The position numbers and the translations under genes were made by a program. This document shows positions 1 through 64,000 of a stretch of 64,000 nucleotides of DNA, in pieces; the stretch's first letter is position 1, and each line of letters begins with the position of its first letter. The DNA comes from an uncultured bacterium (GTDB lineage: Bacteria > Cyanobacteriota > Vampirovibrionia > Gastranaerophilales > Gastranaerophilaceae): the NCBI GenBank assembly GCA_902780525.1, contig CACZFL010000005.1, positions 62,001 to 126,000 of the forward strand, in the 5' to 3' direction. A model generated the notes under the pieces. It saw only the letters and a program-made list of their open reading frames with translations. It was not told where the DNA came from and searched no databases.

Positions 1-2
1 GT

Positions 3-923
3 GCACCGGATAAGACGACCGCCCAATTCCAGTTAAGCAGGGCGTTGTTTGAGTTGGCATATGCAAAAACAAATTTGAAGAATGCAAAAGTTGATTTGAG
101 TAATGCAATGTTTATTGACAATACACCCGGCTATAATATCGTAAACACAAAAACATTCAACTATAATCATGACTACGGTTATTTATCTCAAAAAAATCCG
201 CCTGCATTTGAACCGCAAAAATTTGATTTCAAAAGGGAAAATGCTGTTGATATAGCTTATGCAAGCAGTCCTGATTTGAGAGTTCTTGAATCAACAAAGA
301 GTGCTATGGAGCAGGCTTTAAAATATGTTAAACGTACTTATTTACCTGAACTGTCAGCAAATGTCGGGTACGGATATAATAACTCTAACGAATTTTCAAA
401 TAACAGTTTACAGGTCGGTGTAAATTTGTCAACGAGTATTAATCTTATGGAGCTTAAACACTCTATAAAAGGTGCGGATGCACAATTAAAACTTGCAGAT
501 AATGAAATTACTTTGTTTAAAAAAGATTTGTATTTTGAAGTTCAACGGGCTTTTAACAATGTTGAATTTGCGACAGATGATGTTCCATATGCTCAGGCAA
601 CTGCTGTTAAGGCATTAGAAAACATAAATACTGTTGAAAAACTATATAACAGCGGCGAATTAAATTATGTTGCTCTGCAGGATGCAAGAAAAGATTATAT
701 TACTGCTATGCAGAGCTATATCACAAGTTTATACTTCTATAACAAATCTCTTATTCAGTTAGAAGAAGCAATGCACTATCATCTTGTTGATATTCACCAC
801 AAAACACAGCACGCGATGATAAATCATTCTGACGATTTGATAGAGCATCTGAATGAAGCACTTGACTGCGATGAAAATAACCACAAAAACAAAAAACACA
901 AAAGAAATAAAGATAGTGTATAA
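3..923 (+). CDS. TolC-family outer-membrane efflux protein, 5'-truncated by the window
   Basis: The reading frame is open back to the first bases of the window, so the gene starts upstream; only about 306 C-terminal residues are present. The helical pattern (long amphipathic helices with motifs such as ALKYVKRTYLPELSANVGYGYN, then a turn rich in Asn/Ser and a second helix pair ending in a LYNSGELNY turn and SLIQLEEAM) is the TolC/OEP repeat: outer-membrane barrel strands embedded in coiled-coil hairpins. It would form the outer exit duct of a type I or RND efflux system. The C-terminus is a His/Asp/Lys-rich tail (from about residue 255 of the visible part). ung follows after 19 bp on the same strand. 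No pump or adaptor gene is visible, so the substrate is unknown. Confidence 0.75.
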   Translation, partial: APDKTTAQFQLSRALFELAYAKTNLKNAKVDLSNAMFIDNTPGYNIVNTKTFNYNHDYGYLSQKNPPAFEPQKFDFKRENAVDIAYASSPDLRVLESTKSAMEQALKYVKRTYLPELSANVGYGYNNSNEFSNNSLQVGVNLSTSINLMELKHSIKGADAQLKLADNEITLFKKDLYFEVQRAFNNVEFATDDVPYAQATAVKALENINTVEKLYNSGELNYVALQDARKDYITAMQSYITSLYFYNKSLIQLEEAMHYHLVDIHHKTQHAMINHSDDLIEHLNEALDCDENNHKNKKHKRNKDSV

Positions 924-942
924 TAAATAAAAACGGGGCGGT

Positions 943-1665
943 ATGTTAAAAGATTTAATAGGTGAATCGTGGTATAACATTTTTTCGGAAGAAGAAAGAA
1001 ATCTTTTCTATGAAAAGTTTTCTGCAATTGAAGAAAAAAGAAAAACACAGGAGATTCTGCCTTATGAGGCAGAAAACGGCGGTATTTATCACGCCTTAAA
1101 AATTACTCCGTTTGATAAAGTTAAAGTTTTGATAATGGGTCAGGATCCGTATCCAAACAAAGAAGATGCTCATGGACTTGCTTTTTCAAAATTGTCGGGA
1201 AAGATTCCGGCAAGTTTAAAAAATATTTTTGAAAAAATTAATGAGGATACAGGAGTAAATAATGTTTCAGGGAATTTAACTCCCTGGGCAGAACAGGGCG
1301 TATTGCTTTTAAACAGAGCATTGTCTTTTTCAAAAGAAGAATCGCTTGCTTCAAGGAATAAATTTTGGCTGCCAGTAATCGATGTCATTATAAACAAACT
1401 TCTTGAACGGAAAAAACCGCTGGTTATAATTCTTTGGGGAAATCCTGCAAACGATATAGAGCAATTTTCTTTTGAAAAAGAAAAACAATATAAGAAAAAT
1501 AATATTTATATTCTTCGCTCATCTCACCCTTCAAATATGGGTAATGCAAAAAATTCCGTATTAAAAGACGGTAAAATCGGGGCATTTACTTCAACTCCGA
1601 ATTTTAAGAAAACAAATGAAATCCTGAAACATCTCGGAGAAAAAGAGATTAACTGGCAGACGTAA
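943..1665 (+). CDS. ung: Uracil-DNA glycosylase (family 1)
   Basis: Removes uracil from DNA as the first step of base-excision repair. The water-activating loop GQDPYP is at residues 66-71 (catalytic Asp68), followed by the HGLAFS pocket, and the Leu/His loop appears as SSHPSNMG near residue 196. At 240 residues the length is usual for the family. The canonical HPSPLS is HPSNMG here, a tolerated variation. The ATG at 943 sits directly after a GGGGCGG stretch. The gene may be cotranscribed with the upstream TolC-like gene. The convergent orphan ends immediately after its stop. Confidence 0.95.
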   Translation: MLKDLIGESWYNIFSEEERNLFYEKFSAIEEKRKTQEILPYEAENGGIYHALKITPFDKVKVLIMGQDPYPNKEDAHGLAFSKLSGKIPASLKNIFEKINEDTGVNNVSGNLTPWAEQGVLLLNRALSFSKEESLASRNKFWLPVIDVIINKLLERKKPLVIILWGNPANDIEQFSFEKEKQYKKNNIYILRSSHPSNMGNAKNSVLKDGKIGAFTSTPNFKKTNEILKHLGEKEINWQT

Positions 1666-2025
1666 TTATTTTATAAATTTTTTCGCAAAATTCAAGGATT
1701 TCTTTTTAAGTAATTCGGAAGTCCTGTTAATTGCCTCAAATAATTTTTCCGCAACTTCTTCTCTTGTAGCATTTTTGCTTATCGTGGTTGCATCCTGTTC
1801 ATAAACATATTGTTTTGTAATGCCGTGCCTTCTGGCAAGGATATGATATACATCATAGTCCGGAACGTGTTTGATATTAGATTTTTTTTCAATCAAAATA
1901 TCACAATGATTACGTCTGGCAAGCAATTGGATGTTGTCATAGTTGGATAAATCATTTTCATTTATATTGCTAAGCTCTATTTTTCCAGCTTTAAAGCTTG
2001 ATGCAGAAATAAGGTTCACACGCAT
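1666..2025 (-). CDS. Small orphan protein with MRVNLISxxxFKxGK N-terminus
   Basis: About 119 residues, not recognised. I start it at the ATG at 2025, which has AAGGTG six bases upstream; an in-frame GTG three codons earlier is the alternative. The protein is basic and mostly helical at its C-terminus (AINRTSELLKKKSLNFAKKFIK region), with no signal peptide or membrane segment. Its N-terminus matches the style of other orphans in the window (MHISPIS...NFKGK at 56506, MRIIAPDNINFESRK at 57662). It directly abuts the ung stop on the opposite strand. Confidence 0.55.
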   Translation of the reverse strand: MRVNLISASSFKAGKIELSNINENDLSNYDNIQLLARRNHCDILIEKKSNIKHVPDYDVYHILARRHGITKQYVYEQDATTISKNATREEVAEKLFEAINRTSELLKKKSLNFAKKFIK

Positions 2026-2095
2026 AATTTTCACCTTCGCGATTGCATTATAAAATAAATTTTTATAAATTTCAATACTCTTTTTGATAATTTTC

Positions 2096-4390
2096 TTAAT
2101 CTACATCTATCGGGCTTCTGTTGATTAAATCTATTGCTTCACGTGCGGTAAATGCAAGTTCTTCTGGAATATTGTTAATAGTACAGAACTGGCGCAGAAC
2201 ATCTATAACACGTTTGAATGTTCTTACAATGTCGCCTTCACCCATTTCTACTTCATCGATAATAGAATCCCATTCTGCACCGTTTACCCACATTTCGATA
2301 AGAGGTGAATAAAATCCGTTGATATACATCGGGTCTTCAACATCGTGAGCTTTTTGTTTTTTGTCTAATGCACGTTTTATATCTTTAATTTTATTAAGTC
2401 TTTTTCGTACGTTTGGTGAGAACGGAAGCTGAGAGAATAAATCAGCTCTCATATCTTCTGTTGTCAAGGCACATATAACAGAAGCCAGCTCTGCAGGAGT
2501 AAGTCCTTCAAGGACTCCCGAAAATACAACCAGTGCCAAAAAGAGTTCATTTTCAGAACGCAGCTGGGATATAATTACACCTTGTTCGTTCGGATAATCC
2601 TCTTTAAGGAATCCATACTCTTCAAGTACCGCTCTGTGGGATATAAATCTGTTCCAGAATATGTCTTTTTGCTTTTCTATTTCTTTTTCAAGATGTCTTT
2701 GCTTTGCTTCATATCGATTCAGAACTTCGATTGATTTCATATGTTTTTTAAACAGCTTGCATGTATCACATTCAAAGCCATGCATTTTATCAAGCATAAT
2801 TTTGTTTTGCCTGCCAAAGTCACGAGCTTCGTCACTAAGCGGCCTGTTCTTTTTCTTTTCCTGCTTTTGAATTGTTTTAAACGTTCTTCTGTTTTGAACG
2901 TATATTTCTCTAACTTTGTTGTATTCTAACAAATCCTGGTTAGTTCTGTTGCAAAAACATCTGAAAGAATTGCATTCATCAATCATTTTTTGATTTTCAG
3001 CCTGTTGCTTCAAAAGCGGTTCTACACGCGAATTGGATGAAAAATACCCGAAGCTTTTTAGTACGAGTTCTTTCGCTTCATCAAGCGTAAATCTTTGAAG
3101 CAGGTTTAAAACCATTGAATAGCTGGGTGAAAACTTGCTTTCAAGAGGATTAGCATCACTTAAAACAAGTTCTGCAACTTCGTCAGGGGTCTGAAATGCG
3201 GTACCCACTATTGTTACATACCCAATTTCGTCCATTCCTCTTCTGCCTGCACGACCAGACATCTGCAAAAATTCGCTTGGAGTAAGCATTCTGTGACCAT
3301 TATCTGTTCTTTTGCTTATTGAACTTATAACAGTAGAACGCGCAGGCATATTTATTCCGGCAGCTAGTGTTTCTGTTGCAAATACAACTTTGATTAACCC
3401 CTTCTGGAAAAGTTTTTCAACAAGGATTTTCCATCCGGGAAGAAGTCCTGCGTGATGAGAGGCAACTCCTAAAAGCAAGTATTCAATATGTTTATTTTTA
3501 TACAGATAAGGGTTTTCTGCTATATAGTCATCAACTATTTGTCTGATTTCCTCTTGTTCCGCAGGTGTTACAAGGCAAAGCTCCGCGCATTTCTCCATTT
3601 GCTCGTCGCATTTTTTTCTTGAAAAAGTAAAGTAAATTGCAGGGAGCATGTCCTTTTCGTGAAGCACTCTTACAACATCTTTAACAGTGTTTCTTTTTGA
3701 TACCGGTTTCCCTCTGCTGAATTGTTTCTTTTCAGGTCTTATTTTATTGTTTAAAGCTCCTGATGGAGTCAGTAAAGGTAATATTGTGTGCGGTTGTGAG
3801 GAGTCAAAATAATAAAATCTGAGCGGTACAGGACGAAAATCAGTGTTTACAAGTTCTGTTTTTGAGTGAACTGTATTTATCCATTCTGTCAACTTGTCAG
3901 CATTGGCAACAGTTGCAGAAAGTGCGATAATCTGAACATTTGTCGGGCAGTATATTATACTTTCTTCCCAAACAGTTCCTCTCTGTTCATCATTCATGTA
4001 GTGAACTTCGTCTAAAATTACGTATCTGACTTCTTTCATATTATCTTTAACAGAGCCGAAATTTGTGCCGTAAAGCATATTTCTGAATACTTCTGTTGTC
4101 ATTACGACAATTTGTGCATCACGATTAAAAGACGTATCCCCTGTTAGTAAACCTACTTTGTCAGAACCGTACTGCTCTGAAAAATCACTGAACTTCTGGT
4201 TTGAAAGAGCTTTAAGCGGAGTTGTGTAAAATACTCTTTTCCCGTCACGGAGAGCACAGTGGATAGCGTGCTGGGCTATAACAGTTTTACCTGCTCCTGT
4301 AGGGGCGCAAACTACAACGCTTTTACCATTACTAATATAATCACACGCTTCTTTTTGAAAATCATCAAGCTCAAACGGGAATTCGTACAT
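2096..4390 (-). CDS. DExH-box helicase, SKI2/Mtr4-like
   Basis: Superfamily II ATP-dependent helicase of the SKI2/Mtr4 group found in Cyanobacteria and relatives, probably acting on RNA. Helicase motifs are in order: Q-like region FQKEACDYI, motif I APTGAGKT near residue 30, motif Ia YTTPLKALSNQK, motif II DEVHYMND near 128, motif III SAT, motif V ATETLAAGINMPAR and motif VI QMSGRAGRRG near 385. A basic central insert carries CNSFRCFC and CDTCKLF Cys pairs, followed by the SKI2-type C-terminal helical domain. At 764 residues it is typical for the bacterial members. The start has AGAGG six bases upstream. Confidence 0.85.
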   Translation of the reverse strand: MYEFPFELDDFQKEACDYISNGKSVVVCAPTGAGKTVIAQHAIHCALRDGKRVFYTTPLKALSNQKFSDFSEQYGSDKVGLLTGDTSFNRDAQIVVMTTEVFRNMLYGTNFGSVKDNMKEVRYVILDEVHYMNDEQRGTVWEESIIYCPTNVQIIALSATVANADKLTEWINTVHSKTELVNTDFRPVPLRFYYFDSSQPHTILPLLTPSGALNNKIRPEKKQFSRGKPVSKRNTVKDVVRVLHEKDMLPAIYFTFSRKKCDEQMEKCAELCLVTPAEQEEIRQIVDDYIAENPYLYKNKHIEYLLLGVASHHAGLLPGWKILVEKLFQKGLIKVVFATETLAAGINMPARSTVISSISKRTDNGHRMLTPSEFLQMSGRAGRRGMDEIGYVTIVGTAFQTPDEVAELVLSDANPLESKFSPSYSMVLNLLQRFTLDEAKELVLKSFGYFSSNSRVEPLLKQQAENQKMIDECNSFRCFCNRTNQDLLEYNKVREIYVQNRRTFKTIQKQEKKKNRPLSDEARDFGRQNKIMLDKMHGFECDTCKLFKKHMKSIEVLNRYEAKQRHLEKEIEKQKDIFWNRFISHRAVLEEYGFLKEDYPNEQGVIISQLRSENELFLALVVFSGVLEGLTPAELASVICALTTEDMRADLFSQLPFSPNVRKRLNKIKDIKRALDKKQKAHDVEDPMYINGFYSPLIEMWVNGAEWDSIIDEVEMGEGDIVRTFKRVIDVLRQFCTINNIPEELAFTAREAIDLINRSPIDVD

Positions 4391-4448
4391 TCATACCTCT
4401 TTCTCTTCCCATTATAACATAAATACTTAACCTTTTCTTTTTTTCTGC

Positions 4449-5972
4449 TTAAAATTTAACTGCATATCTCAGGCCGGTATAAAAGATTTTATCTTCTTCT
4501 GCAGAGATGTCACAATCCTGATAACCGGTAGTAACCGCAACCATGGAATTCTTCATTCGGTATGCCAAAGAACCTGTAACGAAGAAATGTTTAACATCTG
4601 AATTTGAGTTAATATATCCTGTTGAAACTGTAACAGCAACTTTGTCTTTGTTTACACTTGTATCAAGAGTTGCCATAAAAGTATTTTGCGGGCCAGTTTC
4701 CGGTTGTATTATGCGTTTGTTATCAATTATAGCTGTTGCACTTAAATTCATTCTGTTGTCTGTCGTATAGCTTAGATTACCTATCGCACCGGTACGAATT
4801 TTTATGCCTTCATGCGTACTCGGATGATAATCAGTTAACCCAAGATATGCTTCAGTAGCCATTTTTAGATTCTCATCTTTTTTGTAATAAGCAGCGTATT
4901 TTGCGACTGCGCCATATTCGTCAGCGTTGCTTGCAGAAGATAGTATAAGGTCTAAGCCAAAACCCTTCTTTGCGTTTTTAGTTACAATATCCTTTACTTC
5001 TGCTTTCTCTGATTCTACAAGACTGTCAGCAGCTTTTGTTTTTTCGGGGGTCGGAATATCCGGAACAGTGTTCGTGAAATCTCCTGCATCTTTCGGTTTA
5101 ATGATATTAACCTTCACATCTGTTTGATTTTCAACAATATTATTTCCATCAACCCCTTTTGCTACTTGTATTTTTCTGTCAAGTGTTAAAGTGATACCGC
5201 TGGCATTGTGAGTAGCACCTGCATAAATATTGTAAAGTTTAGTATCGTTATCATAAAAATATGCACTTCCGCCACCTCCGAAAGTCAGTTTGTCTGCTTT
5301 GTATTTTGCAAGAAATAGTGCGCTGCCGTTCTTTTGAGCTCCGCTTGTTTCTGTTCCGTTTTCTTTTGTTTTTTCGTTTTCGTACTCAAATGAGCCGTTA
5401 TACAGCAATGTCAATTTTTCATTTTCATCTTTATAAGAACCGGATACATTTCCGTTTAAAGAATAAACAGAACTGATTTTTCCTTCTTCAAGGTAAGCGA
5501 AGCCTCCTCCGTTTATGTGTACTCCTTTTTTATAATTTTTTCCAAAAAAATCAGCAAGGTCATCATTAACATCTTTACCATCAGTCACTTCTAATGATGA
5601 AGTGTATTCATGGTAATTATTTTTTGAGTCGTCATCTTCTGTGCGGTTGTATCTTCTCAATATTCTTTTATAAATGGTGTTTAATGTACCGCTTGAAGCT
5701 TTTATATCATTTAATGTCCCGTTTTCTTCAATAGGTGTTTCTTCATAAGTCTTTTTATTATCTGTTTTTTTGCTTTTACTTTTATCTTCTGTTTTATTAT
5801 CTAACGCTTCTGAAGGTAATGGTATTGTGCTGTTATCTGTTTGATTATTATCAAAAATAGTAGGTGTCACTCCTGCTTTTTTAAGAATTTGTTCATTTTC
5901 GGCCAGTATTTTTTCACCGAATTTTTTATATTCTTCAACGGAATTTTGTCCCAAGCTTTTAATATATGTCAT
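4449..5972 (-). CDS. Orphan with disordered N-terminus and beta-rich, barrel-like C-terminal half
   Basis: 507 residues, not recognised. Residues 1-110 are acidic, Lys/Asn/Thr-rich and likely disordered. From about residue 125 the chain is a long series of alternating-polarity strands separated by Asn/Gly/Asp turns (LNGNVSGSYKDENEKLTLLY, GGGGSAYFYDND), ending in GLRYAVKF. A terminal Phe after such strands is a common mark of an outer-membrane barrel. No signal peptide precedes it: the ATG at 5972 has a clear GAGG ribosome site and the N-terminus is hydrophilic. It stands alone, with its own 120-bp upstream gap. Confidence 0.6.
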   Translation of the reverse strand: MTYIKSLGQNSVEEYKKFGEKILAENEQILKKAGVTPTIFDNNQTDNSTIPLPSEALDNKTEDKSKSKKTDNKKTYEETPIEENGTLNDIKASSGTLNTIYKRILRRYNRTEDDDSKNNYHEYTSSLEVTDGKDVNDDLADFFGKNYKKGVHINGGGFAYLEEGKISSVYSLNGNVSGSYKDENEKLTLLYNGSFEYENEKTKENGTETSGAQKNGSALFLAKYKADKLTFGGGGSAYFYDNDTKLYNIYAGATHNASGITLTLDRKIQVAKGVDGNNIVENQTDVKVNIIKPKDAGDFTNTVPDIPTPEKTKAADSLVESEKAEVKDIVTKNAKKGFGLDLILSSASNADEYGAVAKYAAYYKKDENLKMATEAYLGLTDYHPSTHEGIKIRTGAIGNLSYTTDNRMNLSATAIIDNKRIIQPETGPQNTFMATLDTSVNKDKVAVTVSTGYINSNSDVKHFFVTGSLAYRMKNSMVAVTTGYQDCDISAEEDKIFYTGLRYAVKF

Positions 5973-6091
5973 AAATATCCTCTTCTCAAAATAGAATAAT
6001 ATCCCTTACATATGAGAAAGTTTTTTTCTTACAAGAAATTGCTCTTAAAGAGAAAAAATTTAAAAAATGTTAAGAAAAATTTTTAAAAAAT

Positions 6092-6658
6092 TTAACTTCT
6101 GTATGCAACAAGAAGTCCTGCGGGTAAATTTAATATTTCATATTGAAACTCGTCATCTTCATTAATTGCATCAACAAATGGTTGAACCTTCTGTGCGTGG
6201 GATAAAATATTATCAGCCGTAATCATACATTTTTCGGTTAAATGTGGTTTTATTAAATTGAAGTATTTTATATATTCACTTTTGTTTGCATCGATGAAAA
6301 CAAAATCAAATTTTTGATTTTCTGGCAGGTTCTCTAATATCATAATTGCCGAACCCTGAACGGGTGTAATAATATCATAGACTCCGCATGTTTTAAAATT
6401 TTCTATGGCAACGCTCTGACGTTTTTCATAAAATTCAATGGTTGTAAGGTGACCACCGGTTTCTTTTAATGCTTTTGAAAGCCAAAGTCCTGAATATCCG
6501 TTAGAGGTTCCAATTTCTAAGGCATTTTTTACCCCCATCATTTTAATAAACATGTTAAGCATAACGCCTGTTTCACGCGCAATATTCCAAAACTCTTTTT
6601 GAGTTTTTTCAAGCTCTGCCATTACATTGTTTGTTGTTTCATCGAGTATAATATCCAT
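6092..6658 (-). CDS. SAM-dependent O-methyltransferase, COG4122 type
   Basis: Class I Rossmann methyltransferase related to catechol and caffeoyl-CoA O-methyltransferases. The SAM-binding glycine motif ALEIGTSNGYSGLWLS is at about residues 46-61. The acidic end of strand beta2 is TTIEFYEK, and the metal/substrate segment DFVFIDANKSEY is near residue 122, with TADNILSH after it. At 188 residues it is slightly shorter than usual (about 210), mostly at the N-terminus. It sits 9 bp downstream of the stop-side of the secreted beta-propeller gene and could share its transcript. The substrate cannot be read from sequence. Confidence 0.82.
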   Translation of the reverse strand: MDIILDETTNNVMAELEKTQKEFWNIARETGVMLNMFIKMMGVKNALEIGTSNGYSGLWLSKALKETGGHLTTIEFYEKRQSVAIENFKTCGVYDIITPVQGSAIMILENLPENQKFDFVFIDANKSEYIKYFNLIKPHLTEKCMITADNILSHAQKVQPFVDAINEDDEFQYEILNLPAGLLVAYRS

Positions 6659-6667
6659 ACAAAATCT

Positions 6668-8107
6668 CTATTCAAACAATCTGATTTTATCTGCTATAAT
6701 TACATCTTTTATCGGGATGTTAAGTTCATATGATTTCAGAATTTTTCCTGAACGCAAATCTAAAATTGAATAATAATTATTTTTTACGTCCGTTATTATT
6801 GCAAAATCTGTTCCGAACATCTTTGTTAGACCGGTGGAGTATCCGCCTGTTCCGAGTTTTATTGTTTGTGTTACAGAATTTGTTTTGGTATCAATAACCT
6901 GTATTTCATTATTTTGTGCACCCAGAACGTACAGTGAATTTTCAAATAAAAGCATAGAAATCGGTTTGTTAACTGTTGTAAACTCATCTTCCAGTTTTAA
7001 AGTGTCATAATCAATAATTGCAATTCTGCTTTTTGTTCTGCTTGCAATAAATAATTTGTCGTTTGAAAATGCCAGTGCCGATATGTTCGGGAACCTGCCG
7101 ATATCTTTCAGTCTGTAATTATCTTTTATTTCAATAGCCCATATTTCATTATGAAGTTTGTCTACATAAAACAGTTTGTCGTCACATAGAAGGATGTGTT
7201 CACAATATCCGTTAATTTTGATTTTCTGGCAAAGCGACATTGTCTCCAAATCCATAACAAAAATTGTAGATGTTGACGGCGATGTTATGTACGCTTTTTC
7301 ACCTTTTTCATCAACTAGTATTTGTTCTGGGTTAGAACCCAGAGGAATCTGCTTTATGAATCTGGAGTCTGCAACGGAAACAATATCAATGAAGGGTCTG
7401 TCGTACGAAGTTACAATTAAAAAGTTCCCGTCATTAACGGCCTTAACATCAATAGGAATAGATTTTTGTGCGAGAGAATAGCTTGGTACGGCATTAGAAG
7501 GCTCGCAAATCTGAATATTTTTTGAATAATTTGTAGTTACAAAAACTGTTTTGTTTTTGAGTTCAGGTATCAAAGACTGGTGAATAAAAGGTTCCTTTTT
7601 ATTTAAAAATTCCTCAAAAGAATCCTCGTTATTAACCCTTATAATATCTTCACCTTTTGTATCAATTTTGAGATTACCAATAATACTTTTAATGTTTTCA
7701 GGAATAATAAGTCCGCTTGGAACAAGCATATCCTGCGGCAGCAGAGCCGTTCTTACTTCAACCGGAGGCTCTGTAAGGTGGAGTACACTTCTTTTTCCGG
7801 AACCGTCAGTTAATACTTTCATCAGAACAAAATCGTTGTTGAATATAACAATATCAGGTTCCTGGCTTAAGCTCAACCCTGCAGGATAAGTTCTTTTTAT
7901 TGATAAAGTCTTTGTATCAGAAAACAAGGACGGATAAAGCGGCAAATACAAAGTGTTTGAAGGGAATATAATTACTCCGTCAAATCTTATTTCAGCCTTT
8001 GGAACGTTATCCTTTATATATCCTTTTACTTCTTCAGGAAATTTAGCTGCCAAAACTCCAGAGGCAGTCATTATAAATATTCCTATTAGTAACAATAACT
8101 TACGCAT
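6668..8107 (-). CDS. Secreted YVTN/YncE-like beta-propeller protein
   Basis: 479 residues with a Sec signal peptide (MRKLLLLIGIFIMTASGVLA) and then repeated propeller blades. Blades such as PEQILVDEKGEKAYITSPST, NISALAFSNDKLFIASRTKS and PISMLLFENSLYVLGAQN follow the pattern of a Ser/Thr-rich strand, then IFVMDLET or IAIIDYDT. This is the YVTN-type seven-bladed family, usually periplasmic or exported and used for binding. I start at the ATG at 8107, which has GGAG upstream; a longer open frame reaches into dnaJ but would bury the signal peptide. It lies between dnaJ and the methyltransferase on one strand. Confidence 0.75.
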   Translation of the reverse strand: MRKLLLLIGIFIMTASGVLAAKFPEEVKGYIKDNVPKAEIRFDGVIIFPSNTLYLPLYPSLFSDTKTLSIKRTYPAGLSLSQEPDIVIFNNDFVLMKVLTDGSGKRSVLHLTEPPVEVRTALLPQDMLVPSGLIIPENIKSIIGNLKIDTKGEDIIRVNNEDSFEEFLNKKEPFIHQSLIPELKNKTVFVTTNYSKNIQICEPSNAVPSYSLAQKSIPIDVKAVNDGNFLIVTSYDRPFIDIVSVADSRFIKQIPLGSNPEQILVDEKGEKAYITSPSTSTIFVMDLETMSLCQKIKINGYCEHILLCDDKLFYVDKLHNEIWAIEIKDNYRLKDIGRFPNISALAFSNDKLFIASRTKSRIAIIDYDTLKLEDEFTTVNKPISMLLFENSLYVLGAQNNEIQVIDTKTNSVTQTIKLGTGGYSTGLTKMFGTDFAIITDVKNNYYSILDLRSGKILKSYELNIPIKDVIIADKIRLFE

Positions 8108-8174
8108 TTTTTCTCCAGGGTTATTATGTATATATTTTACCACAAGAATTTTGTTTTGAAAAATTTGAAAACAA

Positions 8175-9311
8175 TTACTTAAATATTCCCTTAATGCGTT
8201 CTTTAGCGGAAGCATCAGCACTTTTTCCGTTTTGAATATCAAGAAGTTTTGAATATAAAACTCTTTCGTCGTTTGAAATTCTTGTTGGGATTTTAACGGA
8301 TACTACAACAAGGTGGTCGCCTCTAAGTGACGGTTTTGAAATGCTTGGAATTCCTGCTCCTTTGATTTTTACAACCTCGCCGTGTTGTATTCCCGGAGGA
8401 ACAGTAACAGCTTTTTCGCCGTCTAGTGTTTTTATTTTGACCGTGTCCCCTAGAACCGCCTGAGCGGGTGTGATATCCAACTTTGTTATTACGTTTATGC
8501 CGTCACGCTGATAGTATGTTGAAGGATTAACGTGTATAACAATGTATAAATCTCCTGCAATACCGCCGTTTGAACCTGCATCACCTTCGTGAGAAAGTCT
8601 CATTTTTGAACCGTTATCTACGCCGGCAGGAATTTTAACTTCAATTTTCTTTTCAACTGACTTTCTTCCTTCTCCGTGACAATCAGGACAAGGATTAGAA
8701 ATGACTGTGCCTTTCCCGTGACAGTGCGGACAGGTCACAATCTGTGTAAAGTGACCTAAAACAGTTCTTGTTGTCTGCTGAATACGTCCCTGCCCTCCAC
8801 AGTGTTTACATGTTTCAGGCTTTGAACCTTCTTTTGCTCCTGTGCCTTTACAGGTCGGACATTCTTCCAGGTGGTCAATTTTAACTTCTCTTGTAAGCCC
8901 GAAAACGGCTTCTTCAAAATTTATTGAAATATCAAGTCTTAAATCATCACCTCTTTGCGGTGCATTAGGGTCACGCTGTCTGCTTCCCCCAAAACCGAAT
9001 CCTCCTCCGAAACCGCCTCCGAAGAATGAATTGAAAACTTCTTCCAAATCGCCGAATCCGCCTGCGAAAGGCCCTTGTGTATTGAATCCTGCATCTCTTA
9101 AACCGTCTTCGCCATATCGGTCATATGTTGCGCGTTTTTCATCATCCATCAGCGTTTCATATGCTTTACCAAGTTCTTTGAATTTTGCTTCCGCTTCCGG
9201 TGCTTTGTTAACGTCAGGGTGCCATTTTCTTGCCATTTTTCTAAAGGCACTTTTTATCTCATCTTTTGTAGCGTTTTTGTCAACGCCCAGTATTTCATAA
9301 TAATCACTCAT
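8175..9311 (-). CDS. dnaJ: Chaperone DnaJ (type I Hsp40)
   Basis: J domain at residues 1-70 with the HPD tripeptide at 31-33, then a Gly/Phe-rich linker (about 75-120). The four CxxCxGxG zinc repeats follow: CPTCKGTG, CKHCGGQG, CPHCHGKG and CPDCHGEG. The C-terminal substrate-binding beta domains carry the PPGIQHGEVVKIKGAGIP segment. It stimulates DnaK ATPase and delivers unfolded clients. 378 residues is the standard length. grpE lies 48 bp upstream on the same strand; dnaK and hrcA are not in the window. Confidence 0.97.
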   Translation of the reverse strand: MSDYYEILGVDKNATKDEIKSAFRKMARKWHPDVNKAPEAEAKFKELGKAYETLMDDEKRATYDRYGEDGLRDAGFNTQGPFAGGFGDLEEVFNSFFGGGFGGGFGFGGSRQRDPNAPQRGDDLRLDISINFEEAVFGLTREVKIDHLEECPTCKGTGAKEGSKPETCKHCGGQGRIQQTTRTVLGHFTQIVTCPHCHGKGTVISNPCPDCHGEGRKSVEKKIEVKIPAGVDNGSKMRLSHEGDAGSNGGIAGDLYIVIHVNPSTYYQRDGINVITKLDITPAQAVLGDTVKIKTLDGEKAVTVPPGIQHGEVVKIKGAGIPSISKPSLRGDHLVVVSVKIPTRISNDERVLYSKLLDIQNGKSADASAKERIKGIFK

Positions 9312-9359
9312 TTTAAATCTTTTTCTTTTCCTTAACTATTTATATTTTATATTTACCAT

Positions 9360-9971
9360 TTATCCCTCAGTTGCAACGTTTACAAGAGTTGGTCTGAGAA
9401 CTTTATCCCCGAGTTTATACCCTTTTTGAAGTTCAGCGATAATTGTGTGTTCCGGAATATCGCTTGAAGGTGTCTGCATAACAGCTTCATGGAAGTTTGG
9501 ATCAAAAACTTCCCCTTCTGCCTTGATTGTTTCAAGTCCTGCTTTTGCCAAAACGTCCGTAAAGTTTTTGTATGCAAGATTATAGCATTCTTTAACTTTT
9601 TCGCAGTCATCAACTGTTTCAATTGCTTTCATTCCTCTTTCAAAGTTATCAAGAACTTCAAGCATTTTCTTTAAAGTGCTTTCTGCACCGTATTTAAGCA
9701 AAGCTTCACGCTCCTGCTCATTACGTTTTCTGAAATTATCAAAATCAGCAGCAAGTCTTATGTACTGACTATTTAATGTATCATATTTTTCCTGCAGAGG
9801 ATTGACTTCACTTTCAGAAACAGTACTATCATCAGTATTTTCGCTGTTCTTTTCTGTGTTATCTTCCTGTGAATCTTCTGTCTGTTCTTCGTTTAAATTA
9901 TCGCTGATTTCAGATTCTGCTTCTTTTGTTTTATCCTCGTCTTTTACTGCTTTTTTGAACGGATTTTCCAT
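9360..9971 (-). CDS. grpE: GrpE nucleotide-exchange factor
   Basis: Nucleotide-exchange partner of DnaK. The N-terminal 60 residues are very acidic (Glu/Asp/Ser/Asn), then comes the long coiled coil with RLAADFDNFRKRNEQER near residue 80. The C-terminal beta wing contains FDPNFHEAVMQ and ends in PTLVNVA, all family signatures. The ATG at 9971 follows AGGGGG; an in-frame upstream codon would add only seven residues with no better ribosome site. It heads the grpE-dnaJ pair, which is the common arrangement. Confidence 0.95.
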   Translation of the reverse strand: MENPFKKAVKDEDKTKEAESEISDNLNEEQTEDSQEDNTEKNSENTDDSTVSESEVNPLQEKYDTLNSQYIRLAADFDNFRKRNEQEREALLKYGAESTLKKMLEVLDNFERGMKAIETVDDCEKVKECYNLAYKNFTDVLAKAGLETIKAEGEVFDPNFHEAVMQTPSSDIPEHTIIAELQKGYKLGDKVLRPTLVNVATEG

Positions 9972-10061
9972 AGTTTTCCCCCTGTTTAACATTATATATG
10001 ATAATTATATGACATCAAATCCGAAACAGGGATAAACTTTATTTTTTTTTAACTATTCAAA

Positions 10062-10090
10062 AAAAACACCGTACATTGTACGGTGTTTTT
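10062..10090 (-). terminator. Rho-independent terminator after adk
   Basis: Stem ACACCGTAC / GTACGGTGT with a three-base loop and A/T tracts on both sides. It sits 9 bp past the adk stop and could also work in the other direction. Confidence 0.85.
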
Positions 10091-10098
10091 GTAAAATA

Positions 10099-10755
10099 TT
10101 ATTTATTAACTATATCTAATAACCTGTTCCAGACATCATCTATCGAACCATTTGCATCAAGCTTGTATAAAACACCTTTTTGCTCATAGAACTCAATCAG
10201 CGGTGCGGTTTCTTTATTATATGTATCAAAACGCGCACGTGCGATTTCTTCGTTGTCGTCGGCGCGGGTTTTAAGCTCAACATTACATTTGTCGCAGATG
10301 TTTTCCACTTTTGACGGTTTGAACTTTTTGTTGTATATCTCACCGCACTTAGGACAAGACTGTCTGTTAACGATTCTTTCTATTAACAGTTCTGTATCAA
10401 TATCAAAGTAAATTGCTTTAAAATCGGCTTTTTCTTTGTCTGTACCTGCATTAATTTTTTCTAAGAGTTCTGCTTGGGCTAGACTTCTGGGGTATCCGTC
10501 AAGAACGTACCCTTCTTTGCAGTCATCTTCTGATAATCGGTTTCCGATAATTTGTCCGACAAGTTCCGGCGGTACAAGCTGACCTTTATCTATAAAAGAC
10601 TTTGCATAAAGTCCGTCAGGAGTAGCTTTTGCAATCTCGGCTCTTAAAAGTGAGCCTGTATCAATGTGTGGAAAACCTAAATATTCTGACAATTTGTTTG
10701 TCTGTGTTCCTTTTCCGCAGGCAGGCGGTCCCAAAAATATAAGTTCTTTTTTCAT
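10099..10755 (-). CDS. adk: Adenylate kinase, zinc-LID type
   Basis: Interconverts ATP + AMP and 2 ADP. The P-loop GPPACGKGT is at residues 9-17. The AMP-binding DTGSLLR and GYPRS segments follow. The LID domain at about 130-156 carries two Cys pairs (CPKC and CDKC), which makes this a zinc-binding long-form enzyme rather than a His/Ser/Asp/Thr LID. At 218 residues it matches the long form. It is transcribed alone with its own terminator, apart from the secY-adk arrangement common elsewhere. Confidence 0.96.
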   Translation of the reverse strand: MKKELIFLGPPACGKGTQTNKLSEYLGFPHIDTGSLLRAEIAKATPDGLYAKSFIDKGQLVPPELVGQIIGNRLSEDDCKEGYVLDGYPRSLAQAELLEKINAGTDKEKADFKAIYFDIDTELLIERIVNRQSCPKCGEIYNKKFKPSKVENICDKCNVELKTRADDNEEIARARFDTYNKETAPLIEFYEQKGVLYKLDANGSIDDVWNRLLDIVNK

Positions 10756-10951
10756 TATTTTTCCTCTCTCTCGGATTTTTAATTATTATACCTTTAATAA
10801 AAGCTATTTACAAATGGTAAATAATGTTAAGAAAAAACGACTTTTTTAACTCCGTCTTTACAAAACTTAACAAATGAGAATAAAAAAGGCAATTTTTAAA
10901 AAGATATATACTTTATATATATGTAAGAGATAAATATAGAGAGATAATAAA

Positions 10952-11287
10952 ATGACAGAATTATACAGCGCAATCGAAAGAAACAAAAAACCGGTCGGAG
11001 CTTTAGAAATCCCTGCTGACTTTGATTTTTACTACCTGAATAAAAAAGACAGACAAATGAGATTCAACAACGGCGGTGACCCGATTTACGCTATTTTTGA
11101 CAAAATTGACAACAGACCACTTTCAAAAATCGCAAAAGATTTCGTTAAAGAACTTTTACATCTTACACAAATTTTCAGGCTCTTTTATAAGAGCTTTTTT
11201 ATTATGTTAACCCCCGTGCGGGTGCGCTGTTTCATAAACGTCCTTCATGTGTTTCATAGAGATATGGGTATAAATTTGAGTATTTGA
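10952..11287 (+). CDS. Small orphan protein; last third is probably read-through
   Basis: Not recognised. The ATG is preceded by AGAGAG and the first 70-75 codons look like a real gene (MTELYSAIERNKKPVGALEI...KDFVKELLHLTQ). The frame then runs through an intrinsic terminator hairpin (11179-11200) and into the convergent recombinase gene, so the last 35 or so residues are antisense shadow. The native stop may have been lost by a small indel near 11150-11178, or the protein may truly overlap. No signal peptide or membrane segment. Confidence 0.45.
   Translation: MTELYSAIERNKKPVGALEIPADFDFYYLNKKDRQMRFNNGGDPIYAIFDKIDNRPLSKIAKDFVKELLHLTQIFRLFYKSFFIMLTPVRVRCFINVLHVFHRDMGINLSI
11179..11200 (+). terminator. 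Rho-independent terminator for the small gene at 10952
   Basis: Stem GCTCTT / AAGAGC with a TTAT loop followed by six T on the plus strand. It is placed 7 bp before the convergent recombinase stop. It falls inside the open frame of the small plus-strand gene, which argues that this frame overruns its natural end. Confidence 0.75.
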
Positions 11288-12121
11288 GATACCTGCATGA
11301 CCCAAAAGCTCCTGTACTACTCTTAAATCGGCGCCGTTTTCTATGAGTTTTGTTGCAAAACTATGTCTGAATACGTGCGGTGTGACCTTTTTGGGGAGCT
11401 CTATTTTTTCAACAGTTTCGTTTATGACTTTGCGGATTGTTTTGTTTTGAAGTCTGTATCCTGTGTTATTAATAAACAATGGTGAGCTATCGCTTTTATC
11501 AGGTGTTGTATAATCTTTTCCGACAATAAGTGCGCGTGCAGAGTCTATATATTGTTTAAGGTAATTTTTTGCCCTGTCTGACATAAGTACGATTCTTTCT
11601 TTTGCGCCTTTACCGAATACCCTTATTTCATTTTCTTCAAGGTTTATATCACCAAAATTAAGATTACTGAGCTCTGAAACACGCATGCCTGTTGCCCACA
11701 AAAGTTCTAATATAACTCTGTTTCTGAATCCTGCAGGGGTATCTATTTTTACGTTGTTAAGAATCTGTTCGACTTCTTCCGGAGTGAGAAACTTCGGAAG
11801 CGGTTTCGGGCGTTTTGGTGCCGTAAGAGAGATTGCAGGGTTTGTTTCCGTGTACTTTTCCCGGAATAAAAATTTGTAAAAAGTTCTTATGGAAGCCGTT
11901 TTTCTGGCGATTGTAGTTTTTTTGTAATCAAATCTCTGAATAAAATGTAAATATTCTTTAAGTCGTTCAAAGTTCACGTTAACACAGCTTTCTCCGTTCA
12001 GCCAGAGTATAAAACTTACGATATCCGAGCAGTAAGCATCAAGTGTATGTTCGGAAAAGTTCTTTTCAACGCTTAAGTATGTTTTGAATTCTTCTATATA
12101 AGCTTTTTCTTTTTGTTCCAT
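11207..12121 (-). CDS. Tyrosine recombinase, XerC/XerD family
   Basis: Site-specific recombinase of the chromosome-dimer-resolution type. An N-terminal SAM-like core-binding domain (about 5-90) is followed by a catalytic domain. Catalytic residues visible are Arg in TGMRVSEL, the HVFRHSFAT box (His-x-x-Arg), the LLGHAGIS segment with the second His, and Tyr in TQIYTHIS. 304 residues from the ATG at 12121; an in-frame TTG six codons upstream is less likely. It stands alone rather than in an integrative element: no att-like repeats or cargo flank it, so a housekeeping Xer role is favoured. XerC cannot be told from XerD by eye. Confidence 0.9.
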   Translation of the reverse strand: MEQKEKAYIEEFKTYLSVEKNFSEHTLDAYCSDIVSFILWLNGESCVNVNFERLKEYLHFIQRFDYKKTTIARKTASIRTFYKFLFREKYTETNPAISLTAPKRPKPLPKFLTPEEVEQILNNVKIDTPAGFRNRVILELLWATGMRVSELSNLNFGDINLEENEIRVFGKGAKERIVLMSDRAKNYLKQYIDSARALIVGKDYTTPDKSDSSPLFINNTGYRLQNKTIRKVINETVEKIELPKKVTPHVFRHSFATKLIENGADLRVVQELLGHAGISNTQIYTHISMKHMKDVYETAHPHGG

Positions 12122-12194
12122 GTTTACAATCTCACTCAAATATTATACAATATTTCCGTAAGTTGTGAACTTCCGGAATATAAGAAGCTGATTT

Positions 12195-12449
12195 ATGAAT
12201 ATATTGAAAACATTTGAGACATATCTAAAAGAACCCCTGAGTATTCTCCGGGAAAATTTCATACAGATTATCGGTTTGCAGACAGGCAATATTTTTGCTA
12301 ATAAACCTTCAATAGATGTAAGTTTTACTGATAATAAAACTCAGATAACTGTAATTAATAACGATAAACTGTATAATCTGCTTTCTTTGGTAACCCGCAG
12401 AGCAAAGATGAAAGCAAAAGACATGGAGAAGGAGCATGAATCAGCTTAA
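12195..12449 (+). CDS. Small orphan protein upstream of engB
   Basis: 84 residues, not recognised. The ATG lies 18 bp after the recombinase start on the opposite strand, so the two genes share a short divergent control region. The chain alternates helix (LKTFETYLKEPLSILRENF) and strands (SIDVSFTDNKTQITVIN), ending in a basic helix (TRRAKMKAKDMEKEHE). It overlaps the engB start by 14 bp, which suggests translational coupling to that ribosome-assembly GTPase. Confidence 0.55.
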   Translation: MNILKTFETYLKEPLSILRENFIQIIGLQTGNIFANKPSIDVSFTDNKTQITVINNDKLYNLLSLVTRRAKMKAKDMEKEHESA

Positions 12450-13011
12450 TGCAAAATTTATTATAAGTGCGGAAAAGCTGTCGCAATGTCCCGATTTCCA
12501 GCTTCCAGAGTTTCCATTGCTCGGGCGTTCAAATGTCGGAAAATCATCTTTTATAAATACAATTGCAAACAATAAAAAACTTGCAAAAACATCTAATACG
12601 CCCGGTAAAACAAGGCTGATTAATTTTTTTAATTTTTCGGATAATTTTATTTTGGCAGACCTTCCGGGATACGGTTACGCAAAAGTTTCAAAAGAAGCGC
12701 AGACAAAATGGCAGAAAAATCTTGAAGAGTATCTCTTAAAACGTACTCAGATGAAATCTCTGATACAGTTTATTGATGCACGTCATGAAGTTCAGAAAAA
12801 TGATATTCAGATGAGAGAATGGGTTTTGGCATATAATATCCCGATATTTACCATAATTACAAAAACAGATTGTATTCCGAGAGGACAGCACCAGAAGGTA
12901 TTACAAAGCGTAAAAAAACAGTTTGGCGGTGATGTTCTTTTGTTCAGCGCAACGGACAGATTTTATTGTGAAGCAATTATTGAATATTTAATAAATTTAT
13001 GTGAAAATTAA
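12436..13011 (+). CDS. engB: Ribosome-biogenesis GTPase EngB/YsxC
   Basis: GTPase needed for late 50S assembly. G1 GRSNVGKSS is near residues 30-38. The G2 segment is SNTPGKTRLINFF, G3 is DLPGYGYAKV, and G4 is ITKTD. At 191 residues it is the usual compact form with a C-terminal helix. The start is supported by a GGAG 7 bases upstream that lies inside the preceding small gene. Confidence 0.95.
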   Translation: MNQLNAKFIISAEKLSQCPDFQLPEFPLLGRSNVGKSSFINTIANNKKLAKTSNTPGKTRLINFFNFSDNFILADLPGYGYAKVSKEAQTKWQKNLEEYLLKRTQMKSLIQFIDARHEVQKNDIQMREWVLAYNIPIFTIITKTDCIPRGQHQKVLQSVKKQFGGDVLLFSATDRFYCEAIIEYLINLCEN

Positions 13012-13070
13012 TTACATATTTGAGACTATCATAATTATTTAAGTTAAGTTTAAATTTGAAAGGGTATGAT

Positions 13071-14003
13071 GTGTTAAAAAAAACTGATAAAGAAGATTTG
13101 TGTCAGATATCTTTGACAGGCATTCGTTCTCTTGCTTTGTTCGGACTGTTAGTTAAGGCTCCTATGTCACTTGAGGATATAAGAAAAGCTTTTATTGAAT
13201 ACAACATAATGGACTCTTCAAATTCTGATGATATTCTGAGGATTGATATTAATACGCTTCGAAAAATGGGATGTGTTATATCAAGAGCAGACCACAGAAC
13301 AAATAATAAATATGTTTTAATTGAACACCCTTTCAAGCTTGATATAAGTAATGAAGAAGTGTCTGTTGTAAAACGTGCATTTAACAGAATTAAAGAAAAT
13401 GCAGATTTAAGCCTTCTGCTTTTATATGATAATTTGTTTAAAAAAATAGCACCGTATATTTCAAGAAATGAAGTCAAAGAGTTTTTACTCGGGATCTCAC
13501 CATTGAAAAAATATTCTCTTGTAATTCTTAATGAACTAAAAAAAGTCTGCGATAATAAAAATGTCGTGAAACTCATATATAAAACCCCAACAGTTAATGA
13601 AGAATCAGAAAAAGAAATCATTGCTGATTATATAAAACTTCAAAACGATAAATTGTATTTATACGGTTTGGATAAAGGTTCAAATCAGCCCGTATATCTG
13701 AACATAAAACGTATATTAAAAATTCTTTCAACAGACAGCTGTGAAGATAAACAAGCAGCAAAACCGACAACAGTAAGATTTATGCTGAAAGAGTTCGGTG
13801 TTATGGGGCTGACTGATAATGAGGAAATAGAAAGCGGCGAGGAATCTACTGGTTTTATAATCAGGGGACAATACCATAATAAATTTTTTGCAACGCAGAG
13901 AATACTCTCATTTGGTTCAAAGTGTACAATACTTGAGCCAGAGGACTTTAAGCAAGATGTTATTGAGATATTAAAAAAGATGAGGGAGGTTTATAATGGC
14001 TAA
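13071..14003 (+). CDS. WYL-domain transcriptional regulator, first of a pair
   Basis: About 310 residues. An N-terminal winged-helix-like region (GIRSLALFGLLVKAPMSLED...LRKMGCVISRA) is followed by a middle helical segment and a WYL-type SH3-like sensor near 170-230 (LYLYGLDKG...YLNIKRILKIL). The C-terminus continues as a WCX-like extension. GTG at 13071 is preferred because AAAGGG lies six bases upstream; a TTG five codons earlier is the alternative. It overlaps the next WYL gene by 8 bp. Paired adjacent WYL proteins often act as a heterodimer (as in PafB/PafC); the ligand here is unknown. Confidence 0.75.
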   Translation: MLKKTDKEDLCQISLTGIRSLALFGLLVKAPMSLEDIRKAFIEYNIMDSSNSDDILRIDINTLRKMGCVISRADHRTNNKYVLIEHPFKLDISNEEVSVVKRAFNRIKENADLSLLLLYDNLFKKIAPYISRNEVKEFLLGISPLKKYSLVILNELKKVCDNKNVVKLIYKTPTVNEESEKEIIADYIKLQNDKLYLYGLDKGSNQPVYLNIKRILKILSTDSCEDKQAAKPTTVRFMLKEFGVMGLTDNEEIESGEESTGFIIRGQYHNKFFATQRILSFGSKCTILEPEDFKQDVIEILKKMREVYNG

Positions 14004-14865
14004 AAATATTTTGGCACAGAAAATTAATTCTTCTTCAATACAGGTTATTAAAACGCTTAAAGTTCTGCTTCAGGGTGATTATACAATGCATGAGCTTATA
14101 GATAAGCTTAACGAAAAAGAGTCTGATCCTGTATTTAACAACAGTGTTATCAGTAAGTATATCAATACATGCAGATTCTGTGGTTTTGATATACATAAAA
14201 TCCATAATAAATATTACGTTTCAAAAATTCCTTTTGGTCTTGAGTTATCTGATATTGATGTGGATATAATAAAATCACTCTGTGCTTATGTGCAGGATGA
14301 AATGTCATCAAGAAACGCTTCATTAATTAATTCGTTTTTTGACAAAATCAGACGGTTTTCAAACAGAGAAATTGAAACAGTTAATAAAGACAAGCTTGAT
14401 TTGTCGATTGAATTGTTTGAAAGAGCTGTTGCAAAACAGCGAAAAGTAAAACTGTTGTTTAAAAATAGAGACATCATAGAATGTATTCCGGTAGATGTTA
14501 CAAAAGAAGCGGATAAAACCTATTTCAATATATTATATAAAAATCCAAGAAGCATTGATTCTTCAAGGCTTGCCGGAATACAAATGACAGGTCAGCGCTA
14601 TGCTGAACCGTTTACATCCGAGCAAACAGTTGTGTTTAAACTAACTGGCGGTTTGGCAAAACGATATGAACCAAGGGCAAATGAAAGCGTTGAGATTACC
14701 CCTGACGGAGATTTAATTGTTACAAATAAGTATGAAAGAAAAGAGATGTTGTTTTCAAGATTACTCAGATATGACGACAAGTGTGAAATCATCAGACCTG
14801 TCGCTTACAGGGAAGAAATGAAGGAACTGATAAATGAAATGCTTCAGAATTACGGGGTTAACTAA
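13996..14865 (+). CDS. WYL-domain transcriptional regulator, second of a pair
   Basis: 289 residues with a short N-terminal winged helix (IQVIKTLKVLLQGDYTMHEL...NKYYVSKIPFG), a middle region (IELFERAVAKQRKVKLLF) and a WYL-like sensor with PVDVTKEADKTYFNILYKN. The C-terminal extension ends in YREEMKELINEML, the usual end of WCX regions. It is distantly related to the preceding gene in architecture and overlaps it by 8 bp, so both are made together. Its stop directly abuts the coaX ATG, so coenzyme A supply is cotranscribed with the regulator pair. Confidence 0.75.
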   Translation: MAKNILAQKINSSSIQVIKTLKVLLQGDYTMHELIDKLNEKESDPVFNNSVISKYINTCRFCGFDIHKIHNKYYVSKIPFGLELSDIDVDIIKSLCAYVQDEMSSRNASLINSFFDKIRRFSNREIETVNKDKLDLSIELFERAVAKQRKVKLLFKNRDIIECIPVDVTKEADKTYFNILYKNPRSIDSSRLAGIQMTGQRYAEPFTSEQTVVFKLTGGLAKRYEPRANESVEITPDGDLIVTNKYERKEMLFSRLLRYDDKCEIIRPVAYREEMKELINEMLQNYGVN

Positions 14866-15648
14866 ATGTTTTTAGCGGTAGATGCGGGAAATACAAAAGT
14901 TACATTTGGTTTTTTTGACGGAGACAAGATAAAACACGTTGAAAGTGTTACATGTACTGCAAATACAAAATGTTCAGATATAGAAGTAATGTTAAAAGAG
15001 CGGTTTACAAACTTCAGGGTTGAACACTGTATGATTTCATCAGTTGTTGATGAACTTACGGAAAACCTGAAAAATGTAGTATCGGAGTTTTTCTCTGTCG
15101 CACCTTTGGTTCTTTCGCATAAACTGAATTACGGTATTAATTTTAAATCAGAACATCCTGAAAAATACGGTGCCGACAGAGTTGCAAATGTTCATGCTGC
15201 AGCAAAATTGTATGAACAAAGACCTCTTATTGTGATTGACAGCGGTTCTGCAACAACATTTGAAGTTATTGATAAAAACGGTGATTTTTCCGGTGGTTTG
15301 ATTATGCCTGGCATGGAGCTTCAGTTAAAAGTTCTGGGTGAAAAAACATCAAAACTGCCTTCGCTAAGTTTAAAAAAACTATCTGACGATATAAACATAA
15401 TATCCAATGATACAGAGGAAGCAATTTATGCTGGGGTTGTCGTTGCTCACGCTCAGGCTGTACAGGGTCTTTTAAAACTGTGTGAACAAAAACTCGGAGA
15501 AAAAGCTTTTGTTGTCGGAACGGGCGGAAATATAAACTTGGTAAACAAATTTATGAATGAAAGAAAAATTGATGTCATAAACCCATCTCTTACACTGGAA
15601 GGAATAAGAATGATTTATGAACTCAATAAATTACTTGTTTGCGGATAG
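14866..15648 (+). CDS. coaX: Type III pantothenate kinase
   Basis: Phosphorylates pantothenate in the first committed step of CoA synthesis; ASKHA fold. The phosphate-1 motif VDAGNTKVTF is at residues 4-13. The HPEKYGADRVAN segment near 100 binds the substrate. DSGSATTFEV and the GGLIMPG segment complete the ATP site. 260 residues is the usual length. It is the last gene of the WYL pair transcript, with zero spacing to the upstream stop, and overlaps the convergent HAD gene by 18 bp at its end. Confidence 0.93.
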   Translation: MFLAVDAGNTKVTFGFFDGDKIKHVESVTCTANTKCSDIEVMLKERFTNFRVEHCMISSVVDELTENLKNVVSEFFSVAPLVLSHKLNYGINFKSEHPEKYGADRVANVHAAAKLYEQRPLIVIDSGSATTFEVIDKNGDFSGGLIMPGMELQLKVLGEKTSKLPSLSLKKLSDDINIISNDTEEAIYAGVVVAHAQAVQGLLKLCEQKLGEKAFVVGTGGNINLVNKFMNERKIDVINPSLTLEGIRMIYELNKLLVCG

Positions 15649-16428
15649 TACGAACTTATCAATAACTTTTACAAATCCGTCATTATAAACGGAATCAGTA
15701 ATATAATCGGCAACTGATTTAAGCTCTTCTGTTGCATTTCCCATTGCAACTTTGACTCCGCCGGCCTGTAAAAGAGCTATGTCATTATTCTGGTCGCCTA
15801 TGGTGAGAGTTTCTTCCTCTTTTATTCCCCAGTATTCTTGTAAAAATTTAACGGCACAGTATTTTGAACCCTCTGGGTTAGAAAACTCAAGAAAATGCGG
15901 GGTTGATTTAATTATATAAAGTTCAGGAAAAATATTAGGAAGTTCTTTTTCATACTGGCTGATTCTTTCGGCGTTAGTATAGTCAATCGCAAGAATTTTA
16001 TTAACCCTGTTTAGTTCAATCTCATCAAAGGGTTTTACAACATAATCTATACGCTGAACCTCTGCGTATTTCTGAACTTCCTCGTTATCAAGCTCTGAAT
16101 ATAAAGTGTCATTGTTGTAGAGGTTAATGTGGATTTTTTCTTCTTTTGCCCAGTTTATAATTTTTCTAGCCTGAATCTCCGACAGGTATCTTTCGTACAA
16201 AATATTTCCGCCATCATTAACAAGTCCGCCCTGATATGAAACTACCGGAGTTTTGAGATTAAGTTCATCTCTTACAAGTAACGCTGCTTTGTTCATCCTT
16301 CCCGTTACAAGCACAACTTTAATTCCGTTTTCCTGCAAGCTGCTTATGCAGGATTTAACACCTTCCGAGAACTTTCCGTTAAGAGGTAATATTGTTCCGT
16401 CAATATCTGTCGCAATAAATTTAATCAT
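15631..16428 (-). CDS. Cof-type HAD-IIB phosphatase
   Basis: Haloacid dehalogenase hydrolase of the Cof/YbiV type. Motif I ATDIDGTILP is at residues 6-15 (Asp nucleophile and acid/base). Motif II is LVTGR, and motif IV is GDQNNDIALLQAGG near 215, followed by VAMGNA. A C2b cap lies between motifs II and III. 265 residues is typical. These enzymes dephosphorylate sugar phosphates or FMN/PLP-like compounds; the substrate is not predictable. It ends inside coaX on the opposite strand. Confidence 0.88.
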   Translation of the reverse strand: MIKFIATDIDGTILPLNGKFSEGVKSCISSLQENGIKVVLVTGRMNKAALLVRDELNLKTPVVSYQGGLVNDGGNILYERYLSEIQARKIINWAKEEKIHINLYNNDTLYSELDNEEVQKYAEVQRIDYVVKPFDEIELNRVNKILAIDYTNAERISQYEKELPNIFPELYIIKSTPHFLEFSNPEGSKYCAVKFLQEYWGIKEEETLTIGDQNNDIALLQAGGVKVAMGNATEELKSVADYITDSVYNDGFVKVIDKFVLSANK

Positions 16429-16472
16429 AAATTTATTCTATCATAAAATACATTTCTCTTCCTCCTCTATAT

Positions 16473-16646
16473 ATTTACCCCTCTATAATAACGCCTAACT
16501 TGTGAGCCGTTCAACCAGCCGGGATACATTTACCCCTCTATAATAATGCCTAACGTGTAAGCCGTTCAACCAGCCGGGATACATTTACCCCTCTATAATA
16601 ATGCCTAACGTGTAAGCCGTTCAACCAGCCGGAATACATTTACCCC
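16473..16646 (+). repeat. 55-bp tandem repeat, three units plus a partial one
   Basis: Units start at 16473, 16528 and 16583, and a partial unit starts at 16638; each begins with ATTTACCCC and carries GCCGTTCAACCAGCCGG. Units two and three are nearly identical; unit one differs at a few positions. There are no unique spacers, so it is not a CRISPR. It fills most of the 285-bp gap between the HAD gene and the repeat-protein gene. A diverged relative of the second half of the unit lies at 22699-22728. Confidence 0.9.
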
Positions 16647-16647
16647 C

Positions 16648-16675
16648 CAAAAAAAACGCTCAAAGAATGAGCGTT
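16648..16675 (-). terminator. Rho-independent terminator of the repeat-protein gene
   Basis: Stem AACGCTCA / TGAGCGTT with a five-base loop. On the minus strand it is followed by eight T, 39 bp past the stop of the gene at 16714. Confidence 0.85.
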
Positions 16676-16713
16676 ATAAATTTAATAAGGTATTTTAATA
16701 AGGTTATTTATAG

Positions 16714-17295
16714 TTAACTTTTTTTGCTAAACAACTTCCAGTTTAAGGGATTGAGTTTTGCTAAAAAACTTGTTTTTTTAGCAGCTTTTTTCCCAAGTCT
16801 TCCGAAACCTGCTTTTAGACCCAAAATACCGATTCCTGCGGCAGCGAGTCCTAAAACAAATTTTGGTGTTCTGTCTATAACAGATTTTGTTTTATAATAT
16901 CCGTTCATAATGTTATTTTGAGTATCGGTAAATCCGCCAAAAGTATTCATACCTCCGGCTTGTGAATGCGCTCCGATACCGACTCCGTTATATGTATTAG
17001 TTCCACCGGCTTGAGAATATGCGCCTATACCAGTTCCGTTAAAGGTATTCATTCCGCCTGCTTGTGAGAGTGAACCAATTTGGGGCTGTGACTGAACAGG
17101 GTTGGCTGTAAGGTGAAAAGAGTCATTGCTCATTCCGTGATTCTGGTATAAACCACCTTGCTGTGCCATATCAAGATACGGATTACTCATTTGCATCATA
17201 GGGGATACAGGGACACCGACAGCTAAATCAGTCGGTACGTATTCCAATATTCCCTTTTCGTATAAATGATACAAAGTATAAGGGTTCAATGCCAT
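16714..17295 (-). CDS. Orphan with 17-residue Gly/Asn repeats and a C-terminal hydrophobic segment
   Basis: 193 residues, not recognised. Three 17-residue units (SQAGGMNTFNGTGIGAY and variants, the last truncated) lie at about 78-122. A hydrophobic helix (FVLGLAAAGIGILGLKAGFG) at about 146-165 follows, and the end is very basic (GKKAAKKTSFLAKLNPL). The N-terminus is Met/Gln/Pro-rich with no signal peptide, so this looks like a tail-anchored or membrane-inserting protein with a low-complexity extension. The ATG has AAGG nine bases upstream. It is transcribed alone with its own terminator. Confidence 0.6.
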   Translation of the reverse strand: MALNPYTLYHLYEKGILEYVPTDLAVGVPVSPMMQMSNPYLDMAQQGGLYQNHGMSNDSFHLTANPVQSQPQIGSLSQAGGMNTFNGTGIGAYSQAGGTNTYNGVGIGAHSQAGGMNTFGGFTDTQNNIMNGYYKTKSVIDRTPKFVLGLAAAGIGILGLKAGFGRLGKKAAKKTSFLAKLNPLNWKLFSKKS

Positions 17296-17395
17296 ACTAA
17301 AACACCTTCTAAGTTCTACACACTTATATAAAGTTTTTTTGTCCGAAAAAATTGCTTTTTTTGTGTAGAATGTAACAAAGTGTTAAGAGAGTCGT

Positions 17396-20041
17396 TTATT
17401 GTTCGTAAACTTCAACACCACCGTCATCGGATACAAACTGAATTCCAAATTTAGCACGGAACAGGTATTTAACAGTATTTGACTGAATCTCATACATCAT
17501 TTTGTTAAATAAATCATATGCTTCTTTTTTGTATTCAATAAGCGGGTCTTTTTGTCCGTAAGCACGAAGCCCGATACCGTCTTTAAGCATATCAATATTA
17601 TGAAGGTGGTCAATCCATTGGTTATCAACAACTCTTAGTAAGATATCACGTTCAAGTGAACGCATTACGTTATCTTCACCAAAGATTTCCTGCGGAACAA
17701 ATGTCGGGTCGTATTGAGCGGATATTGAGTTAAAGAACCCGACGATTTCTTCTTCATGGTCTTTGTAAGCTTTTTGTGCAGCTTCGCGAATCATGTCGTA
17801 GATTTTGTGGAAACGTGAATTTCTGATATCTTCGACCGAAATGAACGAAAGTTGAGGAATTGAGGAATGAAGTTCTTTTATTAGAGTTTGTAAATCTTCA
17901 TTTATGTATTCTTCAGGGTTCATCTCAGGTGCTATGTATGATTTTAGAAGTCTGTCGATTTCTTTGTCTATCATATATTCAATATCTGTTCTTAAATCTT
18001 TGCCCTGAAGTACTTTTCTTCTTTGAGCATAGAATTTTTCTCTCTGAATATTCATAACATCGTCGTACTGAAGCACGTTTTTACGTATATCAAAGTGGTA
18101 AGTTTCGACTTTCTTTTGAGCAGACTGGATTTGACGGGTTATGAGCGAAGATTCTATTGCCATATTTTCATCAACATTAAGCATTGCCATCAGCCCGGCA
18201 ATTTTATCTCCGCCAAATATTCTCATAAGATTGTCTTCCAGTGACAGGAAAAATCTTGTTGAACCGGGGTCGCCCTGACGAGCGGCACGGCCTCTTAACT
18301 GGTTATCGATACGGCGTGATTCGTGTCTTTCTGTTCCTATTACGTGAAGACCGCCAATTTCAACAACTTTTGCATGTTCCTGTTCTGTTATTGCACGTGC
18401 TTTTTCAAGAGCATCATTTTTAAGCTGTTCATAATTTTTACTGTCAGGAGTAATACCTTTCTTTTCAAGTTCTTCTTTTGCAAGGAACTCTGCGTTACCG
18501 CCTAAGAGAATATCAGTACCTCGGCCTGCCATGTTTGTAGCGATTGTAACGGCTCCTACACGGCCAGCCTGTGCAATTATATACGCTTCTTTTTCGTGTT
18601 GTTTAGCGTTAAGGACGTTATGTTTTACACCTCTCTTTTTGAGAAGCGAAGAGATGTATTCTGATTTTTCAATACTTACCGTTCCAACAAGAACAGGACG
18701 TCCGATTTTATTTTGTTCAATTATGTCTTCAACAACTGCGTTGTATTTTGCACGTTCATTTTTGTAAATTACATCGGGATAATTTATTCTTATATCCGGT
18801 TTGTTTGTAGGAATTGCAGTAACTTCAAGGTTGTATATTTTACCGAATTCTGCTTCTTCTGTCATAGCAGTACCTGTCATACCGGAGAGTTTCGGATACA
18901 GTCTGAACAGATTTTGGAACGTAATACTTGCAAGAGTTTGTGTTTCATCTTGAATAACTACGCCTTCTTTTGCCTCAATTGCCTGATGCAATCCGTCAGA
19001 CCAGCGGCGTCCCGGCATCATACGACCTGTAAACTCGTCAACAATTATAACTTCACCGTCTTTAACGACGTAATCAGTATCACGTATAAATAATTCTTTT
19101 GCCTTAAGAGCATTTAAGAGATCATGTGCATACTGATTATTAATATCAAACAGGTCTTTGCATCCGATAATTTCCTGAGCTCTGTCGATACCGTCTTCCG
19201 TAAATATTACGTTTTTATTCTTTTCATCAACTTCGTAATCTGTATTTTTTTCAAGTTGTGGCGCAACTTTTGCCATAAGAGTATATGTGTCGGCAGATTT
19301 TTCAACACGACCGCTTATGATAAGAGGTGTTCTTGCTTCGTCGATTAAGATACTGTCAACTTCGTCGATTATGGCATAATTGAACGGTCTTTGAACAAGG
19401 TTTTCCTTGGAAGGTGCCATATTGTCACGGAGATAGTCAAACCCAAACTCATTGTTTGTACCATAAGTAATATCGCATGCATAAGCGGCGCGTTTACGGT
19501 TAAATTCTTCTGAGTCATGCTGGTTTGAAAGAATAACACCAACTGTTAAACCGAGGAATTTATAGATTTTTCCCATCCATTCGCTGTCACGTTTTGCCAG
19601 GTAATCGTTAACAGTTACAACATGAACCCCTTTACCCGTAAGCGCATTAAGATAAGCGGCGAGTGTTGCAACAAGTGTTTTACCTTCACCAGTTCTCATT
19701 TCTGCAATATGGCCGTTATGAAGAAAATATCCGCCGATTAACTGGACGTCAAAGTGACGCATATTTAAAACACGTTTTCCTGCTTCTCTTACTGTTGCAA
19801 AAGCTTCCGGCAGAATTTTATCCAAAGCTTCTTTTTCCAGTAATCTGTCGGCTTTTTCGTTTTCGGATGTCGGACGTTTTGCAAGAATTTCTCTAAACTC
19901 ATCGGTTTTTGCTCTCAGTTCTTCATCCGTCATTTTTTCAAATTCAGGTTCTAACTTGTTTATATGTTCGATAATCCCCATAATTTTTTTAACTTTTTTT
20001 TCATTGGGATCACCCATTAACTTCAATAAAAAATTTATCAT
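17396..20041 (-). CDS. secA: Preprotein translocase motor SecA
   Basis: ATPase that drives Sec-dependent export. The Walker A segment TGEGKT is at residues 117-122 and [15 protein letters not shown] follows. The preprotein-binding domain comes next, then the second nucleotide domain with [14 protein letters not shown] and [11 protein letters not shown]. The helical scaffold and wing region ends in the [20 protein letters not shown] segment. 881 residues from the ATG at 20041 (GGAGAGG upstream). It lacks the C-terminal Cys3-His zinc tail and ends VEVYEQ, as in many non-proteobacterial SecA proteins. Confidence 0.97.
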
Positions 20042-20222
20042 TATATAACCTCTCCAATTACAAAAAATTATATCATGAACAAAGATTTTTAAGCTAATAG
20101 GTAACTTGTACACAGTTTTAAGTGAAACGTAAATTTTTGTAACAATTTTTTATAATGACTAGCAAAAAAATATATAGTAACGTTTTAGTATAAACGGATG
20201 GTTGATAAACACAAAAAAATGT

Positions 20223-20228
20223 TATAAT
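20223..20228 (+). promoter_or_regulatory. Extended -10 promoter for the gene at 20256
   Basis: TGTTATAAT with an upstream TTGATA 15 bp away. The predicted start site would leave a leader of about 20 nt before the ATG. Confidence 0.5.
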
Positions 20229-20255
20229 AGACGGTAAAAGCGAGGTATATATTAA

Positions 20256-20585
20256 ATGAGTGAAATTAATGGTCCTAAATTCAATGTTAATCAAGTTAAT
20301 TTTAGCAGTTCACAGAGACAACCGCTTGATGCCCAGCAAGGTATAAAAGAAGAAAAAGAGCCAAAATTAAAAGATTTTTCAGATCCAAAGGCAGAAGCCC
20401 TCGGACGTTCTATGCTTGTAAAAGACGCAGATAATACAAACAATGACTTAAAAGCATTATTAAAAAATCCGCAAATTGCCGATAATTCAGATGAAATGTT
20501 TGAAACGGCTTATAAGGCAGCTGTTGATACGGGTGTTAAAAATCCGTATGAAGAAGCAGCATCTTTTTCAACAGGCAACGTATAA
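20256..20585 (+). CDS. Small acidic orphan protein
   Basis: 109 residues, not recognised. It is hydrophilic, rich in Asp/Asn/Lys/Ala, with a likely disordered first half (QVNFSSSQRQPLDAQQGIKEEKEPK) and a helical second half (SDEMFETAYKAAVDTG). No signal peptide or membrane segment. The window has a TATAAT promoter upstream and a hairpin terminator downstream, so it is a monocistronic unit, which supports it being real. Confidence 0.65.
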   Translation: MSEINGPKFNVNQVNFSSSQRQPLDAQQGIKEEKEPKLKDFSDPKAEALGRSMLVKDADNTNNDLKALLKNPQIADNSDEMFETAYKAAVDTGVKNPYEEAASFSTGNV

Positions 20586-20617
20586 ATTTATTTGAAGTCT
20601 TTATAGAGAGAGTTATA

Positions 20618-20640
20618 CACCAAAACTGGTGCTGTTTTTT
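20618..20640 (+). terminator. Rho-independent terminator of the small acidic protein gene
   Basis: Short stem CACCA / TGGTG with an AAAC loop, then CTGTTTTTT, 33 bp past the stop. Confidence 0.7.
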
Positions 20641-20723
20641 GTGTGCATAATTTTTATATTAATTTACAATTTTCACACAGACAGTATGTTATGATATTAT
20701 AAAGACTGATAAGGAGTTGAGTG

Positions 20724-21422
20724 ATGGAAGAACATAATAACAAACCGGTTGTTCATCTTATTTCAAGACCGGAAAATATGCTTAAAACAATATATACAGC
20801 TTGTCGTACGTGTTATAGTGCGGATACTCCCTACAACATATATAATGGTGCTGATGATGAAGAAAAGATGCTCAAACTGATTGAGCGTGTTGTAGGTTCA
20901 GGGCACTATTCCACTATTGAACATGTTCAGGTAACTTTTGCAATATCTAATGTTTCAAGAGCATGTACTCATCAGCTTGTAAGACACAGGCACATGTCTT
21001 TTTCACAAAAATCCCAGAGATATGTTAAGGAAAAAGGTCAGTTTGATTATCTTATTCCTCCGACTATTGAAAAAGATGAGGAGTTGAAGAAAAAATTCAT
21101 TGATTTTATGGGTGAGATTTCACAAAAATATACAGAATTTGTAGAAGCAGGTATTCCGGCCGAGGATGCGAGAGCAGTTCTTCCTAACGCCTGCGCAACT
21201 TCTATTGTTGCAAGTTTGAACCTGAGAGAACTTATTCATATTGCTAATCTGAGACTTTGTACAAGGGCCCAGACTGAAATCAGGCTTATGGTTAAGGCAA
21301 TGTGTGACGAGCTTATTAAAGTTGAACCATGGCTGAAACCGTATCTTGTTCCGAAATGCGAAAGATTAGGATTCTGTGATGAAGATAAATCCTGTGGAAG
21401 GAAACCGAAGCTAGAGTTATGA
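20724..21422 (+). CDS. thyX: Flavin-dependent thymidylate synthase
   Basis: Makes dTMP from dUMP using FAD and methylenetetrahydrofolate. The ThyX signature RHRHMSFSQKSQRYV is at about residues 85-99. Nucleotide-binding Arg residues appear in ARAVLPNACATSI, and the Arg/His segment NLRELIHIANLRLCTRAQ is conserved. About 232 residues, normal. I use the ATG at 20724 (AAGGAG seven bases upstream); a GTG one codon earlier is possible. Its stop overlaps the next ATG as ATGA, so the downstream binding protein is translationally coupled. Confidence 0.95.
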   Translation: MEEHNNKPVVHLISRPENMLKTIYTACRTCYSADTPYNIYNGADDEEKMLKLIERVVGSGHYSTIEHVQVTFAISNVSRACTHQLVRHRHMSFSQKSQRYVKEKGQFDYLIPPTIEKDEELKKKFIDFMGEISQKYTEFVEAGIPAEDARAVLPNACATSIVASLNLRELIHIANLRLCTRAQTEIRLMVKAMCDELIKVEPWLKPYLVPKCERLGFCDEDKSCGRKPKLEL

Positions 21423-22213
21423 ATAAATTAGGCATTACTTTATCATTAATATTTTTATCTTTGGTTGCTTTTTATTTACTTGTTCTTAAACCGGAAAAGT
21501 ATGTTCAAAAAGATGTTTACGAAACAATAAAGCACACCGGTATTATTAAAGTCGGTGTAAATACGGATTCCAAACCGTTTGCTTTTTATAACGAAAAAGG
21601 TGAACTTGAGGGTTATGATATAGATTTGTCAAAACGCATTGCAGAATATCTTGTCGGCTCAAGCCATAATATAAAATACATTCCTGTTACCCCAAGCGAC
21701 AGGTTGTTAAAAATATCGACAGGCGAGGCAGATATTGTTATTGCGACAATGACGATTACACCTCAGCGAAAAGAAATAGTAGAATTTTCTATACCTTATG
21801 ATGTTGCAGGTCAGGCTTTGCTTGTCAAAAGTACAAGCAGCATAACATCAATTGCTGATTTATCAGGTTTAAACGTCGGAGTAATCTGGGGAACAACGGC
21901 TGAAAAAAACATGACAAATATTATGCCTTCAGCCAGTATAATAGGATTTAAATCCTATAACGATGCATATAAGGCTTTAAAAAGCGGCAAAATTGATGCT
22001 ATAACATCAGATGATACTATTCTGAGCAGATTTGCAACAAGTGACAATCAGGTAAAACTTTTGCCAAAAAGATATTCAAGAGAACCCTATGGTATCGGCT
22101 TCAGAAAAGGTAAAGGTTCCGATAAACTCAGAGAAGAGCTTAACGAAGCAATATCAGATTTGAAGCAAAAAAATGTGATAAACTCAATCCATAAAAAATG
22201 GCTTGGTAATTAG
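21419..22213 (+). CDS. Periplasmic amino-acid-type ABC substrate-binding protein
   Basis: SBP_bac_3 family. An N-terminal hydrophobic segment (ITLSLIFLSLVAFYLLVL) acts as signal or membrane anchor. The binding domain begins with IIKVGVNTDSKPFAFYNEKG and GYDIDLSKRIAEYL, the usual signature, and includes DIVIATMTITPQRKEIVEFS (ligand-binding Arg). Hinge and second lobe follow to residue 264. It probably feeds a polar amino-acid importer, but no permease or ATPase gene is adjacent. Cotranscription with thyX has no evident metabolic logic. Confidence 0.85.
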   Translation: MNKLGITLSLIFLSLVAFYLLVLKPEKYVQKDVYETIKHTGIIKVGVNTDSKPFAFYNEKGELEGYDIDLSKRIAEYLVGSSHNIKYIPVTPSDRLLKISTGEADIVIATMTITPQRKEIVEFSIPYDVAGQALLVKSTSSITSIADLSGLNVGVIWGTTAEKNMTNIMPSASIIGFKSYNDAYKALKSGKIDAITSDDTILSRFATSDNQVKLLPKRYSREPYGIGFRKGKGSDKLREELNEAISDLKQKNVINSIHKKWLGN

Positions 22214-22247
22214 GTCTGATTAAAAATCCGGACAAAACTGCCAACAA

Positions 22248-22577
22248 CTATTTTGAAAGAGTAGAGTGAACGCCTTCCATTATGTTGTAGAAATCTTCTT
22301 TTGGAAGAGTTGACATTGTCTTCATTGCATATGATAATATGCTTACTTTGTCGTACCATCTTCTTGAGTTAGAAAGTTTGTAAAGTCCGATTACACGGTC
22401 AAGTCCAAGACTAATCTCCGTGTTTTCATCTTCTTCTTTCATCTCTTTTACCTGCTTAACAAACGTAGTCAAGTCACGTGCCAAAGCTCTTCTTTTACCT
22501 TCATCCATGTCTTTTAATAAGGCTAAAGCTCTTTCTGTATGCTCATTTGAATCGTACCAACGTCTGTTATTCATCAT
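22248..22577 (-). CDS. Small helical orphan protein
   Basis: 109 residues from the ATG at 22577 (GAGAGG five bases upstream), not recognised. All-helical, charged, with two copies of an RRWYD motif (NNRRWYDSNEHTERAL near the start and NSRRWYDKVSILSYAM near residue 76), so it may be a two-helix duplication. No signal peptide. It is convergent with the binding-protein gene. Confidence 0.6.
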   Translation of the reverse strand: MMNNRRWYDSNEHTERALALLKDMDEGKRRALARDLTTFVKQVKEMKEEDENTEISLGLDRVIGLYKLSNSRRWYDKVSILSYAMKTMSTLPKEDFYNIMEGVHSTLSK

Positions 22578-22698
22578 AATAACCTCTCCCAATACACAAT
22601 TTAATTATATATACAATCCCGGCATCCGTAATCATACGTTTAGTGGATTAATCTCAATTGTTTATATTTATCCTCCCTATATATCAATAAAAAAGAAA

Positions 22699-22777
22699 GC
22701 TGTTCAGCCTGCCGGAATATATTTCCCCTCTTCACTCTGATATTTACCCCTGATATTTACTCCCGATATTTACCCCC
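22699..22777 (+). repeat. Dispersed relative of the 55-bp repeat plus a 13-bp triple repeat
   Basis: 22699-22728 matches the last 31 bases of the 55-bp unit at 16616-16646 at about 26 positions, with one deletion. From 22739 follow three head-to-tail 13-mers: GATATTTACCCCT, GATATTTACTCCC and GATATTTACCCCC. A run of five G follows at 22794, complementary to the final C run. This fills the gap between the small helical orphan and the membrane orphan at 22829. Confidence 0.75.
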
Positions 22778-22828
22778 GCAAATTTATTTTTTAGGGGGTT
22801 TAACATGCTTAAAAGGAAATTTCTTTAG

Positions 22829-24448
22829 ATGTCAATGTTCGGTGATTACAAATCTTACAGGCTTTACGAACCGTCTTATCCCGGTTGGAAAAATCAGCGT
22901 GATTTGATGGAAGCACGTCGTCTTGCTTATATAGAAAAGCATCCCGAGATTGTTAACAATGACGATATTCAGAGAGGGAAAATACTTCTTAGAGCAATAG
23001 ATATAATGGATGAGCACTCTCAGAAGAAGGCAGAAAATATGGAAGCCGCAACAGAACCTATTATAGAAATGGGGCTTGAATTTGCAGGTTTTACCGGAAT
23101 GGGGTTGGGTGCCCTTTTAGGTTCCATTAAACCAATCGGAAGATTTTTTGCACGTTTTGTACCGAAAGGAAGTAAGTATAAAAAATATGTCGGAATAGGT
23201 ATTCCGGGTGCAATTGGATTTTTTGCCGGTTCAGCAGCAGCATTTCCTCTTATGGCATGGGGAGCTAAGGCGGAAGTCGGAGCATCACGTAAAGGAAGAT
23301 TTGAAGCTATGAGAAGTGAGCTTAATAATCCAAAAGGTTTTGCTGTTCTGACAGAAGAGCAGATTGCTGAAGCAGAATCAAAAATGAAATCAATTGTTCT
23401 GGAAGAAGACAAAAAGAAAAAAGTTTCTGAGAAAATATCAAGCGGATTCCATTCAATTAAAGATATGGCAATGGACTCCGATGAGTACAAAGAACAAAGA
23501 AAACAGTTTGAACTTGAGCTAGAAGAAGATGAAAAATCCATTGGGCAGGAGCTAACTGAGGAAGAAGAATTGAATGCAAAAAAAGATCAGCAGTTGTTAA
23601 CAAAACTTGTTGAAAAAATTGACATTGCATCACAGGATTATGCAGAAAACTCTGAACTTGCAACTCAGGCTGGAATTCTACTGGCAGGTTCTTTGGGCGG
23701 ACTTGCTTATTTTGGTACAGACAAAGTTCTTCGTGCATTAAAAATTAAATCTGAAAACAAAATATCAATGCTCATAAAAGGTTTATCGGTAGCAGTTTTT
23801 GCTGTAATGGCTATAGTTGCTGCACAAATTAATAAACACGCATCAAGGGTAGGAAGATTTAAGGTAAAACAGGAGCTTATGCAAAATCCGAACAATTTTG
23901 TTTATGTAAATGATGAACAGGCGGAAGAGATAAAAGATGCGGAAGTAAAGCCAAAGAAAAGGTTGAACTTATTTTCTTTCCTTGTGACTGCATATAAAAA
24001 CAATAAAGAATACTTGCAATACAGAAAGACAATAGGCAAAGATGAACGCAAATTTTATAAAGCTGCAGAAAGTCTTGAGCTGAGCGAAAAGCAGTTAAAA
24101 GATGCAAAACGGTTACAGAAAAATACGTTCAGAACGTTTAATAAGGTAGATGAAAACTCTCAGAAGTATGCTGAAAGTATAGAAGCTTTCGGTCAGTCGG
24201 TTGCATATCCTATAAGTCTTATTTTTACAATGATAGCAACGGCGTTTGCAGCTCCATACCTTTTCAAGGCAACACAAACTAAGGCAGACAGCACAAAAAA
24301 TCTTATGAAATATGTTGGAATTGTTATGCTTAGTACAATACCGGCAATTATTATGAATACAATTATTACAAAACAGCAGAAAAATGCATCCAGAATTGCA
24401 GATATGAAGGCTATAAACGAGTTGGACGATTACAGAAAATTTAAATAG
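22829..24448 (+). CDS. Orphan integral membrane protein built of three similar units
   Basis: 539 residues, not recognised. It has six predicted membrane helices in three pairs. Each pair is preceded by a [MV]DxxSQxxAE-type helix (DEHSQKKAENMEA, ASQDYAENSELA, DENSQKYAESIEA). It is followed by a basic AS-R motif (GASRKGRFEAMRSEL, HASRVGRFKVKQEL, NASRIADMKAINEL). Units one and two also share a NPxxFxxLxxEQxAE stretch. Long charged linkers separate them. No signal peptide, no known enzyme motif. The ribosome site is weak (AAGGAA 11 bases away). It is flanked by the repeat block upstream and convergent to a secreted orphan. Confidence 0.7.
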   Translation: MSMFGDYKSYRLYEPSYPGWKNQRDLMEARRLAYIEKHPEIVNNDDIQRGKILLRAIDIMDEHSQKKAENMEAATEPIIEMGLEFAGFTGMGLGALLGSIKPIGRFFARFVPKGSKYKKYVGIGIPGAIGFFAGSAAAFPLMAWGAKAEVGASRKGRFEAMRSELNNPKGFAVLTEEQIAEAESKMKSIVLEEDKKKKVSEKISSGFHSIKDMAMDSDEYKEQRKQFELELEEDEKSIGQELTEEEELNAKKDQQLLTKLVEKIDIASQDYAENSELATQAGILLAGSLGGLAYFGTDKVLRALKIKSENKISMLIKGLSVAVFAVMAIVAAQINKHASRVGRFKVKQELMQNPNNFVYVNDEQAEEIKDAEVKPKKRLNLFSFLVTAYKNNKEYLQYRKTIGKDERKFYKAAESLELSEKQLKDAKRLQKNTFRTFNKVDENSQKYAESIEAFGQSVAYPISLIFTMIATAFAAPYLFKATQTKADSTKNLMKYVGIVMLSTIPAIIMNTIITKQQKNASRIADMKAINELDDYRKFK

Positions 24449-24459
24449 TGATACACAGA

Positions 24460-25539
24460 TTATAGCTTGTCATAATCGCGGAGTTGTGGTTTATCAGGAT
24501 TGTCTTCTCCGTATAATCTGTTTCTCCAGATTCTGCGCATATTAACCGGCTCAAACAATGACTGATCTTCAAAATCAAGCGGCTGAATAATTGTTGTAGG
24601 ATTATCTTCTCCCGGTTTGATATCTTTGAGTTGTTGCTGTTCAGCCTTAACCTTCATTTGTTCTGCTTTTTTTGCTTTTTTCTCTTCCTTACGCATATAA
24701 TGACGTTCTTTCGCAGAATCAATTTTGTTGCCTGTATTTGATTTTAATCCGTCAAAATCTTTTTGCCCTTCTTTGTACCATCTTCTGTATTTTTTAGTAA
24801 AGATGTTATCAAAGTTTGCCATATCATAATATATTTTATATGATTCTTTGTTATATTCAGCATCAGTTAAAACGCTAATCTGAACATTTTGGGCTATTTC
24901 CGGACAAAGCATTCTTGAGTAATCTCTGATTTTCTGAAGCTGTTCGGTTTGAGGAGAAGCTCCTCTTGTGAGAATTCTTGATTCTACTACGCTTATTGTT
25001 TTATAAAAAGTGTTTGACCAAAGAACGGCATTAGTTTTAGTGTCAACTAAAACTGCATAAGTGCTGATTTTATATGCAGGGTCAATAACTGTTGCACCTG
25101 CTATATTCAGAAAATCCCACAGAGTTCGTCTTAAAACATAATTTTCCGAATCCAGGGTCGAAGTTATAAGTAAAACGTACTGTTGCTTATTAACGTTTGC
25201 AACTTTTTTAAGAAGCGGATAATTTATGTTGTAAGAGTTCTTAAATTTCTGTGTTAAATCTCTTGCGGGTACCATGTATGACGGGTTGCTTTTAAGTAAA
25301 GTTCTTTCATCACTAACCGTCGGAGAAACAATATAGTCAGTTTTGTTTAGCAGATTGATAATTTCATTTGAGAAAAATTCTGCGGTTTCATTGTAAATAA
25401 ATGAATCAATAGCAAGGCTCTCTGTGACAATATTATCAGGTAATACTAACACAGTTTTCCTCTGTACATCAGCAGCCATAACTGATGTAGTAAAAAATAA
25501 AGCTATCCCAACTAAACAAACTCTAATTAAATCTCTCAC
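24460..25539 (-). CDS. Secreted orphan protein
   Basis: 359 residues with a clear Sec signal peptide (VCLVGIALFFTTSVMAA). The mature part begins with a strand-helix pattern (KTVLVLPDNI, AEFFSNEIINLL, QYVLLITSTLD, TYAVLVDTKTNAVLWSNTFYK), similar in outline to periplasmic lipoprotein-type alpha/beta domains. It ends in a charged Lys/Glu/Asp tail with YMRKEEKKAKKAEQ. Not recognised further. It is preceded by the fabZ terminator region and ends 12 bp from the triplicated membrane protein on the other strand. Confidence 0.65.
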   Translation of the reverse strand: MRDLIRVCLVGIALFFTTSVMAADVQRKTVLVLPDNIVTESLAIDSFIYNETAEFFSNEIINLLNKTDYIVSPTVSDERTLLKSNPSYMVPARDLTQKFKNSYNINYPLLKKVANVNKQQYVLLITSTLDSENYVLRRTLWDFLNIAGATVIDPAYKISTYAVLVDTKTNAVLWSNTFYKTISVVESRILTRGASPQTEQLQKIRDYSRMLCPEIAQNVQISVLTDAEYNKESYKIYYDMANFDNIFTKKYRRWYKEGQKDFDGLKSNTGNKIDSAKERHYMRKEEKKAKKAEQMKVKAEQQQLKDIKPGEDNPTTIIQPLDFEDQSLFEPVNMRRIWRNRLYGEDNPDKPQLRDYDKL

Positions 25540-25599
25540 GGTAAAGATTATATCATATATGGGGGTAAAAGTAAAAGAAAATTTGGAAAAATCTTACAA

Positions 25600-25633
25600 A
25601 AAAAGGGGCTTCGCATTTGCGAAGCCCCTTTTT
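25600..25633 (-). terminator. Strong rho-independent terminator after fabZ
   Basis: Stem GGGGCTTCGCA / TGCGAAGCCCC with a two-base loop and A/T tracts on both sides, 12 bp past the fabZ stop. Closes the lpxD-lpxC-fabZ transcript. Confidence 0.92.
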
Positions 25634-25644
25634 ATTGTAAATTT

Positions 25645-26085
25645 CTATTTTAAAGCAACAGTCAAATCTGCTTCAACACAAATTTTTCCGTCAACTGAGC
25701 CTACCGCGTGGCATTTGCTTATCGGGCCTTTTGCCTTTGTCATTTCGATAAACATATCAAATCTGTCGCCAGGACGAACGATGTTTTTGAATCTAACGTT
25801 GTCAACACCTGCAAAAAGTGTTAACTTACCTTTATTTTCCGGTGAACACATCAAAATCGGTGCTGAACACTGGGCCAACGCTTCAAGCTGTAATACTCCC
25901 GGCATAATAGGATTACCTGGGAAGTGTCCCTGGAAAAATTCTTCATTCATTGAAAGATTTTTGTAGCCTTTTGAATATTTGTTTGGCACACATTCGGTAA
26001 TTCTGTCAACCAGCAAAAACGGATATCTATGCGGAATCATATCCATAATTCCCTGAATATCAAATGATAATACTTCTTCTGTCAT
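25645..26085 (-). CDS. fabZ: 3-hydroxyacyl-ACP dehydratase FabZ
   Basis: Dehydrates 3-hydroxyacyl-ACP in fatty-acid elongation; hot-dog fold. The PHRYPFLLVDRI segment is at about residues 16-27 (catalytic His), and GHFPGNPIMPGVLQLEALAQ holds the second catalytic residue (Glu). 146 residues is standard. The ATG has AAGGAG upstream. It lies 15 bp after lpxC; the lpxA that usually follows fabZ in this cluster is absent and a terminator takes its place. Confidence 0.96.
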   Translation of the reverse strand: MTEEVLSFDIQGIMDMIPHRYPFLLVDRITECVPNKYSKGYKNLSMNEEFFQGHFPGNPIMPGVLQLEALAQCSAPILMCSPENKGKLTLFAGVDNVRFKNIVRPGDRFDMFIEMTKAKGPISKCHAVGSVDGKICVEADLTVALK

Positions 26086-26100
26086 CTCTATACTCCTTAT

Positions 26101-26937
26101 TTATATTTTTACTAATTTGTTTTTCAAAATTTGTGCTACCTTGCAGTGAACGGTGTGTCCTGCTTCTTTTACTAATATCTGTGCTTTAAGATTAAGCGGT
26201 GATACACCCGTAAGGTTAAAGTCACCCAGCAAATCCAGAATTTTATGTTTAACCGGTTCCAAATCAGAACGAAGCTCTGTTGTGTATCCTTCGTCTTTTA
26301 ATCCAACCGTATTATCGACTGTAACTCCTTTTGCAAACCCTAAAGCCTGAAATTTAGCCAAATCTTTGTAGAAACCAAATGTCCTTGCTTCAATAATCTC
26401 ATCAAGATTTTTATTATCCATCGTTACCCATTTGTTTTTAAGGTCAGGATGGTCATAATTAACAGCATAAGTTATTCTGAGTTCTTTATCAGGAATAACA
26501 ACAAGGCTTGTTTTCCCGTTAAGGTAGTAAACAGGTTCTTCTACTGTATAAAAATCTTTGTTTGCTCCTTCAATGCCTGCCTGGTAAAATAAATCTACCC
26601 AAACTCGTGCACTTCCGTCAAAAATAGGCATTTCAACTTCGGACAGATAAACATCTATTGAGTTTACGCCTGTAATTGCACAAGCTGCATTAAAATGCTC
26701 GCAAAGCATAACTTTGTATTTGTAATCACCCAGAAGGGTTCTTTTATCTTTGCTGCATAAAGTTACACAATGATCCGTTGAGTAAAGATTTTCAATACAA
26801 GCATCAAATGAAAAGTCAGCTTTCTTTGAAAAAAAACGTATTTTCCCTGAGTCCGAGGGTTTTATAACAACCTCACACTCTTTATTCTTCATTAAAGATT
26901 TACCTTTTGTATGTATTTCTGACTTTATGGTTACCAT
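26101..26937 (-). CDS. lpxC: UDP-3-O-acyl-N-acetylglucosamine deacetylase LpxC
   Basis: Committed step of lipid A synthesis, zinc-dependent. The zinc ligands are seen as His in MLCEHFNAAC near residue 80 and His/Asp in PVKHKILDLLGD near 230. The catalytic GHTVHCKVAQ is near 257. Substrate segments FDGSARVWVD and EARTFGFYKDLAKFQALGFAKG are intact. The ATG overlaps the lpxD stop as TAATG, so translation is coupled. 278 residues is slightly short of the usual 300, mainly in the N-terminus. Confidence 0.95.
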   Translation of the reverse strand: MVTIKSEIHTKGKSLMKNKECEVVIKPSDSGKIRFFSKKADFSFDACIENLYSTDHCVTLCSKDKRTLLGDYKYKVMLCEHFNAACAITGVNSIDVYLSEVEMPIFDGSARVWVDLFYQAGIEGANKDFYTVEEPVYYLNGKTSLVVIPDKELRITYAVNYDHPDLKNKWVTMDNKNLDEIIEARTFGFYKDLAKFQALGFAKGVTVDNTVGLKDEGYTTELRSDLEPVKHKILDLLGDFNLTGVSPLNLKAQILVKEAGHTVHCKVAQILKNKLVKI

Positions 26938-28055
26938 TATGCTTTAGCTTCTCTTTCTTGAGCGCCTTCATTTACACTTTCTTCAAAAGATTTTAAAAGC
27001 GGTTCATATTTTTTGAATTTGGCAATAAGTTCGCCTGCATCCTTCATAATTTTTAGTTGCTTGATGAATTCTTTTCTCGGAACAGCAGGAGCACCTACAA
27101 CTATTGATTTTGCAGGGAAACTTTTTGTTACGCCTGCCTGAGCTGCAATAATTGTGTCATCGCCTATTGAAATGTGGTCTGCAAGACCTGCCTGACCTGC
27201 AATTACAACTCTATCGCCGATTACACAGCTTCCGGCAATACCTACCTGCGAAACAATCATACAGCCTTTGCCTATGCGGCAGTTATGACCTACCATTACG
27301 AGGTCATCAATTTTTGTGTTGTCACCGATAACGGTATTTTCAATAGTTCCTCTGTCGATACACGAGTTAGCACCGATTTCAACGTTATTTCCAATGATAA
27401 CGGAACCGATTGAAGGAATTTTGAATATAACTTGTTCTGTATTTGCTTCTTTTACTTCTCCATCTTTACGAGCCTGTTCGATGTTGTTCGGGTTTTCTGT
27501 TACGAAACTGAAACCATCAGCACCCAGTGAAACGCCGTGATTGAGAATAACTTTGTTACCTACCTGAACTCTGTCACCGATATTTACTCCCGGATGGAAG
27601 AAACAATCAGAACCGATTTTTGCGCCATTGCCGATGTAACTGTTAGCTAAAATTTTTGTGTTGTCGCCGATTTCAGCGTGCTCAGAAATTACAACGTTTT
27701 GACCGATTGAAACATTCTGACCGATTTTAGCGGTTGAAGCAACAACAGCTGACGGGTGAATTCCTTTGTTTATAGCTGGTTCTTCGTAGAACATAGATAT
27801 AAGCTTCATCATTGCTAAACGAGGTCTTTCGACTTCAATTGTTGTAAATCCGTCTATATTAACACCCAAAGGAACAAGTGCTGCTTTTGCCTTTGTTTCT
27901 GACAAATTAGCAATCTCGTCTTCCCCTAAAGCAAGAGCAAGAGTATTTTCATCAGCTAATTTTGGCGGGGCAATCTTTGTTATTGCAACATCAGAAGCTT
28001 TTGTAAGCATTCCGCCTGTTATCTGAGCAATTTGTTCCAATGTAAAAGTTTTCAT
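26937..28055 (-). CDS. lpxD: UDP-3-O-acylglucosamine N-acyltransferase LpxD
   Basis: Second acylation in lipid A synthesis. An N-terminal uridine-binding domain (to about 100) is followed by left-handed beta-helix hexapeptide repeats ([20 protein letters not shown] and so on). The catalytic His lies in [16 protein letters not shown], followed by [13 protein letters not shown] and GHNCRIG. The C-terminal helix is [15 protein letters not shown]. 372 residues, slightly longer than the usual 340 because of a charged tail. It is the first gene of the lpxD-lpxC-fabZ group and has AAGGAG before its ATG. Confidence 0.95.
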
Positions 28056-28079
28056 ATTAAACTCCTTATTTAACTATAA

Positions 28080-28547
28080 CTACTTGTTTATTTTATTAAT
28101 TATGTTTGTTGTGGATTTGCCTTGGACAAATTCTATAAACTCAACTTTTATCCCGTTTCTTTCAACAATTTCTCTCTCCGGCAATGTTTCAAGAGTATAA
28201 TCAGCTCCCTTGGTATAAATATCAGGTTTGATTTTTTCCAATAAACCTGCCGGTGACTTCTCTTCAAATAATACCACATAATCAACACAGTTCAAAGCAG
28301 TTAATATTTCTGCTCTGTCGGATTCGTTGTTAATCGGTCTTGAGTCGCCTTTAATGAGCTTTACGGACTTATCTGCGTTTAGCATAACAACAGAATAATT
28401 TGCCAAACTTTTTGTCTTTTGTAAATATCTGACATGCCCGACATGTAAGATGTCAAAACATCCGTTTGTTGCTGCAAATGTTTTTCCCTCTTTTTGCCCT
28501 GCTCTTACAATATTTACAATCTCTTCCTGTGTAACAATCTGTCCCAA
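28080..28547 (-). CDS. rfaE2: Heptose-1-phosphate adenylyltransferase (RfaE2/HldE C-terminal type)
   Basis: Forms ADP-heptose from heptose 1-phosphate for the lipopolysaccharide core. It is a stand-alone cytidylyltransferase-like domain: GCFDILHVGHVRYLQ at residues 27-41 is the HxGH nucleotide-binding motif. NADKSVKLIKGDSRPI and KGADYTLETLPEREIVERNG follow, and the end KSTTNIINKI matches RfaE2. 155 residues, the single-domain form. The start is a TTG with AAGGAG seven bases upstream. It is 24 bp ahead of lpxD and belongs to the envelope cluster. Confidence 0.9.
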   Translation of the reverse strand: MGQIVTQEEIVNIVRAGQKEGKTFAATNGCFDILHVGHVRYLQKTKSLANYSVVMLNADKSVKLIKGDSRPINNESDRAEILTALNCVDYVVLFEEKSPAGLLEKIKPDIYTKGADYTLETLPEREIVERNGIKVEFIEFVQGKSTTNIINKINK

Positions 28548-28807
28548 GTTATACTCCTTTTAGTGAATAGTTTTACGGAACCCATATTCTCTATTTTACG
28601 ACAAATAAACTCCTCAAAAATTAAAGTGTAAAATTTTGTAACAATTTGTCTTTTTAGGGCTCATTTTTGCTAAAGTTTTTAAGATTTTTGCCGATTGATA
28701 AATTATACTCAAAAAGTGATTTTTTAATCTTGTAAAATTTTGCTTTTAAACGGTCAAAAGTCTTTTCTCTGACAAAATTCGGTCTGTACATTACCAGCTC
28801 AATGTGA

Positions 28808-28813
28808 TATAAT
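28808..28813 (+). promoter_or_regulatory. Extended -10 promoter of the prepilin operon
   Basis: TGATATAAT (TATAAT at 28808-28813). The expected start site is near 28820. The rest of the 280-bp gap 28548-28827 is AT-rich with no other feature I can support. Confidence 0.55.
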
Positions 28814-28827
28814 AATAATATATCCGT

Positions 28828-28917
28828 ATGGCAGAAGAGAAGTATGGCGAAAGTGATATAAATGCTAATGAATATTGCACGTTTGCTTATAAAAAAAATG
28901 AATACCTCAATGAATAA
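28828..28917 (+). CDS. 29-codon upstream ORF overlapping the first prepilin start
   Basis: An ATG-initiated frame of 29 codons starts about 8 nt after the predicted transcription start. Its TAA stop overlaps an internal prepilin ATG (ATGAATAA at 28910-28917). It has no Shine-Dalgarno site and no recognisable motif, so it could be a coupling or leader ORF, or chance. Confidence 0.25.
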   Translation: MAEEKYGESDINANEYCTFAYKKNEYLNE

Positions 28918-30637
28918 GTATATAAAAAAATTTGTACCCGGTTTTACAATTACTGAGATACTTATCAGTTTGACGATAAGTTCGCTTCTTGTTGCGGCTA
29001 TGGTTCCTATAGTTGGAGTTAAAAAAGTTAAACGTCCAAATGTAAGAAAAAGTCATGGTGTAGCGGAGTGTTATTACGATTCCAGCGGGCAATTGAAGGC
29101 ATATATAGGATCATACAGACGTGAAGGAGATATTGTTTTTAGAGCTGCCAACGGTCGTTGTGAATTAGTTGTTCCTCCGCTTAGATATATGCAGATTTAT
29201 GTTATCGGAGCCGGTAGTAACAGCAGCGGAAATACAATAACCAGCGTTTCGCGTGTTAATAGAAGTTATAATGGCGATATAAATATAAACAATAATTATC
29301 AGGAAGATATTGCTGCTGCAGAAGATGTGCATGCAGGTTTGTCTGATATGATTCGTCAGGCATTGAATAACTGGCCGGGAGGACTTAATGCAATTTATAG
29401 AATTACTTCTCCTATTGGTAACGGCGGGCAAGGTAAATGCCAGGCTGTCAGAATAAGTGATTCCGAAACTTGTAATTCTTTGTGCAGTAGTATTAATAAT
29501 GGTTATTGCAAAGGACCGTTAACAGGCTCGGGCAGATTTTATAGTGTAACTCAGGCTCAAGCCATCAATACATCAGATTATTGCTGGGCATATATTCATG
29601 GCAGAGGGCAGGCTTCCGGAAGCGGGCTTACAAAAACATTTACTGTTCCGATAAATGCAAGCTCTCAAATGAATATTACCGAATCGGGAAGCAAGTCTGG
29701 TGTAGCTGTTTTAAACGGAACTTCTGTAAAAGATATCTATTTTTCAGCATCAGGAAATGGGCGCGCTCCGGTATTTGTTAACGATGGATATGAGATTCAG
29801 GGTTCGGCGCCTGCATCATCGCAATGTACGTCAAGTGACTCAAGTAATTGTGCGGGAGCCGAAACCAAAGCAGGCAATCCTGGTTCTGATGGAGGACAGG
29901 AGCCCGTTATGGGATTTGGATGCACTGATTATTTAACCAATAATGCGCGTGCGAAAGCAGGGAAGGTAGAATATTCAAAACCGACTCTTTCGTACAGCTA
30001 TACTCCTGTGGTTTATACGATTAGCCAGCCATATGGCGGAAAACAAGGTCAAATTGTATCAAATGTTTATGAAAAGATGTCAGGAACGCTTTATCTCTAT
30101 CCTGCGAGAAATGCATCTGAATCTTCACGTGTTATCAAAAAGAATGCAACAAGTAATCTGTTATCTGCAGCTTCAGGAACAAATGTTTCATCCAGAACGG
30201 AGAATATTGATGTCAGTCGCTCTGAGCTTCCGATTGTTACAAGCAGCAAAAAGCTTGCAAAGGCTAACAATGATCTAAAACTCGAAAATGAAGCATTTTT
30301 TGAAGATTATTTATCAAAAATAAATTCTATGGCATATAACGGAGGTTTAAAAAACTGTCAGAACAATGGCAGCTGTCCCGGATTTGCGGGAAATGGTGCA
30401 TATTTATACATTTCGGGTTCTGGACTTAATAATATTAATACACTTACAATAACCAATCACCAGCAGAGTAATAGTGTTTATACACACAAAGCTGACACAA
30501 AAATTCATTCGAATGCAAGCAACTGTGATGCGGGTGACACTAAGGTATATATAACCTCTGAAAGCAATATAAATCTGTATTATTGCAAACCAGGCAGAAC
30601 AAACGGTAATCCGGGGGCGGTAATAATTATATGGTAA
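28910..30637 (+). CDS. Class III prepilin-like protein with shared Cys domain and C-terminal Trp tail
   Basis: About 575 residues. Short basic leader MNKYIKKFVPG is followed by FTITE (Gly -1, Glu +5) and a hydrophobic helix (ILISLTISSLLVAAMVPIVG): a type IV prepilin-peptidase substrate. I favour the ATG at 28910 because it gives an 11-residue leader like its neighbours; in-frame ATGs extend to 28862. After the helix comes the KSHGVAECYYD / GRCELVVPP pair, shared with two later genes. The body is Ser/Asn/Gly-rich with many paired Cys, and the end is NPGAVIIIW. The stop overlaps the next start (ATGGTAA). Confidence 0.8.
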   Translation: MNKYIKKFVPGFTITEILISLTISSLLVAAMVPIVGVKKVKRPNVRKSHGVAECYYDSSGQLKAYIGSYRREGDIVFRAANGRCELVVPPLRYMQIYVIGAGSNSSGNTITSVSRVNRSYNGDININNNYQEDIAAAEDVHAGLSDMIRQALNNWPGGLNAIYRITSPIGNGGQGKCQAVRISDSETCNSLCSSINNGYCKGPLTGSGRFYSVTQAQAINTSDYCWAYIHGRGQASGSGLTKTFTVPINASSQMNITESGSKSGVAVLNGTSVKDIYFSASGNGRAPVFVNDGYEIQGSAPASSQCTSSDSSNCAGAETKAGNPGSDGGQEPVMGFGCTDYLTNNARAKAGKVEYSKPTLSYSYTPVVYTISQPYGGKQGQIVSNVYEKMSGTLYLYPARNASESSRVIKKNATSNLLSAASGTNVSSRTENIDVSRSELPIVTSSKKLAKANNDLKLENEAFFEDYLSKINSMAYNGGLKNCQNNGSCPGFAGNGAYLYISGSGLNNINTLTITNHQQSNSVYTHKADTKIHSNASNCDAGDTKVYITSESNINLYYCKPGRTNGNPGAVIIIW

Positions 30638-31158
30638 GAAATAATAAAAAATACGGTTTTTCTTTGGTTGAGGCATTGGTATCAATGCTTATAATGTCTG
30701 TGTTCTTTCTTGCCGCGACAAAAATTATGACCCAGAAACCGCCAAAAGAGATAGAAAGATCACCACACGGTTTCTTTGAATGTTACGTTATAGGTTCAAA
30801 TATATATACTCACTCCGTTCGTGGTGATGCAGAGTTTGCGGAATCTCGGGCTCCTAACTGTAATTTTCAGATTCCTGTAGGATTGCATTTTATTAATGTT
30901 CACTATATGTCGTCAGGCAGATATTTTAATACTCCGGAGACAATGTTTGAACGATATGCCGAAATCAGCAGTCCTCCGGCTGTTGAAGATCAATTCTATA
31001 AGCAGTGTTTTTCGGGGGCGGGTAATCCGTGTGCTTCGATGTTTAAGTCCACGAGTACTTTTTATAATTATTTGCAAAATACAAATCCAAAGTCAAAGAT
31101 ATACAAAAGGTGGGCTAACGGTACACCACCCTCAAGTGCATTATTCATATCCTGGTAA
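30631..31158 (+). CDS. Prepilin-like protein, minor pilin size
   Basis: 175 residues. Leader MVRNNKKYG, then FSLVE and a hydrophobic helix (LVSMLIMSVFFLAATKIM). After it comes the same domain start as its upstream neighbour: SPHGFFECYVI and, 40 residues on, NCNFQIPVGLHFINVHY. It ends SALFISW, matching the Trp tail of the flanking large prepilins. It overlaps the upstream stop by 7 bp, so it is coupled. It is probably a minor or tip-proximal pseudopilin. Confidence 0.75.
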   Translation: MVRNNKKYGFSLVEALVSMLIMSVFFLAATKIMTQKPPKEIERSPHGFFECYVIGSNIYTHSVRGDAEFAESRAPNCNFQIPVGLHFINVHYMSSGRYFNTPETMFERYAEISSPPAVEDQFYKQCFSGAGNPCASMFKSTSTFYNYLQNTNPKSKIYKRWANGTPPSSALFISW

Positions 31159-31181
31159 CAAAAAATATAAAAGGAGCATAA

Positions 31182-34100
31182 ATGATTAAAAATCTAAAAC
31201 TAAAAGGCTTTTCTCTTGTAGAAGTAATGATTCTGTTTACGGTACTGTCCGTAATAATGGCGGCTTCTTTGAGCATGGTCACCAAAAGAACTTTAACTCC
31301 AACGCAAAACAAGGTTTCTCATGGCGTTTACAGATGTATTTCTTTGTCTAACGGCAAATATCTCCAGGAAACCTATAATGGTACAAGGCGTGTAGGATTG
31401 CCTCAGGAAGTTGCATCGTGCTCCTTTAGGGTTCCAAAAGCAGCTATGTTTAAAGTAGATTTATACAGTGCAGGCTCAGGCGGTATGGAACAGGCTTATA
31501 TTAGTTCACGTATAAGCGGTTCAGCGACTAATGCCATGTATTCACTTAACAGTATGACTAACAACACTCCAAATCAATTGTTTATCCCATCCGACAGAGA
31601 TTTGTATAATTATTTTGCGGGTAAATTTTATGTAGATTCAATTTATACCGGTGATGCAGGTTTTGGTGGCGGTGTGATAGCAACATACCCGAGCGTAGTC
31701 GATTCTTCCTGTGTATCAGATGATGATAAAAAAGCTATCGCAGAAAGAATTAGAGAACTGGAAGAAGAACTGCAAAAATACAAAGATTTCCGATATAACA
31801 GGAACGGTGTCAGAGATGAGGAGATAAAAAAGGTTTATCTTTGGCGTGAACCATTTTCAACGAATAGGGCAACTTATAGTGGATCTGGCAGAATTTATTC
31901 CGATGGCGACTTAAGAGTAAATATGGATTTAAAAGCTATAGTCCCTTATGCCAACGAAGATGTTGTACGTTACATGAAAAGTTATGCGAATCAATCTAAG
32001 TGGAATAAAAACAATAGATACCGAAACTATATGGAATATTTGGCCCAAAACAGGCACATTGTAATGAACGGTGAAGAACACGGAATAGATGATTGTTATA
32101 TTGTGGACCCGATGACAAATGAAAAATTTAATAGTTTGTACCTGAATGATACTATAATAGGGCTTTATACAGCGTGTGACTTTGATAATGGTGAGGAGGA
32201 TAATCCACAATTCCGTAAAAGCATGTCGTATGCACGCTCTTCGTTCAACTCCTTGTGCAATATTATTTACTATGCACTTACTGACACTGACACCATCTTC
32301 AGTGATGATGCAATAAAAAATTATTTAGATAAAGCAAGAGCCAGTGTTATGGCAAAATATACTTATACTAGTGCGGATATGGGTACACTTTCTCGTCAGG
32401 AACTGGAAGAAGTAAGAAGAAGGTGGACGCAAAACTTACACTACGATGATGACGGTGGTGATGATGAGTATGGTTCGGTAAACAATCTCGTTTGGTTAAT
32501 GGTAAACAACATGACCTCAGCTGACAGGCATAAAATCATGGGTACTATGGATGATGACTATAACGATTCATGGAGCTGGGGTGTAAGATTCAGAGATGTT
32601 GTCGATGATATGGTTGATGAAGCAATTGATAAAAAAATCGCGGATATTGAAGCTGAGCTTGCAAAATGGCGAGGTATGATTGACTTACCGGATAACAGGT
32701 ATTTCAGGATTATAAATAACAGCCCCGGAGTATACGATAATAACAGTGTACTAAACAACCAGGTAAAGCAACAGATGTTTGATTACTGCAAACTGATGTT
32801 TAAGCCATATTACGAATATACAAAACGTTTCAGGAAAGATGACGCTACTATTGCTTCTAATGAAAGAAATTTCAATTACGATGCTAATAGATACCATATG
32901 TCTTTCGGTGGTACTCGTATGGTTGTGGCCAGAGGCGGAAATGAAGGTCTTGGACGCATGTCTGTTATGATGTACCAAATCGGACAAAGTAATGGTGGTG
33001 GTGAATCCTTCAGAACATATGCAACTAAAATAAAATCTACTCATAAACCTTTGATGTGCAAAGAAAATAATGCTTCTGAGTGCAGTAGTACTAATGTGGA
33101 ATTTACAAAAGCGTTAGATGCAAACTTATCAAAGACAGTAACTTATTCGCCGGGTACAAATACTATCGAAGCAGGCGATATACTTAATGTTGATTATAGT
33201 AAGGATAAAAACAATACAAACTTATTCCGTTTGGATGGTACAAAACGTTATGTAATTACTTCTGATGGAGTTGATTTGGCAAGTACCGAAAGAACGACTA
33301 CCAAAAAAAGAAGAGCACTATATAATTGGATAACCTATACCACAACAGAGCATGTCAAACCGTATTTGCTGTGGGATTTCCCGGCCTATGAAGGCGGACC
33401 TGTTGCTACAATAAGATCTTTGGCTACGGGCGGAAAAGGACCAACGGTGTATATAGATGAAGGTAACACTGCAACATACTCTTTCCCGGATGGATACTGC
33501 AGCAAAGAAACATGGACATGTCCAAATTCAGATATCGGACCTTCTATTATATTTGCTTCTCAGTCTCAGTCTCAGTCTCAGACTCAGACTCAGACTCAGA
33601 CTCAGACACCGAGTCAGGCTTATGTTGATGAGAACGGTATCATACATTGGACGGCTGAGCAAATTGCTGATTTTCCTAAACGTACACCTCCAGGTCCGAC
33701 ACAGGCTGAAATTAACGCAGCTCTGCGAAACAAAATTATACAAGGCGGAAATACGCAAAGTGGAAATACACAAAGCGGAAATACACAAAGCGGAAATACA
33801 CAAAGTGGAAATACACAAAGAGGAAATACACAAAGAGGAAATAGGAATTTAGCCTATACGATATTTTCTGAGAATGGAACAAACGGTGAAGATTCGTTAA
33901 TCAACGGTCTTGCACATTCTTCAAGTAAGATAATACCAATGAAAGAAAGTCAAATGGCTAATGTTGCGCTGACAAGTTTTAATCAAGCAACTTCTCCTTT
34001 AAAACAGGAACCGCGTCTCCAAACTCAATCATGGATTTGGTCTAAAACGTATCAAATCGGTCCGGCAGGTAATATCGGTAATCTGAAGTCTACAATAGAA

Positions 34101-34892
34101 AACGATTTGGGTGATAATTGTACGTTCAATGTAGCAAAACCGGGTCAGATATACAGACCGAATAAAGACACTGATATCAATGTTTTAAATAACAGACTTA
34201 CAACATCTATGACCTGTACTTCACGCGGTAAGCAAACACTTTATTTGGAGAGCAAAGGTAATGGATATAATACAAACCTCAAAGGTGGTTCCGATATTTC
34301 CAATAACACGTACACTTGGAGCGATGGTATAAACGAAAATGGCGGAAGCTGGGAAGTAAGACTTAACAGTGGTACCCCGGCAACGAGCTGGACTCCGACT
34401 TCAATGTGGTCAAGAGCGTTCAGGAATATTATTATAAGGGATGGTAATTATGATATAAAATCACAATACAATGTTGGTGCTGCTGGTGCAGGTACAAAAC
34501 TTATTGATTATTGCCTTGCCAGAAAGGGTAAATACTATGCGTATATTGACTACCTGATAAACTATCCTAAAACTGCTTTTACAGACCGTTACAGATCAAC
34601 GACTAATACAAACTGTATGTTCGCAAAATCAGATGACCCGAGCTGTTCATTCCAGTCTAATTTTGTCTATTCCAGCCACGATTCAAATACAAATATTATT
34701 GATTCCGGCTTTTCTAATACTAAATACGCGCCAGGAAAATATAAAGGATTTAATTGTTATGGTGTAAATGACAGTGACGATGCTCAATCTGATGAAATGT
34801 ATATAAATGCAGATGATCCGATTGTTGTAAATGGTGTAATGAGTATTTCAGCAGGTCAGGGCGGCGGCGGTGCTGTTGTTATAACATGGTAA
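31182..34892 (+). CDS. Giant 1236-residue prepilin-like protein
   Basis: Leader MIKNLKLKG, then FSLVE and a hydrophobic helix (VMILFTVLSVIMAASLSMV). The SHGVYRC / ASCSFRVPKAAMFKVDLY pair is the domain shared with the two genes before it. Residues 165-480 are charged and helical (SDDDKKAIAERIRELEEELQ), unlike a normal pilin. Low-complexity tracts lie near 790 (Gln-Ser/Gln-Thr) and 855 (GNTQS repeats). The C-terminal region is Cys/Asn-rich and ends GGGGAVVITW. With a length more than five times a usual pilin, it is more like a surface adhesin displayed on a pseudopilus. A clear AAGGAG precedes the ATG. Confidence 0.75.
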   Translation: MIKNLKLKGFSLVEVMILFTVLSVIMAASLSMVTKRTLTPTQNKVSHGVYRCISLSNGKYLQETYNGTRRVGLPQEVASCSFRVPKAAMFKVDLYSAGSGGMEQAYISSRISGSATNAMYSLNSMTNNTPNQLFIPSDRDLYNYFAGKFYVDSIYTGDAGFGGGVIATYPSVVDSSCVSDDDKKAIAERIRELEEELQKYKDFRYNRNGVRDEEIKKVYLWREPFSTNRATYSGSGRIYSDGDLRVNMDLKAIVPYANEDVVRYMKSYANQSKWNKNNRYRNYMEYLAQNRHIVMNGEEHGIDDCYIVDPMTNEKFNSLYLNDTIIGLYTACDFDNGEEDNPQFRKSMSYARSSFNSLCNIIYYALTDTDTIFSDDAIKNYLDKARASVMAKYTYTSADMGTLSRQELEEVRRRWTQNLHYDDDGGDDEYGSVNNLVWLMVNNMTSADRHKIMGTMDDDYNDSWSWGVRFRDVVDDMVDEAIDKKIADIEAELAKWRGMIDLPDNRYFRIINNSPGVYDNNSVLNNQVKQQMFDYCKLMFKPYYEYTKRFRKDDATIASNERNFNYDANRYHMSFGGTRMVVARGGNEGLGRMSVMMYQIGQSNGGGESFRTYATKIKSTHKPLMCKENNASECSSTNVEFTKALDANLSKTVTYSPGTNTIEAGDILNVDYSKDKNNTNLFRLDGTKRYVITSDGVDLASTERTTTKKRRALYNWITYTTTEHVKPYLLWDFPAYEGGPVATIRSLATGGKGPTVYIDEGNTATYSFPDGYCSKETWTCPNSDIGPSIIFASQSQSQSQTQTQTQTQTPSQAYVDENGIIHWTAEQIADFPKRTPPGPTQAEINAALRNKIIQGGNTQSGNTQSGNTQSGNTQSGNTQRGNTQRGNRNLAYTIFSENGTNGEDSLINGLAHSSSKIIPMKESQMANVALTSFNQATSPLKQEPRLQTQSWIWSKTYQIGPAGNIGNLKSTIENDLGDNCTFNVAKPGQIYRPNKDTDINVLNNRLTTSMTCTSRGKQTLYLESKGNGYNTNLKGGSDISNNTYTWSDGINENGGSWEVRLNSGTPATSWTPTSMWSRAFRNIIIRDGNYDIKSQYNVGAAGAGTKLIDYCLARKGKYYAYIDYLINYPKTAFTDRYRSTTNTNCMFAKSDDPSCSFQSNFVYSSHDSNTNIIDSGFSNTKYAPGKYKGFNCYGVNDSDDAQSDEMYINADDPIVVNGVMSISAGQGGGGAVVITW
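33560..33607 (+). repeat. In-frame 6-bp microsatellite in the giant prepilin
   Basis: Tandem hexamers TCTCAG then ACTCAG (about eight units) encode Gln-Ser then Gln-Thr dipeptides. The period is a multiple of three, so slippage would change length without a frameshift. Confidence 0.85.
33747..33836 (+). repeat. In-frame 15-bp tandem repeat in the giant prepilin
   Basis: Six units of GGAAATACACAAAGN encode GNTQS (four units) and GNTQR (two units). The period is in frame. Antisense frames over this stretch are artefacts of the repeat. Confidence 0.9.
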
Positions 34893-34907
34893 AAACAGAA
34901 AGGATAT

Positions 34908-35585
34908 ATGATGAACAAATTAAAAGGATTTACTATTGCTGAAACCTTGGTAACACTTGGGATCATAGGTGTAATTGCTGCAGTAGTTTTACCTATATTG
35001 AATGATACAAAACCAAATGAAGAAATGATTATGCTTAAAAAAGCATATTATAATACAGCGCGTGTTGTGTCTGAGCTAATTAATGATGAAGAATTGTATC
35101 CGGAATACGATGAGGATGCTCTGCAAGCCGGTTTTTCAAACAGAGCTGCTGCAACTTATAACAGTGTTTCATACAGCGGTGCATCTAAATTCTGTAATCT
35201 CTTCGCGGCTAAACTCAATGCCAAAGATGTAAATTGTACTGCAAGGCGTGGTGTTAATGACGGCGGGAATTTCAAAACCATAGACGGTATTGTCTGGTCA
35301 ATGCCGTTTGGAAACTTTTCCGATACAGAATACATAGCAGTTGATACAAACGGCGCTAAAAGAAATAACTGTTCTTTGAGGTCTAATTTAAGTGGTGCGG
35401 TAGGCGGACTTACTGCGTGCTCGGGGACCAATGCTCCTGACCAGTTTGTTTTGTCTCTCGATAAATTTGGTGCTTTCCAGGTTGTAGGTAACATAGAAAA
35501 TCAATACGTTATATCAACAAATACAGCAAGAAATTATCGCAGAACAGTCGCTTGTGTGGATAGTGGAACATGTAACGACAGATAG
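34908..35585 (+). CDS. Type IV prepilin-like protein, major-pilin style
   Basis: 225 residues. Leader MMNKLKG, then FTIAETLVTLGIIGVIAAVV, the most canonical pilin helix of the cluster. The globular part has Cys pairs (KFCNLFAAKLNAKDVNCTAR, NNCSLR, TVACVDSGTC) and a motif DGIVWSMPFGNFSDTEYIAVDTNG typical of Gram-negative and cyanobacterial-relative pseudopilins. It lacks the SHG-Cys domain and the Trp tail of the first three genes. It follows the giant gene by 15 bp. Confidence 0.85.
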   Translation: MMNKLKGFTIAETLVTLGIIGVIAAVVLPILNDTKPNEEMIMLKKAYYNTARVVSELINDEELYPEYDEDALQAGFSNRAAATYNSVSYSGASKFCNLFAAKLNAKDVNCTARRGVNDGGNFKTIDGIVWSMPFGNFSDTEYIAVDTNGAKRNNCSLRSNLSGAVGGLTACSGTNAPDQFVLSLDKFGAFQVVGNIENQYVISTNTARNYRRTVACVDSGTCNDR

Positions 35586-35600
35586 AAAAAGGAATTATAA

Positions 35601-36518
35601 ATGAAGAAACGCTCAGGTTTTACCGTAGCAGAAATTTTGTTTGCTATGCTTATAGTTGGTATTGTTTCTGTTTACGGGTTGAAAGCAGTACTACAAAGTG
35701 AAAAAGCTTTTAAGTATATTTGTTCTAATGTATATCACAGTCTGGACAAAGCTCTTTACAGCTCATATCATTTAACCAATTTACAAAATCCGTTTTTAAC
35801 AAAAGATGTTGTGAACGGTTCAGAAACAACTCTTAGTGATAATGAGAGAACAAGACGACTATGTGTGATGCTTACTGAATATATAAATCATACTCAGGCC
35901 AATTGTCAGGCTGCTCCGATTACAAGTATAAGCAATCTGTATAATAGAATAAACAGTCCGCATTTTACTGCAATGAACCATGTAAGATTTTATATTTCTC
36001 AGAGATATCCGACTTCATCTAATGCAGATCATTATTACTTTATAATCTTTGCTGATGTGAACGGTACTAAAGGTCCAAACTCAATAAATTATGCACCGCC
36101 TCGTATAGAACCTGATATTTTTGCTTTTGCTGCTATTGATATAGCAAGAGCTTGTCCGTTGGGTCCGCTTGAGACTGATCCCAGATTCTTGCAAACAAGA
36201 GTTACATACTTCAATAATGACGATTCAACTGAAAGATTTTCGACAGTATCTAAGCCATACAATGTATCGAAAGCAGAAGCCTGGGGATATTACAACGGAA
36301 ACCTGAGTAACACATTTTATATTGAAGCAAATCCGCTGACGTATAACGGCTATATTCAAAGTAGTTTAAGAACTGCTAACTCGGATTTTTATAATAATAT
36401 TTACAAAAATGTATCTTTAACAGTACCTGCCGGCGTTGGTTTAAAAAGCAGCGAATATCATTGTGTAGAAGGTTCTGATATCGAATGTGACGTTATTATA
36501 GATAAATACGTTTACTAA
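35601..36518 (+). CDS. Type IV prepilin-like protein, last gene of the cluster
   Basis: 305 residues. Leader MKKRSG, then FTVAEILFAMLIVGIVSVYG. The globular region has a VRFYISQRYPTSSNADHYYFIIFADVNG-like strand set and four Cys in the second half (RACPLGP, HCVEGSDIECDV). The DVNG motif resembles calcium-loop or pseudopilin features seen in related families. It follows the previous prepilin by 15 bp and is closed by a hairpin terminator. Confidence 0.8.
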   Translation: MKKRSGFTVAEILFAMLIVGIVSVYGLKAVLQSEKAFKYICSNVYHSLDKALYSSYHLTNLQNPFLTKDVVNGSETTLSDNERTRRLCVMLTEYINHTQANCQAAPITSISNLYNRINSPHFTAMNHVRFYISQRYPTSSNADHYYFIIFADVNGTKGPNSINYAPPRIEPDIFAFAAIDIARACPLGPLETDPRFLQTRVTYFNNDDSTERFSTVSKPYNVSKAEAWGYYNGNLSNTFYIEANPLTYNGYIQSSLRTANSDFYNNIYKNVSLTVPAGVGLKSSEYHCVEGSDIECDVIIDKYVY

Positions 36519-36541
36519 TAAAAATGAATAATCAAAAAAAG

Positions 36542-36569
36542 TACCGGATTATTAATCCGGTATCTTTTT
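36542..36569 (+). terminator. Rho-independent terminator of the prepilin operon
   Basis: Stem TACCGGATT / AATCCGGTA with a three-base loop followed by TCTTTTT, 23 bp past the last prepilin stop. Confidence 0.9.
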
Positions 36570-36631
36570 ATAAAGCTACTTTACACCTTTAGTGCGTCAA
36601 AAATCTTTTAAATATTTACCCTTATTTACGA

Positions 36632-36829
36632 TTAATCAACTTTTGTCATGAAGTTTCTTGCTTTTTTACATGCCTCTGCAATTGTTTGTGCAAATCCCTT
36701 CATGTCCTTTGGCAAATCTTTTTGTATATTGTTTGCAAATTTTTCTGTTGTATAAACAGTTTTAACGATCTTTCTCTTAGATGGTCTGATTGTTTGCATT
36801 TGTGTTGGTAAAATTGCCGGTACGTACAC
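36632..36829 (-). CDS. Small basic orphan coupled to asd
   Basis: 65 residues, not recognised. It starts with a GTG that overlaps the asd stop (TAGTG), with GGGGGAAAAG upstream inside the end of asd. The sequence is basic and helical (KRKIVKTVYTTEKFANN...FAQTIAEACKKARNFM). No signal or membrane segment. The overlap is the best argument that it is translated. Confidence 0.5.
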   Translation of the reverse strand: MYVPAILPTQMQTIRPSKRKIVKTVYTTEKFANNIQKDLPKDMKGFAQTIAEACKKARNFMTKVD

Positions 36830-37857
36830 TATTCTTTTCCCCCTCTATATAGCCCCATATCTATTATTTTTTTGCATATCCTAACTGTATTTAATGCTGC
36901 GCCGATTCTTAAATTGTCTGCTACGCACCATAAAGAAATACCGTTATCAAATGCAAGATTTTTTCTGATTCTTCCGACAAACACAGGGTCAACCCCGTCT
37001 GCATCCCTTGTTGTCGGATATTCAAAGTTATCAGGATTATCTATAACCGTAACTCCGTAAGCATTTTCTAAAATCTCACGTACTTTATTCGGTTCTACAT
37101 TTACCCCAAATTCAATGTCAACAGCTTCTGAGTGACCTCTGAAAACAGGAACTCTTGCTGCTGTACAGGATATTTTTGTACTTTCGTCTAAATGAAGAAT
37201 TTTTCTTGTTTCGTTTACAACCTTCATTTCTTCTTTTGTGTAACCGTTTTCGCAGAAAACATCAATCTGGGGAATGATGTTAAATGAGATTGGTTTCTTA
37301 AAACATTTGTTTTCAAAATCTTTGCCTTCAAGCCTTGCTTCTGTATCGTCTTTAAGCTCATTCATTGCTGCAAGCCCGGCGCCTGAAACTGACTGATATG
37401 TTGAAACGATTAATCTTTTTATGCCAAATTGTTTTAACGGTTCAAGTACTAACATTAATTGAGAAGTCGAGCAGTTAGGATTAGCAACTATTCCTTTGTG
37501 AAGTCTTAAATCTTCATCATTTACCCCTGCGATTACAAGCGGAACATCTTTGTCCATTCTGAACGCTGATGAGTTATCAATAATCATGGCACCACGTTTA
37601 ACAATCTCGGGTGCAAACATTTTACTGGTTGAACCGCCTGCTGACGCCATTACGATATCAACATCATCAAAGATTTCCGGAACAGCTTCTTCAACAGTGT
37701 AGTCTTTGCCCTTAAATGTAAGTTTTGAACCTGCACTCTTAGCGCTTGAAAGGAATCTGATACTCTCAAACTCAACGCCAAGCTCTTCCGTAATCTTCAG
37801 AATTTCTCTGCCGACCACTCCTGTTGCTCCTAAAACTGCTATTCTTGGTTTTCTCAT
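36829..37857 (-). CDS. asd: Aspartate-semialdehyde dehydrogenase
   Basis: Reduces aspartyl phosphate to aspartate semialdehyde, the branch point to lysine/DAP, Met and Thr. NADP-binding GATGVVGREIL is at residues 9-19. The catalytic Cys is in ANPNCSTSQLMLVLEPL near 130, and the His/Arg segment CTAARVPVFRGHSEAVDIEF is near 235. 342 residues, usual. It follows dapB by 15 bp on the same strand, so two early DAP-pathway steps are made together. Confidence 0.96.
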   Translation of the reverse strand: MRKPRIAVLGATGVVGREILKITEELGVEFESIRFLSSAKSAGSKLTFKGKDYTVEEAVPEIFDDVDIVMASAGGSTSKMFAPEIVKRGAMIIDNSSAFRMDKDVPLVIAGVNDEDLRLHKGIVANPNCSTSQLMLVLEPLKQFGIKRLIVSTYQSVSGAGLAAMNELKDDTEARLEGKDFENKCFKKPISFNIIPQIDVFCENGYTKEEMKVVNETRKILHLDESTKISCTAARVPVFRGHSEAVDIEFGVNVEPNKVREILENAYGVTVIDNPDNFEYPTTRDADGVDPVFVGRIRKNLAFDNGISLWCVADNLRIGAALNTVRICKKIIDMGLYRGGKE

Positions 37858-37872
37858 AACTTCCTTTTGCTT

Positions 37873-38619
37873 TTACATAATGTTGTCTAAACCATAGACA
37901 AAAGACTTATGTTCACTTACATATCTGATTGCAAGCAGAACACCCGGCATGTAACACTCTCTGTCAGTTGAATCGTGTCTGATTTTGAGTGTCTGGCCAT
38001 TTGAACCTAAAATTACTTCTTGCGATGCCATAAATCCCGGCATACGTACTGAGTGAATGTGAATATTATTGTATGAATTTGCACCTCTTGCACCTTCTAT
38101 TGTTTCTGTTTCCGCACAATTTCCGAAAGCTAAATTTTCATTTACTTCTGACATCATTGCTGCAGTTTTTACAGCTGTTCCTGATGGTGCATCTTTCTTT
38201 TGATTATGGTGAAGTTCAATAATTTCAGCATTGTTGAAGTACTTTGCTGCTATTTGTGCAAACTTCATCATAAGAACAGCACCTGTTGAAAAGTTTGGTG
38301 CTATTAAACAGCCTGTATTTGTTGATTCGGATAAGTTTTTAAGCTCATCTATCTGATTATCCGTAAGGCCTGTTGTACCGATTACTATGTTTATATTGTT
38401 ATTAAGACAGTATAGTGCGTTTTCATATATCGACTGAGGCTGGGTAAAATCAACTAAAATGTCAATATCAACAGAATCTTTTGCGTCCTTTATTGTGGCA
38501 AATTGACCGTTGTTTATGTCTATACGTGCAACTAAGGTCATATCATCGGCTGAGTTCACTGCCTTGATTACCTCTTGTCCCATTTTTCCGTTTGCTCCGC
38601 AAACTGCTATATTGATCAT
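37873..38619 (-). CDS. dapB: 4-hydroxy-tetrahydrodipicolinate reductase
   Basis: NAD(P)H-dependent reductase of the DAP/lysine pathway. The GANGKMGQEVIKAV dinucleotide loop is at residues 8-21. The active-site segment ELHHNQKKDAPSGTAVK (His-His and Lys) is near 143-159, and NFSTGAVLMMKFA precedes it. 248 residues, standard. It heads a dapB-asd transcript. Its upstream region faces the candidate small RNA on the other strand. Confidence 0.96.
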   Translation of the reverse strand: MINIAVCGANGKMGQEVIKAVNSADDMTLVARIDINNGQFATIKDAKDSVDIDILVDFTQPQSIYENALYCLNNNINIVIGTTGLTDNQIDELKNLSESTNTGCLIAPNFSTGAVLMMKFAQIAAKYFNNAEIIELHHNQKKDAPSGTAVKTAAMMSEVNENLAFGNCAETETIEGARGANSYNNIHIHSVRMPGFMASQEVILGSNGQTLKIRHDSTDRECYMPGVLLAIRYVSEHKSFVYGLDNIM

Positions 38620-38672
38620 ATAAACAAGCCTCTTTTTAGTCGGTAATTTTATATTATCACAAAAAATGTATT

Positions 38673-38704
38673 TTGTACACTATTAACAAATGTAACAATA
38701 TAAT
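38673..38704 (+). promoter_or_regulatory. Candidate promoter of the small RNA
   Basis: TATAAT at 38699-38704 with a TTGTAC-like -35 at 38673-38678. The 20-bp spacing is long, so the -35 assignment is weak. Confidence 0.4.
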
Positions 38705-38710
38705 CACTCT

Positions 38711-38819
38711 ATGTTATAAAAAGTATATATGTGGTATATACAAGTATAATCTCTTTTCTTTATTTTCTCCTCCACTCCTTTATCTAACGAGTTAATGCCG
38801 CAACGATTTGCGGCTTTTT
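38711..38819 (+). ncRNA. Candidate small RNA with exposed CUCCUCC, Yfr1-like layout
   Basis: About 109 nt with three parts. A perfect 5' hairpin, GTATATA / TATATAC with a TGTGG loop, is at 38723-38741. A long unpaired pyrimidine stretch containing CTCCTCCACTCC is at 38767-38778. An intrinsic terminator, GCCGCAA / TTGCGGC then TTTTT, is at 38797-38819. No open frame runs through it. CUCCUCC is complementary to ribosome-binding sites, so binding to mRNA start regions is plausible. Two hairpins around a free C-rich stretch recall cyanobacterial Yfr1, but I cannot claim homology. Confidence 0.4.
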
Positions 38820-38848
38820 GTTTGGGGTAAATGTATAGTGTATTAAGT

Positions 38849-38882
38849 TAATCATGTGATTAATAACTAAGTCACATGATTA
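38849..38882. repeat. Perfect 11-bp inverted repeat
   Basis: TAATCATGTGA and TCACATGATTA are separated by 12 bp. It lies between the small RNA and the end of the membrane orphan and has no T tract on either strand, so it is more like a dimeric protein-binding site than a terminator. Confidence 0.6.
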
Positions 38883-38904
38883 TTCAATAACTTTGTCACT
38901 TTTA

Positions 38905-40386
38905 CTAAGAATATACAAACGGCGGGCCGTTTTTAATCTCAAAAAGTATGTTATCAGCCATGACTTTTAGTTCTTCAGGGGATTTTCCGTTTTTCTTTTG
39001 CTTCATAAACTCTTCGCATAAGGGTTCTATTGCCGAGTCTTTTTTGGCTTTAAAGTTTCTGAGTTCTGTTGCGACAAGTCTGCGCTGAAGGTTAAGTTCA
39101 ATATCTGCCGAGTATTTTTTTACCTGAACTTCTTTAACGGCTTCTGATGCTGCTTTTCCGCCGTAAGCCAAAGCCGATATTCCTGCGATACCAAAGAATA
39201 GGTTTTTGAATTGAGGATTTTTAGGGTTCATCAGCCAGTCGTAGAAGAAAGATAAGTAGTCGTTTACGTGTGAAAAATATGTTATTTTGTTTCTTCCCGA
39301 ACCGCCCATCATCGGGTTAACCTTCTCTGTTGCCTGATTCATTGTTTCTTTCAAATGCTTTATGTATTCTTCTTTTTCCGCTTTTGGCAAATTAAGTTTA
39401 TTTACGACTTGTTCGATTTCTTCAGGTTTTGCGTAAACTGATTCAAGCATGTTTTCTATTAAAAGTTTATATGCATCTTTTCCCGAAAGCATCTCTCCTT
39501 TGTGTCCTTCAAAATTGTTAAGCGGTTTTCCTGAGTTAAACTCTTCAATTACTATATCTATTCCTGTTTTTGTGTTTTTAATTCCGTTTTTGATAAACTC
39601 GTCGCTTTTTCTGATGTTATGCGATGCGAAATACCCAAGCCCGATAATAGAAGCAAAAGTCAATGCACCAACTCCATACAATAATGCATTATTTTTTGTT
39701 TTGTTGCTTTCGATATTATTATTTTCACCTTTGAAACTAAGCTCGTCAGAAAATATCTTTGCCTTAGAAGAGAGCATGCTTCTTATAATTTGCAATTTTC
39801 CGGAAAAACTTTGCGTTTCAACAGCAATAAGGTTTTCCTGCAAATTTTTCTGAATGTTTGCTTCTTGTCCTTTTACCCAGACTTCTTTAAATCCGTCTAT
39901 AAATATTTTTCCCATAAATGCCATAGCACCAAGTGTAATAACGCCTAGTGATGCAAGAATTGTTTTTCTGTTCGGGGATTGAATCATTGAAAAAATACTC
40001 TGGTGAATTTCGTCGTTTATACAGTGATTACGTGTAATTCCGGGGAGTAAATATTCCTTTGAAGATTCTAATTTACCCCTCGAAAACTTTTTCATCATGG
40101 CTGTAAATCCGCCAAGCAGTCCCATAACACCGACTGTTATTCCGCATATGGGGTAAATAGGATTTACGGAGTGATTTTCTTTTTCTTTGAGTTTTTCGGG
40201 TAAATCGATTTGGTTCTTAGAAATAACAAGTGAATCGTAAGTTTCATCTAACGATAAATTCGGGTCTTTGACAAACGAGTTTACAATTACTCCTTCTTTT
40301 ACAAAGTAATTGTTTTTCTTCTGAGTATTTGTCATATTTTTCTGTTGTCTTGTTGATTCAAGATCCTGATTTATTTTCTGTATCAT
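38905..40386 (-). CDS. Orphan membrane protein with an internal duplication, under a cobalamin riboswitch
   Basis: 493 residues, not recognised. Hydrophobic segments lie near 80-100 (CGITVGVMGLLGGFTAMM), 148-168 (LASLGVITLGAMAFMGKIFI), 232-255 and 390-410 (LFFGIAGISALAYGG). Two segments are clearly related: FKEVWVKGQEANIQKNLQENL near 170 and VKEVQVKKYSADIELNLQRRL near 412, each after a membrane helix. This implies a duplicated helix-plus-coil unit. It starts inside the preceding gene (29-bp overlap), so it is translationally coupled and shares the riboswitch. Confidence 0.65.
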   Translation of the reverse strand: MIQKINQDLESTRQQKNMTNTQKKNNYFVKEGVIVNSFVKDPNLSLDETYDSLVISKNQIDLPEKLKEKENHSVNPIYPICGITVGVMGLLGGFTAMMKKFSRGKLESSKEYLLPGITRNHCINDEIHQSIFSMIQSPNRKTILASLGVITLGAMAFMGKIFIDGFKEVWVKGQEANIQKNLQENLIAVETQSFSGKLQIIRSMLSSKAKIFSDELSFKGENNNIESNKTKNNALLYGVGALTFASIIGLGYFASHNIRKSDEFIKNGIKNTKTGIDIVIEEFNSGKPLNNFEGHKGEMLSGKDAYKLLIENMLESVYAKPEEIEQVVNKLNLPKAEKEEYIKHLKETMNQATEKVNPMMGGSGRNKITYFSHVNDYLSFFYDWLMNPKNPQFKNLFFGIAGISALAYGGKAASEAVKEVQVKKYSADIELNLQRRLVATELRNFKAKKDSAIEPLCEEFMKQKKNGKSPEELKVMADNILFEIKNGPPFVYS

Positions 40387-41050
40387 CTTTTTTTCTTCCC
40401 AGTATTTTGTTGATAAAGGTTTTTAATCTGAAGAGTTTTTTATCCTCGTCAATTTTTGTTTCATCATCTTTTGTATTATTTCGTTTAAAAATTTTAAACA
40501 AATTTTTCAGCTTGGATTTTAGAGAACCTATAAGTTCTGAAACTTTTTTTTCAATAAAAGCTTTTGCTTCTCCAAAAATTGCGGTTAATTTATCCATAAT
40601 ATCTGTAAATTTTTCTTTTAATTGTGTGATTTTTTCACTGATATTTGAAATTATATTTGGCAGATTTGCAATAGTTTTTATTATGGGAATGGCTATATTG
40701 TTGATAATCATTGCAACAGGTTTTAGAGGTAAGAATTTTTGAATGTTGCTTGCAAACTCGGCCATTTTTTGAGCAGCGTTAATCAGACTTTGTTCAAAAG
40801 CTTTAAGTGCTTCTGCTCTTTGAAGCAGAGATTGTTCATGCAGTTTTTGCTGAGCTTCTCTTGCTCTCATCATTGCACCAATCATGGCGCATTCGTGGTA
40901 GCTCATCTCTCCTGCTTTTTGAGGACGTTCACCCGGACGAAGTCCACCGCCTCCGCCCATGTTTGAACAAATAGGACACGCTCCCGGTGCTACACCATGC
41001 GGACATGTTCCTGCTTTATTTACATTTGTTCCTTGAACTGCATTTGCCAA
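40358..41050 (-). CDS. Orphan with N-terminal Cys/His cluster, first gene after the cobalamin riboswitch
   Basis: 230 residues, not recognised. Residues 18-30 hold CPHGVAPGACPIC, then a Gly run and a second HECAM motif near 52: a likely small metal site. The rest is a long amphipathic, Lys-rich helix or coil (MTAREAQ-like then NIQKFL...ISEKITQLKEKFTDIM) with a hydrophobic patch near 110-128. The start is a TTG at 41050: an in-frame TAA directly precedes it, and AGAGGA lies 11 bases upstream inside the riboswitch expression platform. No signal peptide. Confidence 0.65.
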   Translation of the reverse strand: MANAVQGTNVNKAGTCPHGVAPGACPICSNMGGGGGLRPGERPQKAGEMSYHECAMIGAMMRAREAQQKLHEQSLLQRAEALKAFEQSLINAAQKMAEFASNIQKFLPLKPVAMIINNIAIPIIKTIANLPNIISNISEKITQLKEKFTDIMDKLTAIFGEAKAFIEKKVSELIGSLKSKLKNLFKIFKRNNTKDDETKIDEDKKLFRLKTFINKILGRKKDDTENKSGS

Positions 41051-41061
41051 TTAATAAAAAA

Positions 41062-41220
41062 TCCTCTCTTGCGTTTTGCCGCAACAGAAGAATACTTTTA
41101 CCACAGCTTTGACTCGAAACCTGGTATTTGAGGAATAATCATTTGCTCCTCACTCTGGTATTCCGGCTTTAACGGTTGCGGCACAGTCGGGGACTTCCAC
41201 CCCTGGTTTCCCGTATTTAA
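41062..41220 (-). promoter_or_regulatory. Cobalamin riboswitch (class I type), translation-control architecture
   Basis: On the minus strand the conserved core reads in order: GGGAA at 41212-41208, GGTGGAAGTCC, CTGTGCCGCAACCGT and AGCCGGAATACC, which are the cobalamin aptamer signatures. The L5 sequence TGCCGCAAC (41183-41175) is exactly complementary over nine bases to GTTGCGGCA in a downstream loop at 41085-41077, the expected L5-L13 kissing pair. That hairpin sits against the ribosome site AGAGAGGA (41069-41062) of the TTG-started orphan gene, so ligand binding should block translation. Confidence 0.88.
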
Positions 41221-41232
41221 TTTTCGTTTTTT

Positions 41233-41238
41233 ATTATA
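41233..41238 (-). promoter_or_regulatory. Extended -10 promoter for the riboswitch transcript
   Basis: TGGTATAAT on the minus strand. The expected start site is near 41226, just before the aptamer. Confidence 0.6.
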
Positions 41239-41312
41239 CCATAATACATGTGATAAATTGAAATTATATACTTATTCCGTTCTTGATGCTTATTTACGTG
41301 TGTATTATTTTT

Positions 41313-41321
41313 TGATATAAT
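41313..41321 (+). promoter_or_regulatory. Extended -10 promoter of ftsH
   Basis: TGATATAAT. Predicted leader of about 20 nt carries AGAGGGAGAAC before the ftsH ATG. Confidence 0.6.
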
Positions 41322-41347
41322 CATTACAAATATAAAGAGGGAGAACA

Positions 41348-43297
41348 ATGAATAAAAATCAATCAATCGGAATGTACGTAATATTGGGTATCATGGTCTT
41401 GGCATTTATATCAATGCTTTTCACGGGACCAACCTCAAGTACGGAAGAACTTTCATATACTGCGTTTTTGCAGAAGGTTGAAAATCAGGAAATCAAGAGT
41501 GTAAATCTAGGAAAAGATTCACTTATTGCGATTCCTGTAAAACAGCCGGAAGCAAAGCAAACGCCGGCAAATCCTGTTTTTGGGGAGGTTAAACCGCCGC
41601 AGCTTCAATATAAAGTTCTTATTCCTGAAAACTCTGATGTTTTATCAAAGCTTGAAGCAAATAAAGTTGAAGTAAATGCAACAAAATCCGGAGAATCAGG
41701 TTCAATGTTCGGATTTGGTTCATCAATTATAACAATTCTGCTTGTATTCGGATTTTTGCTTTTAATAATAAAATCGATTCAGGCAGGCGGAGCTCAGGCG
41801 ATGTCATTTGGCAAGAGTAGAGCAAAAATGCTTATGGATAACAAAGTTAAAACAACATTTGATGATGTTGCAGGTATTGATGAAGAAAGAAAAGAACTTG
41901 AAGAAATCGTTGATTTCTTAAAGCATAGCGATAAATACGTAAAACTTGGTGCAAAGATTCCTAAAGGCGTTCTGCTTGTCGGTGCTCCGGGTACAGGTAA
42001 AACCCTTATGGCAAAGGCAGTTGCCGGTGAGGCAAAAGTTCCTTTCTTCTCAATAAGCGGTTCCGATTTTGTTGAGATGTTCGTAGGTGTTGGTGCTTCA
42101 CGTGTTCGTGATTTGTTTGAACAGGCAAAGAAACATCAGCCATGTATTGTATTTATTGATGAAATAGATGCCGTCGGCCGTCAAAGAGGTGCAGGTTTAG
42201 GCGGCGGGCACGACGAAAGAGAACAAACTCTTAACCAGCTTCTAGTCGAGATGGATGGCTTTGATGAAAATACAAATATTATAATACTGGCTGCAACAAA
42301 CAGACCTGATATATTGGATAATGCACTTTTAAGACCGGGAAGATTTGACAGACAGATTGTAATTAACAAGCCTGATGTTTTGGGAAGAGAACAAATTTTA
42401 AACGTTCATGCAAAGAATAAACCGCTTGCTAAAGAGGTTAACCTGAAAACACTTGCCAAAAGAACTCCCGGATTTACGGGTGCTGATTTGTCAAATCTGC
42501 TTAATGAGGCTGCACTTTTAGCTGCACGTCATGACAAATCAGAGATTGAAATGCCTGACTTAGAAGAAGCTATTGATAAGGTTATGGCAGGTCCTGAAAA
42601 GAAAAGCAGAATCATATCAGACGAAGAAAAAGAAAATACCGCATATCACGAAGTCGGTCACGCACTTCTTGCAAAATTGCTTAAAGACTGTGACCCGCTG
42701 CATAAGGTTTCTATTATTCCAAGGGGGATGGCTCTTGGTATAACTCTTACACTTCCTGAAAAAGATCATCTTACAATGAGAAAAAATCAATTACTGGACA
42801 GAATTACAATGATTCTGGGCGGCAGGGTTGCAGAAGAAATTATTTACGGCAAGGATAATATTACAACAGGTGCGTCAAACGATTTAGAAAAAGTTTCAGC
42901 TCTTGCAAAGAGTATGGTAACAACTTACGGTATGAGTGAAAAGATGGGTAATATGGCATATGGCAAGGAGCAGGAACACGTATTTATGGGCAGAAACTTC
43001 GGTAATACAAGAGATTTCTCAGAAGAAATTGCTGCTGATATCGACAAAGAAGTTAAGAAAATTGTTGATAAACAATATGAACTTGCGAGGGAACTTCTTA
43101 CTCAAAATAAAGATATGCTCGAATACATAGCCAAAGAACTTTTGGAAAAAGAAACATTAGATCAGACACAGTTTGATGAACTTATGAATAAGGTTATAAA
43201 AATAAGAAATGGCGAAGCTTTAGATGAAATAACTGTGGAAAATAACCCTGAACAAGCAGAGGAAGTAAAATCAGAAGGAGAACAAAATAATGGATAG
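41348..43297 (+). CDS. ftsH: ATP-dependent zinc metalloprotease FtsH
   Basis: Membrane AAA+ protease for quality control of membrane and short-lived proteins. Two membrane helices (about 7-26 and 125-145) flank a periplasmic domain. Walker A GAPGTGKT is near 213, Walker [12 protein letters not shown], and the second region of homology [20 protein letters not shown] follows. The zinc site HEVGH is near 434. 649 residues, usual. Its stop overlaps the next gene by 8 bp, tying it to a small membrane protein. Confidence 0.97.
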
Positions 43298-43778
43298 AGA
43301 TTACATTGTTTTTCAGGAGTACAAAATGTACACCGAGCAAAAAGAAAACTTTATTGACAGAAATTTTAAAACAAATAGGTTTTATATGCTGGCAATTATA
43401 GGTATTATATTTGCTTTGATTTATACAAATAATATTCTTTTTCTGGACAAAATTACAGCAACGCTTGTTTTTGCATTCTTTGGTGTTGCAATAAGTTCTC
43501 TGTGGTGGATGAATGTTGATTCATACAATACGTTAATCAAGATTAAATATGCTGACGTTATTGAGAAGATTGAAGAGAAGTTACCAATTTGCCCATATAC
43601 TGATGAATACAAAAGTATTGAAGAGTTTAAAAACAGAAAAATATTTATGTTCTCAGATATTCAGAAATTGATTGCAATAATATCGGCACTGTTTTTCTTT
43701 GCCGTATTTATAAGTGAGCTTACACCTATTTGCGTGTCACTTTTTGACAAGCTTGTCAAAATAAAAGGCGGAATTTAG
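43290..43778 (+). CDS. RipA-like small membrane protein
   Basis: 162 residues with two membrane helices (MLAIIGIIFALIYTNNILFL then a second near 55-72) and a third near the C-terminus (IAIISALFFFAVFISEL). The segment LWWMNVDSYNTLIKIKYADVIEKIEEKLPICPY matches the pattern of the RipA octameric membrane family. It is translationally coupled to ftsH (8-bp overlap, GGAG inside ftsH). In Francisella, RipA binds lipids at the membrane; a role beside FtsH is inference. Confidence 0.55.
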   Translation: MDRDYIVFQEYKMYTEQKENFIDRNFKTNRFYMLAIIGIIFALIYTNNILFLDKITATLVFAFFGVAISSLWWMNVDSYNTLIKIKYADVIEKIEEKLPICPYTDEYKSIEEFKNRKIFMFSDIQKLIAIISALFFFAVFISELTPICVSLFDKLVKIKGGI

Positions 43779-43837
43779 GGGGGGAAAAATATATATTATC
43801 TCTGCTATAAAATAGTTATATTAACAGAAGGAAAGTT

Positions 43838-44461
43838 ATGAAGAATAAAGAATATAGTATTGCACTAAACTGGAGTTATGTAGGATTGTCGGTTGTTGTA
43901 TTTTCAATTCTGACGGTTTTGGTTTTATATCTGCCGAATATGAGAGAGATTGATTCGACAATATTACAGTCAATAAAGCTTGCTCTTTCGCCATATCCAA
44001 GCTATATTCCTATTTTTATAAGCGACTTTGGAAGAGCAAATTGCTATATGTGGCCTCAGATTACTGCAGCAGTTGTATTAATTTCACATAGGCTGTATTT
44101 GAAAGCATTTATGCTTGTTCTGTTTTCAAATGGTGCTTTGTTTGTAAAAGATTTGATAAAAAACTATATTTGTCGTCAGCGTCCGGAAGGTTGTGATATA
44201 TCAACATTCAGTTTTCCGTCAGGACACTCGGTTTTTGTAATGTGTTTCTGCGGTATCATTATTTATTTTATCCACAAATACGTAAGAAGTGATTTTTGGA
44301 GAAATCTTTTGGTAATAGTCTTTGGTCTATGGATTTTTCTGGTGGGCATATCAAGACTATGGCTTGGCGTTCACTTCCCGAGTGATGTTTTGGCCGGAAT
44401 GTTCTTAGGTTTCTTTTTTGTTAACCTGTTTATCATTCTTGATAAATCTATTTCACGTTAA
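43838..44461 (+). CDS. PAP2-family membrane phosphatase
   Basis: Integral membrane lipid-phosphate phosphatase. The three PAP2 motifs are intact: KNYICRQRPEG near 107-117, FPSGHSVF near 126, and SRLWLGVHFPSDV near 172-184 (catalytic His). Six membrane helices frame them. 207 residues. Candidate substrates are undecaprenyl diphosphate, phosphatidate or phosphatidylglycerol phosphate. It overlaps the end of comEC by 4 bp (convergent). Confidence 0.85.
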   Translation: MKNKEYSIALNWSYVGLSVVVFSILTVLVLYLPNMREIDSTILQSIKLALSPYPSYIPIFISDFGRANCYMWPQITAAVVLISHRLYLKAFMLVLFSNGALFVKDLIKNYICRQRPEGCDISTFSFPSGHSVFVMCFCGIIIYFIHKYVRSDFWRNLLVIVFGLWIFLVGISRLWLGVHFPSDVLAGMFLGFFFVNLFIILDKSISR

Positions 44462-46872
44462 TATGTATATTTCTTCTTTTTTTGATTGTAGGTTAAAACT
44501 TTGAATCCGTTTCTGTTTGCGACAAATCTAACCGAGTTGTGAATATCGGTTCTTAAAATTTTGGATTTGCGAAGCGTTTCGACTGTGTATATTGACGGGT
44601 GGCCGAATTTGTTTTCTCCGGTTGATATCAATGAGTATTGCGGATTAAAGTATTCTGCGAGCTGTTTGTTAATTACTCCTGCGGCTCCGTGGTGTCCGAC
44701 TTTCAGAACGGTAATATCTTTGGGTAAATAATTTTTCAGCTTACTTAAAGTTTCGATACCCGAATCACCTGTAAACAACATTGAAAAATCACCGTATGTA
44801 AGAAGTGTGACAACTGAACTTTCATTGTCGCCAACTCCTTTGGTGTCTTTGATAATATAGTTTTTAATTTTCAATCCGTCTTTGTCGTATATAGTTTGGT
44901 TGTTTTGAGCTTCGCAAATGTTTACGTTTTTACTTTTTGCTGTCTTGTAAATTTCACGTGCCTGATTTGAATCGTGGGAGAGAGTGTTTACGTAGACCTT
45001 ATCAACGTTTAATCCATTCAGTAAATCAACCGTTCCTCCGCAATGGTCGTTATCAAAATGGGTTACAATAATGAAATCGAGCTTGTTTATACCGTTATCT
45101 TTAAAATGTTTTAGCATTATCATCTCAGCCTGAGATTTTCCGCCATTGTACCCTGTTTTTCCTGTATCAATCATCATGTATTCATTACGCGGAGTTTTTA
45201 TCATAAATGAATCGGCGTTTCCTACATCAAAAGCGGTTACCTCAAGATTTTTGTTAGGGAATGATATCGTTGAAAACAAAAGAACGGAAATTAAAACCGG
45301 CAAACAAATACTCATGAGTTTTAAATATTTGCCCCGCAAATCTTTATCAAAGAATGAAGTAATATTTAAAAGGATTAAATAATATATTATTATCTGTAAA
45401 GGATGCGGATGAGTAGTCTGCATTGTCGAGTGAGGAAGCGTTCCCCAGAAATCAGAGATGTTGATTAAGAGTGTGATTAAAGGGTTTAATATAAAATCAA
45501 AAACCTGACAAATTGTATTTGATAATGACTGTATCAACGACAGCAGGGAACTTATAAATCCGCCAAAACTGATTACTGCAAGAATAGGCACGCTCATAAT
45601 GTTTGCAAAAACGGAATAGATGCTTATGTTATTAAAATAAAAAATCTGTATAGGTATTACCCAAAGCTGTGCAAAAACGGGAACGGCAATTGAGCCGATA
45701 ATCCAGTTTAGCATTTTGTTCTCGTATTGAATGATATATGGCATCATAACAAGTAATCCGAAAGTGACAATAAACGATAACTGAAATCCGACGTCATTAA
45801 TATACATCGGATTATAGACAAGCATAAGAAAAGCAACAAAAGAGAGCAGAGAAATACTGTGAGCTTCACGATCAATAAGTTTTCCTATTAGAACAAACAA
45901 CAACATTAAGGCGGCTCTTACGACTGATGCTCCGAGTCCTGTCATCAGAACGTATGTAATGACAGCCAAAATACATGTTACGATATTTATTCTGAAAGGT
46001 ACTTTAAGAAACCTAAGAATTATAAAAAAGAAAGAATAAATGAAAGCAACATTCATACCTGAAGCTGCAAGTATATGCAAAAGACCTGAATTAATAAAAG
46101 ACTGTTTTATGTTGGCAGGCGGAGGTACAGCGTCATCACCAAATACAATACCGCCAAGTATTTCAAGATTTGGGGAGGGCAGATATTTTGAATGTACTTT
46201 TAATATATTTTCCCTGTAATTGCTTATTTTTTGTAAAGCTTTTTCTGATACTGTATTTTGATTATCTGTTTTTTCGTAACAAGGGATGTCTAAATCTTTC
46301 ATTGAATAGGGATTATGTCCGTAGAAAACTGCGTACGTGTCAAAATTCCTTAAGTAGTTTCCGTAATCAAATTGGGAAGGATTTCCGGCTTTAAACGGAG
46401 TTGACAGTCTTCCTCTGATTTTATATGAGTCATAAATGTTGAATTTTTCATCAGAGTTAAGCGAAACCAAGGCTTTTTCTTTATCAAACTCTTTTGTGAG
46501 GTTGTCATATTTAATCTTATTAACTTTAAAGTAAAACTGTGTTTTTCCGAACTCTCTTGTTTGCGGAACAGATATTATTTTACCGTAAATAGTAGAGTTA
46601 ACAGGTGCAAGGTCAAGTAAATCATCAGTATCTTTGATTCTTACGGAGGTATTTATTACCCCAATGTAAAAAATCAAAGCCCAAATAATAATGATTTTTA
46701 ACGGAAAAAGATTTTTAACTGCAGAAAGAATTAGACATAAGGTAAGTAAAAATGCTAATATAACAATTTTTTCATTTAAAACTCCGTATAGAGCCAAAAT
46801 GTATATGCAGACAGATACAAGCATCAATATGTTTTTGTTTTGTATGACGGCTGAACACATATTCTTAAGCAT
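44458..46872 (-). CDS. comEC: ComEC/Rec2 DNA-uptake channel
   Basis: Inner-membrane channel for single-stranded DNA in natural transformation. A soluble OB-like domain (about 60-150) is followed by the competence transmembrane domain with GDDAVPPPANIKQSFINSGLLHILAASGMN, the core motif, and several helices. The C-terminal metallo-beta-lactamase-like domain (about 545-800) carries FDVGNADS, THFDNDHCGG and GDSG motifs. 804 residues from the ATG at 46872, full length for the three-domain form. No other com gene is beside it; the prepilin operon at 28.9-36.5 kb could supply a pseudopilus. Confidence 0.9.
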   Translation of the reverse strand: MLKNMCSAVIQNKNILMLVSVCIYILALYGVLNEKIVILAFLLTLCLILSAVKNLFPLKIIIIWALIFYIGVINTSVRIKDTDDLLDLAPVNSTIYGKIISVPQTREFGKTQFYFKVNKIKYDNLTKEFDKEKALVSLNSDEKFNIYDSYKIRGRLSTPFKAGNPSQFDYGNYLRNFDTYAVFYGHNPYSMKDLDIPCYEKTDNQNTVSEKALQKISNYRENILKVHSKYLPSPNLEILGGIVFGDDAVPPPANIKQSFINSGLLHILAASGMNVAFIYSFFFIILRFLKVPFRINIVTCILAVITYVLMTGLGASVVRAALMLLFVLIGKLIDREAHSISLLSFVAFLMLVYNPMYINDVGFQLSFIVTFGLLVMMPYIIQYENKMLNWIIGSIAVPVFAQLWVIPIQIFYFNNISIYSVFANIMSVPILAVISFGGFISSLLSLIQSLSNTICQVFDFILNPLITLLINISDFWGTLPHSTMQTTHPHPLQIIIYYLILLNITSFFDKDLRGKYLKLMSICLPVLISVLLFSTISFPNKNLEVTAFDVGNADSFMIKTPRNEYMMIDTGKTGYNGGKSQAEMIMLKHFKDNGINKLDFIIVTHFDNDHCGGTVDLLNGLNVDKVYVNTLSHDSNQAREIYKTAKSKNVNICEAQNNQTIYDKDGLKIKNYIIKDTKGVGDNESSVVTLLTYGDFSMLFTGDSGIETLSKLKNYLPKDITVLKVGHHGAAGVINKQLAEYFNPQYSLISTGENKFGHPSIYTVETLRKSKILRTDIHNSVRFVANRNGFKVLTYNQKKKKYTY

Positions 46873-46911
46873 ACTCAAATTTTAACATAAATTAAGTTAT
46901 ATTAATGTCTC

Positions 46912-46939
46912 TTGCAATAAACCCTTAAACATGTATAAT
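46912..46939 (+). promoter_or_regulatory. Promoter and structured leader of the ferredoxin gene
   Basis: TTGCAA and TATAAT with a 16-bp spacer. The predicted RNA starts near 46946 with a hairpin GTCTT / AAGAC at its extreme 5' end and a second hairpin ACCGA / TCGGT further on, before AAGGAG. A 5'-terminal hairpin often protects mRNA. Confidence 0.6.
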
Positions 46940-47013
46940 AATAATGTCTTGTAAAAGACGGGAGATATTAAAAATACCGAAAGATAAATCGGTTCAGAAA
47001 AGGAGAAAATAAA

Positions 47014-47190
47014 ATGACAGTAACTATTGAAGATTCATGCATTGCTTGCGGCGCTTGCGAATCAATTTGTGACGCAGTATTCTCAGTAGAAGATAAGGCA
47101 GTTGTTAATGCAGCAAACATCGCTGGTAACGAAGATGCTATCCAAGAAGCTGCAGGTGCTTGCCCTGTTTCAGCTATTATTGTTGAATAG
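47014..47190 (+). CDS. Monocluster [4Fe-4S] ferredoxin
   Basis: 58 residues. The cluster motif is CIACGACESIC at residues 9-19, and the fourth ligand is in AGACPVSAI near 50, so one [4Fe-4S] cluster is held by a CxxCxxC...CP set; the extra Cys at 19 is unpaired with a second cluster motif. The middle has lost the second cluster and is Ala/Glu/Asp-rich. Highly acidic, as electron carriers are. Strong ribosome site and promoter imply high expression. It is the likely electron acceptor of the pyruvate oxidoreductase at 52.3 kb and donor to a hydrogenase. Confidence 0.92.
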   Translation: MTVTIEDSCIACGACESICDAVFSVEDKAVVNAANIAGNEDAIQEAAGACPVSAIIVE

Positions 47191-47205
47191 GCAGAAATAG
47201 ATATT

Positions 47206-47242
47206 AAAAAGAGCGTTTTTATTTATAAAAACGCTCTTTTTT
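47206..47242. terminator. Bidirectional terminator between ferredoxin and hydE
   Basis: Stem AAAAAGAGCGTTTTTAT pairing with its complement, with A/T tracts both sides. It lies 16 bp past the ferredoxin stop and overlaps the end of hydE. Confidence 0.9.
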
Positions 47243-48224
47243 ATTTCTTTCTGAACCCTTTTTCTTTACTTATTTTTCTGCCTATTGATTTAATTTTTCC
47301 TTCAATACAGCCTCTGCATTTTTCAGGCTGGTCATTTATGCAGATTTTTCCCGGGTATATTTCATATTTTGCTCTGTATTCAGTTGACGTAACGTTTGGC
47401 ATAACAACATTTGCTCCGCTATTCAAAGCAATTATTCTGCCGTTAGGATTTAGTGTTTCCATAGCGGTCGTTGCAGGAATATTAATATCTGGTAGGTTTA
47501 TTCTTGTTAAAGCCATGACCTTCAACGCGAGCCAGAAATCACCTTTCTGAGAGTCTTTTAACGGTGTTTGCTCGTGCGGAATAAACGGACCTATTCCGAC
47601 CATATCCGCATCAAGTTCTTTGAAGAACAAAATGTCATCTGCTAATGAATCAATTGTTTGGTTCGGAAGTCCCACAAGACACCCTGTTCCTGTTTCAAAT
47701 CCTAATGATTTTAAATCATAGAGGCATCTTTTACGGTTTTCATAGCTTGCGTGCGGGTGCATTTCTTTATACAAGTTTTCATCGGTCGTTTCTATTCTCA
47801 AAAGGTATCTGTCAGCTCCTGCGCTTTTAAAAGCTTTATATTCATCATAAGTTTTTTCGCCGATGCTCAGAGTGAGCGCGATATCATTTTTCTTGAGTTC
47901 ACGAATGATCTCAACCATTTTATCCGTATCATAATAATCATCTTCGCCTGATTGCAGAACAATTGTTCTGTAACCGAGAGTGACTGCATTAGCTGCAGTT
48001 TTTATAATGTCATCTTTTAATATTCTGTATCTTTCGACTTCTTTGTTAGGAGAACGTAACCCGCAGTATTTACACTGACGCTTGCAGATGTTGGAAAACT
48101 CAATTAAGCCTCTCAGGTGTACTTCGTCACCTATATTTTCCCTGCGAACTCTGTCAGCTTCCTTAAAAAGCCAATCGTTTTTTGTACTGTCTGATAAAAT
48201 ATCGATTAGCTCTTGTTTATTCAT
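47241..48224 (-). CDS. hydE: [FeFe]-hydrogenase maturase HydE (radical SAM)
   Basis: Radical SAM enzyme acting in assembly of the hydrogenase diiron subcluster. The radical SAM triad CKRQCKYCGLRSP is at about residues 48-60, after LRGLIEFSNI. The SAM-contacting IVLQSGEDDYY and CLVGLPNQT segments follow. The C-terminal set NVMPNVTSTEYR, KICINDQPEKCRGCIEG is characteristic of HydE. 327 residues, slightly short. It overlaps the hydF stop by 8 bp. Confidence 0.92.
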   Translation of the reverse strand: MNKQELIDILSDSTKNDWLFKEADRVRRENIGDEVHLRGLIEFSNICKRQCKYCGLRSPNKEVERYRILKDDIIKTAANAVTLGYRTIVLQSGEDDYYDTDKMVEIIRELKKNDIALTLSIGEKTYDEYKAFKSAGADRYLLRIETTDENLYKEMHPHASYENRKRCLYDLKSLGFETGTGCLVGLPNQTIDSLADDILFFKELDADMVGIGPFIPHEQTPLKDSQKGDFWLALKVMALTRINLPDINIPATTAMETLNPNGRIIALNSGANVVMPNVTSTEYRAKYEIYPGKICINDQPEKCRGCIEGKIKSIGRKISKEKGFRKK

Positions 48225-49386
48225 TAAAAATCTCCAATGCTCTTTCCAGGATTCCGTTCATATAAGCTATTGCCATACCGTAATTAACTATTGGAATGTT
48301 ATTTTCTTTAGCTTTTTTTATTCTGCTTTTCATCTCTGTTTCATTAAGCATACAACCGCCGCAATGTATTATGAGCTTGTATTCACTAAGGTTTTGAGGG
48401 AATTCGCCTCCTTGGGTAAACTCAAACTCAATGTTTTTGCCTGTATAATCTGCAATCCATTTCGGGAATTTTACTGTTCCGATATCATTACATTGCCTAT
48501 GATGAGTACACCCTTCGGATATCAATACTTTATCACCGTCTTTTAGTTTTGATATGGTTTCGGCTCCGCTCAAAAGAGTTTGCAGACTGCCCTTATAATT
48601 GGCCATAAGAATTGAAAAGGAAGTCAGAATAATGTTTTCAGGAACGATATCCTTTACTTTATTAAATGCCTGAGAGTCTGTAATTACATATTTTGGGGTA
48701 ACGGTTTTTAATAAATTAACTAGCTCTTCGACTTGGCAGCAAATTGCTGTTGCGTGCGCATCAAGACATTCTCTCAATACATTTTGCTGAGGAAGGATTA
48801 CTCTTCCTTTTGGTGCAGATTCATCAATCGGAATAACAAGAATTACGATATCACCTTTCTCTAACCTGTCACGAATAATATATTTTTCCTGTTTGTTTTC
48901 ATTTATTATTTGTCCGAGTTTTTCTCTGAGCTCATTTACCCCTTCGCCTGTTTTGGCTGAGATATAATATCCCTCTCCAAGTGGGAGAGTAGTGGAGGGT
49001 GCTAAATCCGATTTATTAAATACAACAACATACGGAATTTTTCGTTCTTTAAATTCTTGTATTAAATTTTCGTCCTCTTTTTGAACACCTATTGTTGAAT
49101 CAATGACTAGTACTGCAATATCGGTTTTGTCTAAAATCCGTTGAGTTTTTTCTATTCTTAGCTCACCTAATTTACCCTCGTCGTTTACCCCTGCGGTATC
49201 TATTATAACCACAGGACCAAGCGGTAAAATTTCCATTGCTTTTTCAACCGGGTCAGTTGTAGTACCTTTAACATCTGATACAACGGCAAGATTTTGGTTA
49301 GTAACAGCGTTAACCAAACTGGATTTTCCGCTGTTTGTACAGCCAAAGAATGATATATGAGGTCTTTCGGATTTTGTAATATTCAT
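48217..49386 (-). CDS. hydF: [FeFe]-hydrogenase maturation GTPase HydF
   Basis: GTP-binding scaffold that carries the 2Fe precursor. GTPase motifs are GCTNSGKSSL near residues 15-24 and DTAGVNDEG, with FNKSD near 125. The C-terminal cluster-binding part has CTHHRQC and, 50 residues on, IHCGGCMLNE: the CxHx...HCxxC ligand set of HydF. 389 residues, usual. The ATG is preceded by AGGAGGGG. It overlaps hydE by 8 bp and follows hydG by 9 bp. Confidence 0.93.
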   Translation of the reverse strand: MNITKSERPHISFFGCTNSGKSSLVNAVTNQNLAVVSDVKGTTTDPVEKAMEILPLGPVVIIDTAGVNDEGKLGELRIEKTQRILDKTDIAVLVIDSTIGVQKEDENLIQEFKERKIPYVVVFNKSDLAPSTTLPLGEGYYISAKTGEGVNELREKLGQIINENKQEKYIIRDRLEKGDIVILVIPIDESAPKGRVILPQQNVLRECLDAHATAICCQVEELVNLLKTVTPKYVITDSQAFNKVKDIVPENIILTSFSILMANYKGSLQTLLSGAETISKLKDGDKVLISEGCTHHRQCNDIGTVKFPKWIADYTGKNIEFEFTQGGEFPQNLSEYKLIIHCGGCMLNETEMKSRIKKAKENNIPIVNYGMAIAYMNGILERALEIFNE

Positions 49387-49395
49387 TTACCCCTC

Positions 49396-50835
49396 CTAAA
49401 ATCGGAAATCACGTTTACCGTTTTCGATTTCTTTGAGGTTGTTTGTAAGAACTTTTTTTACTGCTTCGTTCTCTATCTTGTCTAATTCTTTCAGGATAAA
49501 TTCTTCGCCGACTTTTTTGGTTTCTTCACTTGCGTAATCCGTTAAAAACTCTTTTAATGTGATTAAAGCGTTTGGCTGACAACAGTTTTGGATTTGTCCT
49601 GTCTTACATAGTGACATAAATCTGTCGCCTGTGCGACCTTCTCTGTAACACGCTGTACAGAAGGAAGGAATATGACCTCTTTCCATCAGCCATCTTACTA
49701 CTTCGTCTAAGGTTCTCTGGTCTGATACATCAAACTGTTCTGTTTCTGTCGGACGTTCTTCTTCTGTATAACCTCCGACTGATGTTCTTGAAGCACCTGA
49801 AACCTGAGAAACACCGAGCTTCAACAGTTTTTCTCTTACTTGTTGGGATTCTCTTGTGGAAATAATTATACCTGTATAAGGTACTGCAATACGAGTCAAA
49901 GCAACAATTTTTGCAAAAGTTTCATCATCTATTCCGTTATCAAATGCGCTTGGGTCTATATCATCTGCTTTTTTGACTCTCGGAACTGAGATTGTATGAG
50001 GTCCGACTCCGTGAACAGCTTCTAAGTGTTCTGCATGCATAAGAAGTGCTGCAAACTCATATTTGTATCTTTCTAAGCCAAATAAAACCCCTAAGCCTAC
50101 ATCATCTATTCCGCCTTCCATAGCTCTGTCCATAGCTTCAGTATGGTATGCGTAATTGTGTTTCGGACCTGTCGGGTGAAGTCTTTCATAACTCTCTTTA
50201 TGGTAAGTTTCCTGAAAGAGAATATATGTTCCGATTCCTGCTTCTTTAAGAAGTCGGTAGTTTTCAACGGTTGTTGCCGCAATATTAACGTTTACTCTTC
50301 TGATTGCACCGTTTTTGTGTTTGATTGAATAAATTGTTTTTATACATTCCAAGATATATTCAATCGGGTTGTTAACAGGGTCTTCGCCTGATTCTATTGC
50401 AAGACGTTTATGCCCCATATCCTGAAGAGCAATAACTTCAGCTTTAACTTCGTCCTGAGTAAGTTTTTTTCTCGGAATATGATGATTTTGATTATGGTAT
50501 GGACAATAAATGCAGCCGTTTACGCAGTAGTTTGAAAGATAAAGCGGCGCGAAAATTACAATTCTCTGACCGTAAAAAGATTCTTTAATTTTTTCTGCTA
50601 AATCATAAATTTTTTGCAAAACACCCTTATCTTCACATGCCAGCAAAACACTTGCTTCTTCATGCGTAAGTCCTGCACAATGAGTTTCTCTGCCTGTTTT
50701 AACAGGGCGTGCTTTATCTAAAATCTTATCTATAAGTTCCAGATTATTTTTATTTTTTTCAGCGTAATCCAAAGTTCTTAAAACTTCTTCATGATTAATA
50801 AACTCTTCTGCTTTTAATGATTTTTTATTGTACAT
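49396..50835 (-). CDS. hydG: [FeFe]-hydrogenase maturase HydG (tyrosine lyase)
   Basis: Radical SAM enzyme that cleaves tyrosine to the CO and CN ligands of the H cluster. The CVNGCIYC triad is near residue 108, and AIESGEDPVNNPIEY and VNVNIAATTVENY follow. The C-terminal domain carries CTACYREGRTGDRFMSLCKTG, the second iron-sulfur cluster that builds the Fe(CO)2CN unit, which separates HydG from ThiH. 479 residues, full length. It is followed by hydF at 9 bp. Confidence 0.94.
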   Translation of the reverse strand: MYNKKSLKAEEFINHEEVLRTLDYAEKNKNNLELIDKILDKARPVKTGRETHCAGLTHEEASVLLACEDKGVLQKIYDLAEKIKESFYGQRIVIFAPLYLSNYCVNGCIYCPYHNQNHHIPRKKLTQDEVKAEVIALQDMGHKRLAIESGEDPVNNPIEYILECIKTIYSIKHKNGAIRRVNVNIAATTVENYRLLKEAGIGTYILFQETYHKESYERLHPTGPKHNYAYHTEAMDRAMEGGIDDVGLGVLFGLERYKYEFAALLMHAEHLEAVHGVGPHTISVPRVKKADDIDPSAFDNGIDDETFAKIVALTRIAVPYTGIIISTRESQQVREKLLKLGVSQVSGASRTSVGGYTEEERPTETEQFDVSDQRTLDEVVRWLMERGHIPSFCTACYREGRTGDRFMSLCKTGQIQNCCQPNALITLKEFLTDYASEETKKVGEEFILKELDKIENEAVKKVLTNNLKEIENGKRDFRF

Positions 50836-50893
50836 AATTTACCCTTTGCTATTTTGTGCTTAACAGCTTGTGTGTTATATCAACCGAATATAT

Positions 50894-51139
50894 TTACCCC
50901 TTTGAATAAACGGTTTTTGCACTAACGCCTTCAATTTTGCCGATTTTACCTGTAAGTGCATTGATTGTGTCAACGGAAGCATCAAGTACAACGCTTATTA
51001 TTCTTATATCTTTTTGTCGGTATGGAATCCCCATTCTGCCGATAATAAAATCGGAATATTCTGATAATAAATTTTGAATATCGCAAATAACTGCGTTATT
51101 TTCAACTATTATTCCCACAATTGCAACTCTTGTTTCCAT
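50894..51139 (-). CDS. Iron-only hydrogenase system regulator, TM1266-type ACT domain
   Basis: 81 residues from the ATG at 51139, which has AAGGAG upstream; a longer open frame would begin inside a terminator hairpin. The chain METRVAIVGIIVENN, IIGRMGIPYRQKDIRIISVVLD and NALTGKIGKIEGVSAKTVY matches the ACT-like protein found next to hydEFG genes. It probably senses a small ligand and regulates the set. Its stop is in GGGGTAAATA, one of the enriched motif copies. Confidence 0.85.
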   Translation of the reverse strand: METRVAIVGIIVENNAVICDIQNLLSEYSDFIIGRMGIPYRQKDIRIISVVLDASVDTINALTGKIGKIEGVSAKTVYSKG

Positions 51140-51155
51140 TAAATTCTCCTTATAT

Positions 51156-51190
51156 AAAAAAAGCCGTACCAAAGGAGGTACGACTTTTTA
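51156..51190 (-). terminator. Intrinsic terminator just upstream of the hyd maturation genes
   Basis: Minus-strand stem CGTACC / GGTACG with a six-base loop, followed by GCTTTTTTT. It ends about 17 bp before the regulator start codon. Upstream lie two GGGGGTAAATA copies 57 bp apart. It may end the 267-residue gene transcript or act as a leader attenuator for the hyd cluster. Confidence 0.75.
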
Positions 51191-51288
51191 AAGTATTTAC
51201 CCCCTTTCCCTAAAGGTTTGAAATAACGGATTTATTTTAATTAAACCCTATATTTACCCCCTTGAAGGTCAGGCTTACAATAATTATG

Positions 51289-52092
51289 TTATAAACTATC
51301 TTTTTTTGCAATCGGTTTAGATTTAGTTTTTTTGGGCAGTTCTATTTTTTTATATTTTTTTATTACAAGTTCGGGGAAAAATACTTTGTACAATTTTTTT
51401 CTTGCTTTATTCAAATCAAGACTGTGGGCAAGCTTTATGTTAAATTTTAATCCCTGACAGGAGTTTTTTCTTCCTTCTCTAAAATCTTTGCAACTCTTGG
51501 ATTCAGTTCCTACTAAATATTCTAAGAAGTCCTGATCGGGGAGTTCTTTAAAATATCTCCTGAAATTGTTTTTAAGTTGGGTAAAATATTTATCTGCATA
51601 ATCCGTAATCCCAAGCCACGGGTCAATGATTACTGCGTCTTTGTTCTTAAAATAGTATTCTTTACCCGGTTTAATTTTTTTATTGGTAATAAAAGCTACT
51701 GTGTGGTCAATTTTTCTTTTGTTTTCAACATTTTCTTTTTCTACAAAAATATCTCCGACATAAATATTTTTTTGTCCGTTAATTTTTCCGATAAGCTCTG
51801 CAAGACAGGCTTCTTCAAAACAGTTCCCGGTTTTATAGTCTTGCATTCCATAGGCAAGGTCTGTATAAAAATTATCTGTTTTTCTTAGTTTACTGCGCAT
51901 TTCCCTGAGTTTTGCCGAAGTTTTAATACATATCTCGTCAAAAAAATTCCGGGCTATGGAATGTTTTGAATATGCAAGTTTACATCTGGTATTTAGTTTA
52001 GAGGTTGAAACATGAGGGTAAACATTATGAGCTTTCCGCTCAATAATTTCTGCATATTGTATAGGTAGCTGCCGTCCTTGAAATGTAATCAT
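51289..52092 (-). CDS. Cys-His-Asp orphan, transglutaminase/papain-like, paralog 1
   Basis: 267 residues, not recognised as a named family. Residues fit a Cys-His-Asp triad: Cys91 in YKTGNCFEEACL, His130 in KIDHTVAF and Asp157 in VIIDPWLGITDY. The same spacing and motifs occur in the gene at 57009 (GNCGES, LDHSIL, VIDAWLG). The N-terminus MITFQGRQ has no signal peptide. The C-terminus is very basic (KKYKKIELPKKTKSK). The arrangement resembles transglutaminase-like or bacterial effector deamidase folds. Stands alone between hyd genes and nifJ. Confidence 0.6.
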   Translation of the reverse strand: MITFQGRQLPIQYAEIIERKAHNVYPHVSTSKLNTRCKLAYSKHSIARNFFDEICIKTSAKLREMRSKLRKTDNFYTDLAYGMQDYKTGNCFEEACLAELIGKINGQKNIYVGDIFVEKENVENKRKIDHTVAFITNKKIKPGKEYYFKNKDAVIIDPWLGITDYADKYFTQLKNNFRRYFKELPDQDFLEYLVGTESKSCKDFREGRKNSCQGLKFNIKLAHSLDLNKARKKLYKVFFPELVIKKYKKIELPKKTKSKPIAKKDSL

Positions 52093-52256
52093 ATATGAGA
52101 TAAAACCGGTAAAAAATAAAATTGCTCATGGAATAAAAAATCAGTAAAAATTTTTTACGGATTTCCCTTTGCCCCCTTTTATTTACCCTTGTTTGTTTTA
52201 TAATATTTATAAAGCTCGGAAGAGTGATTACTAAACACAAAAAATTGACAAAATAA

Positions 52257-55795
<3,539 letters not shown>

Positions 55796-55813
55796 GAAGA
55801 TTAAACCATTAGT

Positions 55814-55850
55814 AAAAAACCGGTTGAACCAAAATTCAACCGGTTTTTTT
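55814..55850. terminator. Terminator between nifJ and the convergent orphan
   Basis: Stem AAAACCGGTTGAA pairing with TTCAACCGGTTTT, with A and T tracts on both sides; works for both strands. Confidence 0.9.
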
Positions 55851-55855
55851 ATTTA

Positions 55856-56506
55856 TTACCAGTAAAATCTTGGGAATTCTATAGTTACAGTTTTAATTTC
55901 TTTGTGTTCGGCTTTAAGTTCTTTTAAGAATCCTTTTTTTAGTTTCAAAAATTCTTTTTCTTCGGGAGTCTTTTTGGAAAAAGCTTTGTAGATTCTGTAT
56001 TTAAAACCATTTAGTAATGTTTTTGTAATTACTTCTTTTGGCAGATTTGTTATTGATATTCGCGGTATTTGTTTATAAACCTCAAAATCTTTAACAGCCA
56101 ATTCTGCCTGTTCTTTTTCAAATTCTCTTGCAAGTTTAAATTTGCCAAAAGCTATACATTTAAAAGCGTTTGTACCGGCATCAAGCATACTTTGAGCTTT
56201 TACCATATCCTGATAAATTTTAGATTTTTTCTTACTGTCTTCTATTGCATAACCTGCAACTTCTTCAAAATTCTGTTTGTTTTTTCTGACTATGTATGCG
56301 GATGCGTTCTCAATATTTGTAGATACAGATATTGTTTTTTTGCTCTTGCTCTGTTCAACCAACAAATCAAAAGGCATACCTTTTATCATATCCTCGAGTT
56401 TACTTTTGTGCAGATTAAAAAGATAATTTTGATTTGCGCTGATTTTATTCTTAACAATAACTTTTCCTTTAAAATTTGTCAGCGTTGAAATTGGTGATAT
56501 GTGCAT
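55856..56506 (-). CDS. Orphan with MHISPIS...NFKGK N-terminus
   Basis: 216 residues, not recognised. Begins MHISPISTLTNFKGKVIV, which resembles the starts of other orphans here. The middle is helical and charged (DSKKKSKIYQDMVKAQSML, REFEKEQAELAVKDFEVY), and the end is strand-like (HKEIKTVTIEFPRFYW). No signal peptide, membrane helix or enzyme motif. The ATG has AAGGATC upstream. Confidence 0.6.
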   Translation of the reverse strand: MHISPISTLTNFKGKVIVKNKISANQNYLFNLHKSKLEDMIKGMPFDLLVEQSKSKKTISVSTNIENASAYIVRKNKQNFEEVAGYAIEDSKKKSKIYQDMVKAQSMLDAGTNAFKCIAFGKFKLAREFEKEQAELAVKDFEVYKQIPRISITNLPKEVITKTLLNGFKYRIYKAFSKKTPEEKEFLKLKKGFLKELKAEHKEIKTVTIEFPRFYW

Positions 56507-56644
56507 TTAAAAGATCCTTTCATATACTTTTATAGTATTTAAAAAGAAATATAATAACAAGTATTAATATAAATTTATAAAATATTTAAAATAAATAATG
56601 CATTTGTTATAATAAACTAGTGGTTTTTAAAAAAAGGAGGAAAT

Positions 56645-56947
56645 ATGAAAAAGATTTTATTCACATTAGGTTTATTAGGTGTTTTTACATTAAGTGCAAG
56701 TGCTGAATACCTGGGCGGTTTTATCTACAATGGTGCAACAACTCCTGGCGGCGGATATACAACTGCTGTAGCAACAAAACAGGGTTCTGCTACTTGTAAA
56801 AATATTTTATACATAGTATCTGTTGGTGATTGTTCTGTCCGTGCAGCTATGAAAAACGGCGGAATTAAGTCACTTGCCGGGTACGATGTACACAGAGAAA
56901 ATATCATAGGTTTTCAGACAATTACAACAAAAGCTTGGGGTAATTAA
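56645..56947 (+). CDS. TRL-like family secreted small protein
   Basis: 100 residues. Signal peptide MKKILFTLGLLGVFTLSASA is followed by a mature domain with GGFIYNGATTPGGG, KQGSATCKNILYIVSVGDCS and AAMKNGGIKSLAGYDVHRENIIGFQTITT, the pattern of the TRL-like family, whose role is unknown. Two Cys (near 52 and 63) could form a disulfide. Very strong ribosome site (AAAAAAGGAGG). Monocistronic with its own terminator. Confidence 0.75.
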   Translation: MKKILFTLGLLGVFTLSASAEYLGGFIYNGATTPGGGYTTAVATKQGSATCKNILYIVSVGDCSVRAAMKNGGIKSLAGYDVHRENIIGFQTITTKAWGN

Positions 56948-56958
56948 TAATCAAATTT

Positions 56959-57000
56959 AAAAGAGGAGGCGAAGCCAGTCGGCTTCGTCTCCTCTTTTTA
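56959..57000. terminator. Terminator after the TRL-like gene
   Basis: Long stem AAAAGAGGAG-CGAAGCC / GGCTTCG-CTCCTCTTTTT with one mismatch and an AGTC loop. It serves both this gene and the convergent orphan ending at 57009. Confidence 0.92.
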
Positions 57001-57008
57001 TCCAAAAA

Positions 57009-57662
57009 TTATTCAACATATCCTCTCTTTATAAATTGTTCAGGAAAAATTTTTTTAATTTTATTTATTTGTGTTTTTGAAAAATCAGGGTTTAATACTG
57101 CCGTATAATCACTTTTTAATTCTTTTAAGATTAATTTATCCGTTTCTTTTAAGTCAAAGTGACAATTAAACTCATTTTTGTATCTGTTAAATGCATTTGG
57201 AACATAATCGGCAAAACCGAGCCAGGCATCTATTACGTACGGTTTTTTATCATTAACTAATAATATAGAATGGTCTAAATCTTCTCCGTTGGCTTTTTTT
57301 AGACTTGCAACACAACAGTTTTTTAATCCGTTTACTTTTGCTACAATGGCGGATAATTGTGCACTTTCACCGCAATTTCCCAGTTTATATTTTTTTACGG
57401 GTTTTACAAAGGCAATTATTTTACCGATAAAATTATCTGCTTCATCGAATTTCTCGGAAATCTCATATCGCAGATAATTTTCTGTTTTTCTGTTTATCCT
57501 CTTTTTGAAATTTCGGAATCCGCAAATGTTTACAAAATCATCAGTCAAAGAAGATGATATTCTGGGATAACATTTATTTACATGTCTTGCTATATCATCA
57601 GCATTTCGTATTGCTTTTTTTCTTGATTCAAAATTTATGTTATCTGGGGCAATTATTCGCAT
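57009..57662 (-). CDS. Cys-His-Asp orphan, paralog 2
   Basis: 217 residues from the ATG at 57662; an in-frame TTG six codons upstream exists. Triad candidates are Cys97 (KLGNCGESAQL), His131 (DLDHSILLV) and Asp145 (VIDAWLGFADY), in the same order and motif context as the 267-residue gene at 51289. It begins MRIIAPDNINFESRKK with no signal peptide. It lies downstream of aroB, separated by 31 bp, and may ride on that transcript. Confidence 0.6.
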   Translation of the reverse strand: MRIIAPDNINFESRKKAIRNADDIARHVNKCYPRISSSLTDDFVNICGFRNFKKRINRKTENYLRYEISEKFDEADNFIGKIIAFVKPVKKYKLGNCGESAQLSAIVAKVNGLKNCCVASLKKANGEDLDHSILLVNDKKPYVIDAWLGFADYVPNAFNRYKNEFNCHFDLKETDKLILKELKSDYTAVLNPDFSKTQINKIKKIFPEQFIKRGYVE

Positions 57663-57693
57663 ACTGTTATAAAACGCCAAAAAAATATTTTTG

Positions 57694-58779
57694 CTACATA
57701 TCTTTTAGTGCAAATTCCACATCAAAAGGGGTAAGCTTAATTTCTTTAACTTGTTTTTTACCAGACGGAACTATGAAAGTTATTTTATCAGATGTAGCTT
57801 TTTTATCCTTTTTCATAATATCAATAAGCTTATCTGTCGGATAATATGTGTCAAGCGGTTTGAATCCGTACTTTTCTAATAAATCAAGTGACAGTCTGTA
57901 ATAAGAATAATTTATATATTCTTTTTTATATGCCCAGTCAAAAATAAAAAACATTCCGTAAGCAACAGCTTGGCCGTGAGTATATTTTTTGTATTTTGTT
58001 ATTGTTTCAAGTGCATGGCCGAGTGTATGTCCTAAATTAAGCACTTTTCTCAAGCCGCTTTCTTTTTCATCTTCGCTTACTACTGCAATTTTCAGCTTCA
58101 GACAATATTCAATCAGGCGGATAAGAGTCAGCGGTTCTCTCTGTATTATTTTTTCACAGCTGAGAGTCAAGAACTCATATAGGAATAACGGTACATCGTG
58201 TTTGCAGCTTTCTTCGATAAAAGCGTATTTTAGAACTTCGCCTAGTCCTGACAGATATTGTCTGTTATCCAGCGTATTAAAAAAATTAGTGTTTATAAAA
58301 ACTTTTTTTGGCTGATAAAACGTTCCGACAACATTTTTTGCATTCGGAAGGTCTATTGCAGTTTTTCCTCCGACTGACGAATCAACTGCAGCTAAAAGAG
58401 TTGTCGGTATCTGAATAAAATCGATTCCTCGCATGTATGTTGAAGCTGTAAAGCCTGCTATATCTCCAACAACACCTCCCCCGACGGCAATAATAACGTC
58501 TTTTCTTGTTAATCCCAGTTCAATTGCTCTGTTTAATATTTTCAAATAATTTTTGTAATTTTTTTCTTTTTCTCCGTCAGGGAAAACATAAATTTCATCA
58601 TCGCTGAAATTTAAGTCTTCAGAATATAATTTATAGACTTTTTTTGACATAACAACCAGTCGTTTTTGATTTTTTGTGAGCTCATAAACTTCTCTGTTAA
58701 GCTTTTCAAATCCGCCATCTGAAATATCTATTGAATATTCTTTATTTTCTCCGATTTTAACGTTAAGTGTTTGCCGCAT
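57694..58779 (-). CDS. aroB: 3-dehydroquinate synthase
   Basis: Second step of the shikimate pathway. The NAD-binding loop AVGGGVVGDIAGFTASTYMRG is near residue 100, IPTTLLAAVDSSVGGKTAI follows, and zinc ligands include NLGHTLGHALE and GQAVAYGM. 361 residues, standard. It overlaps the aroK stop by 17 bp. Confidence 0.96.
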   Translation of the reverse strand: MRQTLNVKIGENKEYSIDISDGGFEKLNREVYELTKNQKRLVVMSKKVYKLYSEDLNFSDDEIYVFPDGEKEKNYKNYLKILNRAIELGLTRKDVIIAVGGGVVGDIAGFTASTYMRGIDFIQIPTTLLAAVDSSVGGKTAIDLPNAKNVVGTFYQPKKVFINTNFFNTLDNRQYLSGLGEVLKYAFIEESCKHDVPLFLYEFLTLSCEKIIQREPLTLIRLIEYCLKLKIAVVSEDEKESGLRKVLNLGHTLGHALETITKYKKYTHGQAVAYGMFFIFDWAYKKEYINYSYYRLSLDLLEKYGFKPLDTYYPTDKLIDIMKKDKKATSDKITFIVPSGKKQVKEIKLTPFDVEFALKDM

Positions 58780-59275
58780 TTATTATAAACCTTACAATTT
58801 CATCTTCTCTCATATTACCGGTATCAATCGTAAAATGAGCTTTTTTATAATTTTCTTCTCTCTTTGAAAGGAGATTCTGTAATACCAATTTTGGATTTTC
58901 ATTCTGGAGTAAAGGACGTGAGCTGTCCTTTGATATTCTATAATATAATATATCAAGGTCAGATTTCAAATAAAATACTTTACCGAATTTTAAAAGTGTT
59001 GCCCTGTTGTTCGGATTTTCAAAAGCACCACCGCCTATTGATATAATTTTTTGTGTTCCTCCCGTACAGACCATTTGTATTGTTTCGTATTCAAGCTTTC
59101 TGAAATAGTCCTCTGAATACTTATTAAAAATTTCGGTTATTGATATACCCTGTGTTTTTTCAATGAGACTGTCAGTATCAATAAGCGTATAGTCAGGCAG
59201 TTTGTCTGATAATAAATTTCCGATAGTTGTTTTTCCACTCGCCGGCATTCCGACAAGAATAATATTATTCGGCAT
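58763..59275 (-). CDS. aroK: Shikimate kinase
   Basis: Phosphorylates shikimate. The P-loop GMPASGKTTIG is at residues 8-18. The shikimate-binding DTDSLIE, FRKLEYETI and GGGAFENP segments follow, and the LID SRPLL is present near 118. 170 residues, standard. It overlaps aroC by 11 bp and aroB by 17 bp, so the three are tightly coupled. Confidence 0.95.
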   Translation of the reverse strand: MPNNIILVGMPASGKTTIGNLLSDKLPDYTLIDTDSLIEKTQGISITEIFNKYSEDYFRKLEYETIQMVCTGGTQKIISIGGGAFENPNNRATLLKFGKVFYLKSDLDILYYRISKDSSRPLLQNENPKLVLQNLLSKREENYKKAHFTIDTGNMREDEIVRFIINAANT

Positions 59276-60431
59276 ATCGTTCCTTAATTTCTTTTAAATT
59301 ATCGCCGCCAAGTTTTTCAAGTAGAGCGTCTGCCAGAATAATTGCAATTCTTGCTTCCGCAACAACGGCACAAGCGGGGACTGCACAAGTGTCAGAACGC
59401 TCAAAATGTGCACTTGCCGGTTTCATATCTTTAATATCTATTGTTGCAAGGGCTTTCCGCATTGTGGGAATGGCCTTCATTGTACCTTTAATAACAAGCG
59501 TTTCTCCGTTTGTCATGCCGCCTTCTAATCCGCCTGCATTATTGGTATTTCTGTAAACGGATTTATCTCTTGCTACAAACAATTCGTCATGCATTTGAGA
59601 ACCTTTCAGGTACGCTGCATCAACACCGGCTCCGACTTCAACTGCTTTTACAGCAGGTATGCTCATTACAGCCTGAGCAATTCGCCCGTCTAATGCTCTG
59701 TCCCAATGTACATATGAACCTAAGCCAATTGGCAGATTTCCGAATATTACTTCAAATTTTCCGCCAAGCGTATCTCCAGCCTGGGCAGCTTCATCAATTG
59801 CATTCCTCATTCTGTCTGCAGTAAGATCATCTGAACATCTCAGGTCTGATTTCTCAGCCTTTTCTTTTATAAGCGTATATGTTTTCGGGTAGAAATCCAG
59901 CTTAACATTACCTATCTGGACAACGTGTGAAAAGCCCATTATGCCAAACTCTTTTAAGATTTGTTTTGCAACAGAACCTACCGCAACTTCAATAGCTGTT
60001 TTTCTTGCACTGGAACGCTCAAGTACATCCCTTAAATCAGAAAAGTTATATTTTACAGAGCCCGCATAATCAGCATGACCGGGGCGAACAGTAGTAAAAG
60101 ATTTTTCTTCTATTTTTTTTATAGTTTCCTGAGCAGGATAATCCAAATGCTCAGTATTCATAACATCCTGCCAGTTTTCATAATCTTTGTTTTTTATCTC
60201 AAGGCAAATTGGTGCTCCGGTAGTTTTTCCAAATCGGACTCCCGATTTAATTTCAACGGTATCGTGCTCTATTTTCATTCTTCCGCCGCGTCCGTATCCC
60301 ACCTGACGTCTTGCCAAATCCTCATTAATAATTGATTGTTTTATTCTGAAACCCGCCGGTACCCCCTCAATAATGGCAGTTAAGCATTTTCCGTGGCTTT
60401 CCCCTGATGTTAAAAATCTAAATCTGTTCAT
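59265..60431 (-). CDS. aroC: Chorismate synthase
   Basis: Last common step to aromatic amino acids; needs reduced FMN. It opens with MNRFRFLTSGESHGKCL, the standard start, so the ATG at 60431 is right although the frame is open further upstream. VRPGHADYAGSVKYNFSDLRDVLERSSARKTA and NAGGLEGGMTNGE are signature regions. 388 residues. A promoter TATAAT ends 7 bp before the ATG and there is no ribosome site, so it may be leaderless. Confidence 0.95.
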   Translation of the reverse strand: MNRFRFLTSGESHGKCLTAIIEGVPAGFRIKQSIINEDLARRQVGYGRGGRMKIEHDTVEIKSGVRFGKTTGAPICLEIKNKDYENWQDVMNTEHLDYPAQETIKKIEEKSFTTVRPGHADYAGSVKYNFSDLRDVLERSSARKTAIEVAVGSVAKQILKEFGIMGFSHVVQIGNVKLDFYPKTYTLIKEKAEKSDLRCSDDLTADRMRNAIDEAAQAGDTLGGKFEVIFGNLPIGLGSYVHWDRALDGRIAQAVMSIPAVKAVEVGAGVDAAYLKGSQMHDELFVARDKSVYRNTNNAGGLEGGMTNGETLVIKGTMKAIPTMRKALATIDIKDMKPASAHFERSDTCAVPACAVVAEARIAIILADALLEKLGGDNLKEIKERYAE

Positions 60432-60437
60432 AAAATT

Positions 60438-60443
60438 ATTATA
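60438..60443 (-). promoter_or_regulatory. -10 element placed for leaderless aroC transcription
   Basis: TATAAT on the minus strand, directly after the terminator of the previous gene. The predicted start site coincides with the aroC ATG. Confidence 0.45.
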
Positions 60444-60447
60444 TAAC

Positions 60448-60481
60448 AAAAAAGCATTTGCTATACAGCAAATGCTTTTTT
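60448..60481 (-). terminator. Terminator after the small secreted protein gene
   Basis: Stem AAAAAAGCATTTGCT pairing with AGCAAATGCTTTTTT, with a four-base loop. It separates the ispG transcript from aroC. Confidence 0.9.
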
Positions 60482-60498
60482 GTATTAAGAAAAACAGA

Positions 60499-60813
60499 TT
60501 ATAAATCTCTATAATTTGGTGACGGTTCAATGTCGTGATGAATTCTTTCGTCTGTATCTTGTGCAGGATCCAGGTATCCATACATGTTACGGCAAAATCT
60601 TACAAACTTGTTACGTTTTTTCAGAACTGCAGATTCAGCCGGTTTACCATTTACTCTGTTTTTTATCAGCATAACTTCTTCTGCTGTTGTTTCAGAATAA
60701 CCGCTATTAATAATGTAATCCGGTTCAGTTACTTGTTCAACCGTTACTGCTGCATTAGACTGAACGCAAGTAATTGTAAATAAAGCCAAAATCAATAATA
60801 AATTTTTTTTCAT
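60499..60813 (-). CDS. Small secreted orphan protein
   Basis: 104 residues from the ATG at 60813. Signal peptide KKNLLLILALFTITCVQSNAA. The short mature part is charged (ESAVLKKRNKFVRFCRNMYGYLDPAQDT) with a single Cys. Not recognised. An ATG three codons earlier overlaps the ispG stop region and would extend the leader. It follows ispG closely and has a terminator. Confidence 0.55.
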   Translation of the reverse strand: MKKNLLLILALFTITCVQSNAAVTVEQVTEPDYIINSGYSETTAEEVMLIKNRVNGKPAESAVLKKRNKFVRFCRNMYGYLDPAQDTDERIHHDIEPSPNYRDL

Positions 60814-60824
60814 AACACCCATTC

Positions 60825-61889
60825 TTATTTAACTAAACTATACGATTCCATTATAATCTTTTCCAGAGAATTAATCAAGTCAGCTTCAGGAACTCTTGCG
60901 ATAATTTCGCCCTTTTTGAAAATATAGCCTTCTTTAATAGCTCCAGCTATTCCGAAGTCGGCGTGCTTTGCTTCTCCGGGTCCGTTTACCGGACAGCCCA
61001 TAACTGCTATGGTTATTGGAAGATTAAGATTTTTAAATCTTTCTTCAACTTGTTTGGCAAGTCCGATTAAATCAATCTGAGTTCTTCCGCATGTGGGACA
61101 GGATATGAAATTAACTCCTTTCTCTCTGAGACCCAGTGATTTTAGGATTCCAAAGCCTGCATGAACTTCTTCTACCGGATTTTCAGTTAAGGATACTCTG
61201 ATAGTATCACCAATCCCCTGACTTAGAAGGGAACCGATACCGACAGAGGATTTTATTAATCCTGATTTTAAAGTTCCGGCTTCTGTTACACCGAGATGTA
61301 AAGGATAATCAACTTTTTGAGCCATAAGCTTATATGCTTCAATAGTTGTTAAAACGTCAGATGACTTCAGTGAAATTTTTGTGTCATAAAAGTTTAAATC
61401 TTCTAAAATTTCTAAGTGTCTTATGGCACTTAGAACCATTTTTTCATGCAATGGTAAGTCCATTTCGGCAAATTCTTTTTCAAGAGAGCCTCCGTTAATG
61501 CCAATTCTTATAGGTATATTGTGGCTTTTTGCGGCTTCAACCACTTTTATTGTATGCTCCCTTTTTCCTATATTTCCGGGGTTAATTCTAAGTGCGTGAA
61601 TACCGTTTTCTATGCACGTGAGCGCGAGTCTGTAGTCAAAATGAATGTCTGCAACTAGTGGAACCTGCGATTTTGCCACGATGTCCTTTATTGCAGCTGC
61701 CGCATCTTTATTTAAAACAGCAAGTCTTACTATTTCACAGCCCGCAGATGCCAGTTCATTAATCTGGTCCAGCGTTTTTTCTACATCCCTTGTGTCGGTG
61801 TTACACATTGACTGAACGCTAATCGGTGCATCTCCACCGATTTTTATATTTCCTATTTGAATTTGTTTTGATTTTCTTCTGTTTATCAT
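60825..61889 (-). CDS. ispG: 4-hydroxy-3-methylbut-2-en-1-yl diphosphate synthase (GcpE)
   Basis: Iron-sulfur enzyme of the MEP isoprenoid pathway. The TIM-barrel start GDAPISVQSMCNTDTRDV, the substrate part ALRINPGNIGKREH, and the C-terminal cluster with SCPTCGRTQIDL and GCPVNGPGEAKHADFGIAG are intact. 354 residues is the bacterial short form. A flavodoxin or ferredoxin must reduce it. Confidence 0.96.
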   Translation of the reverse strand: MINRRKSKQIQIGNIKIGGDAPISVQSMCNTDTRDVEKTLDQINELASAGCEIVRLAVLNKDAAAAIKDIVAKSQVPLVADIHFDYRLALTCIENGIHALRINPGNIGKREHTIKVVEAAKSHNIPIRIGINGGSLEKEFAEMDLPLHEKMVLSAIRHLEILEDLNFYDTKISLKSSDVLTTIEAYKLMAQKVDYPLHLGVTEAGTLKSGLIKSSVGIGSLLSQGIGDTIRVSLTENPVEEVHAGFGILKSLGLREKGVNFISCPTCGRTQIDLIGLAKQVEERFKNLNLPITIAVMGCPVNGPGEAKHADFGIAGAIKEGYIFKKGEIIARVPEADLINSLEKIIMESYSLVK

Positions 61890-61930
61890 ACAATAATTGT
61901 AGCACGAACGAAAAATCAGAGGTATAAATT

Positions 61931-62674
61931 ATGAAGATTGCTGTAATATCAGATATTCACGGAAATATGCAGGCCCTGAATGCTGTTATTGAAGATATAA
62001 CAGAACAGGAATGTGATAGAATTTTTGTTCTTGGAGATTATGCAATGGCAGGCCCTCAACCGAGAGAGGCTATTCAGTTTTTTATGGATAAACTTAGTAA
62101 CAAGAAATATAAAATGATTCAGGGAAATACAGATTTAATGCTGGCAAAGTATTCTGAAGATTTGTATGACAGGTTGCAGGATGCGGCACCAATTATGGCA
62201 GATGCCCTGAAGTATGACGCGAAGGAATTGGATAATTTGGAAAAAACATTTTTGATGACATTACCGGAGAAGCTGGAAGTAAATGAAGGCGGGGTAAAAT
62301 TTTTGCTAGTACACGGTTCTCCGAGAAGGAATAATGAAGACATTTTGCCGGATGTAAGACTGGATATAGTTGAAGAAATGCTGACAGGTGTAACGGCTGA
62401 TGTTATTTTGTGCGGTCATACTCATATTCCGTGCGGGTTTCAGACAAGATTAAAAAAGACTGTTATCAATGCAGGCAGTGTAGGACGCCCGTTTACGCCT
62501 GAGCCGAAGGCTTGCTATTTAACAATCGTTGTTGAAAACGGAAAATGCGAATATGAACATCATTTCGTCGATTATGATAAAGAGGCTGCTTATGAAATTC
62601 TCAGAAAACGTAACTTCTGGGGAGCAGATGTGCTTGCAAATACATTGCTTAATCCTGAGAAAAGACACTTCTAG
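61931..62674 (+). CDS. Calcineurin-like metallophosphoesterase, YfcE type
   Basis: Dimetal phosphoesterase. Metal ligand motifs in order: SDIHGNMQAL at 7-16, GDYAMAGPQP near 38, GNTD near 63, HGSPRRNNED near 125 and GHTHIP near 160. 247 residues with an extended C-terminal segment. These are usually phosphodiesterases; the substrate is not known. It is followed by a DUF486 gene after 8 bp. Confidence 0.85.
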   Translation: MKIAVISDIHGNMQALNAVIEDITEQECDRIFVLGDYAMAGPQPREAIQFFMDKLSNKKYKMIQGNTDLMLAKYSEDLYDRLQDAAPIMADALKYDAKELDNLEKTFLMTLPEKLEVNEGGVKFLLVHGSPRRNNEDILPDVRLDIVEEMLTGVTADVILCGHTHIPCGFQTRLKKTVINAGSVGRPFTPEPKACYLTIVVENGKCEYEHHFVDYDKEAAYEILRKRNFWGADVLANTLLNPEKRHF

Positions 62675-62682
62675 GGAGTAAT

Positions 62683-63021
62683 ATGCTTAAATATTTATCA
62701 CCTATTGTTTTATTGTTAATATCAAATATATTTATGACTTTTGCGTGGTACGGTCATCTGAAGCACAGAAGTATGCCTCTGCTTATTGTCATATTGGTAA
62801 GCTGGGGGATCGCATTCTTTGAATACTGTTTTCAGGTTCCGGCGAACAGAATAGGATATTCCGTTTATAATGCTGCACAGCTCAAAACAATACAAGAAAT
62901 TATAACTCTTTCTGTTTTTGCGGTTTTTTCAGTACTGTACCTAAAAGAAGAATTCCGGTGGAATTATCTAATCGGATTTATATTCATTGTACTTGCTGCA
63001 TTTTTTATTTTTAGAAAATAA
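62683..63021 (+). CDS. DUF486 small multidrug-transporter-like membrane protein
   Basis: 112 residues, four membrane helices. The signature is LISNIFMTFAWYGHLKH, SWGIAFFEYCFQVPANRIGY and AQLKTIQEIITLSVFAVFS, which is the DUF486 family (DMT-like fold). GGGAGT lies just before the ATG. Cotranscribed with the phosphoesterase; function unknown. Confidence 0.85.
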   Translation: MLKYLSPIVLLLISNIFMTFAWYGHLKHRSMPLLIVILVSWGIAFFEYCFQVPANRIGYSVYNAAQLKTIQEIITLSVFAVFSVLYLKEEFRWNYLIGFIFIVLAAFFIFRK

Positions 63022-63030
63022 GTATAAAAA

Positions 63031-63052
63031 TAAACCTGCTTGTGCAGGTTTA
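63031..63052 (+). terminator. Terminator after the DUF486 gene
   Basis: Stem AAACCTGC / GCAGGTTT with a TTGT loop, 10 bp past the stop. The T tract is short, so strength is moderate. Confidence 0.65.
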
Positions 63053-63073
63053 ATAACATTCAACTTAAATATA

Positions 63074-63385
63074 TTACAGTCCGAAGTAGAATTTGTTTAA
63101 GTTAGCAATGTTCATTGCTCCTAATCTCTGTTCTTCCATCTCCGACCGCTGAATGTAATCTGTTTCATCAACAGGGCTGATAACCTGTACACCGGAATTA
63201 TTTTCTGAGCCTGAAAAAGAATTTTGAATTTTCTGAACAAGCTCGCTTTTTACATTTGCAAGTTTTCGTGCATCCAAATTTTTGTTCCCGGAGGGATGCA
63301 GTCCAAAAGAGTGCATTTCCTGCATTAATCTCATATATTCAGCATCCGCACCGAGACCGTTATTGCTTCCGAGTCCTTGTATCAA
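63074..63385 (-). CDS. Small orphan with TTG start
   Basis: 103 residues, not recognised. A TTG at 63385 has AAGGAG five bases upstream. The sequence is hydrophilic with a helical middle (AEYMRLMQEMHSFG, RKLANVKSELVQKIQNSF) and a likely disordered Ser/Gly stretch. It is convergent with the DUF486 gene. Confidence 0.55.
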   Translation of the reverse strand: MIQGLGSNNGLGADAEYMRLMQEMHSFGLHPSGNKNLDARKLANVKSELVQKIQNSFSGSENNSGVQVISPVDETDYIQRSEMEEQRLGAMNIANLNKFYFGL

Positions 63386-63640
63386 ATTTTCTCCTTATCT
63401 GTAAATTTTTGTAAAGAGTTTACATACCCTTTAGTTCCACAATCTGACAGTATTATAACTATCGTATATAAACATCTTTACAAATGTTAATAAATGAGTT
63501 AAAATAAACTCGTACGAGGTTAATATTTCTTTACAATTTATCAATTTAATTTGTTTAGGTATTTTATTTTAAATATAATATTGAATGTAAATAGAAAGTA
63601 TGACCCAATATTGAATGAAATTTTTAGGAAAAATGGAACT

Positions 63641-64000
63641 ATGAAAAAACACTTAAGTTATTTAATCGCAGTTGTTTGTTTTTTTTCAATGGCACAGGCG
63701 CGTGCTGATGTGTTGTCCGCTGATATTGGCGGTTACAACCCCGGTGCTTATAATACAACGGATCAGTTGAATGCACAGTATCAGCAGATTGACAAGAGTT
63801 ATGTACAGTCTCTTGATGATGTTACTAAAGACGAGCAGATATATGATGCTACTGTTGAAGAGAATTATTCAAGAGAGGGTTCAGTTTATAACCCGCACTT
63901 CTTGTTAGAAAAAATTAATTTTGAAGGTAATACTGTAAAAGATATATCGGAAGCAGATCTTCAAAATCTTGCTCTTGAGATTTTAGGTGAAGATATTTAT
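63641..64000 (+). CDS. POTRA-domain outer-membrane protein (Omp85/TpsB-type), 3' cut by the window
   Basis: The first 120 residues of a longer gene. Signal peptide KKHLSYLIAVVCFFSMAQARA is followed by a low-complexity linker (QLNAQYQQIDKSYVQS) and the start of a POTRA domain (YNPHFLLEKINFEGNTVKDIS...LALEILGED). This fits BamA/Omp85 or the two-partner-secretion TpsB family; the barrel lies beyond the window. A TATAAT lies upstream at about 63575, and an AATATTGAATG direct repeat flanks the leader. Confidence 0.7.
   Translation, partial: MKKHLSYLIAVVCFFSMAQARADVLSADIGGYNPGAYNTTDQLNAQYQQIDKSYVQSLDDVTKDEQIYDATVEENYSREGSVYNPHFLLEKINFEGNTVKDISEADLQNLALEILGEDIY

Follow-up and report, generated by a model that had tools for sequence, protein, structure and literature searches.

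The closest described relatives of the RNA element analysed here are two families of Rfam clan CL00101, Cobalamin (RF00174) and AdoCbl-II (RF01689, formerly AdoCbl-variant), the latter described from marine sequences (PMC2864571). Among B12 transporters, BtuM is a solitary protein of about 22 kDa with six transmembrane helices, and the B12 membrane proteins of most B12-dependent bacteria are still unidentified (PMC6072759). We analysed an operon of two genes, encoding proteins that we call P1 and P2, in a 64,000-nucleotide stretch of DNA (the window) from a relative of Candidatus Gastranaerophilales. Its nearest named records are rumen assemblies; P2 is 95% identical in the top one, a rumen assembly whose genus name is doubtful. 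The leader of the operon shares with both RNA families the core sequence, P4, a short P6, an L5-L13 kissing pair, an expression platform close to the Shine-Dalgarno sequence (SD) and a B12-related regulon. By contrast, leaders in Gastranaerophilales have long insertions and at least three forms, the window scores below both gathering cut-offs, and, unlike the marine sequences of RF01689, the window's switch belongs to a gut Gastranaerophilales host. The BtuB-BtuCDF system is under the same riboswitch family and can lie next to P1-P2, but P1-P2 has no sequence relation to it and no ATPase, permease or binding-protein domain. P1-P2 resembles BtuM as a candidate found by context in bacteria without BtuCDF and ECF and as having a conserved cysteine; however, P2 is a duplicated helical protein of about 55 kDa, and the cysteines are on P1.

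The locus runs on the minus strand from 41240 to 38905, in the order TATAAT-like box, aptamer, SD-burying hairpin, P1, P2:

41238-41233, minus strand: TATAAT-like box, from the sequence
41225-41150, minus strand: cobalamin-riboswitch aptamer core, matched by covariance model R1 (core also given as 41212-41157)
41203-41200 (GGGG) with 41192-41189 (CCCC), minus strand: helix P4, from the R1 match
41183-41175, minus strand: L5 kissing strand TGCCGCAAC, from the sequence; covaries with L13 in relatives of the genus
41175-41173 (CCG) with 41165-41163 (CGG), minus strand: helix P6, from the R1 match
41091-41062, minus strand: expression-platform hairpin P13, TCTTCT-G-TTGCG-GCAAAA-CGCAA-G-AGAGGA, from minimum-free-energy (MFE) folds
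41085-41077, minus strand: L13 kissing strand GTTGCGGCA, from the sequence
41050-40358, minus strand: P1 (ORF1), 230 aa, TTG start at 41050
40386-38905, minus strand: P2 (ORF2), 493 aa

The two open reading frames overlap by 29 nt, and relatives have TTG or ATG at the position equivalent to the TTG start of P1. The upstream neighbour of the operon is a divergent ftsH gene; downstream of P2 are dapB and an aspartate-semialdehyde-dehydrogenase-like gene.

An earlier note, made from the letters of the window alone, had called the leader a cobalamin riboswitch and proposed an Rfam covariance search as the check. That search gave no match at gathering score anywhere in the window, which formally fulfils, for Rfam and for this single sequence, one of the conditions that the note had set for its own refutation. 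Run on the region alone, RF01689 reached 32.8 bits against a cut-off of 36.5 (E 6e-6 for 501 nt, or roughly 1e-3 if scaled to the window), and RF00174 scored 16.1 bits at the aptamer against a cut-off of 31.5, with no other RF00174 site in the genome. Because both scores are below the gathering cut-offs, membership in either Rfam family is not met, and we file the aptamer under the cobalamin riboswitch class without assigning it to RF01689 or RF00174. R1, a covariance model constructed from 38 distinct aptamers upstream of P1 homologues, matched the window's aptamer with an E value of 1.4e-18, the sole site in the window's genome, although the window's own aptamer is among the 38 and its score is therefore partly by construction. 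Across the order Ca. Gastranaerophilales, R1 matched 182 of 192 genomes. The 38 sequences have an invariant core in common, P4 covaries (11-20 two-sided changes at the inner pairs) and P6 alternates between CCG/CGG and CUG/CAG, so that the conserved core and covarying helices expected of the class are both present. Thus, Rfam alone is equivocal on the window's riboswitch, and it is comparison with the sequences of relatives that settles its reality. A chance resemblance, which scores under the Rfam cut-offs would permit, retains practically no credibility, being refuted by this conservation and covariation together with the regulon and the co-loss described below.

The aptamer precedes nrdD-nrdG in many sister genomes, metE in G002 and G009, btuB-btuC-btuD-btuF in the checked loci L105-L113, cobT in G004, OprB porins in G004 and, with cbiM, in G019, and a gene for a B12-binding radical SAM protein in G138. 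The association with B12 genes that is typical of the class is therefore met (btuBCDF, metE, nrdDG, cobT and OprB-cbiM), and the membrane-transport genes found under the switch are all B12-, cobalt- or porin-related. Targets of the nrdDG, metE, btuBCDF and cobT type are the classic B12-repressed genes of B12 regulons, which by analogy makes a cobalamin very probably the ligand, an inference for which there are no binding data. With R1, covariation and this regulon, the call of a cobalamin riboswitch is borne out. Two loci in families f4 and f3 (L145 and L155) have OprB-family porins right behind the riboswitch, in one case followed by cbiM; through these porins, cobamide or cobalt might cross the outer membrane. 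In L098 (genome G022), an open reading frame at offset 264 from the riboswitch has a metE-like N-terminus (SFGYPKIGENRELK) that continues directly into a radical SAM protein, either a deletion fusion or an assembly artefact.

The L5-L13 kissing pair of the window is exact over 9 nt, as the earlier note had read it, and the kissing interaction of the class is thus present. In relatives, the L13 strands GCTGCGGC and GTTGCGGTA complement their own L5. Alleles in the window's genus pair CAAC with GTTG and CAGC with GCTG, with hand counts of 18 A-T, 2 A-C, 15 G-C and 7 G-T wobble combinations (Fisher p 1.5e-4, uncorrected for relatedness), and L5 TACC pairs with L13 GGTA in L188, L204 and L205. L13 sits in the loop of P13, the 3' strand of which is the SD (AGAGGA, 41067-41062), wholly paired with TCTTCT (41091-41086); the description of a riboswitch set against the ribosome site of a TTG-started gene is confirmed by this arrangement, and the start codons of relatives support the TTG. 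Over the last 65 nt of 110 unique leaders, the paired fraction of SD bases was 0.81, as compared to 0.62 when the upstream sequence was shuffled; 75 of these leaders had 80% or more of the SD paired. In other genera the platform is shorter, CCTCT...AGAGGATTTTTTAATG; its SD hairpin is conserved but the kissing pair is weak or absent. A third leader form (L045-L048) has no SD hairpin. For the other genera we also considered, as partner of the switch, the P1 helix (distinct from the protein P1; 5' AAGAGG with CCTCTT). It is compatible with the sequences, but its sixth pair ignores CCTCTG alleles; P13 follows these alleles and was preferred by eye for that reason.

By analogy and from folding, we infer a translational OFF switch that is repressed by B12. 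A cobalamin bound by the aptamer would stabilise the kissing pair and the P13 hairpin, burying the SD of P1; P1 would then be translated only under B12 scarcity, and P2 likewise, through translational coupling across the 29-nt overlap. MFE folding of the window's leader forms the SD hairpin even with no ligand bound, and an ON switch therefore remains possible, in which formation of the kissing pair would unzip the inner TTGCG/CGCAA stem of P13 and free the SD, such that B12 induces the operon. The overlap of the 9-nt kissing strand with this inner stem, foldable without ligand, would fit such a switch; however, the outer SD stem (TCTTCT/AGAGGA) is compatible with a simultaneous kissing pair, and the targets in sister genomes are usually B12-repressed, leaving induction by B12 improbable.

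P1 carries an N-terminal CPHG-x5-CPIC motif and a fourth cysteine, with C16, H18, C25, C28 and C54 invariant in 60 sequences, followed by long helices and a charged C-terminus; there is no clear transmembrane segment. P2 is a helical membrane protein in which a segment is duplicated (about residues 140-213 and 391-465; the copies are 40% identical over 50 aa, E 4e-11), the repeat being predicted, with low confidence, as two helices of roughly 75 residues by AF2. The earlier note's description of a Cys/His N-terminal protein and a coupled, internally duplicated membrane protein, neither of them a known B12 transporter or enzyme, is confirmed by these features: searches of Pfam, NCBIfam and PDB sequences gave no family over cut-off for P1 or P2. 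Weak matches to Prominin, PhaR and Apolipoprotein were rejected, as they look like matches of helical composition. The AF2 models of both proteins are poor (pLDDT 57-59), and the best Foldseek match (E 0.045) was taken as noise, so that neither sequence nor fold links P1 or P2 to any transporter. Specifically, neither protein has a FecCD permease, ABC ATPase or PF01497 binding-protein domain, as would be expected of BtuCDF members; the operon encodes no ATPase; and Pfam and PDB profile searches revealed no homology to BtuM, the AF2 model being too poor for a comparison with BtuM's S-component-like six-TM fold and its axial Cys. A literature search, with most subscription journals outside its scope, returned nothing on the operon. 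Judged by their sequences, P1 and P2 are new protein families, unlike known B12 transporters or enzymes. Their topology is likewise inferred: P2 would sit in the inner membrane (or span the envelope), and P1 would be its cytosolic or peripheral partner, with a Cys/His cluster that may bind metal or corrinoid.

Of the 192 genomes of the order, 176 have P1 and 174 have P2; the two genes are adjacent in the loci read. Most of these genomes are at least 90% complete; incompleteness of metagenome-assembled genomes can mimic absence. Both proteins were found only in Ca. Gastranaerophilales, with no P2 in about 110 other members of the phylum. The switch lies upstream of P1 in 79 of 80 named-genome loci, the remaining locus being a contig fragment, and so homologues keep the riboswitch across the order, the outcome on which the earlier note's reading had been staked. 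Of the 10 genomes without the riboswitch, 9 also have no P1 (Fisher p 1.4e-10), and NrdJ is absent from 8 of the 9 genomes without riboswitch and P1, as compared to 46 of the 183 others (p 1.8e-4), both values being uncorrected for phylogeny.

Adenosylcobalamin-dependent NrdJ is present in 138 of the 192 genomes, and the window's genome encodes MetH with both B12 domains. In some genomes with P1-P2 (e.g. G042, G047 and G070) we found neither NrdJ nor a PF02310 domain, and the B12 need of these genomes is therefore unproven. The genomes with the TonB receptor domain PF07715 (BtuB) and those with FecCD PF01032 (BtuC) form an identical set of 15; BtuBCDF is therefore the sole system of this kind observed, and 177 genomes lack it. 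FecCD is absent from G000. The ECF T-component PF02361 occurs in 12 of the 192 genomes and in none of the window's gut family, which does not support an ECF-type B12 importer there. PduO-type adenosyltransferase (PF01923) was found in none of the 192 genomes, despite the frequency of NrdJ; CobA-type PF02572 was outside the search. About a dozen genomes contain both P1-P2 and btuBCDF. In two g20 genomes, the divergent operons stand head-to-head under separate cobalamin riboswitches:

L105, 8945-9243: back-to-back btuBCDF and P1-P2 operons, one riboswitch each
L106, 9114-9412: the same arrangement

Since most genomes have no known B12 importer, P1-P2 is the best candidate, as yet untested, for the missing B12-acquisition machinery, and acquisition would be its most likely purpose. 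In favour of this reading are the B12-repressed target classes in sister genomes, the near-universality of P1-P2 with its switch and their joint loss, the scarcity of BtuB/BtuC and ECF T-components beside frequent NrdJ, the head-to-head operons, the kind of transport genes under the switch, and the SD pairing with kissing-pair covariation; against it stand the missing link to any transporter, the lack of an ATPase gene, the genomes in which no B12 enzyme was found and a switch direction that is only inferred. Regulation by B12, the part of the earlier note's proposed new B12-responsive system that is well supported, is distinct from the choice between uptake, storage and handling, which is inference. 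We lean, only slightly, towards a B12-repressed module of new protein families for B12 acquisition or handling, and regard a transport role as about an even prospect. A more specific proposal is tentative: P1-P2 would be a B12 (corrinoid) uptake system not described before, with no kinship to BtuCDF, ECF, BtuM or BacA, by which most Gastranaerophilales obtain cobamides in the absence of BtuB or BtuC. Coexistence with btuBCDF indicates that the operon is not simply a replacement for it, and would also suit a role in handling corrinoid within the envelope (storage, decyanation, remodelling or delivery), with uptake left to an unrecognised carrier. The four invariant cysteines and one histidine of P1, its lack of a clear transmembrane segment and the dissimilarity of P2 to a channel are consistent with envelope handling; nevertheless, this role leaves most genomes without a recognisable importer, and we consider it unlikely. 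That nrdDG and metE are under the same switch, and that P1-P2 persists where no B12 enzyme was detected, could instead suggest a B12-independent substitute or stress module, as NrdDG is for NrdJ and MetE for MetH. We doubt this strongly: the proteins have no enzyme domain, P2 is a helical membrane protein, and the operon occurs beside very different B12 enzymes, with no single one as its partner. On the uptake reading, an uncultured gut order in which NrdJ is common, BtuB/BtuC rare and a riboswitch-linked unknown pair near-universal presents its B12 acquisition as a testable two-gene hypothesis, and two orphan protein families gain a physiological setting.

Some families of the order have a conserved third small gene (153-173 aa) after P2, as in L105 (11556-12044), L131 (2478-2996) and L150 (2480-2938); two of its products were scanned, without a Pfam or NCBIfam family. 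In the window, a candidate small RNA lies between P2 and dapB (38741-38825, plus strand), with a TATAAT box, a C-rich body containing CTCCTCC (anti-SD-like) and a terminator, GCCGCAACGATTTGCGGC-TTTTT. It bears a weak resemblance to RF02278 (E 0.42) and RF02356 (E 2.5), and its body is invariant across 13 loci of the genus, with variable flanks.
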